64,000 nt of DNA. It comes from Gilliamella bombicola (GTDB lineage Bacteria > Pseudomonadota > Gammaproteobacteria > Enterobacterales > Orbaceae). The notes under the pieces are model-generated. The model did no database searches. It worked only from the letters and a program-made list of their open reading frames with translations, and was not told where the DNA came from. Location of the stretch: positions 1-64,000 of the forward strand of contig NZ_FMAQ01000008.1 of the NCBI RefSeq assembly GCF_900094945.1, given 5' to 3'. A program made the position numbers and the translations under genes. Shown here piece by piece: positions 1 through 64,000 of the stretch (position 1 is its first letter; each line of letters begins with the position of its first letter).

Positions 1-92
1 ATCAAGTGCAAGCACTCATGTTACCGTTCGACTTGCATGTGTTAAGCCTGCCGCCAGCGTTCAATCTGAGCCATGATCAAACTCTTCAATTT
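1..92 (-). rRNA. rrs: 16S ribosomal RNA, 5' end (partial)
   Basis: The complement reads AAATTGAAGAGTTTGATCAT and continues with the GGCTCAG, GAACGCTGGCGG and CATGCAAGTCGAACGG blocks of the bacterial 16S 5' end, including the universal 27F primer site. The mature 5' end is placed at 92 by comparison with E. coli. Only about 90 nucleotides are inside the window; the rest lies beyond position 1. Confidence 0.97.
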
Positions 93-350
93 AAAGTTTG
101 ATGCTCAATAACTGTCTCTGACATATTCAAATGAATCTTCAGTGTCACTTATCAAGACTTGATTTTTTTAAGTCCGTAGACTTTTAATTCTTCGTCTCGC
201 AAGTGCCCACACAGATTGTCTGTTTCTTCTTTTTAAAGAGCTGACAGCTTCTATTTTTAATCAACTTTTCGCTGATTTAGTTTGCTGTCTCAAGGGTTGC
301 GTATGTTACTCACTTCACTCGTATACGTCAACCCCTATTTTAGAAATTTT
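93..350 (-). promoter_or_regulatory. rRNA operon P1 promoter and leader
   Basis: On the minus strand a -35 TTGACG (326-331) and a -10 TAACAT (303-308) are separated by exactly 17 nt. An A/T-rich UP-like tract lies upstream and a GC-containing discriminator (ACGCAACCC) follows, as expected for growth-rate-regulated rrn P1 promoters. The leader carries a boxA-like GCTCTTTAAAAA (230-241), the usual antitermination signal. No clear terminator separates purT from this promoter, and both point the same way. Confidence 0.8.
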
Positions 351-394
351 GCTTTTTTTAAATTGAATGATTGCTTTTTGCACAAAACAACCAA

Positions 395-1576
395 TTACAA
401 GGTTATTTTTACTTGTTTTACTACATTAATGGCCTTACTAATCGCTTCCTTGACCGTTACCGATTTAGCTAACGCAACGCCCATCCTTCTTGTTCCTTTT
501 ACTTCTGGTTTACCAAATAGACGTAAATCAGTTTGTGGATCATTCAATGCTTTATCTAAATTAGCAAAGGAGACTTGTTTTGAATCGCCTTCTACGATTA
601 AAACAGCTGAAGCACTTGCACCATATTGTTCAATAATAGGAATTGGTAACCCCAATATGGCTCTAGTATGTAATGCAAATTCAGATAAATTTTGTGAAAT
701 AAGTGTAACCATACCAGTATCATGAGGACGAGGAGAAACCTCGTTAAACCATACTTGATCTCCTTTAACAAATAATTCCACACCAAACAAGCCTCGCCCT
801 CCTAAGGCATCAGTTATTTTGGTTGCAATATCTTTTGCTAAGATTAATGCCTTGTTAGACATTTGTTGTGGTTGCCAAGATTCTCGGTAATCACCTTTTT
901 CTTGGCGATGTCCAATAGGTTCACAAAATGAGACGCCATGAATATGCCTGACGGTCAATAATGTCACTTCATAATCAAAATCTATAAAGCCTTCAATAAC
1001 TACTTTTCCACCACCGGCTCGCCCACCTTCTTGTGCATATGTCCATGAAGATTCAATATCTGCTTCACCTCTTAATAGCGATTGTCCTTTACCAGAAGAG
1101 CTCATAACGGGTTTGACTAAACAAGGAAAACCAATTTCTTTGACTGCTTTTCTAAATTCAGTTGCATTTGCAGCAAATCGATAAGGTGAGGTTGGTAATT
1201 TTAATTTTTCCGCTGCAAGTCGACGAATTCCCTCACGATTCATGGTTAGTTGTGCTGCTTTTGCTGTTGGAATAACCGTAAAACCTTCTTCTTCCAACTC
1301 AATGAGTGTAGATGTTGCAATAGCTTCAATTTCTGGAACAATATAATCTGGATTTTCTGCTTCAATGACTTTTCTTAAAGCATCCCCATCAAGCATATTA
1401 ACAATGTGGTACCGATGAGCAACTTGCATCGCAGGCGCATTTGCATAACGATCAACGGCAATAACCTCACACCCCAATCGTTGTAACTCAATGACAACTT
1501 CTTTAGCAAGTTCGCCCGCACCGCAAAGTAATACTTTAGTTGAAGTTGGTGATAATGGTGTTCCTAGTTTAGTCAT
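395..1576 (-). CDS. purT: formate-dependent phosphoribosylglycinamide formyltransferase PurT
   Basis: PurT makes formyl-GAR from GAR, formate and ATP, a folate-independent alternative to PurN in purine synthesis. The 393-residue protein has the family length and an ATP-grasp layout: an N-terminal PreATP part ([20 protein letters not shown], about residues 17-36), then [12 protein letters not shown] in the ATP-binding subdomain and a late [15 protein letters not shown] segment. The ATG start has an AGAGGAAA ribosome site. It stands alone between purA and the rRNA promoter. Family membership is clear from sequence; activity is inferred. Confidence 0.95.
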
Positions 1577-1619
1577 AATTTCCTCTTACGCAGTGAGTTT
1601 TTCTGGAAAACAACATCCT

Positions 1620-1650
1620 AAAAACAAAAAATCGGGACAATTATCCCGAT
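1620..1650 (-). terminator. Rho-independent terminator after purA
   Basis: A 7-bp stem (ATCGGGA / TCCCGAT, 1631-1650 on the plus strand, 6-nt loop) is followed on the minus strand by a run of T with one G interruption (1621-1630). It sits just downstream of the purA stop and ends the hfq-hflXKC-purA direction of transcription. Confidence 0.85.
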
Positions 1651-1665
1651 TTGATTGATGCTAAA

Positions 1666-2967
<1,302 letters not shown>

Positions 2968-2984
2968 TTATTTATCTCATTCAA

Positions 2985-3923
2985 TTATTTATTAGATTTT
3001 AGTTTCATATATTGAAAAAATTCACTATCAGGGCTAATAACCATAATATCATTACCTGTAAAGCTTTGTTCATAAGCCTTTAAACTACGAATAAAGCTAA
3101 AAAACTCTATATCTTTACCAAAAGCATCCGTATAAAGTTTAGCGGCATTGGCATCGCCTTCACCACGAATAACTTGAGATTCGCGTTCAGCTTCAGATAA
3201 TATCTTTGTTACTTCCAGTATAGTCTCTGCTTGTATTTCATTTACTACCTGAACACCTTGAGAATGCTGTTCTTCTTTCATTTTATCATAAATAGATTTA
3301 GATATTTCTTGAGGAAATCTAACATTCTTTATACGAATATCAATAACTTCAATACCAAAAGATCTTATACTTATTTCATTATTTTCAGTATCTTTTTCAG
3401 CCTCATTGGCAAGATTTCCTGTTGATTTATTTTCAACCACCGCCTGAGCAAGGCCATTTAATGCATCTTTAATACTTACCAAGATAGAATTATGAGAGCT
3501 ATTATTTGTGTTATTAAGAATATCAATGATATCTAATTTACCAATTTCAGCCTTTAAACGACTATTTAAACGAGTAGACAATAAGTTTTCAATATTATTA
3601 TTTCCTGCAATAGCTTTATAGTATTGATTAAAATCAACGACTCTCCATTGCACAAAATAATCAATAATTAATTCTTTATTATCATGAGTTATGAGTTTTT
3701 GTTCGTGATCTAACTTACTAGAATTATTTATAGTTTGGATTTTAGCATCAACAACTTTGACATTATCCATTCCTGGAACTTTAAAATGTAATCCAGGCTC
3801 TGATACACTTATAATTTTATTAAATCGTAAAACAATACCACGTGTTCCCTCTTCGACAACATAAGTACTAGACAAAAACACACCAACTAAAATCAATATT
3901 ACAGGAATCAATAATTTGCGCAT
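2985..3923 (-). CDS. hflC: HflC, SPFH-domain regulator of FtsH protease
   Basis: HflC forms with HflK a large periplasm-facing inner-membrane assembly that surrounds and modulates the FtsH protease. A single N-terminal membrane segment (about residues 5-22, LIPVILILVGVFLSSTYVV) is followed by an SPFH/prohibitin domain (TRGIVLRFNKI through the QVVNEIQAETILEV helices) and a C-terminal tail with RGEGDANAAKLYTDAFGKD. At 312 residues it is slightly shorter than E. coli HflC. The ATG has a perfect AAGGAG and lies 10 nt after the hflK stop. Confidence 0.95.
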   Translation of the reverse strand: MRKLLIPVILILVGVFLSSTYVVEEGTRGIVLRFNKIISVSEPGLHFKVPGMDNVKVVDAKIQTINNSSKLDHEQKLITHDNKELIIDYFVQWRVVDFNQYYKAIAGNNNIENLLSTRLNSRLKAEIGKLDIIDILNNTNNSSHNSILVSIKDALNGLAQAVVENKSTGNLANEAEKDTENNEISIRSFGIEVIDIRIKNVRFPQEISKSIYDKMKEEQHSQGVQVVNEIQAETILEVTKILSEAERESQVIRGEGDANAAKLYTDAFGKDIEFFSFIRSLKAYEQSFTGNDIMVISPDSEFFQYMKLKSNK

Positions 3924-3933
3924 ATTTATCTCC

Positions 3934-5151
3934 TTACTTCCCTATAAACCGCGGAGTTCGTGCAGTATTTCCAAGATTGGAATTATCTGTACTATTTTTA
4001 GCCTCTTTTGGTAATTCCTGTGTTGTCTGAGACTGATCTTTTACTGCTTCAGAAGAATTCGGCATATCTTTACTATTTGAGTTTGGTAAAGTCAATGGCT
4101 CAGGATTTTTTTCATTTTTGTTTTTTAACAGTTGATCTAATGGTAGAACCACCGAATTTCCGCTTTTATCATTAACTATAATTTTGCTAGTCTTAGATAA
4201 TATTCTTTCCATAGTTTCAATATATAGACGTTCTTTTGTAAGTTCGGGAGCCTCTTTATATTGTGATAAGACTTTTTCAAAACGAACTACATCGCCAGCG
4301 GCTTCAAGTTCCACTTTAACTTTATATGCATTTGCATTAGCTAAAATTACGGCTGATTGAGCTTTTGCTTCTTGAATTTGTGTGGTTTTTTTAGTTGTAG
4401 CATTGTTTATTTCACGTTTTTTATCTTCTTGAGCTTTCATAATACCATTAAAAGCTTCTTGTACTGTTGTAGAAGGACGAACTGATTGGAAATTAATATC
4501 TACTATATTAATGCCCATATCATAATTATTGATAATATTAGTCAATTCATCTTTTATACGGTTTACTAATGTCAAACTGTCATTAGTAAAAACACCCTTC
4601 ATACCAAATCTATCAAATTCAGTACGCAAAGCGCTATCCGCTGCTTGTTGTAGGCTATCTTTAACATTAGTAACATTAAATAAATATTTAATTGGATCGA
4701 CGATACTATATTCTACCTTCATCTCAACAAAGTCCAAATCGTCACCGGTTGTTATCATAAAGCCGTCTAGATTAAAATTTCGCGTACTTTGTACATCAAC
4801 TTTATACACTTTATCAATTAATGGTGGATTCCAATTTAACCCAGGTTGAAGAATTTCGGGTTGAACTTTACCAAATCGAGTAATTACCCCAAGTTCACTT
4901 TGATTAATCGTATAAAAACCGCTTACACCCCAAATCATAACGAGTAAAAAGACTACCGATAGAATAATTTTAGTAGTATTCATCGGTAATTTAATTCCAG
5001 AACTACCTCTATTATTACCAAAATTACCTTTTTTTAAGAATCCCTTAACTTTATCAATTAAACCATTAGAAGAATTATTAGCCGGTTTTTTGTTATTATT
5101 ACCCCATGGGTCGTTATCTTGTCCGTTATTGCCGGGCTGATTCCACGCCAT
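3934..5151 (-). CDS. hflK: HflK, SPFH-domain regulator of FtsH protease
   Basis: HflK is the partner of HflC in the FtsH-regulating membrane complex. The N-terminus is Asn/Gly-rich and cytoplasmic (MAWNQPGNNGQDNDPWG), as in E. coli HflK. One membrane segment follows (about 58-80, TKIILSVVFLLVMIWGVSGFY), then the SPFH domain starting NQSELGVITRFGK. The tail after residue 340 is Pro/Ser/Asn-rich and low in complexity. The ATG has a GGAG site. It sits between hflX and hflC in the conserved order, with 23-nt and 10-nt gaps, consistent with one transcript. Confidence 0.95.
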   Translation of the reverse strand: MAWNQPGNNGQDNDPWGNNNKKPANNSSNGLIDKVKGFLKKGNFGNNRGSSGIKLPMNTTKIILSVVFLLVMIWGVSGFYTINQSELGVITRFGKVQPEILQPGLNWNPPLIDKVYKVDVQSTRNFNLDGFMITTGDDLDFVEMKVEYSIVDPIKYLFNVTNVKDSLQQAADSALRTEFDRFGMKGVFTNDSLTLVNRIKDELTNIINNYDMGINIVDINFQSVRPSTTVQEAFNGIMKAQEDKKREINNATTKKTTQIQEAKAQSAVILANANAYKVKVELEAAGDVVRFEKVLSQYKEAPELTKERLYIETMERILSKTSKIIVNDKSGNSVVLPLDQLLKNKNEKNPEPLTLPNSNSKDMPNSSEAVKDQSQTTQELPKEAKNSTDNSNLGNTARTPRFIGK

Positions 5152-5174
5152 ATATTATATGCTCCATTTAACAA

Positions 5175-6470
5175 TTAGTTGTTATTTTGCTTATTGATTA
5201 AGTATAACAGATCTGGTTCTTGTTTACAGAGGCGATTCCATTCAATAGAGGGAATTCTCACATCTAGATGAAAACTACCATCCTCATTAATAAATTCATT
5301 TTCTACTGCATTTAACTGATATAAACGACTTCTTAGTTTTGCTAAATAAGCTGGCACACTCAAATGGCAAACCTGAATTTGCTTAGCAAGCCTTTCTTTT
5401 AAAGCAATCAATAACAGATCTAATCCTAAACCATTTTGCGCTGAAATCCAAACTCGAATCGGAATACCATTTTCATCTCGATCAATACTTGGTTGTTTAC
5501 CCTCTATCAAATCGATTTTATTCATAACAAGTAATGTTGGTATTTCGTATGCATTAATTTCGAGCAAAACGTCATCAACGGCATGCATATTATCCAATAA
5601 ATTAGGATCAGCTGCATCAACAACATGTAATAGCAATGTTGCTTCCTGCGTTTCAAGTAATGTTGCTTTAAAAGCCGCTATAAGATCATGTGGCAAATGG
5701 CGAATAAAACCAACCGTATCTGCTAAAACAACTTCGCCAACATCATCAACAATAATTCGTCGTAGTGTTGGATCGAGTGTAGCAAATAACTGATCAGCTG
5801 CATATACATCAGCATTTGTTAATGCATTAAATAATGTTGATTTACCCGCATTAGTATAACCAACTAAAGATACTGTTGAGAGATCAGCTTTATTTCTTGA
5901 TTGACGATTTTGATTTCGCTGTTTTTCAACTTTTGCAAGCCTTGATAAAATCAACTGAATACGATGACGAATCAGTCGTCTATCAGTTTCCAATTGCGTT
6001 TCACCAGGACCTCGTAAGCCAATCCCACCTTTTTGTCGTTCTAAATGCGTCCAACCTCGAACTAATCGAGTCGAAAGATGTTGTAACTGTGCTAACTCGA
6101 CTTGCAATTTACCTTCATGTGTTCGGGCTCGTTGTGCAAAAATATCAAGAATTAATCCTGTTCTATCAACAACACGACATTTACACAACTGTTCGAGGTT
6201 GCGTTCTTGTGAGGGGGTTAAAGTATGATTTACTAAAATAACAGAAGCATCAAGTTGATTAACTTTTTCAGCGATTTCCTGTGCTTTACCTTCACCAACA
6301 AAATATTTGGTTTGAGGCGATTTTCTTGAAGTTGTTACAATATCGAGAATATCTATTTGAGCAGAAGAAACTAATACTTCAAACTCTTTTAGATCCTCGA
6401 TATCGTTTTCTTGAGGGAAGAATACATGGACTAATAAGGCAGTTTCACCGCCTTTATATCGCTCAAACAA
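5175..6470 (-). CDS. hflX: ribosome-associated GTPase HflX
   Basis: HflX is a GTPase that splits stalled 70S ribosomes under stress. The N-terminal HflX domain ([39 protein letters not shown]) precedes a GTPase core with [10 protein letters not shown] (P-loop), DTVGF (G3) and NKID (G4). The 431-residue length fits E. coli HflX. The start is TTG at 6468-6470: it has a GGAG site 7 nt upstream and places FERYKGGE against the E. coli N-terminus FDRYDAGE; no better-placed ATG exists nearby. Confidence 0.95.
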
Positions 6471-6488
6471 TCAGATTCTCCAGAAATA

Positions 6489-6734
6489 TCAGCTTTCGCC
6501 TTCCTCTTCGGGTTGAGATAACAATCCAGAAATAGGTCTAGATGGTACGACTGTTGAGATAGCATGTTTATATACCATTTGACTTACAGTATTTTTTAAC
6601 AAAATAACAAACTGATCGAATGATTCAATTTGTCCTTGTAACTTGATACCATTAACTAAATAGATTGATACAGGAATGTGTTCTCGACGAAGCAAATTTA
6701 GATAAGGATCTTGTAATGACTGCCCTTTTGACAT
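6489..6734 (-). CDS. hfq: RNA chaperone Hfq
   Basis: Hfq is a hexameric Sm-like protein that pairs small RNAs with mRNAs. The Sm1 and Sm2 motifs are intact: Q8, [19 protein letters not shown] (28-46) and YKHAIST (55-61), whose Y55, K56 and H57 are the proximal-face RNA-binding residues. At 81 residues it lacks most of the long disordered C-terminal tail of E. coli Hfq (102 residues) and ends in an acidic PEEEGES tip. AAAGGAT precedes the ATG. A 262-nt very AT-rich gap separates it from miaA, so it likely has its own promoter there. Confidence 0.97.
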
Positions 6735-6996
6735 GAGTTTATCCTTTAAGATGATAATAATATGAAGATAAAATAACTATATAAAAAATAAATATCTATT
6801 TAACTTTAAATATAAGATACCTATAACATATACCAAAATAACATAAAAAACTCAGCTCTTAAACCTGCCAATTGAAATTTATGCAAAAATAACTAAAAAT
6901 TTAATAAATTTACAAAAATAAAACAAAAAAAAGCTAAAAAATCGCACAAATCTAAAATTTCTTTACAAAATAAAAAAGAATTATTTTCAATACGAC

Positions 6997-7911
6997 TCAA
7001 AAAATATGATCAAAAGCACTATCCGTAATACTATTACTATCTAACCATGTTATAGGTTGTTTCCACCCCCGAAGCCACGTAATTTGTCTTTTAGCTAATT
7101 GACGAGTAGCGCAAATGCCTTTAAAAACCATTTCATCATAACTGGTCTCACCATTTAAATATTCCCACATTTGGCGATACCCCACACAACGAATAGAAGG
7201 CAAATTTAAATGCAAATCAGATCGCTGCATAAGCAGTTTTACTTCATCTTCAAAGCCTTGATCTAGCATCTGTAAAAAACGTTGTTCAATTCGTTTATGT
7301 AACTGTGCCCGATCTTGCGGCATAATAGCAAACTGCATAATATCATAAGGTAATGCTTCACCGCTTTCTTGTGTCAGTTCAGTTAGACTCTTACCCGAGA
7401 TTAAATAAACTTCTAAAGCACGATTAAGGCGCTGTGGATCGTTAGGATGAATTCTTTTAGCCGAAATGGGATCGACTTTTTTTAGTTCATCGTGAATCGC
7501 TTGCCAACCTAATTTATTGGCTTTTTCTTCTATTTGTTCACGAATTTCACTATTAGCCGCTGGAAGTGGTGAAAGCCCTTCAATTAACGCTTTAAAATAA
7601 AGCATTGTCCCACCAACTAACAATGGAATTCGACCTTTTTTTAGTGATTTTTCAATTTCTACAATTGCATCATGCCTAAAATTAGCCGCTGAATAACTCT
7701 CTGCGGGATCACAAATATCAATCAATTTATGTGGATAATTTTGTTGCTCTTTTTTAGTTGGCTTTGCGGTACCAATATCCATACCGCGATAAATCAAAGC
7801 AGAATCGACACTAATAATATCAATAGGATAACGATCGTAAAGCGCCATAGCAAATGCCGTTTTACCGGATGCTGTTGGTCCCATTAACGAAATAATTTTT
7901 GGTTTATTCAT
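6997..7911 (-). CDS. miaA: tRNA dimethylallyltransferase MiaA
   Basis: MiaA adds a dimethylallyl group to A37 of tRNAs reading UNN codons; MiaB, also in this window (19442-20869), then methylthiolates the product. The P-loop GPTASGKT is at residues 11-18, followed by [18 protein letters not shown] and [10 protein letters not shown]. The length (304) is typical. Its ATG overlaps the mutL stop by 4 nt (ATGA), giving translational coupling. Confidence 0.96.
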
Positions 7912-9758
7912 GATAAAATTGATTGAGTTAAAGATTGTATATCAATCGGATATAAAAATGATTCTTGTTGTAATAGATTAATATCTATCTCTTCTAATTG
8001 AGCAAGCAACGGAATGACTTTAGCCACACTCCAGATCATAGTGTGATTATCATCATACTGATTAGCTAACCAAGCCGCTATTTGTGTAGGATCTAACTCT
8101 CCATTTTTTGAATCGGATATAAAAGCAATTAATGCCGGTAATAATTGCTGCCAATTGATAGTGCGCAACATTTTAGGAACATTTTGCAAATACAATTTTG
8201 CTTTATCAATATAAAAATCAAAACCTAAAAAATTCAACTGAGGTTGATAACTGGAAAGCACTTGCTGCTCTTTACTATTAATTAAAATTGTTAATGGGAT
8301 AAGCAATTTTTCAGAGTCTTGTGATAATAGTTTAATTGCAGTCACTTTTTGCTGAGCAATAGTTAATTTCATCAACATTAATTTTTGCTGATTATCTTCA
8401 TACTTTTCAAGCAGTGCAATATCAGGATGAATAACTGTTAATACTCGACCAAACTGTACTAATGATGAACTATCAAGTTGCTGTTGTAATGATTGTAGCG
8501 GAGTATTTCGTTTAGGAAATAATGCTTCAATAACCGCTTTTTGTGGTGCTGTTATTCCATCATCTTCTGCCAATAAACATGACTGTTTTTGCTCAATTTG
8601 CACTGTCTTTTGGGGAAGAGCAACATTGACTAACTCACCATATAATGCATTTTCTTTAGCATAATTGCTTGGTTTTTTCGATAATTGGCTACTTGTTTTA
8701 TAAGAATTAGCAACCGTTTTTTGATTAAAGATATTCTCACCGGCAGCTTGTCGATTGGGTGTTATGGTTACTTTTTCTTCTGTTACAGATAAATTTGATT
8801 CAAGGGCCATCACAATCGCTTGATAAACAAAATCATGAACCAGTCTTGCTTCATGAAAACGGACTTCATGTTTGGCTGGGTGAACATTAACATCAACTTG
8901 TTTTGGATCAATTTGTAAAAACACCACATAACTTTGTTGTTCATTCGTACGACTGATGTAAGCCTGACGCAATGCATGATTAAGTAATTTATCTTTGATG
9001 ACCCGCCCATTAACATAAAAATATTGCCAATCACTACTTTCACTACTGGTGACCCAACCTTGAATGAGTAAATCATCATGCTGCCAATCTAGTTTTACAG
9101 CTTTTTGCATAAAAGATCGGCCACAAACTAATTCGACTCTTTTTTCAAGAGTTGATGAACGATACTGCTTAACGAGTTTACCATTATGTTGTAAATTAAA
9201 GGTAACATCAGGACGTGTAAGTGCAATACGCCGAACAAACTCTTCAATATGCATAAACTCAGTTTTTTCTGTTTTTAAAAAACGACGTCTTGCCGGTGTA
9301 TTATAAAACAGATCTAGTACTTCGACAGTCGATCCTACTGGATGGGCTGCAGGTTTAATCATCGGCTTCATATCCCGCCCTTCAGCATAAACTTGCCATG
9401 CTTCGGATTGTTCAGCGGTACGTGAAGTTAATGTCAATCTAGCAACCGAACTTATACTCGCTAGCGCCTCACCACGAAACCCAAGACTAATAATTGCGTC
9501 TAAATCATCTAGCGTACTGATTTTACTTGTCGCATGACGAGCAAGTGCCAACGCTAATTCATCTTTAGCAATACCACAACCATTATCACGAATACGAATT
9601 AATTTGCAGCCACCTTGCTCAAGGTCAATATCTATTTGAGTACTACCCGCATCAAGGCTATTTTCAACTAACTCTTTGATGACAGACGCGGGACGTTCTA
9701 CCACCTCACCAGCAGCAATTTGATTGGCTAATTGGGGAGAAAGGATATGAATTGGCAT
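7908..9758 (-). CDS. mutL: DNA mismatch repair protein MutL
   Basis: MutL couples MutS mismatch recognition to MutH and UvrD. The N-terminal GHKL ATPase has the expected motifs: [36 protein letters not shown], and [14 protein letters not shown] variable linker spans about residues 340-430, followed by the C-terminal dimerisation domain. The 616-residue length is normal. There is no metal-binding DQHAxxER motif, so it fits the non-endonuclease enterobacterial type that depends on MutH and Dam. It overlaps amiB by 1 nt and miaA by 4 nt. Confidence 0.96.
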
Positions 9759-10525
9759 TAATGCTGTTCTCCAAATTTTGGATTTTGCTTAACGTAATTT
9801 TTTATACCTTGATAGATAGTTTTAGCTATCTTATCTTGATGGTCATTACTACCAAGCAAACTTTCTTCATTTTGATTAGAAATAAAGCCAACTTCAACTA
9901 AAATCGATGGGATATCTGGTGAACGTAATACACCTAAACTTGCATGTTCTGGAGCAGATTTATGTAACTTTATTGTTCCTTTCATCTCTTTTAACACTTG
10001 CTTTGCTAACTCGTAACCCACTTGTTGAGAATAAGAAAATTGTAAATCTAACACAGCTTGGCTTAAATGAGGATCATGATCATCACTAAGCACATCACCA
10101 GCTCCACCTAATAATTGCGACTGTTTTTCATCTTGTTCAAGCCAACGACCAAGTTCCGTGTCAGCACGTTTAGTTGACAAAACCCAGATCGAAGCACCAG
10201 ATGCATTTCTATTTGGTGCAGCATCGGCATGAATTGAAACTAATAAATTAGCTTTATTTTTACGAGCGATTTCGGATCGTTGCGAAACAGAAATAAAATT
10301 ATCGCTAGTACGAGTTAGAACCCCCTTAAAGTTAGGGTCTTTGTTTAACAAATTAGTCAATTTTTTTGCAATTGAAAACGTAACAGTTTTTTCATATAAC
10401 TTATTTTTTCCTATTGCGCCAGAATCTTTACCACCATGCCCCGCATCAACGGCAATCACAACTTTAGCTGCATAAGCAGAGCTACAAAGCAGTAATAACA
10501 TAAAAAAAGTGATTAGTTTTTTCAT
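9758..10525 (-). CDS. amiB: N-acetylmuramoyl-L-alanine amidase, AmiB position
   Basis: A periplasmic zinc amidase that cleaves septal peptidoglycan during daughter-cell separation. A Sec signal peptide ([17 protein letters not shown]) leads into an Amidase_3 domain with [15 protein letters not shown] (zinc His), [11 protein letters not shown] (zinc His) and VEVGFISN (catalytic Glu). The insert between about residues 130 and 170 corresponds to the autoinhibitory helix relieved by EnvC/NlpD-type activators. The order tsaE-amiB-mutL is that of E. coli, but this protein has 255 residues and lacks the N-terminal AMIN domain of E. coli AmiB, so its septal targeting may differ. Confidence 0.9.
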
Positions 10526-10545
10526 TGTCTTTTTATTGTTTATTT

Positions 10546-11037
10546 CTATTGTGATAAATTAATAATCGCTTGACCTTTTTCGCTTGCTACCTGCACAGAA
10601 GCTGTACGTTCAAATGCTAAATAAGCCAAATGGACTTCAAGATCAGCACTAGGTAAGATACCATTTGCTTGCTCTGGCCACTCAATTAAACAAATCGATC
10701 GTGAAGAAAAATATTCACGAATCCCCATAAACTCTAGCTCTTCTGGATCACAAAGTCTATACAAATCAAAATGATAAACAGAAAAATTATCAAAATGATA
10801 GGGTTCTACTAATGTATAAGTTGGACTTTTTACGTTACCTGTGTGACCTAATTGTTGTAAAAAGCCACGACTAAAAGTCGTTTTACCTGCACCAAGATCG
10901 CCAATTAAATAGATAACAATAGTATCATCATGTTTAGACAAATAGTTTAAACACAGTTTGGCAAGCTTACTACCAAACAAAATCGTTTGTTGCTCATCGG
11001 TTAAAATAATCGGATTCATGATGAACTCTTTGCTCAA
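10546..11037 (-). CDS. tsaE: tRNA threonylcarbamoyladenosine biosynthesis ATPase TsaE
   Basis: TsaE is the ATPase that cycles the TsaB-TsaD complex in t6A37 synthesis on ANN-decoding tRNAs; TsaC, the first enzyme, is encoded at 11551. The Walker A motif GDLGAGKT is near residue 46, followed by [14 protein letters not shown] and the HFDLYRL segment. A TTG start at 11035-11037 has a strong AAGGAG 7-8 nt upstream. An ATG at 11017-11019 ([10 protein letters not shown]) is the alternative and aligns closely with the E. coli N-terminus. It heads the amiB-mutL-miaA run. Confidence 0.94.
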
Positions 11038-11150
11038 TAAATACTCCTTATTATATACTAATAACCATTAAATATGTACCAAACAGATAATCTAGATTTT
11101 ATCAAAAAGTTTCAAGAAAACTTACGTTTTAATATAAAAAGTGAAAAATA

Positions 11151-11432
11151 ATGCTACATACAATATCGACAGCAAATCCTTCAACCATAAATCCACAATT
11201 AATATCGGCACAAGATGCCGTATTGTTCTGGCAAAATGGCGTTATTCTGGCTATACAAAATAATCCATTATTAAATGATATTATCCATAAAACCGAGCAT
11301 TGCTATATAATTAACAGTGATATTAAAGCACGAGGCCTAAGTAATATTATCGATTCAAGGCTTAAAATTATTAATATGCAACAGGTCGTTGAACTTACAG
11401 CTAACCATTTTCCACAAATGAACTGGGAATGA
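11151..11432 (+). CDS. tusB: TusB/DsrH-family sulfur relay protein
   Basis: TusB is one of three subunits of TusBCD, which passes sulfur from TusA to TusE for 2-thiolation of tRNA U34. The 93-residue protein begins MLHTI and ends MNWE, matching the family ends (MLHTL...W), with WQNGVILAIQNN and KARGLSNII in the DsrH-fold positions. No tusC or tusD lies next to it, so it is separated from its usual tusDCB operon. The upstream ribosome site is weak. It diverges from tsaE across a 113-nt gap. Confidence 0.75.
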   Translation: MLHTISTANPSTINPQLISAQDAVLFWQNGVILAIQNNPLLNDIIHKTEHCYIINSDIKARGLSNIIDSRLKIINMQQVVELTANHFPQMNWE

Positions 11433-11550
11433 CTATAGACCATAGCATTCACTATTGTCACCATTTAAAAGCTAAATCATGCTAATTTGCAAAACCTAAA
11501 ACCTAGGTTTAATATAAATATTAATTGTACTCAGTTAATATTCAAATTTA

Positions 11551-12114
11551 ATGGCTAATTTATTAACGCTATCGGAAATAAGTAATTATTTAAAAAATGG
11601 TGAAGTGATCGCTTACCCAACTGAAGCCGTTTTTGGTCTAGGTTGTGATCCGGATAGTGAATCAGCCGTATTAAAGTTACTACAACTAAAACAACGATCA
11701 ATAGATAAAGGTTTGATTTTAATTGCTAGTTGTTACCAACAACTAGTTCCTTATATAGATCAATCAGCCATTACCAATGAACAAAAACAGTTAGCACTTA
11801 CTAGCTGGCCTGGACCTGTTACTTGGGTTTTTCCTAAAAATAAAAATACGCCTTATTTTTTGACAGGTAAATTTGATTCTATTGCGGTACGCGTCACTAA
11901 TCATCCTTTAGTTTGCAAGCTTTGTGATCTTTATGGCAAACCGATTGTGTCAACTAGTGCTAATCTTTCTACTCATAATCCTTGCAAAACTGCCATCGAA
12001 GTCGCCAAACAATTTGGTCCATATTTCCCAATTTTAGCCGGTGACACAGGTCATCGATCACAACCATCGCAAATTAAAGACATCAAAACAGGGCAAATCA
12101 TTCGGCAAGGGTAA
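11551..12114 (+). CDS. tsaC: L-threonylcarbamoyladenylate synthase TsaC
   Basis: TsaC (YrdC/RimN) makes threonylcarbamoyl-AMP from threonine, bicarbonate and ATP for t6A. The YrdC fold is shown by [21 protein letters not shown] (17-37), [26 protein letters not shown] and [13 protein letters not shown]. The 187-residue length matches the short enterobacterial form without a C-terminal Sua5 extension. It ends 4 nt before the anmK start, so the two are probably translated from one message. Confidence 0.94.
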
Positions 12115-12118
12115 CTTT

Positions 12119-13225
12119 ATGCAAAATTTATATATTGGTGTGATGTCAGGTACTAGCATGGATGGAATTGATATTGCTTTAGTTAATATTACTGCCAAAA
12201 ACGTTACATCAATCGCGAGCAACTGCTATCCAATGCCCGCTGATTTAAAAAAGCATTTACTAACATTATGTGAAACCCAGCAAACCACATTACAAAATTT
12301 AGGTGAGATAGATTATCAAATAGGCAAACTGTTTGCTGATAGCATAAATCAGTTTTTAAAAGATAATAATATTGATAAACAAAAAATTAAAGCTATTGGT
12401 TGTCACGGACAAACAATTTACCATGCACCAAACGGCGATTACCCATTTACTTTACAAATTGGTGATGCCAATATTATTGCTGCAAAAACAGGTATAACCA
12501 CTATTGCCGATTTTCGTCGTAAAGATATGGCTTATGGAGGCCAAGGCGCACCACTAGTGCCTGCTTTTCATAAAGCGGTACTACAAGATCCACAAATCAA
12601 TCGTGTAGTATTAAATATTGGGGGAATAAGTAATATTTCAGTATTAATTCCTAACCATACTATTATTGGTTACGATACAGGTCCAGGTAATGTATTACTG
12701 GATGGTTGGATAAAAGAACATTTAGGTAAAAACTATGATAAAAATGGTTTATGGGCAAAAACAGGTAAAATAAATCAAGACTTATTAAAGCTTTTATATA
12801 AAGAAGACTACTTTCAAATACCCGCACCAAAAAGCACAGGACGAGAACTATTTAATTTACCTTGGTTACATAAAAAATTAATAGGAACACATTTAAAAGC
12901 AGAAGATATTCAAGCAACGCTTGTTGAATTTACTGCTTTATCCATTGCCAACGAAATTAATAAATTACCTATAGTCAGCACATTACCTTGTGAGCTTTTA
13001 GTTTGCGGTGGAGGAGCTAAAAATCCACTAATAATGCAAAGATTATCAGCATTATTACCATCGTGGGCAGTATTAACAACCGACACAAAAGGCATAAATG
13101 GTGATGATATGGAGGCAATAGCCTTTGCTTGGCTTGCTTATTGTCGAATCAATAATATTCCATCAAATATTCCAGAGGTAACTGGCGCAAGTCAAGCTGT
13201 TTGTTTAGGAGTTTATTATCAATAA
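12119..13225 (+). CDS. anmK: anhydro-N-acetylmuramic acid kinase AnmK
   Basis: AnmK phosphorylates and opens 1,6-anhydroMurNAc, returning recycled cell-wall sugar to the MurNAc-6-P pool. MQNLYIGVMSGTSMDGIDIAL is the family N-terminus, and ADFRRKDMAYGGQGAPLVPAFH, NIGGISNIS, GYDTGPGN and ELLVCGGGAKNP follow. The ATG at 12119 is chosen because it has AAGGG 7 nt upstream and starts exactly at the conserved MSGTSMDG region. An in-frame extension back to 12041 lies inside tsaC and is not conserved. The product is 368 residues. Confidence 0.96.
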   Translation: MQNLYIGVMSGTSMDGIDIALVNITAKNVTSIASNCYPMPADLKKHLLTLCETQQTTLQNLGEIDYQIGKLFADSINQFLKDNNIDKQKIKAIGCHGQTIYHAPNGDYPFTLQIGDANIIAAKTGITTIADFRRKDMAYGGQGAPLVPAFHKAVLQDPQINRVVLNIGGISNISVLIPNHTIIGYDTGPGNVLLDGWIKEHLGKNYDKNGLWAKTGKINQDLLKLLYKEDYFQIPAPKSTGRELFNLPWLHKKLIGTHLKAEDIQATLVEFTALSIANEINKLPIVSTLPCELLVCGGGAKNPLIMQRLSALLPSWAVLTTDTKGINGDDMEAIAFAWLAYCRINNIPSNIPEVTGASQAVCLGVYYQ

Positions 13226-13249
13226 ACTAAAAATATAGATAGATTTTGA

Positions 13250-14029
13250 TTAAATCAAACCAAAATGTTGTAATCCTTTAGCTATTCCATCATTATTATT
13301 AGTATCTGTCACAAACTCAGCTTGTGCTTTTAATTCATCAACAGCATTACCCATAGCAATAGGGTGATCAACGGTTAAAAACATTTCAAAATCATTCATG
13401 CCATCACCAAAGGCATAGGTTGGTACATCAGTAAACCCTTTATTTTTTAACAACTTAGTAATACCATAACCTTTAGAACCACCATGATTAAAAACATCAA
13501 CACAGTAAGGCGTATTACGAATAAAGGTTAGCTCAGGAAAAACATCTCGATAAAGTGCCTCTCCTGATTCACAAAGTAATAAAAGCATCTGAATAGATGT
13601 TTTTAAATAAATCTGATCATCAACAGGCGGAACTTGCTGCTTAAGAAAATGATAAAATTTTTTAGCCGGTTCACTATCTTGCGACACTCGCATAATTTCG
13701 TGGTTATAAAAAGACAGTGGGATACCTGTTTGCTGTTTAGAAAATTGATACAACCGCTCAATAACATCCTTATCAATATCATTAGTAAAAACCTTTTCGC
13801 CTTGATATAAAACAACTTGTCCATTCATGCCAATTATCGACTCAATCTGAGTCTTTTTCATTAAATCAACCACTTCACAAGGTGTTCGACCCGTTGCTAT
13901 CATTGGTGTAATATTATTTTGTTTTAATTTGTTTATAGCTTCCAAAGAGCTGGGTAATACATCAATTTGGCTATTAAATAATGTTCCATCTAAATCAAAA
14001 AAAACAATAGCATCAGGTTTCTTGCTCAT
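13250..14029 (-). CDS. Cof-type HAD-IIB family phosphatase
   Basis: A HAD-superfamily phosphatase of the Cof/YidA type, likely acting on small phosphorylated metabolites; the substrate cannot be read from sequence. Catalytic motif I is FFDLDGTLFNS (10-20), motif II is the ATGRT segment (about 45-49), and motifs III/IV appear as GGSKGYGI and FGDGMNDFEMF. The long cap domain between marks the IIB subclass. It begins 1 nt after the hda stop, so the two genes are probably co-transcribed and translationally coupled. Confidence 0.85.
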   Translation of the reverse strand: MSKKPDAIVFFDLDGTLFNSQIDVLPSSLEAINKLKQNNITPMIATGRTPCEVVDLMKKTQIESIIGMNGQVVLYQGEKVFTNDIDKDVIERLYQFSKQQTGIPLSFYNHEIMRVSQDSEPAKKFYHFLKQQVPPVDDQIYLKTSIQMLLLLCESGEALYRDVFPELTFIRNTPYCVDVFNHGGSKGYGITKLLKNKGFTDVPTYAFGDGMNDFEMFLTVDHPIAMGNAVDELKAQAEFVTDTNNNDGIAKGLQHFGLI

Positions 14030-14030
14030 A

Positions 14031-14714
14031 TTACAAATCCAAAATATGTTTAATAAAAGGAATGGTTAATTTACGTTGTTGCGCAAGCGTTGCAACTTCA
14101 AACTTTTCTAATAAAGAAAACAGTGTACGCATATCACGGTTAACGCGCTTTAATAAAAATAACCCAACTTCTGTTGATAATTCAAACCCACTTAATTGCG
14201 CTCTTAATTGTAAGGCTTTAAGCTTATCATCATCGCTAAGCTCTTTTAATTGATAAACTTGCCCCCAAGATAATCTAGAAACCAAATCAGGTAATATAAA
14301 AGAGATTTGTTTAGGCGGTCTACTTGCCGTTATCAATAATTTACTCACGTTTTTTTCAGTTAAACGATTAAATAAATCAAAAATAGCTTCTTCCCAATCT
14401 CTATGACCAGCTATTGCATCAATATCATCTAAACAGACTAAATCATAATGATCCAACCCCTGCAGAATTTCAGGCACAAGATGATAGTACTGCTTTAAGG
14501 GAATATAACTGGCTAATTTATTTTGACTTGATGCATGTAAAAGGTGAGTTCGACCCGCAGCGCTAGCCGACCATATATAAAAGATATTAAACCCCTCTTT
14601 ACCTAATAAGGTTTGCAATGAATCAAACAATAATCGATTATCACCGACATAAAAACTATCAAAAGTTTCATTATTGGGTAATGAAAAAGGTAAAGGTAGC
14701 TGCGAAAGAGTAAT
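14031..14714 (-). CDS. hda: DnaA regulatory inactivator Hda (probable ATT start)
   Basis: Hda binds the DNA-loaded beta clamp and stimulates hydrolysis of DnaA-bound ATP, preventing re-initiation. The AAA+ body shows SAAGRTHLLHA, DLVCLDDIDAIAG, LLITASRPPKQ and RKLTIPFIKHIL, closely like E. coli Hda. The first conventional start (TTG at 14630) would delete the N-terminus. The open frame continues upstream to ATT at 14712-14714 after an AGGT site and encodes TLSQLPLPFSLPNNETF. This contains the clamp-binding motif QLPLPF and matches the E. coli N-terminus. An in-frame TGA lies four codons before the ATT, and no ATG, GTG, TTG or CTG lies in between. E. coli hda is also reported to use a non-AUG start. 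The full product would be 227 residues. Confidence 0.9.
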   Translation of the reverse strand: MTLSQLPLPFSLPNNETFDSFYVGDNRLLFDSLQTLLGKEGFNIFYIWSASAAGRTHLLHASSQNKLASYIPLKQYYHLVPEILQGLDHYDLVCLDDIDAIAGHRDWEEAIFDLFNRLTEKNVSKLLITASRPPKQISFILPDLVSRLSWGQVYQLKELSDDDKLKALQLRAQLSGFELSTEVGLFLLKRVNRDMRTLFSLLEKFEVATLAQQRKLTIPFIKHILDL

Positions 14715-14869
14715 AAAATAACCTCACAATAAAAACATAATCATGTTAAGTATAAATTTGCTTTCATAAAAATCAATCACTTTTATAGAAAAGAAAAATA
14801 TCCTAGTATCATATTATAATTTACTTACTATTTTGTTTCATATTCATCATTCAGTTTTTTGAATTAAAT

Positions 14870-15305
14870 ATGTTAGATCTTTAATAAAAGCTCATTGAGT
14901 AAGTATAGAATAGAAGCAATAAAGGATAAAATTTAAGCAAACAAATTTATTTTTTGTGGATAACTCTGTGATAAATTAGGATCACAAGCTGTTATGATCG
15001 CATTAATAACCTTATCTAATAAATCATCTGTGGATAAATATAATAGTTATAAACAAGTTAAAATAAAAAAAGATCCGATCAATTAACAGAATTAGATGAT
15101 CGATAAGATCCTATAAAATAATTATAAAAACGAGTTATCAACAAAAAGGATCCACAGTAATAATAATAAAAATAAAAAGATCATCTAAAAGATCTTATTT
15201 TATTTAGATCGCGATCAAAATAGATCATTTGACGTAATCGAAAAGATGAGTAAAATTCCCTACCCTAAATAAACCAAATCTTCAGATCTAAATTAGCGAT
15301 CTTCT
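14870..15305. other. probable chromosomal replication origin oriC
   Basis: A 600-nt non-coding region lies between hda and mnmG, the latter being the usual neighbour of gammaproteobacterial oriC. It holds two consensus DnaA boxes TGTGGATAA (14955-14963, 15029-15037) and a near-consensus TTATCAACA (15135-15143), with weaker sites at 15047 and 15148. I count 15 GATC (Dam/SeqA) sites in about 430 bp. The side nearest mnmG is an AT-rich stretch with repeated GATC-led blocks resembling the 13-mer unwinding element (GATCATCTAAAA, GATCTTATTTTA, about 15179-15200), matching the E. coli orientation. Function is inferred from sequence and position. Confidence 0.88.
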
Positions 15306-15333
15306 TTACACAAAATAAATACGAGGCTTTTTT

Positions 15334-17226
15334 ATGTTTTATCCAGATCTTTTTGATGTCATCATCGTCGGCGGCGGCCATGCCGGAACAGAAGCAGCTA
15401 TGGCATCAGCAAGAATGGGACGGAAAACACTACTTTTAACTCATAATATCAATACATTAGGACAAATGTCTTGCAACCCAGCCATTGGCGGTATAGGTAA
15501 AGGGCACTTGGTTAAAGAAATTGATGCAATGGGTGGCTTAATGGCTCATGCTATCGATCGTGCTGGGATCCAATTTAGGATCTTAAATAGCAGCAAAGGT
15601 CCAGCCGTTAGGGCTACGCGTGCACAAGCTGATCGATCTCTGTATCGAAAAGTGATAAGAACAACACTTGAAAACCAAGAAAATTTAATGTTGTTTCAAC
15701 AATCGGTTGAAGATGTGATCATTGAAAATGATCAGATCATTGGTGTAAAAACCCAAATGGGTGTTTCTTTTAAAGCCAAAGCTGTTGTACTTACAACAGG
15801 TACTTTTTTAGACGGTAAGATCCACATAGGACTTGATAATTATAGTGGTGGCCGTACCGGCGATCCAGCTTCGATCGGTTTATCAAAATCACTACATCAA
15901 TACCCGTTTAGAATGGGGCGCTTAAAAACTGGTACTCCACCACGAATTGATGCTAGAACCATTGATTTTTCAAAATTGGGGACTCAATATGGTGATGATC
16001 CTGTTCCTGTATTCTCATTTTTAGGCAACGCAAATGAACATCCTAGACAGATCCCTTGCTATATCACCAGCACGAATGAAACAACCCACGATATTATTAG
16101 ATCAAATTTAGATCGCAGCCCTATGTACACTGGTATTATTGAAGGTGTAGGACCAAGATATTGTCCATCAATTGAAGATAAGATCATGCGTTTTGCTGAT
16201 CGCAATTCTCATCAGATCTATTTAGAACCTGAAGGATTAGATAGCAATGAGATCTATCCAAATGGGATCTCAACAAGCTTACCATTTGATACGCAACTTG
16301 CATTTGTGCGCAGTATGACAGGATTAGAAAAAGCCAACATTATAAGACCAGGTTACGCGATCGAATATGATTATTTTGATCCAAGGGATCTTAAACCAAC
16401 ACTTGAAAGTAAAGTGATCAAAGGACTCTTTTTAGCTGGACAGATCAATGGCACAACAGGCTATGAAGAAGCGGCTGCACAAGGAATGCTTGCTGGTTTA
16501 AATGCAGCGCGCTTTGCATATGATCAAGATCAATGGTATCCAAATCGTGATCAAGCTTATTTAGGTGTGCTAGTTGATGATCTTTGTACACTTGGCACTA
16601 ACGAACCTTATCGTATGTTTACCTCGCGCGCTGAATATCGTTTAATGTTACGTGAAGACAATGCTGATATTCGTTTAACTGAAATAGGTCGTAAACTAGG
16701 CATGGTCGACGATTATCGTTGGCGTCGTTTTAATGAAAAATTCGAAGCTATTGAACAAGAAAGAGCAAGGTTACGGGATATATGGGTACATCCTCATATT
16801 GAAACCATCGATGAAGTCAATGCTGTTTTAAGTGCTAATTTGACGAAAGAAGCCAATGGTGAAGAGTTACTTAAAAGGCCCGAAATGAGTTATAACACAT
16901 TGAAATCACTTTCATTATTTGCACCTGGCTTATCTGATGTACAAGCTGCCGAGCAGGTTGAAATTCAAGTAAAATATGATGGTTATATAAAACTGCAAAT
17001 AGAAGAAATTGAACGTCAAAAGCGCAATGAAGAAACACTTATTCCAGAGCATATTGATTATGCAGAAATATCGGGATTATCGAATGAAGTTGTGGCTAAA
17101 TTAAAACAGCATAAGCCTGTATCTATAGGACAAGCTTCTCGTATATCAGGCATTACACCAGCTGCTATTTCAATGTTATTAGTTTATTTAAAAAAGAAGA
17201 ATTATGTTAAAAAAGAAACTCACTAA
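15334..17226 (+). CDS. mnmG: tRNA uridine-5-carboxymethylaminomethyl modification enzyme MnmG (GidA)
   Basis: MnmG acts with MnmE to install cmnm5 at U34 of tRNAs, using FAD and NADH. The N-terminal dinucleotide fold [18 protein letters not shown] starts near residue 12, with [17 protein letters not shown] and [12 protein letters not shown] following. The 630-residue length is standard. It is the first gene right of the origin and overlaps rsmG by 23 nt. Its first two thirds contain about 30 GATC sites by my count while the last 640 nt contain none, a base-use feature its neighbours lack. Confidence 0.97.
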
Positions 17227-17803
17227 TCTAATTGATCAAACGGATCTTTCGATCTCTGAATCACAAATAGATCAATTGATCCATTATGTTGAGATGCTCA
17301 ACAAATGGAACAAAACTTACAACTTAACAGCCGTTCGCGATCCGAGCGAAATGTTAGTTAAGCATATTATGGATAGCCTAGTTGTATCACCTTATTTAAC
17401 TGGTAAAACCTTTATTGATGTAGGAACTGGCCCTGGTTTACCAGGCGTTCCATTAGCTATTATTAACCCCGATAAACAATTTGATTTAGTGGATAGCTTA
17501 GGTAAGCGTATTCGCTTTTTAAAGCAAGTACAATTTGAATTAAAGCTAACAAACATTAACCCAATACAAAGCCGAATAGAAGAGTATAATGATAAAAAAT
17601 TTGATGGGGTTATTAGCCGAGCTTTTGCTTCTTTACAAGATATGCTTAATTGGTGTAAGCATCTTCCAGATCAACAGGGATCTTTTTATGCTTTAAAAGG
17701 AAGTGATATCGATCCTATTCCTGATGGTTTTACACTTAAACAAAATATTAAATTAACTATACCAGGATTAGATGCTGAAAGGTGTTTGATTATTATTCAA
17801 TAG
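17204..17803 (+). CDS. rsmG: 16S rRNA m7G527 methyltransferase RsmG (GidB)
   Basis: RsmG methylates N7 of G527 in 16S rRNA using S-adenosylmethionine; loss gives low-level streptomycin resistance in other bacteria. [20 protein letters not shown], the SAM-binding [15 protein letters not shown] and [13 protein letters not shown] are the family signatures. The length of 199 residues is typical. The ATG lies inside the end of mnmG, the conserved gidA-gidB arrangement. Several GATC sites cluster in its first 80 nt. Confidence 0.95.
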
Positions 17804-17828
17804 TTTTATTGTAAAACAGTTTGTTTTT

Positions 17829-19064
17829 TTAATTTTTACGGTTTTTTAAGTAATCTTTAATACCATCAACGATTGATTTAGACACTTGATTTTGGAACGA
17901 AGCAGTCTTTAATTTTCTTTCTTCATTGATATTACTAATAAAGGCTGTTTCGACTAAAACTGATGGGATATCCGGCGCTTTTAACACTGCAAATCCAGCC
18001 TTTTCAAGCGATGGTTTATGCATTTTATTTACTTTTTTCATACGATTTAAAATAGCATTACCCAATAATATACCATTACTTAACGTTGTTTTTTGAACTA
18101 AGTCTAAAATAGTATTATCTAAATATTTATCGCCACTACGGCTAACGCCACCAATCTGATCAGACTTGTTTTGAGTTTGCGCTAAATAGCTTGCTGCCGA
18201 ACTACTTGCTCCACGAGTTGATAATGCAAAAACAGACGAACCACCGACTGAACGGTTAGCAAAAGCATCGGCATGAATAGAAATAAATAGATCTGCATGC
18301 AGTGACCGCGCTTTAGCAACTCGTACTTTTAATGGAATAAACACATCTTCATTACGAGTCATATAGACTTTAATATTCGGTTCTTTTTTAAGTAAGTTAT
18401 AAGTACGACGTGCTATTTGCAAAACAATATCTTTTTCTCGGGTTCTACTGTAACCGATTGCCCCAGGATCTTCACCACCATGGCCAGGATCAAGCATAAC
18501 AATAACAGGTGCATTTTTCTTTTTATTGGTTGGGGTTTTGATCTGTGCTTGTTTTTTACTAAGATTGCCTGCTTTATATTCTTCTAATAGCGTAAGTAAA
18601 GGGTCGTCTTCTTCTTTTGAAAAAGATTTTGATGGATAAAGATCCATCACTAAACGATGTTTAAATTCAGCAATAGGTGACAATGTAAAAGTATTAGGTT
18701 CAACTCCTTGCTTCAACTCGATCATAATTCTGATTGTTTTAGCATCTAATTTAAGAACACGAATTGATTTTATAAAAGGATCGTGACTTAATACTTTTGA
18801 TGAAATCGTTTTTAAAGTAGGGGTTAAATCGATATTATCAATATCGATAACGATCCTATTTGGATTAAAAAGTGAAGTACTCTTATAGTTCAAACTAATA
18901 TTAGATTCTAACGTAATTCGAGTATAAGTTGATGAAGGCCAAACACGAACAGCAACAACTTGGGCTTTGGTTGCTGCAAAGCCAACACGAGTGACAGATA
19001 ATAAACATGTAGCAATAATACCTTTTATAAAAAGGCGTTTTGTTGAACTAAATGTTTTTGTCAT
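17829..19064 (-). CDS. amiC: N-acetylmuramoyl-L-alanine amidase AmiC
   Basis: AmiC is a periplasmic septal amidase activated by NlpD. After an N-terminal signal (about residues 1-31, ending GFAA) comes an AMIN domain (VVAVRVWPSSTYTRITLES to about 150), a linker, and an Amidase_3 catalytic domain with MLDPGHGGEDPGAIG, SIHADAFANRS and LVETAFISN. E. coli AmiC is exported by Tat with an SRRR signal. Here the matching position reads STKRLFIKG, so the twin-arginine pair is KR, and the route may be Tat with a degenerate motif or Sec. It converges on rsmG. Confidence 0.94.
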   Translation of the reverse strand: MTKTFSSTKRLFIKGIIATCLLSVTRVGFAATKAQVVAVRVWPSSTYTRITLESNISLNYKSTSLFNPNRIVIDIDNIDLTPTLKTISSKVLSHDPFIKSIRVLKLDAKTIRIMIELKQGVEPNTFTLSPIAEFKHRLVMDLYPSKSFSKEEDDPLLTLLEEYKAGNLSKKQAQIKTPTNKKKNAPVIVMLDPGHGGEDPGAIGYSRTREKDIVLQIARRTYNLLKKEPNIKVYMTRNEDVFIPLKVRVAKARSLHADLFISIHADAFANRSVGGSSVFALSTRGASSSAASYLAQTQNKSDQIGGVSRSGDKYLDNTILDLVQKTTLSNGILLGNAILNRMKKVNKMHKPSLEKAGFAVLKAPDIPSVLVETAFISNINEERKLKTASFQNQVSKSIVDGIKDYLKNRKN

Positions 19065-19441
19065 ATCTTAAACACTTTATTTGTGATCTTATTAGCCGCG
19101 GATAATAACATAAAATAAAGAGATATTAAAAAAGAATGATGATTATAATTGGTTGTTTTTTAGTAAATAAATAAACCTTTTTAATCTATTTGTTCATTTT
19201 TAATATTCCAATAAAAAATCTTAAATTAAATTATTGTTTTATATTTAATATTGTTAATAACTATTTATTGAACCCATTTTTACAGTCTTTATTCAATGTT
19301 ATCAAAATAAGCCTTGTTTTGTGGTGTCACTTTTTTAATTTATTATAGACCCTACAATCACAACAGTTTACAATATGGCTCGCTAAAATCGCGGATTTAA
19401 ACCCGTTTTCATTTTAACAATTAAATATAGCTGAGTTATTG
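19065..19441. other. AT-rich intergenic region between amiC and miaB
   Basis: This 377-nt gap between divergent genes holds no supported ORF. It must contain the promoters of amiC and miaB, but I could not identify convincing -35/-10 pairs, operators or structured RNA. It is simply AT-rich with short A and T runs. Confidence 0.6.
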
Positions 19442-20869
19442 ATGAGCAAAAAATTACATATCAAAACTTGGGGTTGCCAAATGAATGAGTATGACTCAAC
19501 AAAAATGGCTGATCTCCTTGAATCCACCCATGGTTTAACCTTAACAGACAATGCCGAAGAAGCTGATATTTTATTATTAAATACCTGCTCTATTCGAGAA
19601 AAGGCCCAAGAAAAGGTCTTTCATCAACTAGGTCGTTGGAAAAACTTAAAACAACATAATAAAAATATCATCATTGGTGTTGGTGGTTGTGTTGCTTCGC
19701 AAGAAGGTGCTCAAATTCGTAAACGTGCACCATTTGTAGATATTATTTTTGGACCGCAAACTTTTCACCGCTTACCTGAAATGATTGAACAGATTCGCAG
19801 TGGTAACAACAATCACGTGGTTGATGTAAGCTTTCCTGAAATTGAAAAATTTGATCGTCTGCCTGAACCTCGTAGCGAAGGTCCAACCGCATTTGTGTCG
19901 ATTATGGAAGGATGTAATAAATATTGTACTTACTGTGTAGTGCCTTACACCCGAGGTGAAGAGGTCAGCAGACCTTGTGATGATGTCATTTATGAAATTG
20001 CGCAACTGGCTGAACAAGGTGTGCGTGAAGTTAATTTATTAGGTCAAAATGTTAATGCTTATCGTGGACCTACGTTTGATGGTGATATTTGTTCCTTTGC
20101 TGAGTTATTACGCTTAGTTGCAGCCATTGACGGTATCGATCGTATTCGCTTTACAACCAGTCATCCAATTGAGTTTACTGATGATATTATTGATGTTTAT
20201 CGTGATACGCCAGAGCTAGTTAATTTTTTACATTTGCCAGTACAAAGTGGATCAGATCGTGTATTAAACTTAATGAAACGTACGCATACTGCGCTTGAAT
20301 ATAAATCCATTATTCGAAAATTACGCAAAGTGCGCCCTGATATTCAAATTAGTTCGGATTTTATTGTCGGTTTCCCGGGTGAAACACAAGAAGATTTTGA
20401 ACAAACAATGAAACTGATTGCTGATGTCAATTTTGATTTAAGTTATAGCTTTGTTTATTCATCGCGCCCAGGTACTCCTGCTGCTGAAATGGAAGATAAT
20501 GTATCAGAAGAAGAGAAGAAGCAACGCCTTTACATTCTTCAAGAACGAATCAATCAGCAAGCCATGCAATTTAGTCGTCGTATGTTAAATACTGTACAGC
20601 GTATTTTAGTTGAAGGTCCATCCAAAAAAGATCTTATGGAATTAACCGGTCGAACAGAAAACAATCGAATTGTTAATTTTGAAGGTCGCCCTGAGATGAT
20701 AGGTAAGTTTGTTGACGTTGAAATTACTGATGTTTATCCAAATTCATTGCGTGGTAGAGTTGTTCGTACTGAAGATGAAATGGATTTACGTGTTAGTGAA
20801 TCGCCAATGTCAGTTATTTCACGCACTCGTAAAGAAAACGAGTTAGGGGTTGGGATCTATCAACCTTAA
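19442..20869 (+). CDS. miaB: tRNA-2-methylthio-N6-dimethylallyladenosine synthase MiaB
   Basis: MiaB is a radical-SAM methylthiotransferase that converts i6A37 to ms2i6A37 after MiaA. The N-terminal UPF0004 domain has [12 protein letters not shown] and NTCSIREKA with cluster-binding cysteines. The radical-SAM motif is [15 protein letters not shown], and a TRAM domain forms the C-terminus (about 380-440). ATG at 19442 gives 475 residues, matching E. coli (474); a TTG immediately before it is less likely. It ends at a strong terminator. Confidence 0.96.
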
Positions 20870-20882
20870 AGTAATAATCATT

Positions 20883-20915
20883 AAGCCACAATGAGAGTGG
20901 CTTTTATAATTTTTA
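20883..20915 (+). terminator. Rho-independent terminator after miaB
   Basis: A stem of AAGCCAC and GTGGCTT (20883-20889 and 20897-20903) with a 7-nt loop is followed by a T-rich tract, 13 nt after the miaB stop. Confidence 0.85.
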
Positions 20916-20964
20916 TAAAATAATAAAATAACTTACAGATGAATTTAAGGAAAAGGGGAATAAT

Positions 20965-21444
20965 ATGTTTATAATATTTGGAACTCGCGGAAGAGAAGTT
21001 AACGAACGTAGTGGACAATTTAATTGCCCAAATTGCTGTTCGCAACAAAACACCACTACCGACGAAAAAAAACAAAAATATACACAAATAAAAATCGCAA
21101 AATATTTTACGCTATTTTTTATTCCTATTTTTAGTTACGAAACATTAGGACGTTATATAAAGTGTAATGAATGCAATAATGATTACAACGAAAAGGTGCT
21201 CGAATATGTACCACCAACATTTGAAGAACAAATTGCATCATATGTTGAGCAAGAGTTAAAAAGCGGAACACCTATTTCAATGTTAGTCAATAAATTAAAA
21301 GCACAAGGATTTGATGAACAACAATCAACAAACGCGGTTAATAATGTTGTTAAAGGAAACATCGTTTCTTGCCATCAGTGTAAAATGGACTTTTTAAAAG
21401 GTGTTGAAAAGTGTTCTTTATGCGAAGGGCGTATTAGCGGTTAA
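20965..21444 (+). CDS. zinc-ribbon protein of unknown function
   Basis: I recognise the architecture but not a function. The 159-residue protein has four CxxC pairs: CPNC near residue 24, CNEC near 68, CHQC near 136 and CSLC near 150. The first two flank a hydrophobic stretch (IAKYFTLFFIPIFSY), the pattern of the zinc-ribbon_15 type found in small, possibly membrane-associated bacterial proteins. The last two form a second zinc ribbon. A short helical hairpin region (ISMLVNKLKAQGFDEQQSTNAVN) lies between. AAGGGG precedes the ATG. It lies between miaB and phoH and probably has its own promoter after the miaB terminator. Confidence 0.7.
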   Translation: MFIIFGTRGREVNERSGQFNCPNCCSQQNTTTDEKKQKYTQIKIAKYFTLFFIPIFSYETLGRYIKCNECNNDYNEKVLEYVPPTFEEQIASYVEQELKSGTPISMLVNKLKAQGFDEQQSTNAVNNVVKGNIVSCHQCKMDFLKGVEKCSLCEGRISG

Positions 21445-21468
21445 AATTAATTATTTGAGGACTTACAT

Positions 21469-22491
21469 TTGAATATTACGACACATGAAACCATGCTTGA
21501 ACCAGCCGACAATCATCGGCTTAATAGTCTTTGTGGTCCTTATAATGACAATATTAAACAGTTAGAACGCAGACTTGGTATAGAAATTAATCACCGAGGT
21601 AATCTATTTTCAATAACTGGCGAGCAGCTTTGTGTTAAAGCTGCTGGTGATATTTTGCAGTCTCTTTATAAACAAACCAAAATAAAAGATAAAATTATTG
21701 ATGTTGAACCTGAGCAAATTCATTTAGCTATTAAAGAAACAGGTGTGCTTGAAAAAGTAAGTGAACACTTACCTGCTTATATTGATCATCAAGGTGGAAA
21801 GTTAGTGATGATCAAAACTAAACGAGGTGTGATAAAACCCCGAACAGCGAACCAAGCACAATATATTGCTCATGTTTTAGATTATGATATTTCATTTGGT
21901 ATTGGACCTGCTGGAACAGGTAAAACTTATTTAGCGGTAGCTGCCGCAGTTGATGCCCTTGAAAAGCAACAAATTCGTCGTATTGTACTAACCCGTCCAG
22001 CCGTTGAAGCGGGTGAAAAGTTAGGATTTTTGCCGGGCGATTTAAGCCAAAAAGTGGATCCTTACTTACGTCCACTTTATGATGCCTTATTTGAAATGCT
22101 TGGCTTTGAAAAAGTCGAAAAACTAATTGAAAAAAGTGTGATTGAAGTAGCTCCACTTGCCTATATGCGCGGGCGAACGCTAAATGATGCGTTTATTATT
22201 CTTGATGAAAGCCAAAATACCACAATAGAACAAATGAAAATGTTCCTAACTCGTATTGGCTTTAATTCAAAAGCGGTCATCACAGGCGACATCACCCAAA
22301 TTGATTTACCTCGTCATCAAAAATCGGGTTTACGCCATGCGATTGAAGTGTTAAGCAAAGTTGATGAAATCAGCTTTAATTTTTTCAATAGCGAAGATGT
22401 GGTACGTCATCCAGTGGTTGCTAAAATTGTTAACGCTTATGAAAAATGGGAAGAACAGCAACATAAGCCACAAATAGAAAAAAGCATTTAG
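21469..22491 (+). CDS. ybeZ: PhoH-like ATPase YbeZ
   Basis: YbeZ is a PhoH-family P-loop ATPase that associates with the endoribonuclease YbeY in rRNA maturation. The N-terminal KH-like region (LEPADNHRLNSLCGPYNDNIKQLERRLGIEI) precedes the ATPase core GPAGTGKTYLAVAAAVD and the ILDESQN Walker B segment. The 340-residue length is typical. It starts at TTG (21469-21471) with TGAGG 8 nt upstream, and the N-terminus aligns with E. coli from residue 1. Unlike E. coli, ybeY does not follow; mrdA does, after 10 nt. Confidence 0.93.
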   Translation: MNITTHETMLEPADNHRLNSLCGPYNDNIKQLERRLGIEINHRGNLFSITGEQLCVKAAGDILQSLYKQTKIKDKIIDVEPEQIHLAIKETGVLEKVSEHLPAYIDHQGGKLVMIKTKRGVIKPRTANQAQYIAHVLDYDISFGIGPAGTGKTYLAVAAAVDALEKQQIRRIVLTRPAVEAGEKLGFLPGDLSQKVDPYLRPLYDALFEMLGFEKVEKLIEKSVIEVAPLAYMRGRTLNDAFIILDESQNTTIEQMKMFLTRIGFNSKAVITGDITQIDLPRHQKSGLRHAIEVLSKVDEISFNFFNSEDVVRHPVVAKIVNAYEKWEEQQHKPQIEKSI

Positions 22492-22501
22492 TAGAAAGAG
22501 T

Positions 22502-24451
22502 ATGATTACCCCTATCTCAAGTAAAAAAAAGAAAACTAATATTCGAGATCATTCAGCTGAAGCAAACTTGTTTTTACGCCGAGCACTGTTTTCTTTTATT
22601 GTAATTATTATTTTGATTGTCGTATTGATTACAAAATTAGCTGATTTACAGATTTTGAATTATGGTTATTACACTACGAAATCTAATGATAATCGCATCG
22701 AAATTATCCCTATTCCACCAAATCGTGGCATGATTTATGATCGTAATGGTACGCCATTGGCGATTAATAATATTACTTACCAATTAAATATCATTCCCGA
22801 TAAAACTAAAAACCTCAATGAACAATTAGAGGAATTAAAAAAAATTGTTGATTTGACTGATGAAGATATTGAAACTTTTCAAAAAGAACGTCGCAACTAT
22901 AGAGCTCATCGTCCGGTACCATTAAAAGATAATTTGACCGAAAAACAAATAGCTCGTTTTGTTGTAGATCAACATCGTTTTCCGTTTGTTTCCATTGTTG
23001 GTATACAGCATCGTTATTATCCTTATGGTGCATCACTGACGCATATTCTTGGCTATATTTCTAAAATTAACAGCCAAGATAAACAGCGTTTAGAAGATGA
23101 AAATAAGACTAGCGATTATGTAGCAACGTTTAACATCGGCAAAATGGGTATTGAAAAGTACTACGAAGAAGTATTACACGGAACACCGGGTTATGAAAAG
23201 GTTGAAGTCAACAGCCGAGGCCGTATTGTTCGCCAACTAAATCAACATCCGCCGCAAGCTGGTGAGGATATCTATTTGTCTATCAACCTTAAATTGCAGC
23301 TTTATATTGAGCAATTACTAGCTGGACGCAAAGCGGCTGTAGTTGCTATTGATCCGAATAATGGTGAGATTTTAGCCTTGGTTTCTAGCCCAAGCTATGA
23401 TTCCAATCCATTTGTAGGTGGGATATCAAGTGCTAAATATAGCGAATTGCTTAAAGATCCAAGTAAGCCTCTTTTTAATCGGGCTTTACTGGGTGCTTAT
23501 CCGCCCGCTTCGACAGTGAAACCTTTTATTTCTATTGCGGCTTTAAGTGAAGGTGTTATTTCACCAAAAAGCGTGGTTAATGATCCCGGTTGGTGGCAAT
23601 TACCTGGTACTGAACGCCGTTATCGAGACTGGCTTAAATGGGGACATGGTCGTGTTGATGTATTAAAGGCAATTGAAGAATCAGTTGATACTTACTTTTA
23701 TCAAGTTGCTTATGACATGGGCATTGATCGTTTAAATTTATGGATGACAAAGTTTGGTTATGGTGAACGAACAGGCATTGATATATCACCAAACGAAGAA
23801 ACACGAGCGGTTATGCCGAGCCGTGAATGGAAAATGAAGCGACATAAAAAATCTTGGTTACAAGGTGATACTATTCCAGTTGGCATAGGACAAGGCTATT
23901 GGACTGCAACCCCAATCCAAATGGCGAAAGCATTAACGACCTTGATCAATAATGGTAAAACTTACACACCACATTTTTTATTATATAAAAAGAGCGATAT
24001 TTTAAACTCTAGTGAACACCAACCACAGGTTGATTCAGATAATTATATCGAAAAAAATAGCTTAGTTGATGTCAATCCAACTTATTGGTCACTTGCTAAA
24101 GAAGGAATGCACCGAGTCATGTTTGGATCACGAGGAACTGCCCGCAAAGTTTATGCTGATGCAAAATATCAGGCAGCAGGTAAATCGGGCACAGCACAAG
24201 TTTATGGTTTAAAGCAAGACGAGATCTATAATGCCCATAAAATTCCGGAGCGTCTGCGCGATCATGCCTTATTTATTGCTTACGCTCCATATGATAAGCC
24301 AAAAATAGCCTTAGCCATTGTTTTAGAAAATGGTGGTGGCGGTAGCTCGAACGGTGGTGCGGTAGCGCGTAAAATATTGGATTTTTACCTTTTAGGCAAT
24401 AATTCAACAGAGCTTGATGAATCATCATCCAATACAGGAATAGAGGACTAA
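22502..24451 (+). CDS. mrdA: penicillin-binding protein 2 (MrdA)
   Basis: PBP2 is the elongation-specific DD-transpeptidase working with RodA and MreB in side-wall synthesis. One membrane anchor (about residues 28-48, [21 protein letters not shown]) is followed by the non-penicillin-binding domain and a transpeptidase domain. The catalytic SxxK is in [10 protein letters not shown], the SxD motif in SVDTYFYQ, and the KSGT box in [12 protein letters not shown]. At 649 residues it is a normal class B PBP. Its stop overlaps the mrdB start by 1 nt. Confidence 0.96.
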
Positions 24452-25560
24452 TGATGAATAATATCAAAAAAAGTTTTTGGCAAAAAATACATATCGATCC
24501 CCTGTTCTTTTTATTTACTACATTATTGCTTGCTTATAGCCTTTATATTCTTTGGAGTGCAACAGGGCAAAGTATTGATATGATACAAAAGCGAGCAATA
24601 CAAATATTGCTTGGTTTTGTTGTAATGATTGTGTTGGCGCAGTTTTCACCCAGAACTTATGAAAAATGGGCACCGTATCTATATGTTTTTTGTATTTTAA
24701 TTTTATTACTTGTGGACATTTTTGGTTACACAAGTAAAGGCGCACAGCGTTGGTTAGATTTAGGTGTATTACGGTTCCAACCCTCTGAAATAGCTAAAAT
24801 TGCCGTACCATTAATGGTTGCTAAATTTATTCATCGTGATGGATGCCCACCGCCATTAAAAACCACGCTACAAACACTTGCTATTATTGGCGTACCAACA
24901 TTACTGGTTGCTATGCAACCCGATTTAGGAACTGCTATTTTGATAACCATGTCTGGTATTTTTATTATCTTTTTAGCAGGCATAAACTGGCGTTATATTC
25001 TTATTGCGCTTATTTTAATTGCTATATTTTTACCGATTATGTGGTTCTGCTTAATGCACGATTACCAGCAAAAACGTGTACTTATGCTCATTAATCCTGA
25101 ACTTGATCCAAACGGAGCTGGCTATCATATTATTCAATCTAAAACAGCAATTGGGTCGGGTGGTATATGGGGTAAAGGTTGGCTTGAAGGCACACAATCG
25201 CAACTTGAATTTTTACCAGAACGACATACCGATTTTATCTTTTCAGTTATCGCTGAAGAATTTGGTTTTATTGGCTCTATTATTTTATTAATTCTGTTTT
25301 TATGTTTAATTGTACGAGGGATGTTTATTGCTGCACAGGCGCAAACAACCTTTGGACGGATCCTTTCTGGTGGACTTATTTTAGTATTTTTTATTTATAT
25401 GTTTATTAATATTGGTATGGTCAGTGGAATCTTACCTGTAGTTGGTGTACCATTACCGCTAATAAGCTATGGTGGCTCATCTTTAGTCGTATTAATGGCA
25501 AGTTTTGGCATTATGATGTCTATTCATACTCATCGATACATGTTATCTAAAAATATTTGA
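24451..25560 (+). CDS. mrdB: peptidoglycan glycosyltransferase RodA (MrdB)
   Basis: RodA is the SEDS-family glycosyltransferase paired with PBP2. The 369-residue protein has about ten membrane segments and SEDS hallmarks: [48 protein letters not shown] and [10 protein letters not shown]. The ATG at 24451 overlaps the mrdA TAA; a second in-frame ATG directly follows. A GAGGA site lies within the mrdA 3' end. Co-expression with mrdA is expected from the overlap. Confidence 0.96.
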
Positions 25561-25574
25561 CGGAATTTAAATAA

Positions 25575-26756
25575 ATGAAAAGTAAATTTAAATTATCTTT
25601 TGCTTTATTAGCGCTTGCTATTTGTTCATCTGCATCGGCTGAAATGGCTTTTCCTATTCCAGCTATTCCACAATTAGATGCAGAAGCTTATATTTTAATT
25701 GATGCAAAATCAGGCGAAATTTTAGCGCAGTATAATGCCGAGCAACAGCGTGATCCTGCAAGTTTAACTAAAATGATGACTAGTTATGTCGTTGGGCAAG
25801 CATTGCAATCAGGTCGCATAAAAAATGATGATATGGTTGTTGTTAGTAAAGATGCTTGGGCAACGGGTAACCCTGTATTAAAAGGGTCGTCACTAATGTT
25901 TTTAGAAGTCGGTAAAACAGTTTCCGTTTCCGATCTTAACAAAGGTATTATTATTCAATCAGGTAACGATGCGTGTATCGCCATGGCAGAACATGTTGCT
26001 GGCAGTCAAGGTGCTTTTGTAAACTTAATGAATGATTACGCCAAAAAAATTGGACTAAATCATACCCATTTTGAAACTGTACACGGACTTGATGCCCCAG
26101 GCCAATACACCACAGCCAAAGATATGGCATATTTAGGGCAGGCCTTAATTCGTGATTTACCCGAAGAATATTCCATTTATAAAGAAAAAGAATTTACCTA
26201 TACTCTATCAAAACCCCAACTTAATCGAAATGGATTACTTTGGGACACCACATTAAATGTAGATGGCATCAAAACAGGCCACACCAATGCAGCAGGTTAC
26301 AATTTAGTTGCTTCAGCGGTTGATGGCAATACTCGTTTAATTTCAGCGGTACTGGGTGGTCGCACTTTTAAAGGTCGTGAAGAAGAAAGTAAAAAGTTAT
26401 TAGTTTGGGGATTCCGTTTCTTTGAAACCGCAAACCCTGTTAAGGCTGGAACTCCAGTCACTACCGAAACCATCTGGTATGGCGACCAAAACAAAATCCA
26501 ACTGGGTGCAGTTAATGGCGCATTTATTACCGTACCAAAAGGACGTGCGGCTGATGTACAAGTCGAATATAAAATTGATGATTACATCTATGCACCTATC
26601 ACCAAAGGTAATGCGGTAGGTAAAATGCAGTTTTTATTAGATGGAAAAGTCATTAACGAACAACCGCTTGTTGCTTTACAAGATATTGAAGAAACAGGAT
26701 TCTTTGGTGGAGTATGGGATTGGATCTGCCTACAATGCCATAAGTTATTTAGCTAG
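25575..26756 (+). CDS. dacA: D-alanyl-D-alanine carboxypeptidase (PBP5-type, DacA)
   Basis: DacA trims the terminal D-Ala from peptidoglycan pentapeptides and helps hold rod shape. A signal peptide (cleavage after SSASA, about residue 22) precedes SLTK (63-66), SGN in [10 protein letters not shown], and KTG in [18 protein letters not shown]5_C beta domain ends in an amphipathic anchor helix ([15 protein letters not shown]), as in E. coli PBP5. The 393-residue length fits. It lies 14 nt after mrdB. The E. coli neighbour rlpA, normally between them, is absent. Confidence 0.95.
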
Positions 26757-26769
26757 TTTTATTATCATT

Positions 26770-26795
26770 GTTCTGTAAGCGTTCGCTTACAGAAC
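26770..26795. repeat. perfect 26-nt palindrome after dacA
   Basis: Arms of 12 nt (GTTCTGTAAGCG and its complement) are separated by TT. The position, 13 nt after the dacA stop, suggests a transcript-end hairpin, but no T-run follows on either strand, so it may stabilise the dacA mRNA 3' end or bind protein instead of terminating. Confidence 0.5.
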
Positions 26796-26964
26796 GACCT
26801 ACCCCGCTAAAAAATAATCTAATATAAAAAATATTGATTTTATTTATTTTTGTTAAATAAGCAATGAAAGCTTAATAAAGCTCACCTACATCTAAATAAC
26901 GATAATTAGCTTCGCTAACAGCCTATAAATACAAATAAAGCTGGTAATCTTATACTATTTATGG

Positions 26965-27145
26965 TATAAAACGCGCGCTACATTTGACATTATTTTTTTG
27001 CGAAAGTAATGACGAATAAAAGCATTAAATTTAATGATTAATTAACGTTATAACACACACATATTATTACACTTTTCCGGGGTGCCTTTTACCTTGTGTA
27101 ATTAGGTCGGTTAAAGCGGATATGTGGAGGCATAACCCCAACGTC
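26965..27145 (+). promoter_or_regulatory. rpsB promoter and S2-type leader RNA
   Basis: A -10 TATAAA (26965-26970) is followed directly by a GC-rich discriminator (ACGCGCGC), the pattern of stringently controlled ribosomal promoters; the -35 is poor. The leader contains GGGGTGCC (27079-27086), which pairs with GGCATAACCCC (27129-27139) as two helices around a bulge, ending next to the rpsB ribosome site. This matches, from memory, the conserved gammaproteobacterial rpsB leader where S2 represses its own operon. The 26796-26964 stretch shows nothing else I recognise. Confidence 0.6.
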
Positions 27146-27159
27146 AAAATGAGGAAATC

Positions 27160-27897
27160 ATGACTACAGTATCAATGCGCGATATGTTACAAGCGGGTGT
27201 ACACTTTGGACACCAAACTCGTTATTGGAACCCAAAAATGAAACCATTTATTTTTGGTGCACGCAACAAAGTTCATATTATCAATCTTGAAAAAACAGTA
27301 CCATTATTCAACGAAGCATTAGCTGAATTAAACAAGATTGCCGCTCGTAAAGGTAAAATTTTATTTGTTGGTACAAAGCGTGCAGCTAGCGAAGCAATTA
27401 AACAAGCAGCTGAAAGTTGTGGACAATACTATGTTAATCACCGTTGGTTAGGTGGTATGTTGACTAACTGGAAAACAGTACGTCAATCAATCAAACGCTT
27501 AAAAGATTTAGAAACACAAGCTAGTGATGGTACATTCGATAAATTAACCAAAAAAGAAGCACTAATGCGTGCTCGTGAAATGGCTAAATTAGAAAATAGC
27601 TTGGGCGGAATTAAAAATATGGGTGGCTTACCTGATGTGATTTTTGTGATTGGTGCAGACCACGAACATATCGCTATCAAAGAAGCTAACAATTTAGGTA
27701 TTCCAGTCATTGCTATTGTTGATACTAACTCAGATCCTGATGGAATTGATTACATCGTACCAGGTAATGATGATGCAATCCGTGCAATTCAATTATATGC
27801 AAATGCGGTTGCTGAAGCAGTGCGTTCTGGTCGTGAGCAAAACCAATCTCCAGTATCTGAAGAAAGCTTCGTAGAAGAAGCTCCAGCAGTAGAGTAA
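27160..27897 (+). CDS. rpsB: 30S ribosomal protein S2
   Basis: S2 joins the 30S subunit late and is needed for S1 binding. [25 protein letters not shown] is the family N-terminus, and [24 protein letters not shown] and [17 protein letters not shown] are conserved. The 245-residue length is typical, with an acidic tail ([13 protein letters not shown]). It heads rpsB-tsf-pyrH-frr. GAGG lies upstream of the ATG within the leader structure. Confidence 0.98.
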
Positions 27898-27915
27898 TAA
27901 ACTCAAATATTTTCA

Positions 27916-27941
27916 GGGTCGATATTTAGTAATATCGACCC
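27916..27941 (+). terminator. hairpin between rpsB and tsf (attenuator)
   Basis: A perfect 11-bp stem (GGGTCGATATT and its complement) with a TAGT loop sits between rpsB and tsf. There is no T-run after it, so it is likely a partial terminator or mRNA-processing hairpin that tunes the S2 to EF-Ts ratio, as in other enteric bacteria. Confidence 0.6.
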
Positions 27942-27985
27942 ATTCTAATGAAAATCATCACAATGGTTAAATAGAGGATTAAAAA

Positions 27986-28843
27986 ATGGCTGAAGTTACC
28001 GCTTCTATGGTAAAAGAACTGCGCGAAAGAACAGGCGCAGGTATGATGGAATGTAAAAAGGCATTAGTTGAAGCTAATGGCGATATCGAACTTGCAATTG
28101 ACAACATGCGTAAATCAGGTCAAGCAAAAGCTGCTAAAAAAGCGGGTCGTGTTGCGGCTGAAGGTGTTATTATTTCTAAAATCTCTGCAGATAAAAAATT
28201 TGGTATTATCTTAGAAGTAAACTGCGAAACAGACTTTGTTGCTAAAGATGCAGGCTTCTTAGCATTTAGTGATAAAGTTGCTGAAGCAGCATTAACTGAA
28301 CGCACTAGCGATATTGCTGCACTGCAAGCTAAATTTGAAGAAGAACGTACAGCGTTAGTTGCTAAAATTGGTGAAAACATCGGTATCCGTCGCGTTGCTC
28401 AAATCGCTGGTGATGTTGTGGGTAGTTACCAACACGGTGCGCGTATTGGTGTATTAGTCGCAGCTAATGGTGCTGATGATGAATTAGTTAAACATATTGC
28501 AATGCACATTGCTGCAAGCAAACCAGAATATGTTGATCCAAGCGATGTTCCAGCTGATGTGGTTGAACATGAACGTAACATTCAAATCGATATCGCAATG
28601 CAATCAGGTAAACCTCGTGAAATCGCTGAAAAAATGGTTGAAGGCCGTATGCGTAAATTCACAGGTGAAGTATCACTAACAGGTCAACCATTTGTTATGG
28701 ATCCTTCTAAAACAGTTGGTGACTTATTAAAAGAGAAAAAAGCAGCAGTTGCTTCATTCATCCGTTTTGAAGTGGGTGAAGGTATTGAAAAAGTCGAAGT
28801 TGACTTTGCTGCAGAAGTTGCTGCAATATCGAAACAATCTTAA
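27986..28843 (+). CDS. tsf: elongation factor Ts
   Basis: EF-Ts is the nucleotide exchange factor for EF-Tu. The N-terminal UBA-like domain ([26 protein letters not shown]) and the TDFVAKD motif ([12 protein letters not shown]) are intact, and the protein has 285 residues. GAGG precedes the ATG. It is followed by a strong terminator, so pyrH has a separate promoter. Confidence 0.98.
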
Positions 28844-28855
28844 TCGTTTCAAAAA

Positions 28856-28880
28856 AACCGCCGTTAAGGCGGTTTTGTTT
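28856..28880 (+). terminator. Rho-independent terminator after tsf
   Basis: The stem AACCGCC / GGCGGTT (28856-28862 and 28868-28874) has a 5-nt loop and is followed by TTGTTT. It lies 13 nt after the tsf stop. Confidence 0.9.
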
Positions 28881-28962
28881 ATCTACAAAATATTTTAAAA
28901 TTACTATAGGCTAATTTTTTAGCTTATTGAGTAATAAAACAACGAAATAGTGAGACTTCAAT

Positions 28963-29697
28963 ATGGTGACCCCTTTCTATAAACGTATTCTTCTTAAACT
29001 CAGTGGCGAAGCACTACAAGGCGACGAAGGTTTTGGTATTGATGCGACCGTTCTAGATCGCATGGCGCAAGAAATTAAAGAATTGATTGAAATGAATGTT
29101 CAAGTTGCTGTTGTTATTGGGGGCGGTAATCTATTTCGGGGTGCAGGGCTTGCTAAAGCAGGGATGAACCGTGTTGTTGGCGATCATATGGGGATGCTAG
29201 CAACTGTAATGAATGGTCTTGCGATGCGCGATGCGCTGCACCGAATTGAAGTTAATGCCCGTTTAATGTCAGCCATTCCATTAAACGGTGTATGTGATGA
29301 TTATCGCTGGACCGAAGCAATTAGTTTGCTTCGTCATGGTAGAGTCGTTATTTTGTCTGCTGGAACAGGCAATCCATTTTTTACCACCGATTCAGCAGCA
29401 TGTTTACGTGGTATTGAAATTGAAGCTGATGTTGTTTTAAAAGCTACCAAAGTTGATGGTGTTTATTCAGCCGATCCTGTTAAAGATCCAACAGCAACAC
29501 TTTATAAAACATTAAATTATGATAAAGTGCTTGATGATGAACTTAAAGTGATGGATTTAGCTGCATTCACATTAGCAAGAGATCATAATCTACCCATTTG
29601 TGTCTTTAATATGAATAAACCTGGTGCATTGCGTCGTGTTATTTTAGGTGAACAAGAAGGGACATTAATTAATAACAAGGCAACAGTAACCAGTTAA
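28963..29697 (+). CDS. pyrH: uridylate kinase PyrH
   Basis: PyrH phosphorylates UMP to UDP; it is hexameric, activated by GTP and inhibited by [18 protein letters not shown] (6-20), [25 protein letters not shown] and FFTTDSAA define this amino-acid-kinase-fold enzyme. The length is 244 residues. It follows the tsf terminator and precedes frr by 29 nt, the standard order. Confidence 0.97.
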
Positions 29698-29726
29698 TTA
29701 TCTTTATTTTAAATAAGGCTTTTATT

Positions 29727-30284
29727 ATGTTAAACGAGATTCAAAAAGAAGCGCAAACGCGCATGGAAAAAAGCATTGATGCGTTTCAAAATCATATTTC
29801 TAAAGTTCGAACAGGTCGTGCATCACCAAGCTTATTAGATGGTATTATGGTTGAATATTACGGCAGCCCAACGCCACTTCGTCAACTAGCTAACATTGTT
29901 GCTGAAGATGCAAGAACGCTAGCTATCACAGTATTTGATAAATCATTAACTCCTGCTATTGAAAAAGCAATTTTAACGTCTGATTTAGGGTTAAACCCAG
30001 CATCAGCAGGTACCGTTATTCGTGTACCATTGCCACCATTAACAGAAGAACGCCGTCGTGATTTGACTAAAATTGTTCGTAACGAAGCGGAACAAGGTCG
30101 AGTATCTATCCGTAATATTCGCCGTGATGCCAACGATCAAATAAAAGCGTTACTAAAAGATAAAGAAATTTCAGAAGATGACGAGCGTAAAGCACAAGAT
30201 TTAATCCAAAAAGCGACAGATGCCGCAATTAAAAAATTAGATGCAGTGCTTGCCGATAAAGAAAAAGAGTTAATGGAATTCTAA
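29727..30284 (+). CDS. frr: ribosome recycling factor
   Basis: RRF works with EF-G to split post-termination ribosomes. The 185-residue protein has the two-domain tRNA-mimic sequence: [21 protein letters not shown], the beta-rich middle around [15 protein letters not shown], and the long C-terminal helix. AAGG precedes the ATG. In E. coli dxr follows frr, but here a terminator ends the cluster and dxr is 10 kb away behind deoR. Confidence 0.97.
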
Positions 30285-30310
30285 TTCTTCTACTTTTTCC
30301 CTTTCCTTCC

Positions 30311-30345
30311 AAACGCTCTGTTTTATAAAGCAGAGCGTTTTTTAT
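30311..30345 (+). terminator. Rho-independent terminator after frr
   Basis: The stem AAACGCTCTG / CAGAGCGTTT (30311-30320 and 30331-30340) has a 10-nt A/T loop and is followed by a T tract. Confidence 0.92.
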
Positions 30346-30733
30346 TCCAATAGTTTTCTAATTTTGAAGTGAATAGCTATAAAATACAACACGCAAAATA
30401 TACCTAATCTAAAAATCAATTTTCACAACAAACCTTTCAATGTAAATGTTTAACTATATGAATTATTTTTTAAAAAATATAATTCAATCTAAATTACAAA
30501 AAACAATTTATGCCTTTAAGGCATATCTAACTATAAAATATAAGTATTTTACATAGATTGATGAAGTGCCTATACTTTTTTGAAGTTAGCTATTTAAACT
30601 ATTTCTGCTTGTGCTATCCGCTCTGATCTTATTTGTATAGATAAGTTGGTTTTTGGTTTAGAGGCATTTTACTGGCCAAGGTTTCAACGTTAATGCCACT
30701 ATGGAGCTAGTTGAATAAAAGGTACTTTATGTC
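30346..30733 (+). promoter_or_regulatory. intergenic region with sigma-70 promoter for the exporter gene
   Basis: A TTTACA (30548-30553) and a TATACT (30571-30576) are separated by 17 nt, giving a good promoter with an about 150-nt untranslated leader before the transporter at 30734. A small palindrome (TATGCC/GGCATA, about 30510-30526) lies just upstream and could be a regulator site. The -10 lies in GAAGTGCCTATACTTTT. A similar GAAGTGTGCCTACTTTT lies upstream of the LysR gene (about 34127). The rest shows no supported feature. Confidence 0.6.
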
Positions 30734-31939
30734 ATGAAAACACTATTATCGTGTCAGACAGAACCAGAAAAACCATCCCATTGGTCTGCTGTTTTTTCAT
30801 TATTCATGGGGGTAACCAGCCTTATTGCTGCTGAGTTTATTCCTATTAGTTTATTAACACCTATTGCACAAACATTAAAAATTACTGAAGGAATGGCAGG
30901 GCAAACGGTCACTGCTGTGGGTATTTTTGCTGTTATTGCAAGTTTGACTTTGGCGCCATTAACAAAAAAAATAAATAGGCGGTTAGTATTATTAACGCTC
31001 TCTATTTTATTGGTGATTGCTAATATATTGGTCGCATTTACCCCTAATTATATCATTCTATTGATAGGGCGCTGCATATTGGGGATATGTGTTGGTGGCT
31101 TTTGGTCTATGGCTTCAGCAGTAACGCTACAACTTGTACCAGCAAAAGATATATCTCGTGCATTAAGCATTATCTATGCTGGTGTTTCAGTGGCAACGAT
31201 TATTTCGTTACCATTAGCAAGCTATTTAGGCAATCTGATTGGTTGGCGAAATATCTTTTTGTTATCAGCATTACTGGGGGCTATTGCCTTTATTTGGCAA
31301 TTTATAGCATTGCCTACTTTACCTGCACAGCAAGGTAATAGTTTTAACAATATGTTTTTTCTCTTAAAACAAAGCTGGATAACGATAGGAATAGTAGCCA
31401 CGATATTTAGTTATGGGGGATATCATATATTTTTCACATATTTAAGACCATTTTTAGAACATAATCTTGCCTTAAAAACAAATACTCTCTCTACGCTTTT
31501 ACTTTTATTTGGCATTGCTAATTGTATTGGCACCGTTATTGCGGGTTTTGTGATGGGTAAACAATTTAAAATAACGATGATAGTTATTCATTTTATTTTA
31601 TTGATGCTTGCTATTATTTTAATGTTTATCGATAAAAATATAACATTCAACATGTTACTTGTTATTGCTTGGGGATTTATGTTTGGTTTTATTCCGGTGG
31701 GTTGGTCTACTTGGATTGTACGTACACTTGCCGATAAAGCCGAAATGATGGGCGGATTATCTGTTGCGGCGATTCAATTTTCTATCGGATTGGCAGCGGC
31801 AATGGGAGGCATCATCTTTGATCATACGGGGATGCAAGGTATATTTTTTAGTTCTGCACTTATTTTTTTATGTGCCTTGATATTAACTCGTCTCAGTTTT
31901 CGATTATTTACTCGTGTAACAGGAAATCGTATTGCATAG
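30734..31939 (+). CDS. MFS drug/nucleoside exporter, NepI-like
   Basis: A 12-helix major facilitator of the DHA1 family. The N-terminus (HWSAVFSLFMGVTSLIAAEFIPISLLTP) and the segments GRCILGICVGGFWSMAS and FIPVGWSTWIVRTLADKAE closely follow E. coli NepI, a purine ribonucleoside exporter. Substrate specificity cannot be read from sequence, so export of nucleosides or toxic compounds is inference. The ATG has AAAGG about 10 nt upstream. A secreted hydrolase gene follows after 69 nt on the same strand and a LysR regulator converges on both, suggesting one regulated unit. Confidence 0.82.
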   Translation: MKTLLSCQTEPEKPSHWSAVFSLFMGVTSLIAAEFIPISLLTPIAQTLKITEGMAGQTVTAVGIFAVIASLTLAPLTKKINRRLVLLTLSILLVIANILVAFTPNYIILLIGRCILGICVGGFWSMASAVTLQLVPAKDISRALSIIYAGVSVATIISLPLASYLGNLIGWRNIFLLSALLGAIAFIWQFIALPTLPAQQGNSFNNMFFLLKQSWITIGIVATIFSYGGYHIFFTYLRPFLEHNLALKTNTLSTLLLLFGIANCIGTVIAGFVMGKQFKITMIVIHFILLMLAIILMFIDKNITFNMLLVIAWGFMFGFIPVGWSTWIVRTLADKAEMMGGLSVAAIQFSIGLAAAMGGIIFDHTGMQGIFFSSALIFLCALILTRLSFRLFTRVTGNRIA

Positions 31940-32008
31940 TAATAATTTTTAACTATTTATTGCTTGATAATATCGAATTAACATTTACTTATTAAAGGGA
32001 TCACATTA

Positions 32009-33079
32009 ATGAAAAAGGTTTTATTTTATTTCAAAGATAGTACTGCTTTAATCGTCTTTTTAAGTCTTTTTGGGTTATTTTTATCACCATCAGTAATGGG
32101 AGCCGATATGTCTAACAATGCGAATAATTTTTATCAAAGCGATAATGTCACTATGCAAAAAGTTAGTTTTCTAAATCAATATAAGATGAACGTGGTTGGA
32201 AATTTGTTTATGCCTAAAACGCTTGATCCAAAAAATAAATATCCAGCCATTATTGTTGGACATCCAATGGGTGCAGTTAAAGAACAAAGTGCCAATTTAT
32301 ATGCGACTAAAATGGCTGAACAAGGCTTTATTACATTAGCCATTGACTTATCTTTTTGGGGCGAAAGTGAGGGACAGCCACGTAATGTTGTATTGCCCGA
32401 TATGTATGCAGAAGATTTCAGTGCGGCAGTTGATTATTTAGGTACTCAAACTTTTGTAGATCGTCACAATATTGGCGTAATTGGTGTTTGTGGTAGTGGT
32501 AGTTTTGTTATTAGTGCTGCTAAAATTGATCCACGTTTAAAAGCCATTGCGACGGTAAGTATGTATGATATGGGGTCAGCCAATCGCCATGCTCTTCACC
32601 ACTCGTTAACACTTGAACAGCGAAAGCAGATTATTAAACAGGCGGCAGAACAACGTTATGTTGAATTTTCTGGGGGGCAGACATTATATACAAGTGGTAC
32701 GGTCAATAAAGGGCAACTCAAACCAGAAGATGGTCCAATTGCCCATGAATTTTACGATTTTTATCGTACGCCTCGTGGTGAATATACGCCTGCAAGTTCA
32801 ACGCCAGAACTAACGACTCACCCAACATTAACCAGTAATGTAAAATTTATGAATTTCTATCCATTTAACGATATTGATACCATTTCACCACGACCAATGT
32901 TATTTATCACAGGTGATCAGGCTCATTCTAAAGAGTTCAGTGAAGATGCTTATAACCGCGCGATAGAACCGAAAGAACTTTATTATGTAAAAGGAGCTGG
33001 GCATGTTGATCTTTATGATCGAATCGATTTAATCCCTTTTGATAAATTAACAACCTTTTTTAAAACATATCTGAAATAG
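32009..33079 (+). CDS. secreted alpha/beta hydrolase, dienelactone-hydrolase-like
   Basis: An alpha/beta-hydrolase-fold protein of 356 residues resembling E. coli YcjY and dienelactone hydrolases. An N-terminal hydrophobic segment ending SPSVMGA looks like a Sec signal peptide, implying a periplasmic location. The nucleophile elbow reads GVCGSGS, so the nucleophile would be Cys as in the dienelactone hydrolase group. The acid may lie near FITGDQAHS and the base is His in GAGHVDLYD. The substrate is unknown. AAGGGA precedes the ATG. It is likely co-transcribed with the upstream exporter. Confidence 0.78.
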   Translation: MKKVLFYFKDSTALIVFLSLFGLFLSPSVMGADMSNNANNFYQSDNVTMQKVSFLNQYKMNVVGNLFMPKTLDPKNKYPAIIVGHPMGAVKEQSANLYATKMAEQGFITLAIDLSFWGESEGQPRNVVLPDMYAEDFSAAVDYLGTQTFVDRHNIGVIGVCGSGSFVISAAKIDPRLKAIATVSMYDMGSANRHALHHSLTLEQRKQIIKQAAEQRYVEFSGGQTLYTSGTVNKGQLKPEDGPIAHEFYDFYRTPRGEYTPASSTPELTTHPTLTSNVKFMNFYPFNDIDTISPRPMLFITGDQAHSKEFSEDAYNRAIEPKELYYVKGAGHVDLYDRIDLIPFDKLTTFFKTYLK

Positions 33080-33177
33080 CTATTAATTTTTAATGAAATG
33101 CTGTTCCACAGCAAAGGGAGTAAGAATTTATGCTGCTCCCTTACTTTTGCTCATCATTATAAAATAGCAGATGAATA

Positions 33178-34056
33178 TCAAAAATGTTTTTTTAGCTGTT
33201 TTAAAAACAGTTCAGCAGCTTTAGAAAATACATGATATTTTTTCCAGACAATATTCACATCCACTTTTAATTTTGGATATAACGGTTTAAAACAAAGCGG
33301 ATTATCGCCAGCTGTATTAATCAGTTTATCTAAACACAAGGCATATCCGATATGTTGTTCAACCATTAATGCGGCATTAAATATTAAGTTATATGTTGCA
33401 ATAATATTTAATTTGTCATAGTTTCGTTTAAACCATTGTTCAATGCTATCACTAACATATTTTTGTTGGGAAACAATCAGTGGTAATGACCATAAATCAG
33501 ATGGAGAAATGACCTCAAGGTTTGCCAACGCACAATCTTTTCTCATCAACACTCCCCACGTATCTTGTTGAGGAAGGCACAATGATTCATATTTTGTTAG
33601 ATGAGTTGGTTCAATTAACACACCAAAATCAAGTAATCCCTTATCAATACGTTCGGTGACATCATTTGCATTACCACTATAAATATGGATGCGGATATGA
33701 GGGTATACATCTTGCATTGATTTAATAACATTTACTACCAACTTCATTGCATCGGTTTCACCACAACCAATATAAATATCACCACCAATACTTTCGTTGG
33801 GTGCTTGAAACTCTTCTTCTGTTTTATGCACAAGTTCCAGTATCTCCTCGGCACGTTTACGTAATCGTATTCCTTCATCGGTCAAGGTAATTCGCCTACT
33901 GCCGCGAATAAATAGGGGGGTGCCAAGCGTTTGTTCTAACTCCATGAGTTGACGAGATAAGGTAGGTTGAGTTAAATGCAAATGGTTAGCGGCAGCGGTA
34001 ATACTTTCTTCTTTAGCAAGCGCAAGAAAATAACGTAAAATTTTTATATCTATCAT
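33178..34056 (-). CDS. LysR-family transcriptional regulator
   Basis: A LysR-type regulator of 292 residues. The winged helix-turn-helix lies in residues 1-60 (ILRYFLALAKEESITAAANHLHLTQPTLSRQLMELEQTLG), and the effector-binding periplasmic-like domain begins near 90 (DIYIGCGETDAMKLV). The ligand is unknown. AAAGGAAA precedes the ATG. It converges on the exporter-hydrolase pair and so does not share a divergent promoter with them, but both promoter regions carry a similar GAAGTG(TG)CCTA motif, which could be its site; this is inference. Confidence 0.9.
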   Translation of the reverse strand: MIDIKILRYFLALAKEESITAAANHLHLTQPTLSRQLMELEQTLGTPLFIRGSRRITLTDEGIRLRKRAEEILELVHKTEEEFQAPNESIGGDIYIGCGETDAMKLVVNVIKSMQDVYPHIRIHIYSGNANDVTERIDKGLLDFGVLIEPTHLTKYESLCLPQQDTWGVLMRKDCALANLEVISPSDLWSLPLIVSQQKYVSDSIEQWFKRNYDKLNIIATYNLIFNAALMVEQHIGYALCLDKLINTAGDNPLCFKPLYPKLKVDVNIVWKKYHVFSKAAELFLKQLKKHF

Positions 34057-34662
34057 TTTCCTTTCCCATTATTCTTGTTTAACAATTCTTCAAATTTTAT
34101 ATTTAAAAGATGCTATGCCAGAAAATGAAGTGTGCCTACTTTTCATTATTAACATAATCTTTTAAAAATCATCAGATGTTTTATCACAAATCACTTAAGT
34201 TGGATAGGTTACTCTTTATTACCGCTCAGTATTGTCGAGCGAGTTAATTGGTATAGAGCATTTTGCAAAAAGTCCAATAAGCCTTGGACTTACACAGATG
34301 AGTGTTCTAAGGTGGCTTTTTAAATGCCAATTAGTGAATGAAGCGGAGGCAAGAGATAACTAAAAATATATAAAATCAATATGTTGCTTGAATATTTTTT
34401 GATGTTTTTTGTTAAAAAATGGTCAGGAAAGATACTGATTTTATTAAATTTTTTGTTTGGTTGTTTTTACTCAAAACAACCGCAAAAAAACATTCTCCAA
34501 GACATCGCTTCTATACAAAACTTTACAAAAATCAACAAAAAAAAGCTAGTTGTTTATTCTGATGCAGAATATAATTTTGTTTAATGGACAAAGGTCCGGA
34601 TAATTAAATAAGCAAATAATTCTAAAATTATTATAAAAAGTTCACTTAAAAGGTGGGTCGTT
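34057..34662. other. intergenic region before adhesin gene 1
   Basis: This 606-nt region holds the LysR promoter on its left and a small hairpin with arms AAGTCCA/TGGACTT at about 34270-34292. Repeat element copy A lies at 34421-34481. A block ACAAAACTTTACAAAA (34515-34530) recurs upstream of the second adhesin at 36590-36605. A 67-codon open frame at 34381-34584 covers the repeat and looks fortuitous. Confidence 0.6.
34421..34481 (+). repeat. structured repeat element, copy A
   Basis: A conserved block of about 35 nt (GGTCAGGAAAGATACTGATT continuing TTATTAAATTTTTTG) is followed at a fixed distance by a perfect 9-bp hairpin (GGTTGTTTT, loop TACTC, AAAACAACC). Two further copies at 36478 and 38899 keep the block and the hairpin but change the stem bases in a paired way. 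Confidence 0.7.
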
Positions 34663-36192
34663 ATGTATTGTAATTACTCAACGTATCTTTTGGGTTATCA
34701 AAGTTGCAGTTATCAAAATTTCTCACGAGCTTTATTTTTACCTATGAATTTCGCGAAATTATTAGCATTCTTACTGACATCAATATTTTTATCACCTTTG
34801 TTATTACTTTCTTCATTTAGTGTACAGGCGTTATCGGTTTATACATCACAAACTATTGAAGGTTCTGCGCCGTATTTGACGTTTGATGGAGGCCGAACTA
34901 GGGTAACTTCAACCGAGAGTTTACTGGCTATTGAGTTGCCTGATGGTACTACCCTTACGCCATCAACTAATCCATCAAGTTCAACAAATCCAATAAGATT
35001 ACCTTATGCAGGAAGTACTTTGGGAGATATAGATATGTTAATCCCATCATCAGTGAATTCAGTGGATTTAAGTGATTTAGTCACTAGGTATAATTATTGG
35101 GGAGATGATGATGGAGATGGCCAAGGTTCAGGTGGTGTTACCGCATCAGGGAGTATATCGGTATCGTTTACGGATAAGGATAGTAATACAGTAAGTCGTA
35201 GTGATGCATTAGATAAATGTAAGGCTCCTTATAAGGTAACCTTAAGTAGTGTAGGGGGTTATTTACAAACACAGTACGGAGTTCCTAATAGGACTAGTTT
35301 TAGTGGAGCTATGGTGGATTATTATATTAATCCGTATGACAGTAGTCCTAGTGTTTGTTACGCAAGGCCTAATTTGTTGTTGGGTGGTACTACTGGCATC
35401 AATTCTAATGATGAACCTCGTTACGCAGGCCCAGCTAACATATGGTCTCCTACAAAGGGTTTTTTAACTCAGTCAAATGATTCATCATCTTACGGCCGAA
35501 ATTTTCCTACAACGGGTGCTAATGGGTTGTATTTTGATTTGCTCATAGGTGGCGTCGATGCAAGTCAGTTGACGTGGTCTCCGGTCACTCGTGGTGGAAT
35601 AACGGCTACGGTGACAAGTGTAATAGCTTATAATAATTGGCTTCCTAGTGTTGATAGAGGAAAAGTTGTCGCACGAGTTAAGTTAAGCGGTCCTAGGGCA
35701 ATTAGTACTCAAATAAACTCAAATAATCCTAGTCCGCTTACTCCGTTGCCATCTTTGCCGCAGACCTTTGAATTGGTGGGCAGGGATAGTCGTGGTAATG
35801 AGGTGAGGTATGGATTTGTGTTAAAGCAGTGGTTCGTCAATCGGGGTAGTAAACTCGATACTCAGTCCAACCAATCCACTTGGTGTAGTAGTTTGGGGTA
35901 TCGTCTTGCTAGTGTAAGTGATTTAACTAATGCAGTCAAAACAGATAGTCCTTCTATTTCTGGCGCCTTGCCATCCTCATCTGATAATTATTACATGCGT
36001 CACATAGGTGCTGGCTTTTTCACGGAGTGGGGCTACATGACCTACTCCGCTGATGCGGGCTTCGTCCCCGGCGCCATCGACTGGACAAGCGACACAACAG
36101 GTCGCAATGTCTTCAGTGTCAACTCAAACAACGGCCACGTCGGCAGCGGCTACGTTTACTACAGTGGTTACGCTGTTTGCACCGCACCTTAG
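34663..36192 (+). CDS. secreted adhesin-like protein with variable C-terminus (DUF823-type), paralogue 1
   Basis: I recognise this as resembling enterobacterial adhesion-domain (DUF823) proteins; function is inferred. The 509-residue product starts with an unusual 27-residue extension before a signal peptide (MNFAKLLAFLLTSIFLSPLL and on, ending VQALS). Its middle part has IEGSAPYLTFDGG, DDDGDGQG (Asp-rich, possibly calcium-binding) and GYLQTQYGVPNR. The C-terminal part (YGFVLKQWFVNRG, WCSSLGYR, GAGFFTEWG, WTSD) looks like a C-type-lectin-like fold. The start at 34663 has AAGGTGGG; ATG 34744 has none. GC is about 45-48% in parts I counted and 57% over the last 190 nt. About 34 of the last 53 codons end in C, unlike the body. 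Confidence 0.7.
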   Translation: MYCNYSTYLLGYQSCSYQNFSRALFLPMNFAKLLAFLLTSIFLSPLLLLSSFSVQALSVYTSQTIEGSAPYLTFDGGRTRVTSTESLLAIELPDGTTLTPSTNPSSSTNPIRLPYAGSTLGDIDMLIPSSVNSVDLSDLVTRYNYWGDDDGDGQGSGGVTASGSISVSFTDKDSNTVSRSDALDKCKAPYKVTLSSVGGYLQTQYGVPNRTSFSGAMVDYYINPYDSSPSVCYARPNLLLGGTTGINSNDEPRYAGPANIWSPTKGFLTQSNDSSSYGRNFPTTGANGLYFDLLIGGVDASQLTWSPVTRGGITATVTSVIAYNNWLPSVDRGKVVARVKLSGPRAISTQINSNNPSPLTPLPSLPQTFELVGRDSRGNEVRYGFVLKQWFVNRGSKLDTQSNQSTWCSSLGYRLASVSDLTNAVKTDSPSISGALPSSSDNYYMRHIGAGFFTEWGYMTYSADAGFVPGAIDWTSDTTGRNVFSVNSNNGHVGSGYVYYSGYAVCTAP

Positions 36193-36215
36193 CTTTTATA
36201 CCTTAGTCTTTGGAC

Positions 36216-36273
36216 CGCGGGGGCGGTTATGGTGCAGATAGAGGATAATTTATCAAAGAATAAAGCCCCCGCG
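36216..36273 (+). repeat. GC-rich inverted repeat downstream of adhesin 1
   Basis: CGCGGGGGC (36216-36224) and its exact complement (36265-36273) flank a 40-nt loop, starting 24 nt after the adhesin stop. No T-run follows. The same block, with shared GGTTATGGTGCA, follows adhesin 2 at 38432-38485. Confidence 0.65.
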
Positions 36274-36342
36274 TAAGTTGAGCATTTCCCTTAAGGTTAT
36301 GCTGTAGCGGTTTAAATTCGTGGTCTATTTATAGTACAGCAA

Positions 36343-36414
36343 GGTTTCGGACGTTTTAACTTTGGGTGAATAAAATAGCTATTGTGACCACCCAAGGTCA
36401 AAACGTCCGAAACC
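36343..36414. repeat. long inverted repeat, 26-nt arms
   Basis: The left arm starts GGTTTCGGACGTTTTAAC (36343-36368) and pairs with the right arm (36389-36414) at 24 of 26 positions across a 20-nt spacer. A sequence closely matching the complement of the left arm plus spacer recurs at 61869-61911 beside mobA, so this is a dispersed element, possibly a MITE or terminator-like repeat. Confidence 0.65.
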
Positions 36415-36477
36415 TGCGCACTTAATTTCTTCTATTCACCAAAACCCAAAAAAGACCTAATTTTCCGCCCAAAAATC

Positions 36478-36538
36478 AGTCAGAAAACATATTGATTTTA
36501 TTAAATTTTTTATACAGTGTTTTTTAGTCAAAAAACAC
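36478..36538 (+). repeat. structured repeat element, copy B
   Basis: AGTCAGAAAACATATTGATT followed by TTATTAAATTTTTTA matches copy A, then a perfect 9-bp hairpin (GTGTTTTTT, loop AGTC, AAAAAACAC). Block-to-hairpin spacing is 39 nt versus 38 nt in copy A. The rest of 36415-36735 is AT-rich and includes the shared ACAAAACTTTACAAAA (36590-36605). Confidence 0.7.
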
Positions 36539-36758
36539 CACCCAAAATCCTCCCCCAAAGCCCGCCAACGTATGTTGACTCAAGCTTTAACAAAACTTTA
36601 CAAAATTTTAACGGAAAAAGTAGCGCATTATTAACCAAGCGGCTATAATTTAAGGGCTTTCAAAGCAAAGGAGTGCTCGTTAGTCGAGCAGTTAGTTACA
36701 AAAAATGTAAATAAAACAAAAATTTACTTGACAGGATGATCGAAATGCGCTACCATTT

Positions 36759-38399
36759 ATGGCATCTGGCATCTGGCATCTGGCATGCCAAACCTACGCC
36801 CTAAATCTTTTTCAATTTCACCGTAGTCGAAATCAGACACAGTTCTTATTTTCATCACCGAAATTATCAAACTCATTGCGCTTGGCGAGGTCGTCGGGGT
36901 GTTCGTCGTGGTTAGGTTTTTTACTTAGCTCGCTTAGTTTTTCTAATTTTTCTATCTTACTTAAGTTACCAAGCTTACTTAGATCATTTAGCTTACCTAG
37001 ATTGTCGCTGTTCTTCGTGCTGTTGTTGTCATATACACAGAGTTCTGTGGCATTAACGGCGCATACATCAAGAGTAATTGAAGGTACTCTGCCGTATTTA
37101 ATGTTTGACGGTGGTTGGACAAAGGTAACAGATACAGACAGTTTATTGTTTATTAAGTTGCAGGATGGTCGGGTAATCACGCCATCTACTAATCCATCAA
37201 GTGTGACAAATCCGATAATTTTGCCGTATGTGGGGAGTAACTTAAGTCATATAGCAATGGTTGTTCCGTCGTCACAGAGTTCAATTAGTATAAATGATTT
37301 GGTTGTTCAGGGTAATTGGGGAGATGATGATGGGGATGGACAGGGAACAAATGGAGTTACCGCATCGGGGAATATATCGGTATCATTTACGGATAAGGAT
37401 GACAATACAGTTAATCGTAACGATGCATTAAGTATATGTAAGGCTCCTTATAGGGTAACTTTAAGTAGTTCAGGGGGATATTTACAAACACAGTACGGAG
37501 TTCCTAATAGGACCAATTTTAGTGGTCAGACGGTGACATATTATATCAATCCGTATGGTGGTCCTGTTGTTTGTCACACAAGGCCAAATCTTAGTTATGG
37601 CACAGACGATTTCACCGGCCCATCTAACATATGGTCTCTTACAAAGGGTTTTTTAAGTCAGTCAAATGATTCATTATCTTACGACCAAAACTTTCCAACT
37701 ACAGGTGCCGATGGATTGTATTTTGATTTGCTCATAGGTGGAGTGGATGGAAGTCAATTGACATGGTCTCCGGTCACGCGTGGTGGAATAACGGCTACGG
37801 TGACAAGTGTAGCAGCTAATGATAGGTGGATTCCTGGTGTTGATAAAGAAAAAGTTGTCGCACGGGTAACGTTAAGCGGTCCTAGGGCTGATAGTACTCA
37901 GATAGGGTCAGATAATCCTAGTCCGCTTACTCCATTGCCATCTTTGCCACAGACATTTGAGTTGGTGGGTAGGGATAGTAGGGATAATGTGGTGGTTAAA
38001 TATGGATTTGTGTTGAAGCAGTGGTTCGTCCATCGGGGTAATAAAGACGCTAGTCAGTCTGACCAAATATCTTGGTGCAATCGTTTGGGTTATCGTGCGC
38101 CACAGGTTAAGGATTTAACTAATGCGGTTTGTTCTGGTTGGCATTCAGGATTTTGGTGTCGAGGCGCAGTAGGTGCCACGCCGTCGTCTAGTAATAATCA
38201 TTACAAGCGTCACATAGGTGCTGGGTTTTTTACGGAGTGGGGCATCCTTTACCACTACGCTGATGCGGGTTTTGTCGACAACATCTACTGGACGAGCGAC
38301 GCTTCAGGTAGCAATAGCTTCACTGTCGCTTGGGACCTCGGCGACATTAACAGCTTCAGTGCCGGTTACAGCCTTTATGGCCTTTGTACCACACCTTAG
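36759..38399 (+). CDS. secreted adhesin-like protein with variable C-terminus (DUF823-type), paralogue 2
   Basis: A paralogue of the 34663-36192 product, closely similar from IEG.LPYL.FDGG to GAGFFTEWG, with the same DDDGDGQG, GYLQTQYGVPNR and YGFVLKQWFV blocks. Here a Cys-containing insert (CSGWHSGFWC) lies before the tail, and the last about 50 residues differ strongly at positions mostly encoded by codons ending in C or T. The ATG at 36759 lies inside a heptamer repeat and has no ribosome site; the better-served ATG at 36745 is out of frame. The first 95 residues are odd: a Ser/Leu-rich periodic stretch before a signal peptide core (LSLFFVLLLSYTQSSVA). The true start is uncertain and expression may be switched. 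Confidence 0.65.
   Translation: MASGIWHLACQTYALNLFQFHRSRNQTQFLFSSPKLSNSLRLARSSGCSSWLGFLLSSLSFSNFSILLKLPSLLRSFSLPRLSLFFVLLLSYTQSSVALTAHTSRVIEGTLPYLMFDGGWTKVTDTDSLLFIKLQDGRVITPSTNPSSVTNPIILPYVGSNLSHIAMVVPSSQSSISINDLVVQGNWGDDDGDGQGTNGVTASGNISVSFTDKDDNTVNRNDALSICKAPYRVTLSSSGGYLQTQYGVPNRTNFSGQTVTYYINPYGGPVVCHTRPNLSYGTDDFTGPSNIWSLTKGFLSQSNDSLSYDQNFPTTGADGLYFDLLIGGVDGSQLTWSPVTRGGITATVTSVAANDRWIPGVDKEKVVARVTLSGPRADSTQIGSDNPSPLTPLPSLPQTFELVGRDSRDNVVVKYGFVLKQWFVHRGNKDASQSDQISWCNRLGYRAPQVKDLTNAVCSGWHSGFWCRGAVGATPSSSNNHYKRHIGAGFFTEWGILYHYADAGFVDNIYWTSDASGSNSFTVAWDLGDINSFSAGYSLYGLCTTP
36761..36786 (+). repeat. 7-bp tandem repeat (GGCATCT) at the start of adhesin 2
   Basis: Three full GGCATCT units plus a partial fourth overlap the start codon of adhesin 2. 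An upstream ATG at 36745 (and an in-frame one at 36736), with AGGA 8 nt before 36745, is out of frame and stops after 19 codons at 36802. One extra unit, or two fewer, would fuse it to the adhesin frame. This is the layout of a slipped-strand phase switch, although the tract is short. Confidence 0.6.
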
Positions 38400-38898
38400 C
38401 TTTTATATCTTAGTCCTTAATCCTTGGGCCGCGGGGGTGGTTATGGTGCAAATAGAGAATAATCTAACAAACAACAGCGCCCCCGTACTGTGAAGCGCCG
38501 AGTTAATAAGATTGGGAGTGAATATAAAACAAATAAGAATAACCAAGCAGTTGGTGGATAAGTGTTTGTTGTGTACTTTGAAATAGTGGTGTTAGTTTAA
38601 CGAATGGAATCAATTAAATACTTGGCATAATATGCCTAACAGTAAAATTAGCACTACTAGCACAGCACTTATTCATCACCCAAGACTTTCAACCTAAAAT
38701 TGTCATGCAAGCTTGCTGATAAAAGGGAAGAAAGTTAGGGGGATATGGCTAAATCAGCGACATACGCATCTTAGGTTGCAACTTCCCGACTGGGGTGCGA
38801 ATGATTTTTGATTTTAGTTATACACCAACTGACTTGGCCCTCAAAACAAAGTTAAAAGATAACCATACGGCAATCCATAAAAAAACATAGTAAAAATC
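38400..38898. other. region after adhesin 2, with GC-rich inverted repeat
   Basis: Downstream of the stop, CGGGGG (38432-38437) pairs with CCCCCG (38480-38485) around GGTTATGGTGCA, matching the element after adhesin 1. The remaining stretch to 38898 has no supported ORF, tRNA or known RNA. Its GC is mixed and it may hold decayed adhesin-type sequence. Confidence 0.5.
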
Positions 38899-38957
38899 GG
38901 TCAGAAAAGGTATTGATTTTATTAAAGTTTTTTGTTTCTGTTTTTAACAAAAAAACA
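38899..38957 (+). repeat. structured repeat element, copy C
   Basis: GGTCAGAAAAGGTATTGATT followed by TTATTAAAGTTTTTTG matches copies A and B. It is followed 40 nt from its start by a 7-bp hairpin (TGTTTTT / AAAAACA). It lies before deoC, at the right edge of the adhesin region. Confidence 0.65.
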
Positions 38958-39055
38958 ATAGCTTATTTTCTTTGTCTCATTCCGGCATCAAAATTTGCCG
39001 AAACCTAAGCGTTGACATAAATGTTACTTATTTCAAAAAAAGCTTAAACTCAAAC

Positions 39056-39143
39056 ACAGATTTTTATCTGTACTATTTCAAACAATTTCGCCATAATGTT
39101 ATAAAAATAACAACATTTAGCTATATTTGTTATTTTTATAACA
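39056..39143 (+). promoter_or_regulatory. deoC operator: twin DeoR-type operators upstream of deoC
   Basis: TGTTATAAAAATAACA (39097-39112) and TGTTATTTTTATAACA (39128-39143) are perfect 16-bp palindromes and exact reverse complements of each other, with centres 31 bp apart (about three helical turns). They match the E. coli DeoR site TGTTAGAATTCTAACA in arms and length. A third palindrome of the same 6-4-6 layout, ACAGATTTTTATCTGT, lies at 39056-39071. The regulator gene deoR is second in the operon, implying autoregulation. Confidence 0.8.
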
Positions 39144-39212
39144 TCTCTATTTATTTAGATACTAACAATATTTAATTAAACATTATTACAAAGACATTTT
39201 AAGGATCTCGTT

Positions 39213-39878
39213 ATGAATTATGCAAAGTATATTGATCATACTTTACTCGCAATGAATGCGACAGAAGATCAAATTCGTAAGCTTTGTGATGAAGCCAAAC
39301 AATATCATTTTTATTCGGTTTGTGTAAATTCAGGCTATGTACCTTTAGCGGCAAGCTTACTTAATGGCAGTGATGTAAAAGTGTGTGCGGTGGTTGGCTT
39401 TCCACTTGGTGCCATGCTCACTAGCGCTAAAGCGTTCGAAACCGAAATGGCGGTTAAAGCTGGCGCTCAAGAAATCGATATGGTTATTAATGTAGGTTGG
39501 TTAAAAAGCAATGATTTCGATGCGGTTAAACATGATATTGAAGCAGTATTTAAAGCTTGTGGCGTTGTGCCATTAAAAGTTATTTTAGAAACCTGTCTAT
39601 TAACCAAAGAAGAAATTGTCAAAGTTTGTACAATTTGTAAAGAAATTGGCGTTGCGTTTGTAAAAACATCAACTGGTTTTAGCGTGTCGGGTGCAACTGT
39701 TGAGGATGTTAAATTAATGCGCGACACTGTAGGTAAAGAGATGGGTGTTAAAGCATCGGGCGGTATTCGCGATCGTGCAACCGCTGAAAAAATGATTCAA
39801 GCTGGGGCAACGCGTTTAGGTGCAAGCGCAGGCATTGCTATTGTATCGGGTGATACCACATCATCAAGCAGTTATTAA
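39213..39878 (+). CDS. deoC: deoxyribose-phosphate aldolase DeoC
   Basis: DeoC cleaves 2-deoxyribose-5-phosphate to glyceraldehyde-3-phosphate and acetaldehyde in deoxynucleoside catabolism. This is the short about 220-residue class: [37 protein letters not shown], the Schiff-base lysine in FVKTSTGFS, and [13 protein letters not shown] precedes the ATG. It is followed after 57 nt by deoR. No deoA, deoB or deoD lies nearby, so the rest of the pathway must be elsewhere. Confidence 0.96.
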
Positions 39879-39935
39879 TCAATAAACTTATCAATAAGCT
39901 ACTTTATGTCGCTTATTGATATTGATGGAAACTGA

Positions 39936-40697
39936 ATGGAAACGCAATCGCAAAAAAGAATTAATGACCTGATTCAAATTTTAAAAAAAACAGATAAGGT
40001 TCATTTAAAAGAGGCGGCTAAGTTGTTAGCTGTTTCAGAAATGACCATTCGACGAGATTTAAATAATATTCCTACATCATTAACGGTTTTAGGCGGTTAT
40101 ATTGTTAGTGAAGCTCGTTATCAAGCAACGCAATATTTTGTTTCAGATCAGCAAGATAAACAAGTTAACGAAAAGCTACATATTGCTAAACTAGCCAGCA
40201 AACTTGTTTATGCAAATGATACTGTCTTTTTTGATTGCGGTACCACAATCCCTTTTATCATTGATGCTATTGATGATGAAATAACCTTTACCGCTATCTG
40301 CTATTCATTAAACGCATTTTTAGCATTACAAAATAAACCTAATTGTAAGACAATTTTATGTGGTGGTTATTATCAGGTTAATAATGCTATTTTTACCTCT
40401 ATTGGACAGCATTGCCAATTAAATTCGATTTGCCCAAATAAAGCGTTTATTTCAGCTGCTGGGGTTGATATATCACGAGGAGTCACTTGTTATCATTTTG
40501 ATGAACTTGATATGAAGTTGCAAGCCATGAAACAATCTGACCTGCGTATTTTGATTGCCGATCATACTAAATTTAATCAAGTTAAACCGGCTTTGATTAG
40601 TGAATTAACGCTGTTTAATCAAATTATTACCGATAAAGCCCCCACTAAGGAATTTATCTCTTTTTTCAATAACCATAATATAAAACTGATGTATTAA
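39936..40697 (+). CDS. deoR: deo operon repressor DeoR
   Basis: DeoR represses deoxyribonucleoside catabolism genes and is released by deoxyribose-5-phosphate. The N-terminal helix-turn-helix ([22 protein letters not shown]) and the sugar-phosphate sensor domain ([33 protein letters not shown]) match E. coli DeoR, including the terminal IKLMY. The product has 253 residues. Palindromes of the DeoR type lie upstream of deoC. The stop is 1 nt from the dxr ATG, so dxr is probably translated from the same message. Confidence 0.95.
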
Positions 40698-40698
40698 T

Positions 40699-41877
40699 AT
40701 GAAAAATATCACAATTTTAGGGTCGACTGGTTCAATTGGTTGCAGTACGCTAGCGGTTATTGCTCAAAATCCACATCTGTTTAAGGCATATGCCTTAGTG
40801 GGTGGCAATAATGTAGCCAAAATGACTGAGCAATGTTTGGCATTTAAGCCTAAATATGTTGCCATGGCAACAGAGCAAGTAGCTGATGAGCTAAGAGCAA
40901 ATCTTGCCAATCTAAAATTGGATATTGAAGTGTTAAGCGGTGAGCAAGCCATTTGTGATTTAGCGCAGTTGCCCGAAGTAGAGCAAGTGATGGCCGCTAT
41001 TGTTGGTGCTGCAGGGCTAAAACCAACCCTTGCGGCAATTAAAAAAGGTAAACGTATTTTACTTGCCAATAAAGAATCACTTGTGACTTGTGGGCATCTG
41101 TTTATGCAAGCAGTTAAAGAGTATGGCGCTGAGCTGTTACCGGTAGATAGTGAACATAACGCGATTTTTCAAAGTTTGCCAATGACGGTACAGCATAATT
41201 TAGGTTTTGCTAATTTGGCTGAACAGGGTATTACTAAAATAGTTTTAACGGGTTCTGGTGGGCCATTTCGCGATTGGGAAATAGATAAGCTTGCATCGGT
41301 TACGCCAGCGCAAGCGGTTGCACATCCTAACTGGTCGATGGGTAAAAAGATTTCTGTGGATTCGGCAACCATGATGAATAAAGGACTTGAGTATATCGAA
41401 GCACGTTGGTTATTTAATGCAAGTGCTGACGAAATGGAAATTATTATTCATCCGCAATCGATTATTCACTCCATGGTACGTTATCAAGATGGTAGTGTGG
41501 TGGCAGAACTGGGGGTGCCTGATATGTGCACACCTATTGCTTATGCCATGTCTTATCCCGATCGTGTTCTATCCAGTGTACCACCTTTGGATTTTTGTCA
41601 AATTTCGGCTTTAACGTTTAAACAGCCTGATTTTAATCGTTATCCTTGTTTAAAATTGGCAATAGAAGCGTCTAATCAAGGGCAAGCTGCCACAACGGCA
41701 CTTAACGCAGCCAATGAAATTGCGGTAGAAGCATTTTTGCAACATAAAATTGGTTTTATGGATATTGCCAAAAATGTAGCAAAGGTATTAGATCAATTAG
41801 CTTTCCCTGATCCAACCACCATTGACGAAGTTTTTATAATTGACCAGTGGGCAAGATCGCAATGTGGCGGGTACTAA
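40699..41877 (+). CDS. dxr: 1-deoxy-D-xylulose-5-phosphate reductoisomerase
   Basis: Dxr (IspC) makes MEP from DXP with NADPH, the committed step of non-mevalonate isoprenoid synthesis and the fosmidomycin target. [11 protein letters not shown] (8-18), [22 protein letters not shown] and GSGGPFRDW are the family signatures; the length is 392 residues. In E. coli it follows frr, whereas here it lies directly behind deoR. Placing an essential gene behind a DeoR-controlled promoter suggests either an internal promoter in deoR or coupling to deo expression. Confidence 0.96.
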
Positions 41878-41915
41878 AGACGATTTGATTTTTATAAGCA
41901 GTGAATTAAATAGGC

Positions 41916-41969
41916 AATAAGGGCAGCTGAGCACAATTTATTTTGAAAATGTGGTTGGCTGCCCTTATT
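41916..41969. terminator. convergent terminator between dxr and fructokinase
   Basis: Perfect 12-nt arms (AATAAGGGCAGC and its complement) at 41916-41927 and 41958-41969 enclose a 30-nt loop. They lie between convergent genes and probably act in both directions. Confidence 0.65.
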
Positions 41970-41983
41970 CATGCTTTTCTTGA

Positions 41984-42943
41984 CTAAGCGATTTGTTTAG
42001 CCGTTAATGTTGGATTATCGCTAATAAATGATTGTAAAAATGTGCTATCGGGGAGTGCTGTTAACGCGCCTTTTTGGGTTGTCGCTAAGGCACCGCAAGC
42101 ACTAGCTATCGTCATCATGCTTTCTAACATGAGTTTATCTTCAGGCATTCCTGATGAAGCAATACTACTAAGTAGCCCTGCTACAAAGGCATCACCCGCA
42201 CCGGTGGTATCAATACTATTTACTTGGTACGAATCAAACGAAAAAGTTTTACCTTGCCATAATACAATACTGCCATCTTTACCTTTAGTGATTAACTTTA
42301 ATGGTGCTTTATAGTGTTGTTGTAGTTTACTTAATGCTTCATGCCAGTCATTGCATTGCGTCAGCCAAAATAATTCTTCATCTGATAGTTTAAGGATATC
42401 GGCATCATGACAAAATTGAGTAATAGTTGTGCGCATTTCATCTTTATTTGCCCACATCTGCTCACGCAAGTTAACATCAAAGCTAATTAATCCATTTTTA
42501 GCGGTAAGATTTTCAATGGCTGTTTTAAGCGTTTGCCGACAAGTGTGACCAACGAGTGCCAAAGAGCAAAAATGTAAAATATCTTGTTTAAAATCAGGTA
42601 TCGCTTGCTGAGACAAAAATTGATCAGCAGAAGGTGAAACAAGAAAAGTAAAACTCCGCTCCCCATTTTGACCTAAATCAACAACAACAGTACTTGTTTT
42701 ATAGTGTTCGTCCTTTTCAAGGCTTTGGCAATCCACATGATATTCAAGGAACGTTTTTTCCATAAAATGACCAAAGGGATCATTCCCAACACGGCCAATA
42801 AAAGCGGAGGGTAGACCCAATTTTGCAATACCAATTGCGACATTAGCCGGTGCGCCGCCAGCACAAGCTTTATAATTCATATCACCAAATGGCAATAAAT
42901 CAATAACGGCATCTCCAAGAGACCAAACTTTAGTATTATTCAT
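41984..42943 (-). CDS. scrK: fructokinase (PfkB family)
   Basis: A ribokinase/PfkB-family sugar kinase, most like ScrK/CscK fructokinases, which phosphorylate fructose released from sucrose. KVWSLGDAVIDLLP, GGAPANVAIGIAKLG and the catalytic DTTGAGDAFVAGLL with Asp are intact. I place the start at ATG 42943 (NNTKVWSLGDA), weakly preceded by TGAG; a TTG at 42955 would add four residues. It is divergent from the sucrose-6-phosphate hydrolase gene, which supports the fructose assignment. Confidence 0.9.
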   Translation of the reverse strand: MNNTKVWSLGDAVIDLLPFGDMNYKACAGGAPANVAIGIAKLGLPSAFIGRVGNDPFGHFMEKTFLEYHVDCQSLEKDEHYKTSTVVVDLGQNGERSFTFLVSPSADQFLSQQAIPDFKQDILHFCSLALVGHTCRQTLKTAIENLTAKNGLISFDVNLREQMWANKDEMRTTITQFCHDADILKLSDEELFWLTQCNDWHEALSKLQQHYKAPLKLITKGKDGSIVLWQGKTFSFDSYQVNSIDTTGAGDAFVAGLLSSIASSGMPEDKLMLESMMTIASACGALATTQKGALTALPDSTFLQSFISDNPTLTAKQIA

Positions 42944-43095
42944 TTTATGACTCAATTTGTGGTTAGTTAAATTCAGTGAATATATTTTGGTTTTTGTATA
43001 AATAAGTTAGGGTTTTATTGTTTGATATATATTGATCAAAGGTTAATAATAGGATAAATCGTCGATCAAAAAAATCATGGATAATATTTAAAAAG

Positions 43096-43148
43096 TATGA
43101 CATTTGTCACATTGTTGGTGAGCTATTTTACCATAGGTTAATGTTAAC
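43096..43148. promoter_or_regulatory. CRP-type site and palindrome between scrK and scrB
   Basis: TATGA-N6-TCACA (43096-43111) matches the CRP consensus TGTGA-N6-TCACA at 9 of 10 core positions. A second palindrome GTTAATGTTAAC (43137-43148) could bind a sucrose-specific repressor. Both lie in the 260-nt divergent control region, suggesting catabolite-controlled sucrose genes. Confidence 0.6.
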
Positions 43149-43203
43149 AGGTAAATCCGGCTACGATTAATGCTATCAAATATTGGGTTAATAAGGGGAT
43201 TGT

Positions 43204-44673
43204 ATGTCTAGTGCTATCGATAAAGCTAACCAAGCAGTTAACAAATTAGCGCAGCTTGTTAATAAACAGTATTACCCACATTTTCATTTAGCGCCACAAT
43301 CTGGTTGGATGAATGACCCTAATGGTTTGATCTATTTTAAAGGGCAATATCATGCTTTTTATCAGCATCATCCTTACGATGAAAACTGGGGTCCAATGCA
43401 TTGGGGGCATGCTGTTAGCGATGATTTGGTGACATGGCGTAGATTACCAATCGCAATTGCCCCTGATCAAGAATTTGATAAAAGCGGTTGTTTTTCGGGC
43501 TCTGCTGTTGATAACGATGGTGAGCTGTGTTTATTTTATACTGGACATGTTTGGTTGAGTGGCCAAGGTGATGACGAGCAGATAAGCCAAACTCAATGCC
43601 TTGCAAGTAGCCAAGATGGTATTCATTTTGAAAAACACGGTACGGTACTTGCGCCTAAAGTCGGGATTATGCACTTTCGTGATCCCAAAGTTTGGCAACA
43701 AGATGGTCAATGGTGGATGGTGGTAGGGCAACGAACCCCAGATAATGTGGGTGAAGTATTGCTTTATCGTTCAGGTGATTTAACAAATTGGACGTTCGAT
43801 CATGTTGTTGTTAGTCATATCGATCCAAATGTGTATATGCTTGAATGTCCTGACTTCTTTCCCCTTGGTGATAAGTGGGTGTTGATGTTTTCACCACAAG
43901 GTATGCAAGCGAAAGGCTATCAATATCGTAATTTGTTCCAATCAGGTTATATTGTGGGTAATTGGCAACCAGGCGAGCGATTTTCAATCATTAAACCGTT
44001 CCAAGAAATGGACTTTGGACACGATTTTTATGCACCGCAATCATTTCTTGCGGCTGATGGGCGTCGTATTGTTTTCGCTTGGATGGATATGTGGGAATCG
44101 ACCATGCCAAGTAAAAAAGATAAATGGGTAGGCGCTTTTACTTTGCCGCGTGAATTGTTTTTAGATAAGGATAATTATGTTCGTAATCGCCCCATTAAAG
44201 AACTTGAAGCATTGCGCGAAAAACCAGAATCGCTAAGTAATATCCTCTTAAAAAACGAGCTTAAAAACACCGATATTCAATCGATTAGCTGTGAGATTAA
44301 CGTTGAGTTTGATTTAATCCAAAGCGATGCTGAGCGTTTTGGTTTGCAGCTTGCAGCCACAGAAGATGGTAAACAAGCAACATTACTATATGTTGATTTA
44401 CAATCCGAGCGAATTATACTTGATCGCAGTTTATCCGGTCTTGAATTAACCGGTTATCGTAGCGTACCGCTACCAAAAACAGATAAGCTAACTTTGCATA
44501 TTTTTGTTGATGCCTCATCTGTCGAGGTTTTTGTTAATGATGATTTGTATAGTCTCACTAGTCGTATTTACCCGCAATTACCAGCCAAGCGAGTTATCAA
44601 CCTCTTTGCTGAAAACGGAAAAGCGAAAGTAACAAAATTGGAAAGTTGGCAATTGCAGCCTATTTATGCGTAA
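43204..44673 (+). CDS. scrB: sucrose-6-phosphate hydrolase / invertase (GH32)
   Basis: A GH32 beta-fructofuranosidase of 489 residues. The catalytic nucleophile lies in SGWMNDPNG (about 38-46), the transition-state stabiliser in FRDPKVW, and the acid/base in LECPDFF; the C-terminal beta-sandwich begins near 340. There is no signal peptide, so the enzyme is cytoplasmic and should act on sucrose-6-phosphate or imported sucrose. AAGGGG precedes the ATG. The usual partner genes for the sucrose PTS permease (scrA) and regulator (scrR) are not in the window. Confidence 0.94.
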   Translation: MSSAIDKANQAVNKLAQLVNKQYYPHFHLAPQSGWMNDPNGLIYFKGQYHAFYQHHPYDENWGPMHWGHAVSDDLVTWRRLPIAIAPDQEFDKSGCFSGSAVDNDGELCLFYTGHVWLSGQGDDEQISQTQCLASSQDGIHFEKHGTVLAPKVGIMHFRDPKVWQQDGQWWMVVGQRTPDNVGEVLLYRSGDLTNWTFDHVVVSHIDPNVYMLECPDFFPLGDKWVLMFSPQGMQAKGYQYRNLFQSGYIVGNWQPGERFSIIKPFQEMDFGHDFYAPQSFLAADGRRIVFAWMDMWESTMPSKKDKWVGAFTLPRELFLDKDNYVRNRPIKELEALREKPESLSNILLKNELKNTDIQSISCEINVEFDLIQSDAERFGLQLAATEDGKQATLLYVDLQSERIILDRSLSGLELTGYRSVPLPKTDKLTLHIFVDASSVEVFVNDDLYSLTSRIYPQLPAKRVINLFAENGKAKVTKLESWQLQPIYA

Positions 44674-44679
44674 TGTCTA

Positions 44680-44711
44680 TTCACTGCCTATTGGCAGTGA
44701 ATTTTCGTTTT
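44680..44711 (+). terminator. Rho-independent terminator after scrB
   Basis: The stem TTCACTGCC / GGCAGTGAA (44680-44688 and 44693-44701) has a TATT loop and is followed by TTTTCGTTTT. Confidence 0.9.
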
Positions 44712-44807
44712 AAAATCTGTATTTTTATTGTTTCATTCCACATAATCACAACCAATAAGTCATGATAGTAAAACTATCAATGCAGCTATTTTTTATTACC
44801 TATTGGT

Positions 44808-46289
44808 TTAGTGATTATTTAGTGTTTGTTTCGCCTTGGGTTTATCATAAACGCCAAAATGGTCTACAATTGTACTACTGGCTTTATTTAGCCCTAACAC
44901 TTCCACCTGTGCCCCTTCTTTGCGGAATTTAATTACCACTTTATCTAAAGCTGCTACAGCGGTTATATCCCAAAAATGTGCGTGGGTAAGATCAATTGTT
45001 ACCTTTTGTACAACTTCTTTTAAATCAAATGAGCTAATAAATTTGGTAGAAGAAGCAAAAAATACTTGTCCATACACGGTATAAATACGTTGTTCCTTGC
45101 TGGGTTGCTCAGTTTGAATTTGTAGGTAATGAGCGACTTTATTGGCATAAAACAGTGATGCTAGTAATACCCCAACAAATACGCCATAAGCAAGGTTATG
45201 GGTAAATACAACGACAACTACAGTTGCCAGCATCACAATATTGGTTGAAAGTGGGTACGATTTAAGGTTCTTAATCGAGTCCCAGCTAAAGGTTCCTATG
45301 GAAACCATGATCATCACAGCTACTAACGCAGCCATTGGAATTTGGCTTACCCAGTCTTGTAAAAAAACTACTAATAATAAAAGTACAGTTCCGGCTATAA
45401 ATGAGGATAGACGCGTTCGTCCGCCAGACTTCATATTGATAATTGATTGCCCAATCATCGCGCATCCAGCCATACCGCCAAAGAATCCTGTCACGATATT
45501 GGCAATACCTTGCCCCTTGCATTCTCGGTTTTTATCACTCGGTGTATCGGTAATATCATCTACAATGGTTGCGGTCATCATTGATTCTAATAAGCCGACA
45601 ATGGCTAATGAAAGAGAGTAAGGCAGAATAATCAATAAGGTATCAAGGTTAAAAGGAACATTGGGCAGTAAAAATGTAGGCAAGCTAGTGGGTAATGTAC
45701 CCATATCACCCACCGTGCGTATATCCATGCCAAAATACATATAGATACCGGTAAGAATAAGAATGCAAAGTAGTGGTGAAGGAATCATTTTTCCTACTTT
45801 GGGGATATAAGGGAACAGATAAATTATGCCAAGCCCAGCAATGGTCATTGCATAGACATGCCATGTGACATTGGTTAGCTCAGGAAGTTGTGCTAAAAAA
45901 ATTAAGATGGCTAATGCATTAACAAAACCTGTTACCACAGAACGAGAAACAAAGCGCATTAAGTTCCCTAATTGAAGAAAACCGGCAATAATCTGAAAAA
46001 TACCGCATAAGATTGTCGCAACAAGCAAATATTCAACCCCATGTGCTTTAACCAGTCCAGCAATCACTAGCGCCATTGCACCGGTAGCGGCAGATATCAT
46101 ACCCGGGCGACCTCCGGCAAAAGCAGTAATAACCGCTATACAAAAAGCCGCATACAGCCCCATTTTAGGGTCAACACCGGCAATAATAGAAAAAGCAATT
46201 GCTTCAGGAATAAGGGCAAGTGCTACAACGATGCCCGATAGAACATCATTTTTGATATTGGAAAACCATTGTGTGCGTAAAGATTGCAT
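44808..46289 (-). CDS. SulP-family anion transporter with STAS domain
   Basis: An inner-membrane SulP transporter of 493 residues, probably moving sulfate, bicarbonate or another anion. The membrane part (about residues 12-380) starts [31 protein letters not shown], the SulP signature, and has [29 protein letters not shown] shortened C-terminal STAS domain (about 400-490) contains [22 protein letters not shown]. The substrate cannot be assigned. The gene is monocistronic and preceded by a structured leader at 46325-46394. Confidence 0.9.
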
Positions 46290-46324
46290 TGAATTTAATC
46301 ACCACTGAAAAAAAGGAAAATTGC

Positions 46325-46394
46325 CGCGTGAAGCAATGCATTTATAAGGTTATCAAAAGTTGATAGGAAAGATATGACTTCTGTGCATCACGCG
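46325..46394 (-). ncRNA. candidate structured 5' leader of the sulP gene
   Basis: Reading on the minus strand, CGCGTGA-TGCA pairs with TGCA-bulge-TCACGCG, enclosing an inner hairpin TATCAA/TTGATA (46351-46365). The outer stem has 7 bp plus 4 bp with a 5-nt bulge. A plausible -10 TATAGT lies just upstream, so the structure would sit at the very 5' end of the mRNA, 35 nt before the ATG. I do not recognise it as a known riboswitch. Confidence 0.45.
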
Positions 46395-46903
46395 AGTAAC
46401 TATAATTATTATTAATAGAAAGAACGCGCAAAAAGTTACACAGGTATACTCCATAATGAAATTATATTTTTATAATAATAGAACTTAACCCATTGTACAA
46501 TGGCTAATTTTCTTATTATCGTTGAAAGTTATAATATTTTATTGTTTTAAAAATTTTAATCTAACCATACAAATTTAAATGATGCCGATGTCATAGATCT
46601 ATTTATTATAGGATTTAATGACGGAATTAACCGTCATCATTAAAAGTAAAATAGACAAAATTGAAAATGGGATTAGGCATTGGCGGTTAAACAATGTTTT
46701 AGATCTGTTTTTTATGCCTTTATTTGGTTTGATCTAATATACTTTATTCCACTTACAAAGAGGCTTTTTTTAATAAGGTGATGCTATCTATATTGGCTCT
46801 TTTGGGCTTTTTAACGTGATGATAAATGAATACAAAACTTGCTTCTAGGTTAAGTTTGCGAAACAATGTGAACAATTTTAGTTATTGTGTATAAGGACTT
46901 GTT
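46395..46903. other. intergenic region between sulP and cysE
   Basis: About 500 nt without a supported gene. A palindrome ATGACGG-6 nt-CCGTCAT (46618-46637) stands out and could be an operator. The rest is AT-rich and presumably holds the divergent promoters of sulP and cysE; I see no clear promoter for cysE. Confidence 0.5.
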
Positions 46904-47698
46904 GTGAGCGATGCAAAAATAGTTGTAAAACCCGAACGGCTGTGGCAAACCATTCGGCAAGAAGCCTTTGAGTTAGTCGAAAGCGAGCCAATGCTGGCAA
47001 GTTATTTCCACGCGACTTTACTCAATCACGAGGATTTAGGCAGTGCATTAAGTTATATTTTAGCTAATAAACTGGCAACACAAGTAATGCCTGCTATTGA
47101 GATTCGTGAGATTGCTCGGCAGGCTTATCAAGCTGATCAACGCCTTATCCAATCTGCAGTAAGTGATATTATTGCGGTTTATATTCGTGATCCTGCAACC
47201 AACTATTATTCAACCCCTCTTCTTTATTACAAAGGTTTTTTATCACTACAAGCTTATCGAATTGCACATTGGCTTTGGAAGCAAAACCGTAAATCATTGG
47301 CCATTTTTTTACAAAGCCAGATTGCGATAGTGTTTGGTGTGGATATTCACCCTGCGGCAAAAATTGGCTGTGGGGTAATGTTTGATCATGCGACAGGAAT
47401 TGTGATTGGTGAAACCGTGGTAATTGAAAACGATGTTTCTATTTTGCAATCCGTCACTTTAGGTGGCACCGGTAAGCAAAATGGTGATCGTCATCCAAAA
47501 ATTCGTGAGGGTGTAATGATTGGTGCGCATTCCACGATTTTAGGCAATATTGAAATAGGCAAAGGCGCTAAAATTGGTGCGGGTTCTGTGGTGTTAGATC
47601 CTGTGCCACCACATACTACCGTTGCCGGTGTGCCCGCAAAAGTGGTGGGTTGCCCTGATTGCGATAAGCCTGCTTTAAATATGGATCAAGATATTTAA
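46904..47698 (+). CDS. cysE: serine O-acetyltransferase CysE
   Basis: CysE acetylates serine with acetyl-CoA, the entry to cysteine synthesis, and is feedback-inhibited by cysteine. An N-terminal helical domain (1-140) precedes a left-handed beta-helix with hexapeptide repeats (IHPAAKIGCGVMFDHATGIVIGE, GAKIGAGSVVL) and the GGTGKQNGDRHPKI loop. The length is 264 residues. It starts at GTG (46904) with AAGGA upstream. The adjacent SulP transporter could supply sulfate, but the two genes are divergent and the link is only suggestive. Confidence 0.96.
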   Translation: MSDAKIVVKPERLWQTIRQEAFELVESEPMLASYFHATLLNHEDLGSALSYILANKLATQVMPAIEIREIARQAYQADQRLIQSAVSDIIAVYIRDPATNYYSTPLLYYKGFLSLQAYRIAHWLWKQNRKSLAIFLQSQIAIVFGVDIHPAAKIGCGVMFDHATGIVIGETVVIENDVSILQSVTLGGTGKQNGDRHPKIREGVMIGAHSTILGNIEIGKGAKIGAGSVVLDPVPPHTTVAGVPAKVVGCPDCDKPALNMDQDI

Positions 47699-47715
47699 TT
47701 GCGATGCGTATAATG

Positions 47716-47749
47716 AAAAATGCCGTTGATTTGTATCGACGGCATTTTT
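47716..47749. terminator. bidirectional terminator between cysE and mscS
   Basis: AAAAATGCCGT and ACGGCATTTTT form a stem flanked by A on the left and T on the right, so both strands have a U-tract. It serves cysE (plus) and the mscS gene (minus). Confidence 0.9.
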
Positions 47750-47757
47750 ATAACGGA

Positions 47758-48591
47758 TTATTTATTGTTAAGATTTACATCCATTGTTGGATATGGAATA
47801 TTAATATTATTTGCAGTTAATCCATTTTTGATATTTTCAAGCAGATCCCCTTTTACTGCTCCGTAGTTTTCATTTAATGTCCAAACTAATACATTAAAAT
47901 TCATTGAGGAAGCATCTAACACATCTAATCGAATCGTTGGCTCTTTGGATGTTAATATGTTTTGTGTTTTATCAACCGCTTGCTTTAACACTTGGTAAAC
48001 TTTTTGAATATCAGAATCATAGCCGACATTAATGACCAAATCTAAACGCCTTTCTGGTAAACGGGTATAGTTGATAATATTGGTGTTGACGACCTGACTA
48101 TTGGGTATCACCACTAATTCGTTAGTTGATGTGATCATCGATGTTGAAAAGATCTGTATTGAATCAATCACGCCTTGTTGGCTATTTATTACAACTGTTT
48201 CGCCTACTTTAAATGGGCGGAAAATAATTAAAATCACCCCAGCCGCAAAGTTAGATAGCGAACCTTGCAACGCCAAACCAACAGCTAAACCAGCCGCACC
48301 AATGATAGCAACAATAGAAGCCGTTTGTACTCCTAATTGGCCTAAAACCGCCACTAATGTCATAACAATAACGGCATAGTACGACAAAGCACTGACAAAT
48401 TTAACAACCGTTGGGTCAACGTGCCGTTTAAATAATATCCGTTTTAATTGGTTGCTAATAAATCTAGCAATAGTTCTACCAATAACAAAAATAAGAATAG
48501 CAAAGCAGAAATGAGCGATATAGCTAAATACAACCCCATCATATCGTTTGATAAAGTTAAGGGTGTAATTTAAGAAACCTTCAAAATTCAT
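47758..48591 (-). CDS. mscS: small-conductance mechanosensitive channel, MscS family
   Basis: MscS opens under membrane tension to release solutes during hypo-osmotic shock. Three membrane helices are followed by the pore helix with its Gly/Ala ridge (IIGAAGLAVGLALQGSLSNFAAGVILI, about 95-122) and the cytoplasmic vestibule domain. The 277-residue length is close to E. coli MscS (286). GAGGATAATAAG precedes the ATG. Confidence 0.94.
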   Translation of the reverse strand: MNFEGFLNYTLNFIKRYDGVVFSYIAHFCFAILIFVIGRTIARFISNQLKRILFKRHVDPTVVKFVSALSYYAVIVMTLVAVLGQLGVQTASIVAIIGAAGLAVGLALQGSLSNFAAGVILIIFRPFKVGETVVINSQQGVIDSIQIFSTSMITSTNELVVIPNSQVVNTNIINYTRLPERRLDLVINVGYDSDIQKVYQVLKQAVDKTQNILTSKEPTIRLDVLDASSMNFNVLVWTLNENYGAVKGDLLENIKNGLTANNINIPYPTMDVNLNNK

Positions 48592-48652
48592 CTTATTATC
48601 CTCAGTAATTCGGAATAGTAATTTCTATCAATGTGTTTTAGTGCAAAATTGG

Positions 48653-49246
48653 CTAAACCAATTGTTTAACTAATAAAGTCCAACGTGTATCAAAATTAGT
48701 AGTTGGTAGATATTTAAAACCTGAACGAGAATAACGCGCCATCATGCCTTCGCAAAAAGCCAATAACTGACTAGACAAAATCCGTTCATCTGTGATGAAA
48801 GCAACACCTTCACGTATTTTGCGCTCCCGTAAAACTTGTTTGATTTGGATTTCAATTCGTTCAAATAGTTGGCTAATACGTTCTTGTAATTGGTCTTGTT
48901 CAAACATTAATGCATGCCCCGTCATAATTCTGGTTAATCCTGGGTTTTTTTCAGAAAAGCCTAATATCAACGCAAGAATAAGTTGTAAGCGTGTAAAGGT
49001 ATTGGGCTCTTCTTGCATAATGACATTAATGCGAGACAACAAAATATCTTCGATATAGACAATTAAGCTTTCAAACATTTTTGTTTTGCTTGGAAAATGT
49101 CGATATAACGCCGCTTCAGAAACACCTACTGTTGCAGCTAATTTAGCTGTTGTAATGCGTTGAGTGCCTTCATTAGATTCAAGCATTTTTGCCAAGGCCT
49201 GTAAGATATCTTCTTTGCGATTTTTATTTTTATTTGTCACAATCAT
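48653..49246 (-). CDS. slmA: nucleoid occlusion factor SlmA
   Basis: SlmA is a TetR-fold DNA-binding protein that blocks FtsZ assembly over the nucleoid. The helix-turn-helix [24 protein letters not shown] lies at about residues 31-54. [14 protein letters not shown] at the end matches E. coli SlmA, and the length is 197 residues. Its ATG overlaps the dut stop (ATGA). The order coaBC-dut-slmA is conserved with E. coli. Confidence 0.95.
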
Positions 49247-49704
49247 TTTTTACCCGAATGTCCAAATCCACCTTCTCCGCGTGCTGATTCAATAAATTCA
49301 TCAACAATATTAAATTCGGCTTGTACAACCGGAACAATGATTAGTTGGGCAATTCGATCGCCAGCTTCAATCACAAAAGGCGTTTGACTACGATTCCAAA
49401 CAGGAACAAATAACTGGCCTTGATAATCCGAATCAATCAAACCAACCAAATTACCAAGCACAATACCATTTTTTGAACCAAGTCCAGAACGTGGTAATAC
49501 TAAGGCAGCTAAACTAGGATCAGCAATATGCATCGATAAACCTGTTGGCGTTAAGATGGTTTCGCCGGGTTTGATTTCGGTGGTTTTATCAAACATTGCA
49601 CGCAAATCAATACCTGCTGAACCTTCGGTTGCATAGGTAGGTAGTGGAAATTCATTTCCTAAACGTTTGTCTAATACTTTTATATCAATTTTTCTTTTCA
49701 TCAT
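49243..49704 (-). CDS. dut: deoxyuridine 5'-triphosphate nucleotidohydrolase
   Basis: dUTPase hydrolyses dUTP to dUMP and keeps uracil out of DNA. The five motifs of the trimeric enzyme are visible: [41 protein letters not shown] and the C-terminal [10 protein letters not shown] arm. The length is 153 residues. The start overlaps coaBC by 20 nt; two adjacent ATGs are possible (49704 or 49701). Confidence 0.97.
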
Positions 49705-50911
49705 GACTCGCTTTATATCGTGTTATAACTGCTTCAAGTAACTGTATTGCTAATTGTTGTTTGTTGCTTAATGGTAACGTTTGCTCACCATTTTGCCAAT
49801 ATAGTGTTAATGCATTTTGATCAGAATTAAAGCCGATGGTTTTGTCTGAAACATCATTAGCGCAAATTAAATCTAGATTTTTTGTAGTTAATTTTTTTAG
49901 TGCATAAGTTTTGACATCATGAGTTTCGGCAGCAAATCCTACCACAAAAGGACGATTCGTTTTTAGTGCTGCGACACTTGCTACAATATCGGGGTTTTTC
50001 ACTAATTCAATAATAAGTTCATTGTTATCGCTAGTTTTTTTGATTTTTTGTGTCGCAATTGTTTTGGCATGATAATCGGCAACCGCCGCGCACGAAATAA
50101 AAATAGTTGATTTTTGCGCATAATTTAATGCTTCTTCATACATCTGTTTAGCGCTTTTAACGTTAATTCGGTTGACACCATTTGGCGTATCTAAATGAAC
50201 CGGTCCACTAATTAATGTAACGGTAGCGCCCATTTGCGCTGCTGCACTTGCAATTGCAAAGCCCATTTTTCCTGAACTGTAATTACTAATGTAACGAACT
50301 GGATCGATTTCTTCGATCGTTGGGCCTGCCGTGATGGTTATAGATATACCTGAAAGCGCAGCAGTGGTTGAAAAATACTGCCTAATATTTTCAACAATCG
50401 TTTCAGGCTCTAACATTCGCCCAGGCCCTATATCACCACAGGCTTGAAAGCCGCTGTCAGGCCCTAAAATTAAGGTATTTCTTGAGGCCAATACTGATAA
50501 GTTATGTTGCGTTGCTGCCGCTTTATACATTTGTTGATTCATGGCTGGCGCTATAACAATTGGCGATGGGGTTGCTAAGCAGACTGTTGACAGCAGATCA
50601 TCAGCAATGCCGTTAGCCATTTTGGCAATAATATTGGCCGTTGCTGGGGCAATGAGGACTAAATCAGCCCATTTGGCCAGTTCAATATGGCTCATAGACA
50701 GCTCGGCTGATGGATCAAAGAGATCACTGGAAACCTGATTGCCAGAAACAGCTTGCAGAGTCATTTTAGTCACAAAATGGCTAGCAGAATCAGTCAGAAC
50801 AACACGTACTTGCGCACCCGCTTTTTTTAAATGGCGAACAAGGTCAGGACATTTATAAGCGGCAATACCACCAGTAATGCCTAACAAAATATGTTTACCC
50901 GATAGACTCAT
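49685..50911 (-). CDS. coaBC: bifunctional phosphopantothenoylcysteine decarboxylase/phosphopantothenate-cysteine ligase CoaBC
   Basis: CoaBC adds cysteine to phosphopantothenate (C-terminal CoaB) and decarboxylates the product (N-terminal flavoprotein CoaC) in coenzyme A synthesis. [21 protein letters not shown] opens the CoaC part, with active-site His in [12 protein letters not shown] and PAMNQQM. CoaB starts near residue 190 ([27 protein letters not shown]). I choose ATG at 50911 ([11 protein letters not shown]), which aligns with E. coli and has AAGGA 9 nt upstream; a TTG at 50917 is too close to that site. Confidence 0.96.
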
Positions 50912-50962
50912 GATCAAGCTTCCTTCACATCAAGATGAAAGCGCTATATTACCACAATTCAG

Positions 50963-52624
50963 CTAGATAATAAGTAGCTCTTTCGCATTGGCTAATGTTG
51001 CGTCAGTAATTTTGTCTCCTCCTAATAAGCGAGCAAGTTCGTTTAAACGTCCAGTATTATCTAGCTTTTGCATATCAGTTGAAGTCTGTTTGCCATTGGT
51101 TTGTTTGTTAACAAAATAGTGCTGATTTGCTTGCCCAGCAACTTGTGGCAGGTGGGTTACAGTGATCACTTGCGTTGATTCACCCAGTTGCCTTAATAAC
51201 TGGCCGACTTTAGCGGCAGTTGATCCACTAATACCGACATCAATTTCATCAAATATTAATGCTGGTGTATCCATTTTTTGCGCAGTTAAAACTTGAATAG
51301 CTAAGGCAATACGTGATAACTCACCACCAGAGGCCACCTTAGCAAGCGGTTGTGGACTTTGCCCAGCATTGGTGCTGACTAAAAAGGTGACTTGATCGGC
51401 ACCGTCTTCATTTAATCGGTTTTCGTCAAAAGTGACATCGATACTAAATTGTCCATTAGGCATGGATAAGTCATGCATAATAGTGGTTACTTTTTTGGCT
51501 AAAGTTTTGCTTATCGTTAATCTTTTTTGATGCAATTTTGTGGCAATTTCAACCGCGAGTTGATGGTATTTGGTAATATCGGTTTTAAGTTGTTCGCTTT
51601 GTTCATCTTGCTGATTGATCTGTTTAAATTCAGTTAACAAGGTTTGATGTAAATCGGGCAATGCTTCAGGGGTGACATGGTGCTTACGCGCTAAAGCAAT
51701 TTGTTTTGATAACCGCTGTTCAAGTTGCATGACTCGAGCAGGATCGAGCTCTAAACGTTCACTATAATGACGAAGTTCATCGCTTGCTTCTTTAATTTGG
51801 ATTGATGCCTCTTCCAGCATATTACAAACACTATTTAAAGTTGGATCGAGCTCAACCAATTCTTGAACGCTATTTTTAACACTACTAAGCAAATTACTGA
51901 CGTTATATTCATCGGCTTCATCTAACAACATCACAGATTGTTGGCTTAGATTGATTAATTGTTCACTGTTAGATAATCGTTTGTATTCTTCGTCAATTTG
52001 TTGATATTCCCCTTCAATTGGCGAAAACTCATTAAGTTCTTTCAATTGATATTGTAAAAGCTGCATATGCGCATCACGCTCTTGTCGTGAGGTTTCGTAC
52101 TGCTGATAAGCTCGTGTTGCTTCTTTCCACTGTCTATAGGCTTGCTGCATTTGGGCAAGCAAGGTGGGCTCATTCATATAATGATTGAGTAACAGTTGTT
52201 GATAATCACTGCGTAACAGGCGCTGATGTTCATGTTGCCCATGAATTTGAATCAACATTTGCCCCAAATCTTTTAATTGCGAAATAGGTACCGCACGACC
52301 ATTAATAAATGCTTTAGAACGCCCATCTTGATTAATCACTCGGCGTAAAATGCACTCATTACCCTCATCAAGTTGATTTTCGCGTAACCAAGCAAAAGCC
52401 GCTGGCGTATCATCAAGCACAAAACAAGCCGAAATATCAACACGATCAGCGCCATGCCGAATAGATGAAGCATCAGAACGATTACCTAAACATAATCCCA
52501 ATGCATCAATAGCAATCGACTTCCCTGCGCCCGTTTCACCCGTAATAGCGGTCATCCCAGTAGTAAAGTCGACAAGAAGCTGATCTACAATAGCAAAATT
52601 ATTAATAGTTAGTTGAGTTATCAT
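50963..52624 (-). CDS. recN: DNA repair protein RecN
   Basis: RecN is an SMC-like ATPase used in double-strand break repair. The Walker [15 protein letters not shown] (29-42) is at the N-terminus, a long coiled-coil arm spans about 160-370, and the ABC signature [14 protein letters not shown] and Walker [14 protein letters not shown] are near the C-terminus. The length is 553 residues. No good ribosome site precedes the ATG. A LexA-type site overlaps its promoter. Confidence 0.97.
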
Positions 52625-52660
52625 AATAAATTAATACATAAGGCTAGTTATCATATTGGC

Positions 52661-52694
52661 AGTATAGCAGTAAAAACACTGTAAATAAATACAG
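52661..52694 (-). promoter_or_regulatory. LexA (SOS) box and promoter of recN
   Basis: CTGTAAATAAATACAG (52679-52694) fits the SOS consensus CTG-N10-CAG with CTGT/ACAG ends. On the minus strand a -10 TATACT (52661-52666) follows at promoter spacing, so LexA would cover the -35 region. Only one box is evident, whereas E. coli recN has more than one. Confidence 0.85.
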
Positions 52695-52826
52695 GTTTGT
52701 GTTTTTGTTTATGAGACTTATTTTTTGTTATAAAATCAATTAAACTTTAGATTAATTAAAAATAGTCATTATTTAATTAATTATTTTTAATATGTTATCT
52801 TCTCTCGAAGACATAAGGAATCAGCT

Positions 52827-53984
52827 GTGAAGCATAAGACAATAACGCCACTATTTCCAACATATGCACGAACTATTGCAATGATTAAAGCGGTATCAGG
52901 TTACAGTAAAAAGTCTGTACACGGGATGATTAGTGATATTCGTGGCCAGTCTGGAACTCCACAGAATCCAGTTGACTGGTCAGAACCTGATGATTGGATT
53001 AGTGAACGACTAAGTGGTGAATATGCTGAAATAGCAAATAAAATATGGGTGCAGGATAATCATGTGTTAAATCCTCGCCATAGCTATGGTGCTTATTTGT
53101 TTATAAATAATAGCGATCTAATGACTGTCGATATGCAAGGTTATTGGCAACCTTCACCAAAAGGGCGAGCTTTTTTAAAGGGGGATAAAGATGTTTGGCT
53201 AGAACTAGATGATTCAGAAGGCATATTGCAATTATTAGAATTGCTTAGCGTTCGTGGACAAGCTAAAAATGGAGATTTATTACCAGAATGGATGACTTAT
53301 TTACGTCAAAATTCTAAGTGGAATAGTGAACAAGCATGTAAATCTACGTTATATGCTCGCCTTGTAAATTTAGTTGATCGAAAACTCTTAAAACGTGAAG
53401 GAATTATTTATCAAATAACAGATAGTGGTCGGAAATGGTTAGATGCAGCGCCACAAGGGAAGCTATGCGATCCATTAGATGATATTATGGATTCTATTGT
53501 TCGATATAATGAGCAGCAAAAACTATTATTATCACAACAGTTACAGAATATGAATCCATATCATTTTGAAATATTAATTGGTCAATTATTACAAGCGATG
53601 GGTTATGAAGATGTGAATGTGACGAAAGCATCTGGAGATAAAGGAATTGATGTTGTTGGCAATGTGCAAGTGGGTATTACGCGTATTACTGAAGTCGTTC
53701 AGGTAAAACGCATGCAAAATTCTGTTAATCGCCCATTGATTGATCAGTTAAGAGGGGCTTTGCCTTATCATAAAGCAATTAGAGGTACATTAATCACAAC
53801 AGGCAAATTTTCATCTGGTTGTGCCGAAGCTGCGAATTATCCGGGTGCCGCCCCAATTACTTTAATTGATGGCACTCGATTAATTGAATTACTTATTGAA
53901 AATGGAGTAGGTATTAAACGAAATCATTCTTTAGAATTACTTAGCATTGATATGTCAGTATTTGAAGAACAGACTGAAGATTAA
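52827..53984 (+). CDS. Mrr-type restriction endonuclease
   Basis: A 385-residue protein ending in an Mrr_cat (PD-(D/E)XK) nuclease domain: YHFEILIGQLLQAMGYEDV, then the catalytic core GDKGIDVVG...EVVQVKR with Asp and the Q-x-K variant, and GTLITTGKFSSGC. The N-terminal half holds winged-helix-like DNA-recognition segments (LLPEWMTYLRQNSKWNSEQACKSTLYARLVNL, about 152-183). It probably cleaves DNA carrying a modification, as Mrr does, but the modification is unknown. GTG start with AAGGA. No methylase is adjacent, which fits a type IV enzyme. Confidence 0.8.
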   Translation: MKHKTITPLFPTYARTIAMIKAVSGYSKKSVHGMISDIRGQSGTPQNPVDWSEPDDWISERLSGEYAEIANKIWVQDNHVLNPRHSYGAYLFINNSDLMTVDMQGYWQPSPKGRAFLKGDKDVWLELDDSEGILQLLELLSVRGQAKNGDLLPEWMTYLRQNSKWNSEQACKSTLYARLVNLVDRKLLKREGIIYQITDSGRKWLDAAPQGKLCDPLDDIMDSIVRYNEQQKLLLSQQLQNMNPYHFEILIGQLLQAMGYEDVNVTKASGDKGIDVVGNVQVGITRITEVVQVKRMQNSVNRPLIDQLRGALPYHKAIRGTLITTGKFSSGCAEAANYPGAAPITLIDGTRLIELLIENGVGIKRNHSLELLSIDMSVFEEQTED

Positions 53985-54619
53985 AATAAAAGGTTAGTTA
54001 CCCATATAGAGTATAATTTGTTAATCAAATGATTAGAATTTAATCTTTAATCGCGATTAATCAGTTGAATGAATAAACTCACCTTTTTATTGGTTGGTTT
54101 ATTTTCGTTTTATGATGGAATAATGACTATCACAAATTATAACGATATTTTTTATTTTTATATGCATCAAAAATTAATGTTACTAATTCATCTAACATCC
54201 GAAATGCACAATCTACATAACGGAGATAGTTTTTTTCACTAATAACCGACAGATCAACACCAATACTTGAGCATCCTTCTAGTAATGCAGAATAAGTAGG
54301 TTTCATTCCACGGAACAAGAATAATTGATTTTATTGACAACCCTAAGTTAGCTAAAAGATCCCTAACAAACTTTAAAACTTTACCATATTTTATTAGCTT
54401 ACAAATAAACTTATCACATTGTAAAAAAGATTCATAAGCCTATCTATATCGTCTAATAGCAAATAATCATGATATCTGATTCATTTAAGCTAGGATTATA
54501 TAATCACCACCACTCATCAAAATACTTTTACACCTCCCCCCAACTTATTCTTCTTTTATCTAAAATTACACAGTAGTATAATTTGAACACCTATTTATTA
54601 TAACTATGGGAAACTAAGT
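53985..54619. other. intergenic region after the Mrr gene
   Basis: A 635-nt AT-rich stretch that contains a small open frame at 54130-54318 and otherwise no tRNA, repeat or clear terminator that I can support. It probably includes decayed accessory sequence flanking the restriction gene. Confidence 0.5.
54130..54318 (-). CDS. small hypothetical protein or gene remnant
   Basis: An open frame of 62 codons with Cys residues and a charged C-terminus (IFDAYKNKKYRYNL). I do not recognise it. The start is TTG, or an ATG four codons later, and neither has a ribosome site. The composition resembles real protein more than random frame shadow, and it could be the 3' remnant of a longer gene. Confidence 0.25.
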   Translation of the reverse strand: MFRGMKPTYSALLEGCSSIGVDLSVISEKNYLRYVDCAFRMLDELVTLIFDAYKNKKYRYNL

Positions 54620-55171
54620 ATGTTTGGAAATAAAACAAATCGCCAAGTAATTATATGGACAACAATTATCGGCGGATTTTTCAGTTCATTAGTAAAATGG
54701 GGTTCAGAAGTTAATATGCCTCCACGAGTACCTGGTGAAATTTCTCCACCTGCGGCACATATTGATGCATGGCTGGGTTGGCTTGGGATTAACTCTCACT
54801 CGCTTGATTATATTTATCAAGGGGCAAGCGTTTTAGGTGCAGTGACACTTTATCACTGGTTATTTAGTTTTGCTTTCGCCTTTGTTTATGTTGCAGGTGC
54901 ATATTATTGCAACAAAATCCGCTTATGGTATGGGGCATTGTACGGCATTATTATTACTGTTGTGATGCACGGTTTTTTAATTCCATTGCTTGGTTTCCGT
55001 CATCCTGCTTATGATGCGGAAGGTACGGTTGGTTGGTTATGGAACTTAAATGGTTATGAACTTTGGAGTGAAATTCTAGGTCATATCTATTGGGGTGTAT
55101 CGATCGAAGTGTGTATGATTGCAGTACTTGCTCATTTTGCAAGACCAATTCATGGTGAGTGGCGTCAATAA
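54620..55171 (+). CDS. yagU: YagU-family inner-membrane protein (DUF1440)
   Basis: A 183-residue membrane protein with about four helices, closely like E. coli YagU (IIGGFFSSLVKWGSEVNMPPR, RHPAYDAEGTVGWLWNLNGYELWSEILGH). YagU is linked to acid resistance in E. coli; its molecular role is unknown. GGGAAAC precedes the ATG weakly. It is a single gene with its own terminator. Confidence 0.85.
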   Translation: MFGNKTNRQVIIWTTIIGGFFSSLVKWGSEVNMPPRVPGEISPPAAHIDAWLGWLGINSHSLDYIYQGASVLGAVTLYHWLFSFAFAFVYVAGAYYCNKIRLWYGALYGIIITVVMHGFLIPLLGFRHPAYDAEGTVGWLWNLNGYELWSEILGHIYWGVSIEVCMIAVLAHFARPIHGEWRQ

Positions 55172-55198
55172 TTGGCTTAGCTTTCATCAGTTAATATT

Positions 55199-55234
55199 AA
55201 ATCCTACTATTTAACCATAGTGGGATTTTTTATT
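55199..55234 (+). terminator. Rho-independent terminator after yagU
   Basis: AATCCTACTAT pairs with ATAGTGGGATT (one G-U) around TTAACC at 55199-55227, followed by a T tract. Confidence 0.88.
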
Positions 55235-55242
55235 TGAATTGA

Positions 55243-55259
55243 TATAGTTAAAAACTATA
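55243..55259. promoter_or_regulatory. palindrome upstream of metE
   Basis: TATAGTT-AAA-AACTATA is a perfect 17-bp palindrome about 90 nt before the metE start. It does not resemble MetJ boxes (AGACGTCT), and no clear MetR site is visible. It is a candidate operator only. Confidence 0.35.
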
Positions 55260-55347
55260 ACAATCAATAAAAAACTAGAATTATTCAATACCTATTTTTT
55301 TTGTTATCTTTTTATCACTATAAGAAAATGGATAAAAGGAAATAAAA

Positions 55348-57621
55348 ATGAATACTGCTGTTATTGGATATCCTCGTGTTGGTAAGCTTCGTGAACTTAA
55401 ATTTGCAACAGAAGCCTATTTTAAAGGTAATAAAACTCAAGCCGAATTATTAAACGAAGCCAAAGCGTTACGAGCTGAGCATTTAAAACAACAAGCTGCT
55501 CAAAAAATTGCTTTTATCTCATCTAATGATTTTTCATTCTATGATGCGGTGTTAGATACAGCGTGTTTACTTAATGTTATTCCAAAACGTTACCAAGATT
55601 TAGGTTTACCTGAGCTTGACCGTTATTTTGCCATGGCACGTGGTTATCAGGGCGAAAAAGGCGATGTGCGCGCACTGGCTATGAAAAAATGGTTCAATAC
55701 CAATTACCACTATTTAGTTCCTGAAATAGAAGATTCAGTACAAATTAAGTTAACAGGTACGAAACCTTTTGACGAATATCAAGAAGCGAAAGCGCTAGGT
55801 GTGCAAACCAAACCGGTTGTGGTTGGGCCGTTAACCTTTTTTAAATTAGCGCAGTATTTAGGTAAAAAACAGCTTGGTGATTTTAAAGCCGATATTATTA
55901 AAGCTTATCAAGAAATCATCCAAAAATTTACAACGCTTGGTGCTGAGTGGATCCAAATTGATGAGCCAATTTTAGTGACCGATCTAAATAAAGACGATAT
56001 CGCCTTATTTACCGAACTTTATCAAGCGATTTTATCAGTTAAAGGTAACACCAAAATTGTTCTACAAACCTATTTTGGTGATGTGCGTGATTGTTATAAA
56101 GAATTAGTGGCACTGCCTTTTGATGGTATTGGGCTTGATTTTGTCGAAGGTAAGCAATCATTAGCTTTACTTGAAAATAATGGCTTCCCTGCTGATAAAG
56201 TATTATTTGCCGGTGTTGTTAATGGCAAAAATATCTGGAAAAACAATTACCAAAAAACTTTAGCTTTACTTAGTAAAATCAAACAAAAAGCCACAAATAT
56301 TGTCATTAATACGTCTTGTTCATTACTGCATGTTCCTTATACATTGCAAAATGAAACCAAATTAACCATTCAACAACGTGCTTATTTTGCTTTTGCCCAA
56401 GAAAAGCTGCAAGAGCTTGCTGAACTAGGTCAGTTATTTAAAGAAGCAAATCCTGAAAATAATGCGACTTATAAAGCTAATCAAACACTATTTACCCGTG
56501 AACGTGAAGGTGCAAACCACGCGGTTCGCCAAAAAGTGGCGGCATTAAATGCGTCTGATTTTACCCGTTTACCAGAGTTTTCAGTGCGTGAAGCGGCGCA
56601 GAAGAAAGCCTTTAATTTACCACTATTACCAACTACAACCATTGGCTCATTCCCACAAACACCTGATGTGCGTTTAAATCGTGCTAAATTCAAAAAAGGC
56701 GAAATTTGCTTGAATCAATATACTGAATTTAATCAACAAAAAATAGCTGAGTGTATCAAATTGCAAGAAGAGATCGGCATTGATGTGTTAGTGCATGGTG
56801 AATTTGAACGTAATGACATGGTCGAATATTTTGGCGAAAGCTTAAATGGCTTTGTGTTTACCGAAAAAGCTTGGGTACAATCTTACGGTACACGTTGCGT
56901 TAAGCCACCGATTGTTTGGGGTGATATTTCACGATCTAAACCGATTACGGTTGAATATTCAAAATATGCACAAAGTCTGACAGATAAACCAGTTAAAGGG
57001 ATGTTAACTGGACCGGTAACGATTCTTAACTGGTCATTCCCACGTGAGGATATTTCGCAAAAAGAATCGGTATTCCAAATTGGATTGGCCATTGGTGATG
57101 AAGTGTTAGATCTTGAAGCTGCAGGCATTAAGATTATTCAAATTGATGAAGCCGCGTTAAAAGAAAAATTACCACTGCGTAAAGCGGATTGGAACAGCGA
57201 ATATCTTGATTGGGCGATTCCGGCATTTAGATTAGTACATAGCAAAGTACAAGCTGATACCCAAATTCATACACATATGTGTTATAGCGAATTTGCTGAC
57301 ATCATTAAAGATATTGATGCCATGGATGCTGATGTAATTTCGTTCGAAGCTTCTCGCTCTAATCTGCAATTAATTGATGTGCTCAATGCCAATAATTTTA
57401 AAACCGAAGTTGGGCCAGGTGTTTACGATATCCATTCGCCACGCGTTCCACCTGTTGCTGAAATTAAAGCGACGATCGAAAAGTTACTGGCGAAGATCGA
57501 TAAACAAAAATTATGGATTAACCCAGACTGTGGTTTAAAAACACGTGGTGAAAAAGAAGTGGTTGAAAGCTTACAGCATCTTGTTGAAGCTACATTAGCA
57601 GTAAGGAAAACACTCAATTAA
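55348..57621 (+). CDS. metE: cobalamin-independent methionine synthase MetE
   Basis: MetE transfers a methyl group from methyl-tetrahydropteroyltriglutamate to homocysteine without B12. The N-terminal half has [18 protein letters not shown]; the catalytic C-terminal half has [30 protein letters not shown] with the zinc ligands His and Cys in the usual positions (HTHMCYSEF), and [11 protein letters not shown]. The length is 757 residues. AAAGGAAA precedes the ATG. metF, which makes its methyl donor, follows. Confidence 0.97.
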
Positions 57622-57677
57622 GCACTGTTTTATAAAGAACTGAGCTTATTTATTAAGACATCGTATTTTACGATGCT

Positions 57678-57712
57678 GACAATTCCGCCGCCTATTTGGG
57701 CGGCGGAAATGT
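57678..57712 (+). terminator. GC-rich hairpin between metE and metF
   Basis: TTCCGCCGCC (57683-57692) pairs perfectly with GGCGGCGGAA (57699-57708), extended by GACA/TGTC across one mismatch. A smaller hairpin (CATCGTA/TACGATG) lies just before it. No T-run follows, so it may attenuate, process or stabilise the metE-metF message. It ends close to the metF ribosome site. Confidence 0.5.
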
Positions 57713-57752
57713 CAATAAGGAAAATAAGCGATATAACGAATGGATGATAAAA

Positions 57753-58631
57753 ATGAAAACAAATCTATTATTTAATAAAAAAACGGTGTTCTCTTTTGAA
57801 GTTTTTCCACCTAAAAAAACATCACCTTTAGAAACCATTTACAGCACTCTGCGAGAGCTTGGTTATTTTAAACCCGATTTTATCAGTGTCACTTATGGTG
57901 CGGGTGGTAGCTTAAATGGACAAACCACCATTGATATTGCCCACTCGGTAAAACACACTTATGGCATCGAAAGTGTTGCTCACTTACCGGGCATTAATTT
58001 TGATAAAGCCGAGATGCAAAAAATCCTACACGACCTTAAATGTGCAGGGATTGATAATGTGCTTGCTTTGCGTGGTGACATCAGCGCAAATGTACCGCCC
58101 AAAGATGATTTTCGATACGCCAGCGAACTGGTGACATTTATTAAAGAAAACGGTGATTTTAACGTGATTGGTGCATGTTATCCAGAAGGACACCTTGAAG
58201 CATCAACCCTAAAACAAGATCTGATCCACCTAAAAGAAAAGGTCAATGCGGGTACTGATCAACTTATTTCACAGCTATTTTTTGATAATGACTATTTTTA
58301 TGCATTTTTAGATAAAGCACACGATATGGGCATTAATGTGCCGATCGAAGCCGGCATTATGCCAGTGACCAATAAAAACCAAATTGAGCGCATGGTATCG
58401 ATGTGTGGGGTGAATTTACCTAAAAAATTCAAACAAATGATGGAAAAATATGAACATCATCCCGATGCATTTCGTGATGCGGGTATTGCTTATGCCATCG
58501 ATCAGATTGTTGATTTAGTTTCACAAAATGTGGACGGCATTCATTTGTACACCATGAACAATAGCTACATAGCCAGACGCATTAGCGAAGCTGTTGCAAC
58601 ATTATTAGCTGTGCCAAAAACAAAACAGTGA
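57753..58631 (+). CDS. metF: methylenetetrahydrofolate reductase MetF
   Basis: MetF reduces 5,10-methylene-THF to 5-methyl-THF with FAD, feeding MetE. FSFEVFPPKKTSPLETIY, FISVTYGAGGS, NVLALRGDI and AYAIDQIVDLVSQ are clear family segments. The pattern, especially the C-terminal IHLYTMNNSYIARRI, is closer in my recall to Firmicutes-type MetF than to E. coli MetF, suggesting transfer. The start is ATG 57753 (MKTNLLF) or 57744. An extension back to 57696 reads through the hairpin and is rejected. The product has 292 residues. Confidence 0.93.
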   Translation: MKTNLLFNKKTVFSFEVFPPKKTSPLETIYSTLRELGYFKPDFISVTYGAGGSLNGQTTIDIAHSVKHTYGIESVAHLPGINFDKAEMQKILHDLKCAGIDNVLALRGDISANVPPKDDFRYASELVTFIKENGDFNVIGACYPEGHLEASTLKQDLIHLKEKVNAGTDQLISQLFFDNDYFYAFLDKAHDMGINVPIEAGIMPVTNKNQIERMVSMCGVNLPKKFKQMMEKYEHHPDAFRDAGIAYAIDQIVDLVSQNVDGIHLYTMNNSYIARRISEAVATLLAVPKTKQ

Positions 58632-58667
58632 TTTAGAAAAAAGGATATATCAAGGATTGATAGGAAT

Positions 58668-58744
<77 letters not shown>

Positions 58745-58979
58745 TCAAAGAGGTGACCATATTATAGTAATTAAATAATAAAGCAATACCTATTTAACGC
58801 AATCGCGCCATTTTTAAACACTATTGAGTAAATATGGTGTATTTTTTTACATAAACACAAAGTGACATAAAAATTTTTAACAATAACTGTAGTCTTTCAT
58901 TAAAGCTAAAAGGCATATAAAACCTAGCGATTTCAAAATAGAAACTTTCCAATAGCTATTATGATTTTACATAAAAACA

Positions 58980-59708
58980 TTAATTTTTATTATATAAATC
59001 TAAATATTTCTTATACAAATTAATAAAAATATTATCTATAAGAGATAGTGTGGCAAACCATATAAAATAATTTTCATATTTATAATCATTATCAACAAGT
59101 GTTTTTAATGATGGCAAGTGTTGTTGAACACACAATATATTATGAGCACATCTATTTCTATGACGATATAGATGTTTTTCATATATTTTTTCTTTTAAAA
59201 AGTTATTTTTATTTTCAGCTAAAAATAAAGTACCTTTAGCAAAATGATCTATTGTAATAGTCTTCCAAAAATCTTCAAATTCATAATATTTTTTTGTGCT
59301 CCAGTAAAACAAATTAGTATTTTTGAAAATATTATGTATTTCGAGTGTTGTATCTTTTAATATTTTTTCTCTTTCCTCGTCAGAAAAATGTTCAAAGCTT
59401 GGATCATGTTTTTTAATTTGTTCAACAAGTTCTGTATATATATTATTTTTGTCTTTATATTGAGAACATTCTCCTAAACCATTTCTAAATTTCTGATATC
59501 GATAATCGTAATCCTCTGTTGCTAAATCCCAACAAATACACTTCATTTTTTGTTCTTGAAATCCAGTCATTTTGAGAAAAATTGATTGCATTATGTAGTC
59601 ACATAGGGGAAAAGTTTCAATACCATTACCGATACCTGAGCAGGAAGTCACTGCAATTTCTAAATTGCTTGTAATAGGAGTTAAAATAAAATTTTTATGC
59701 ATTTTCAT
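58980..59708 (-). CDS. HEPN-like protein, partner of DUF262 protein
   Basis: I do not recognise a named family, but the 242-residue protein is alpha-helical and carries RNRCAHN (residues 184-190), matching the RNxxxH signature of HEPN ribonucleases. The N-terminal part (SNLEIAVTSCSGIGNGIETFPLCDYIMQ) is not assignable. It overlaps the upstream DUF262 gene by 14 nt, so the two are co-translated. Base composition is far more AT-rich than neighbouring housekeeping genes. Proposed role: toxin or RNase effector of a two-gene defence or toxin-antitoxin module; this is inference. Confidence 0.6.
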   Translation of the reverse strand: MKMHKNFILTPITSNLEIAVTSCSGIGNGIETFPLCDYIMQSIFLKMTGFQEQKMKCICWDLATEDYDYRYQKFRNGLGECSQYKDKNNIYTELVEQIKKHDPSFEHFSDEEREKILKDTTLEIHNIFKNTNLFYWSTKKYYEFEDFWKTITIDHFAKGTLFLAENKNNFLKEKIYEKHLYRHRNRCAHNILCVQQHLPSLKTLVDNDYKYENYFIWFATLSLIDNIFINLYKKYLDLYNKN

Positions 59709-60924
59709 TATCTATAATTTTTTCATATAATTTTATTGATTGTTCCATACGTTTTCTTAAATGTTGTAAGTTGCTAGGTGATTTTTTATGAGCACCTTTT
59801 TTAAAAATATTAATCTTCTCATCTATTTTTGTTTTAAATTCATCAATTTCAATATACTTTATTGAATCGCCATCTTTAAATTTTATTTTAGTATTATCTA
59901 TGATAGGTATTTCATTTTTATTAAAGATAATTTGATATATTAGACCAAAAAAATATACATCTAGATCAATAATTGAACTATATTCATTAGGGATTTTGAG
60001 ATTGTTTATTGTTTGTTTTAATAGTTCAAAACGTGAACTATATTCTTTATTAGGAAAAATTTCTGAAAATTTGCCGAATAATTTTGATTCTTCATCATTA
60101 ACTACACAATAGATATATTGTTCATAATATTGTTCCATTTTAGATTTATAGCTACGTGCAACTATATTTTTATTTTGACTTTTAAAATAATGCGAAAGAA
60201 GAGATAAATATCTAACAAAATCGAATTTAGCCTTATTACCAAAGTTTTTTACCGTTATTTTTTGACAAAAATCTGGTGTAAAAAAATTTGTTAATTCTTT
60301 ATCCAAAAAATATAATGAGGCTCGACTTTCTTGGGGTAACAGTGTTTGACCTTGAATATTGATATTTCTAAAAACGGAAGAATAGTATTTTTGTTGGATT
60401 TTAGCGTCATCCGATATATCAGGAACTAAATAAGAAAAACCCAAAAAATTTTTTTCAAAAAATTCATCGTCCAGATTGAAATCTAGCGATTTATATTCTG
60501 CATTATTTATCTTCTTAATTAAATCATCTCTATTGCTGCCTTTTTTTGTAAGCTCTCTAAAAGTCCATTCACATATACATGGATCTTCATCATCATCTTC
60601 ATCATCATTTTCACTAACATATGATTCTAACGGCTTAGAATATTTGTCTTTATTTGGATATAGACCTAAATAAGCTAATAAAATACTTGTTAAGCGTTGT
60701 TGTCCATCAAGAATTAAATTATCATTTTTACCATCGATTTTAAAAGCGCCGATTGTTACAGGAGGTATAAATTGTTTATTTGAAAAAGTTTGTATTAATG
60801 TTTTTACTTTTTCATCACTCCAAACAAAATGTCGTTGATAATCAGGTAAAATAATATTTTTATTCAAGATTAATTCAATCCAATGTTTTAAAGTATACTC
60901 TCCATAATAAACCCTGTTTTCCAT
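59695..60924 (-). CDS. DUF262 (GmrSD N-terminal, ParB-like) protein
   Basis: A DUF262 protein of 409 residues. The hallmark ILPDYQRHFVW segment and LILDGQQRLTSI (DGQQR at 73-77) form the ParB/Srx-like nucleotide-binding core seen in GmrSD type IV restriction enzymes. No DUF1524 HNH motif is visible in the C-terminus, so unlike GmrSD the nuclease may be the HEPN partner. An acidic run (NDDEDDDEDP) lies near residue 110. Start at ATG 60924, chosen for its AGGT ribosome site; ATG 60939 has none. The locus is very AT-rich and lies near tRNA-fMet. Confidence 0.85.
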   Translation of the reverse strand: MENRVYYGEYTLKHWIELILNKNIILPDYQRHFVWSDEKVKTLIQTFSNKQFIPPVTIGAFKIDGKNDNLILDGQQRLTSILLAYLGLYPNKDKYSKPLESYVSENDDEDDDEDPCICEWTFRELTKKGSNRDDLIKKINNAEYKSLDFNLDDEFFEKNFLGFSYLVPDISDDAKIQQKYYSSVFRNINIQGQTLLPQESRASLYFLDKELTNFFTPDFCQKITVKNFGNKAKFDFVRYLSLLSHYFKSQNKNIVARSYKSKMEQYYEQYIYCVVNDEESKLFGKFSEIFPNKEYSSRFELLKQTINNLKIPNEYSSIIDLDVYFFGLIYQIIFNKNEIPIIDNTKIKFKDGDSIKYIEIDEFKTKIDEKINIFKKGAHKKSPSNLQHLRKRMEQSIKLYEKIIDNENA

Positions 60925-61339
60925 AAAATTACCTGCCATAAATTTTTCATGATTAACAATACGAAAACAACTATCGCGGTTTTAATTAACAAATCTGCTA
61001 TATTTTGAACGAATTTATTATATACGTATAACGGATAATTTTTCCAATATCCTGTATCATAATGAGGTTTAGAATGTTACCAAAATTCCTAAATCCCAAT
61101 GTACATCACTTTATAACCATATGATTTTAATTTAAAAAGTTAAAAAGTTAAAAAATAAAAATTCAATAAAATCAAAATTATACCTGAACTATTTTTATAG
61201 TAAACACGTTAATTTTTTACAAAAGAGTAAGGTTATTATAGCTAATCTATTTAGCTTAATACTGTTCTGGTGAAAAGATGTTGGTGTAGTAAGCCATAAA
61301 TAATCATCCAATTGTAATTAACATAATTTTTTAATTGCT
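60925..61339. other. AT-rich region upstream of the DUF262 gene
   Basis: About 415 nt without a supported gene. It must carry the promoter of the DUF262-HEPN pair, but no consensus pair is convincing. A short direct repeat TTAAAAAGTTAAAAAGTTAA (about 61132-61151) and long A/T runs are visible. Confidence 0.5.
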
Positions 61340-61731
61340 TAGTTTTATTTTAGAGCGATCAACTAAATGAGCCATTTTTTTATCTGCTTTTCCCTGTGGT
61401 GGATTCGGTGTCATTGAAAAACCTGCTTTGCCCTATTTTTGGTATATTTTAAACCAGTGGCCTACATATCCAAAGTGTATATCAAACGCCAAAGCAGCTT
61501 TGTTTTGTGACGGGTTTTAGTCCTTCAATGCCTTTTCTTTTATATAACTTTACCCACGACTCCACTGTACCGACAGGCACTTGAAAGTGCCAAGCGGTTA
61601 AACCATAACCATCATTACTCTTAAAATAATGTTCAATAACTTGTTTTTTAAAATCGAATGTATATTTTTTTGCCATAATTTTGTTCCCAAAAGTAGATTT
61701 AAACAATCCAACTTTTGGGGGGCAGTTCAAT
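61340..61731 (-). pseudogene. decayed IS3-family (IS150-like) orfA with left end
   Basis: The minus strand encodes MAKKYTFDFKKQVIEHYFKS (from 61676) and AWHFQVPVGTVESWVKLYKR, the first helix-turn-helix of an IS3-family OrfA. The frame is broken near 61495; a second HTH continues in another frame (AALAFDIHFGYVGHWFKIYQK) and then meets a stop near 61435. The outer end TGAACTGCCCCCCAAAAG (complement, 61714-61731) resembles IS3-family terminal repeats. No orfB or right end is visible, so this is an inactive fragment. Confidence 0.8.
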
Positions 61732-61868
61732 TGATCTGCGAGCTTTGTGCTTTAATCACTAAAAGTCAAAAAAGCGCCTCCATCTGATCGACGATGCAGG
61801 GTGGCTTCAGGCCATATTCTGTAACCAAAGCGTGGGTAGTTAGGGAATTCATAATTCCCTAACTCGGA

Positions 61869-61944
61869 GGTGATCACGATAGCTATTTTGTTCACCAAAG
61901 GTCAAAACGTCAAAAATCGCTCAGAAAAAATATTGTTTATTTGC
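61869..61944. repeat. dispersed repeat fragment beside mobA
   Basis: 61869-61911 closely matches the complement of the left arm and spacer of the long inverted repeat at 36343-36390. It is followed by TCAGAAAAAATATTG (61921-61935), like the start of elements A-C. The second part runs into the 3' end of mobA and encodes its last residues (QYFF and stop). Confidence 0.5.
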
Positions 61945-62520
61945 TTTTTGGTTAAATGTATTAAGCTCCTCTACCGTATTGATATTGATAAAACAAGCTG
62001 CTTTATCACTAAAATCAACAGATTTAGCACTGATTTGTTCTAAAAATAGCATCAGTTTACGTTCACCTTGTTCTAAATAAGCTTGTAGCTGTGGAATAGT
62101 TGTTTTATGAATAAGCAAGATGGTTGGATGGTGATGTTGTCCATCATATGGATAAATAGCACTGTTATTTGCCGTATAAACAGCTAAGCGGTCAATTAAG
62201 TCATCTGGTAAAAAAGGCGTGTCACAACTGATAAATAAGTTCCAATCGGTTTTGCTGCGTAGTAAGCCACTATAAATCCCCGATAATGGCCCACAAAATC
62301 CTGCCAGATCGTCACTAAATACAGGATAACCTGCTTTTTTGTATTGTTGGATATGGCGATTACAATTAATCATGAGTGCGTCAACGTGAGGTTGGATGCG
62401 ATCAATAACATGTTGATAAAGTGGTTTTTGTTGTAATAATAACAGTCCTTTGTCGTTGCCATTCATGCGGGTACTTTTACCGCCGGCTAGAATGATTGCA
62501 GTAATAGAGGGTTTTTCCAT
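61921..62520 (-). CDS. mobA: molybdenum cofactor guanylyltransferase MobA
   Basis: MobA attaches GMP to molybdopterin to form the MGD cofactor used by DMSO-reductase-family enzymes. The nucleotide-binding [23 protein letters not shown] (8-30), [17 protein letters not shown] and [11 protein letters not shown] are conserved. The length is 199 residues. The last codons lie in a dispersed repeat, so the extreme C-terminus may be altered. yihD and dsbA lie on the opposite strand, as in E. coli. Confidence 0.94.
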
Positions 62521-62665
62521 AAATTATTTCTCTTTTACGTTGCGAAAAAACAAAATAACATTACTATATAGCAAAGTTATTGCAAGTCGTAGCGTATCAT
62601 TTTTTGATGATTGCTTATTTATCATTATCTTCGAAAGGTTTGAAGATCTACTAAAGGTAACAATT

Positions 62666-62935
62666 ATGAAATGTCATCGTATTGATGAAGTAGTGGAATT
62701 ATTGCAACCCGCATGGGAAAGCGATTCTGATCTTAACTTATTACAATTTTTAGCTAAATTAGGTCAAGAGGCTGGTTTTGAAGGTGAATTAAAAGATTTG
62801 AGCGATGAAGTTTTAATTTATCATTTAAAAATGCGGGGTTCGGATAAGAATGAGGCTATTCCTGGTCTAAAAAAAGATTATGAAGAAGATTTTAAATCCG
62901 CATTGTTAAAAGCTCGTGGAATTATAAAAGAATAA
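62666..62935 (+). CDS. yihD: YihD family protein (DUF1040)
   Basis: A small conserved cytoplasmic protein of 89 residues; its function is unknown. [20 protein letters not shown] and [43 protein letters not shown] closely match E. coli YihD. The start at 62666 has AAAGG 8 nt upstream; an in-frame extension back to 62450 overlaps mobA and is rejected. It lies 14 nt before dsbA; srkA, which separates them in E. coli, is missing here. Confidence 0.92.
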
Positions 62936-62949
62936 GGAGAATTATTAAA

Positions 62950-63675
62950 ATGAAAAAAACACTTATTGCAATTAGTATTTTGCTTTCTTCTGTAAGTTGT
63001 TTTGCCGATGAAGGAAAAACAACAACTAAAACTGATGAATCACAAACTGTCTCTACCAATGCACCAGCGCCGATCGAATTAGGCAAACAATATGCTGCAC
63101 TGCCAACTAATCCATCACCCGATAAAGAAGTTATTGAGTTCTTTTCGTTTAATTGCCCAAGCTGTTTTAGATTTGAAATTCAAAATAATGGCTCACAAAC
63201 TATTAGTAAGGCTTTACCAGAAGGCGTTAAATTTAAACGTTATCATTTAGAGAACTTTGGGTTATTAGCTAAAGAGCTTTCACAAGCATGGGCGGTGGCT
63301 AATGTACTTGGTATTCAAGATAAAGCTTCAGATGCACTTTATAATGCAGTTCAAAAAGATAAAACAATAAAAACAGCTGATGATATTAAAGCGGTTTTTG
63401 AAAAATTAGGTATCAGTGCTGAAGTGTATGATAAAACGAAAGATAGCTTTTTAGTTAAAGCGTTTATGGCACAACAAAGTGATGCGATTAGAGAGATGAA
63501 ACCAGAGTCCATTCCTACTGTTATTGTTAATCGTAAGTTTTTTATCATAGCAAATCAACTTAATCTAACTAGTGATGCAGCCTTTATTCAGGATTATGCA
63601 AGAGTGACTTCATTTGTTGCTGGATTAGATCCTAATGCAAAAATAGAAGAAAAAACGGATTCTAATAAAAAATAA
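62950..63675 (+). CDS. dsbA: periplasmic thiol:disulfide oxidoreductase DsbA
   Basis: DsbA introduces disulfides into exported proteins and is reoxidised by DsbB. A signal peptide (cleavage after CFA, residue 19) is followed by a Ser/Thr-rich linker and a thioredoxin fold with inserted helical domain. The active site reads CPSC (69-72) instead of CPHC, and the cis-proline loop is SIPT. The 241-residue length exceeds E. coli DsbA (208) because of the N-terminal linker and a charged tail. AAGGAG precedes the ATG. Confidence 0.93.
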   Translation: MKKTLIAISILLSSVSCFADEGKTTTKTDESQTVSTNAPAPIELGKQYAALPTNPSPDKEVIEFFSFNCPSCFRFEIQNNGSQTISKALPEGVKFKRYHLENFGLLAKELSQAWAVANVLGIQDKASDALYNAVQKDKTIKTADDIKAVFEKLGISAEVYDKTKDSFLVKAFMAQQSDAIREMKPESIPTVIVNRKFFIIANQLNLTSDAAFIQDYARVTSFVAGLDPNAKIEEKTDSNKK

Positions 63676-63718
63676 ATGATTATCAGGGTTAAAGAAAAAC
63701 CTGTATCAATTAATTTTT

Positions 63719-63760
63719 AAATCCCTTTGCATCATTATTTGGTGCAAAGGGATTTTTTAT
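63719..63760. terminator. terminator between dsbA and macB-like gene
   Basis: AAATCCCTTTGCA and its complement (63719-63731 and 63743-63755) form a long stem followed by a T tract on the plus strand, ending dsbA. It may also serve the convergent gene. Confidence 0.88.
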
Positions 63761-63773
63761 TATATTAGGATGA

Positions 63774-64000
63774 CTATTCTCGCTCTAATGCATAAATAGG
63801 ATCGAGTTTTGCGGCACGTTTTGCTGGAAAGTAACCAAAGATAATGCCAATTATGCTTGAGCAGCTAAATGCCGCAACAATGGCAAGTACGGAAAAACTC
63901 ATGGCAAATGATGTAACAAAAGCGTTAAAAATAAATCCAATAGCAAACGAAAGTAAAATACCTATTGTGCCACCGGTTAAACAAACTAATACGGCTTCAA
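63774..64000 (-). CDS. macB: MacB-type ABC transporter permease, C-terminal part (partial)
   Basis: The minus strand from 64000 reads [20 protein letters not shown], then [19 protein letters not shown] and [21 protein letters not shown] before a TAG at 63774. This is the last part of the FtsX/MacB_PCD membrane domain; the [15 protein letters not shown] ending closely matches MacB of macrolide and toxin efflux systems. The 5' part lies outside the window, so the ATPase domain cannot be checked. Confidence 0.8.

What the first reader, a model, noticed from the sequence alone, without database searches (positions are those of the whole stretch)
34663..38399. Tandem adhesin paralogues with GC-rich, NNC-codon hypervariable C-termini
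The two secreted proteins are alike up to GAGFFTEWG and then diverge sharply over about 50 residues while keeping a scaffold (ADAGFV, WTSD, G.N.F, C at the end). In this tail 34 of 53 codons (gene 1) and 28 of 52 (gene 2) end in C by my count, and most differences are at codon positions 1-2 of NNC/NNT codons (for example TAC/ATC, GTC/AGC, AAC/CTC). The last 190 nt of gene 1 are 57% GC in an AT-rich genome. This resembles the variable regions of C-type-lectin proteins diversified by retroelements, or of cassette-recombined adhesins. No reverse transcriptase or template repeat is visible in this window, so the mechanism is open.
Basis: partly seen in the sequence, partly recalled or inferred. 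Interest (0 to 1): 0.82.

Follow-up and report, generated by a model that had tools for sequence, protein, structure and literature searches.

The report
Retroelement-rewritten adhesin-like tails in Gilliamella
A bee-gut bacterium carries one mutation-making retroelement whose single template has rewritten the tips of more than twenty scattered secreted-protein genes, two of which lie in this window, and many of those genes also carry a short DNA repeat that may switch them on and off.

Summary
The tails of both window genes are variable regions (VRs) of a diversity-generating retroelement (DGR). Its parts lie on another contig of the same Gilliamella genome: a DGR-type reverse transcriptase (RT), an Avd-like protein and an A-rich template repeat (TR). 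Over 28 tails, 509 of 1,073 template adenines differ against 404 of 2,087 other bases; in gene bodies the contrast is slight (0.31 against 0.25). Of 40 target tails, 28 align to the TR core, 23 with p below 0.05 and 14 after correction. This is more A-biased dispersed target genes per template than in the counts I saw, apart from repeat-rich cases that one survey mentions.

In another species (G023) RT and Avd are gone and about 47 nt of TR remain. The 19 tails read there (of 41 matches) follow that remnant, not this genome's TR: one template rewrites many genes, species by species. RT occurs in 3 of 35 Gilliamella genomes (one full-length), the target family in 30.

Unexpectedly, 23 of 28 anchored target starts carry heptanucleotide arrays; in 22 the conserved ATG is out of frame: candidate phase variation. 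The fold is only weakly intimin/invasin-like; present activity is untested.

The parts
34663..36192 (+). Target gene 1: secreted adhesin-like protein (509 aa), no heptanucleotide array at its start
   Evidence: matches of 36-76% identity elsewhere in the genome
36031..36189 (+). Variable region (VR) of gene 1, homologous to the TR at about G000:C19:151489-151659(-)
   Evidence: A 13/37, non-A 7/73 mismatches to the TR core, p 1.6e-3
36215..36273 (+). GC-rich inverted repeat downstream of VR 1 (GCGGGGGC...GCCCCCGC), seen by eye behind many other VRs of this genome; terminator or DGR hairpin
   Evidence: function not tested
36745..36804 (+). Conserved Shine-Dalgarno-preceded ATG of the target family; in gene 2 its frame stops after 19 codons (out of frame with the body by 2)
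36760..36786 (+). Heptanucleotide array (TGGCATC)x3.9 at the start of gene 2, candidate phase-variation tract
36759..38399 (+). Target gene 2: secreted adhesin-like protein; 546 aa if translation begins at the second ATG (36759)
38241..38396 (+). VR of gene 2
   Evidence: A 19/44, non-A 11/82 mismatches to the TR core, p 2.7e-4
38429..38486 (+). GC-rich inverted repeat downstream of VR 2
   Evidence: function not tested

Best explanation
The two tails are VRs of one 'inverted-type' diversity-generating retroelement that acts in trans on a multigene family. SHOWN by sequence: the genome (Gilliamella) has a DGR-type RT (G000:C19:150242-151465 +), an Avd-like gene (149831-150247 -) and a TR (about 151489-151659 -). 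The TR lies on the strand opposite the RT, inside a unit bracketed by a 17-nt inverted repeat. Tails of many dispersed paralogues are copies of this TR, changed mainly at its adenines. In G023 the tails read follow that species' own TR version. INFERRED: TR RNA is reverse-transcribed with errors at adenines by RT plus Avd, and the mutated cDNA replaces VRs in many genes, randomising mainly the 15 AAC/AAT codons of a ligand-binding tip. RT or TR has been lost repeatedly in the genus, after which tails drift by ordinary mutation. A second layer, heptanucleotide slippage at the start codon, may switch individual copies on or off, so that many copies may be a silent, diversified reserve. Ligands and benefit (host mucosa, phages or other bacteria) are unknown.
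For: RT: the only RT_1 hit in the genome; motifs IPIGSASSQ and YMDD; PHROG RT E 3e-81 and 'Avd protein of DGR' E 2e-8; NCBIfam Avd E 1e-4, below that model's cut-off; best PDB sequence match 8ub7 (that it is the Bordetella phage DGR RT is recalled). TR-VR; pooled A 47% against non-A 19%, p 3e-59; changes go to all three bases (G 232, T 158, C 119); the best VR (C24) has a 69-nt stretch with 12 A changes and no other. Body control: A 0.31, non-A 0.25. Species-specific concerted change: at six sites where the G000 and G023 TRs differ, 16-19 of 19 G023 VRs carry the G023 base and 15-19 of 22 G000 VRs the G000 base; G023 VRs against their own TR remnant over 31 nt A 72/171, non-A 21/418 (p 2e-26). 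Two of the three nearest RT relatives in the order (45-46%) have TR and VR on the strand opposite the RT with textbook pairs: A 19/43 against non-A 2/96, and A 18/42 against non-A 0/96. Heptamer arrays.
Against: No VR in this genome is a clean copy: the best has 3 of 77 non-A changes and the pooled rate is 19%, mostly transitions, so activity here is old, slow or stopped. Five of 28 aligned tails show no significant A bias, and 13 of 41 did not reach the alignment threshold. Some non-A columns near the TR's 3' end also vary, and several template adenines are conserved. Some VRs have indels relative to the TR. RT models of other classes, such as group II intron RT, also match this RT, all below their cut-offs. 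Retrohoming was not observed and no strain series of this species was available. The fold model is poor (mean pLDDT 46, VR part below 30). In 15 of the 22 copies whose first ATG is out of frame there is a second, in-frame ATG (11) or TTG (4) 14 nt on, so OFF is not certain for gene 2.
Confidence: 0.93

Rival explanations
1. The DGR of this genome is dead or nearly so. The tails are fossils of past mutagenesis that now evolve by point mutation and recombination.
For: Non-A mismatches 404/2087, mostly transitions. RT in 3 of 35 genus genomes: it ends at a transposase-like ORF (IS3-type by eye) in Choc5-1 and is truncated in Pas-s25. G023 keeps only the start of a TR. Tails of G030 and G032 have lost most of the C3 signature.
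Against: RT (408 aa, catalytic motif), Avd and TR look intact in this genome. One VR has a 69-nt stretch with A changes only.
Confidence: 0.4
2. Tails are spread among paralogues by homologous gene conversion or cassette recombination rather than by reverse transcription.
For: A large family of paralogues with similar 3' flanks. Conversion may well add to the pattern and to the indels.
Against: Conversion does not make changes fall on adenines of a repeat beside an RT, nor NNC codons with every base at positions 1-2.
Confidence: 0.03
3. Ordinary positive selection at binding residues, without a retroelement.
For: Variable positions lie between conserved scaffold residues; the bodies also diverge. 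Of two third-position template adenines, one (ACA) is changed in only 3 of 22 VRs.
Against: The other synonymous template A (codon GCA, position 63) is changed in 12 of 22. In gene bodies A and non-A differ little. A species-specific template exists.
Confidence: 0.02
4. The heptanucleotide arrays are not phase-variation switches but a fixed feature; translation begins at the second ATG, or at another start, in most copies.
For: Array length is nearly constant within G000 (3.4-3.9 units in 22 of 23) and G023 (3.3-3.7 in 16 of 18). Short arrays slip rarely. Fifteen of the 22 G000 copies have an in-frame ATG or TTG 14 nt downstream.
Against: Seven G000 copies have no in-frame ATG, GTG or TTG until 30 or more codons past the anchor. 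One of 18 G023 copies and G027's L084 have one more unit, which restores the frame of the conserved ATG. Long arrays (11.6, 12.7, 15.3 units) occur with other unit sequences but again period 7.
Confidence: 0.4

Closest known systems
Inverted-type DGRs (Shewanella, Vibrio, Photobacterium; PMC3521204, section 15 read)
   Same: RT on one strand, TR, VR and target on the other; repeats of 130-139 nt; A-specific changes
   Different: Here dozens of dispersed targets; a target in cis is only inferred beyond the contig end. A 17-nt inverted repeat brackets the TR unit (whether theirs have one was not looked at).
Treponema denticola DGR (PMC4891356, passages seen)
   Same: One RT and TR with several remote surface-protein targets; complete system in 9 of 17 strains while targets persist in others
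   Different: 2-7 targets there against 40 tails here (28 alignable); loss is seen here between species, with a TR remnant and species-specific TR versions; heptanucleotide arrays at target starts
Trichodesmium and other cyanobacterial DGRs with remote VPs (PMC7517822 section 6; PMC8867640 passages)
   Same: Trans-acting DGR, dispersed CLec paralogues
   Different: 18 loci with TR/VR homology and two DGR RTs in T. erythraeum; often fused regulatory domains rather than one secreted family
Thiohalocapsa PB-PSB1 DGRs (PMC10907252, passages)
   Same: Cellular DGRs, multiple targets, trans action proposed
   Different: 15 targets over nine loci; conflict-system sensors
'Highly repetitive TR' cases (PMC6642488, section 13 read)
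   Same: The authors state that a single TR can have a dozen or even hundreds of VR copies
   Different: Their detailed example (Pseudomonas costantinii, 91 TR-VR pairs) has few A-to-N changes and its 21 merged VRs lie in one ORF; the others named were not examined here
Heptanucleotide SSR loci of Haemophilus influenzae (hmw1A/hmw2A, HI1369; PMC2651432, passages)
   Same: Period-7 arrays on surface-protein genes proposed to mediate phase variation
   Different: There mostly upstream of single genes. Here just after the start codon of many members of a DGR-target family.
Intimin / invasin C-terminal domains (PDB 2zqk, 1f00, 1cwv)
   Same: Weak structural match to C-terminal fragments, 18-19% identity over 123-140 residues

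Membership tests
Diversity-generating retroelement | RT of the DGR lineage with the SQ motif | tested here: met
   IPIGSASSQ and YMDD; PHROG RT family E 3e-81; PDB 8ub7 best; two of three relatives at 45-46% sit in textbook DGRs. No RT tree was built.
Diversity-generating retroelement | Template repeat near the RT, homologous to variable regions | tested here: met
   About C19:151489-151659(-), beginning some 20 nt past the RT stop codon
Diversity-generating retroelement | TR-VR differences concentrated at TR adenines, to all bases | tested here: met
   509/1073 A against 404/2087 non-A over 28 VRs; body control 0.31 against 0.25
Diversity-generating retroelement | Accessory protein such as Avd | tested here: met
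   PHROG 'Avd protein of DGR' E 2e-8; NCBIfam Avd E 1e-4 but below its cut-off; no Pfam family over its cut-off
Diversity-generating retroelement | VR at the 3' end of the target, in a C-type-lectin-like domain | tested here: inconclusive
   3' position met. Fold model poor, weak intimin/invasin matches.
Diversity-generating retroelement | IMH and hairpin downstream of the VR (recalled as known from Bordetella phage) | tested here: inconclusive
   VR end differs from TR end, and a GC-rich inverted repeat recurs downstream, judged by eye; function untested
Diversity-generating retroelement | Observed mutagenic retrohoming | not testable with these tools
   Needs culture or population sequencing
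Inverted-type DGR | RT on the strand opposite the TR | tested here: met
   RT +, TR -; same in G147 and G086
SSR phase-variable (contingency) locus | Tandem array of non-triplet unit at the coding start, with frame dependence | tested here: met
   23 of 28 anchored G000 starts, 18 of 20 G023 starts; period 7
SSR phase-variable (contingency) locus | Array-length variation changes expression | tested here: inconclusive
   Copies with one more unit are in frame (L084, L257). These are different genes, not alleles; no expression data.
Intimin/invasin-type adhesin | Ig-like plus C-terminal lectin-like module | tested here: inconclusive

The most novel reading that the evidence does not exclude
A two-tier repertoire system. 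One DGR in trans keeps rewriting an archive of roughly 20-40 surface-protein genes, most held silent by an out-of-frame heptanucleotide array, and slippage by one unit switches on one or a few diversified variants at a time. The TR itself evolves, and each new TR version is broadcast to the whole family. When RT or TR is lost, the repertoire freezes. This would resemble a bacterial counterpart of a germ-line library with stochastic expression, in a host-restricted gut symbiont.
Probability: 0.35. Interest if true: 0.92.

Novelty: new variant of a known kind. Interest (0 to 1): 0.8.

Why it matters
No paper in the searched open library holds both 'Gilliamella' and 'diversity-generating retroelement'. 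The number of A-biased dispersed target genes for one TR is above the counts I saw (7; 18 with two RTs; 15 over nine loci), with the repeat-rich cases of PMC6642488 as the exception I could not examine. Two species with different TR versions show that one template rewrites many genes. A genus with stages from full-length through interrupted and mostly deleted to decayed gives a time series of DGR loss. If the heptamer arrays switch these genes, targeted hypermutation and phase variation would act on the same genes; a library search on DGR, phase variation and SSR terms (206 papers with two of three terms, 8 listed) showed both DGR and phase variation only in two general reviews among those listed. 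Gilliamella can be cultured (recalled), so function is testable.

Tried and rejected
Pfam, NCBIfam and PDB sequence searches with the targets gave nothing. In viral contigs, scans with six peptide patterns each found no relative of target or RT; phage records hold RT relatives, 105 of them, all under 60% identity and 28-35% in the 20 listed. No Rfam match in the DGR locus; the promoter scan is below shuffled expectation (2 found, 9.4 expected). Looking for recently duplicated target pairs to prove current activity failed: the closest bodies differ by 12%. Other RTs in Gilliamella genomes are not this RT. Gene conversion alone and positive selection alone were rejected (see rivals). The fold of the VR domain alone could not be predicted: the second structure job was never accepted. 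Wu et al. 2018 on DGR classification is not held (recalled only). No RT tree was built. Foldseek found nothing at E 0.001 or better; intimin/invasin is only a weak match. Against the G000 TR, G023 tails look only weakly A-biased (11 of 19 with p below 0.05); the bias is clear only against their own remnant.

Rows dropped: from 55 open-frame rows 41 tails were kept (duplicates and pieces without the tail dropped); one of the 41 (second L069 entry) is an N-terminal piece kept by mistake, so 40 tails. Of 41, 28 reached the alignment threshold and 22 the stricter one, whose script stopped with an error after the last column that held data, so its class means were not printed. One search failed and was rewritten. 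In one search, L174 and L179 gave no tail; L174 is the TR remnant. In one search one of 29 loci (L089) gave no row. A translation line was one base off; one search gives the right one.
Full report
WHAT WAS CHECKED. C-ending codons make up 33 of 52 and 27 of 51 of the tails against about 10% of the bodies; the highest value in 14,599 other 53-codon stretches of open frames in the window is 16. The window is G000:C10:1-64000 of a 2.32-Mb, 29-contig genome. RT matches of 97% (residues 1-274) and 83% (residues 1-117) to records titled Gilliamella sp. Choc5-1 and Pas-s25 place it in Gilliamella (that this is a bee-gut genus is recalled).

THE RETROELEMENT. The genome has one RT_1 match, at C19:150416-151108. 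The ORF gives a 408-aa RT with IPIGSASSQ and YMDD. It matches the PHROG RT family (E 3e-81) and, best among solved structures, 8ub7 (recalled to be the Bordetella phage DGR RT). Models of other RT classes match too, below their cut-offs. Divergent from it, starting in a shared ATGCAT palindrome (sequence), is a 139-aa protein matching 'Avd protein of DGR' (PHROG E 2e-8; NCBIfam E 1e-4, below that model's cut-off). The tail of gene 1 used as a DNA probe hits 32 places in the genome, one of them just behind the RT gene on the opposite strand. This stretch, the TR, reads AAC or AAT in 15 of 50 codons.

THE TEST. Of 41 tails, 28 could be aligned to a 126-nt TR core. Adenines differ in 509 of 1,073 cells (to G 232, T 158, C 119), other bases in 404 of 2,087 (mostly transitions); Fisher p 3e-59 (cells are not independent, so this is a guide). 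Singly, 23 of 28 have p below 0.05 and 14 pass 0.05/41. Gene 1: A 13/37, non-A 7/73. Gene 2: A 19/44, non-A 11/82. The best, at C24, has A 17/41, non-A 3/77, with 69 nt carrying 12 changes at A and none elsewhere. Five tails show no significant bias and 13 did not align well enough. Control: in gene bodies of 22 targets A differs in 0.31 and other bases in 0.25 of cells. Column by column (22 VRs) the highest entropies are mostly at template adenines, but several adenines are conserved and a few non-A columns near the 3' end vary. Of two third-position adenines one is changed in 12 of 22 VRs, the other in 3 of 22.

ONE TEMPLATE, MANY GENES, SPECIES BY SPECIES. The target family has 47 protein matches in this genome (some are pieces of one gene or contig-end fragments) and occurs at E 1e-20 in 30 of 35 Gilliamella genomes. 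RT (E 1e-20) and Avd occur in 3 of 35. In Choc5-1 the RT frame ends at a transposase-like ORF (IS3-type by eye) at a contig end. In Pas-s25 it is truncated, and a target tail lies where the TR would be. TR-like DNA is found in 6 of 35 genomes. The leader part of a TR-leader probe matches, besides this genome, only G023 (85% over 244 nt; other genomes match only the TR start, as VRs would). In G023 the leader and about 47 nt of TR remain, then unrelated sequence and tRNA-Ser, without RT or Avd. I read 19 of G023's 41 targets (those listed first by similarity to gene 1, plus the stretch with the remnant). Pooled, they match the remnant: over 31 nt A 72/171, non-A 21/418, against non-A 108/418 to the G000 TR. 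G000 tails prefer the G000 TR (non-A 66/484 against 139/484). At the six sites where the two TRs differ, 16-19 of 19 and 15-19 of 22 tails carry their own genome's base. Dispersed genes have thus been rewritten from one template, separately in each species. Tails from seven further genomes were sampled. Against the G000 TR, A bias with p below 0.05 is seen in 6 of 10 tails of G010, 2 of 3 of G027, 4 of 4 of G017 and 2 of 2 of G033 (partly chosen because they hit the TR). In G030 (10 tails) and G032 (5) the C-ending fraction is 0.13-0.32, in G026 (5) 0.34-0.50, against 0.45-0.69 in G023, 0.08-0.63 in the 28 aligned G000 tails, and 0.07-0.21 upstream of the G030, G026 and G032 tails. I read this as stages of decay after loss.

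CASSETTE ANATOMY. TR and leader are bracketed by a 17-nt inverted repeat (L002:11466-11482 and 11826-11842), overlapping the RT stop codon. On the TR strand the unit folds better than all 100 shuffles (z -3.4). Upstream on the same strand lies a 171-aa ORF near the contig end. Relatives of it are found in 13 of 35 Gilliamella genomes, this one included, some beside target genes (for example G026:C1:1291008 next to the target at 1291695). In the order, 7 of 394 genomes have an RT match at E 1e-25. G147 shows target - 163-aa ORF - TR - inverted RT - Avd-like ORF, G086 a TR-VR pair on the same side: A 19/43 with non-A 2/96, and A 18/42 with non-A 0/96. In G254 an RT, an Avd-like ORF and a 163-aa ORF were seen but no VR in the stretch held. 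G146 was not examined. Likeness of these Avd-like and 163/171-aa ORFs to ours was judged by eye. Inverted DGRs are a described type (PMC3521204 section 15, read).

A SECOND LAYER. Gene 2 starts in a TGGCATC array of 3.9 units (36760-36786), the only exact period-7 array of 21 nt or more in the window; one other was found in 50 kb of four related loci, also near a target start. Of 28 distinct target starts in this genome that could be anchored (gene 1 is not among them and has no array), 23 have such an array. In 22 (3.4-3.9 units) the conserved ATG is out of frame by the same offset, and in one (11.6 units) it is in frame. Seven of the 22 have no in-frame ATG, GTG or TTG until 30 or more codons past the anchor; the other 15 have an in-frame ATG (11) or TTG (4) 14 nt downstream, so OFF is uncertain there, gene 2 included. 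In G023, 18 of 20 starts have arrays (one of only 2.3 units): 17 out of frame, one with an extra unit in frame. Among 29 loci from other genomes, 12 have arrays of 22-107 nt with differing units, period 7 (which looked only for period 7). This looks like contingency loci, as in Haemophilus (PMC2651432, passages). That arrays change in life is not shown, and uniform short arrays argue for slow slippage.

LITERATURE. Searches with Gilliamella and DGR terms found no paper. Counts seen: T. denticola 2-7 targets (PMC4891356, passages); Trichodesmium 18 loci with two DGR RTs (PMC8867640, passages); Thiohalocapsa 15 targets in nine loci (PMC10907252, passages). PMC6642488 (section 13) states that a single TR can have a dozen or even hundreds of VR copies; its detailed case has 91 TR-VR pairs with few A-to-N changes and 21 merged VRs in one giant adhesin ORF, and two further named genomes were not examined. 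The library holds only open papers, so no claim of a record is made.

VERDICT. The finding is real and correctly guessed: a DGR of a known inverted type, unusual in the number of remote targets, in its species-wide rewriting and in its pairing with heptanucleotide arrays. Whether it is active now, and what the proteins bind, is open.

Noticed in passing
window 36760-36786; L032; L084; L088; L108; L250-L269: Heptanucleotide tandem arrays at the starts of DGR target genes across Gilliamella, with unit sequences that differ between species but period 7, placing the conserved ATG in or out of frame.
   Followed up: partly
L002:11839-12354 (-), L270:3073-3564 (-), L271:3067-3558 (-): A 163-171 aa ORF (ours without Pfam match) sits on the TR side of three DGR loci of the order, and relatives lie beside target genes in other Gilliamella genomes: possible unrecognised DGR accessory gene.
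   Followed up: partly
L002:11466-11842: 17-nt inverted repeat closes a 377-nt unit with leader and TR (fold z -3.4); leader conserved in G023, no Rfam match.
   Followed up: partly
L002:10243-10248: RT and Avd start codons overlap head to head in the palindrome ATGCAT, leaving no intergenic space for promoters.
   Followed up: no
window 36340-36420, and downstream of targets L010 and L023: A dispersed element with inverted ends (AAGGTTTCGGACGTTTT...) lies behind several target genes, MITE- or REP-like by eye.
   Followed up: no
G022:C35:275237-277209 and G011:C1:609470-611279: Pairs of adjacent RT matches, perhaps DRT3-type defence systems.
   Followed up: no
L216:811-5300 (G023); L002:57-2866: The TR remnant lies between an mcrBC-like pair and tRNA-Ser; an McrBC-like pair (by eye) also lies about 7 kb from the DGR in this genome.
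   Followed up: no
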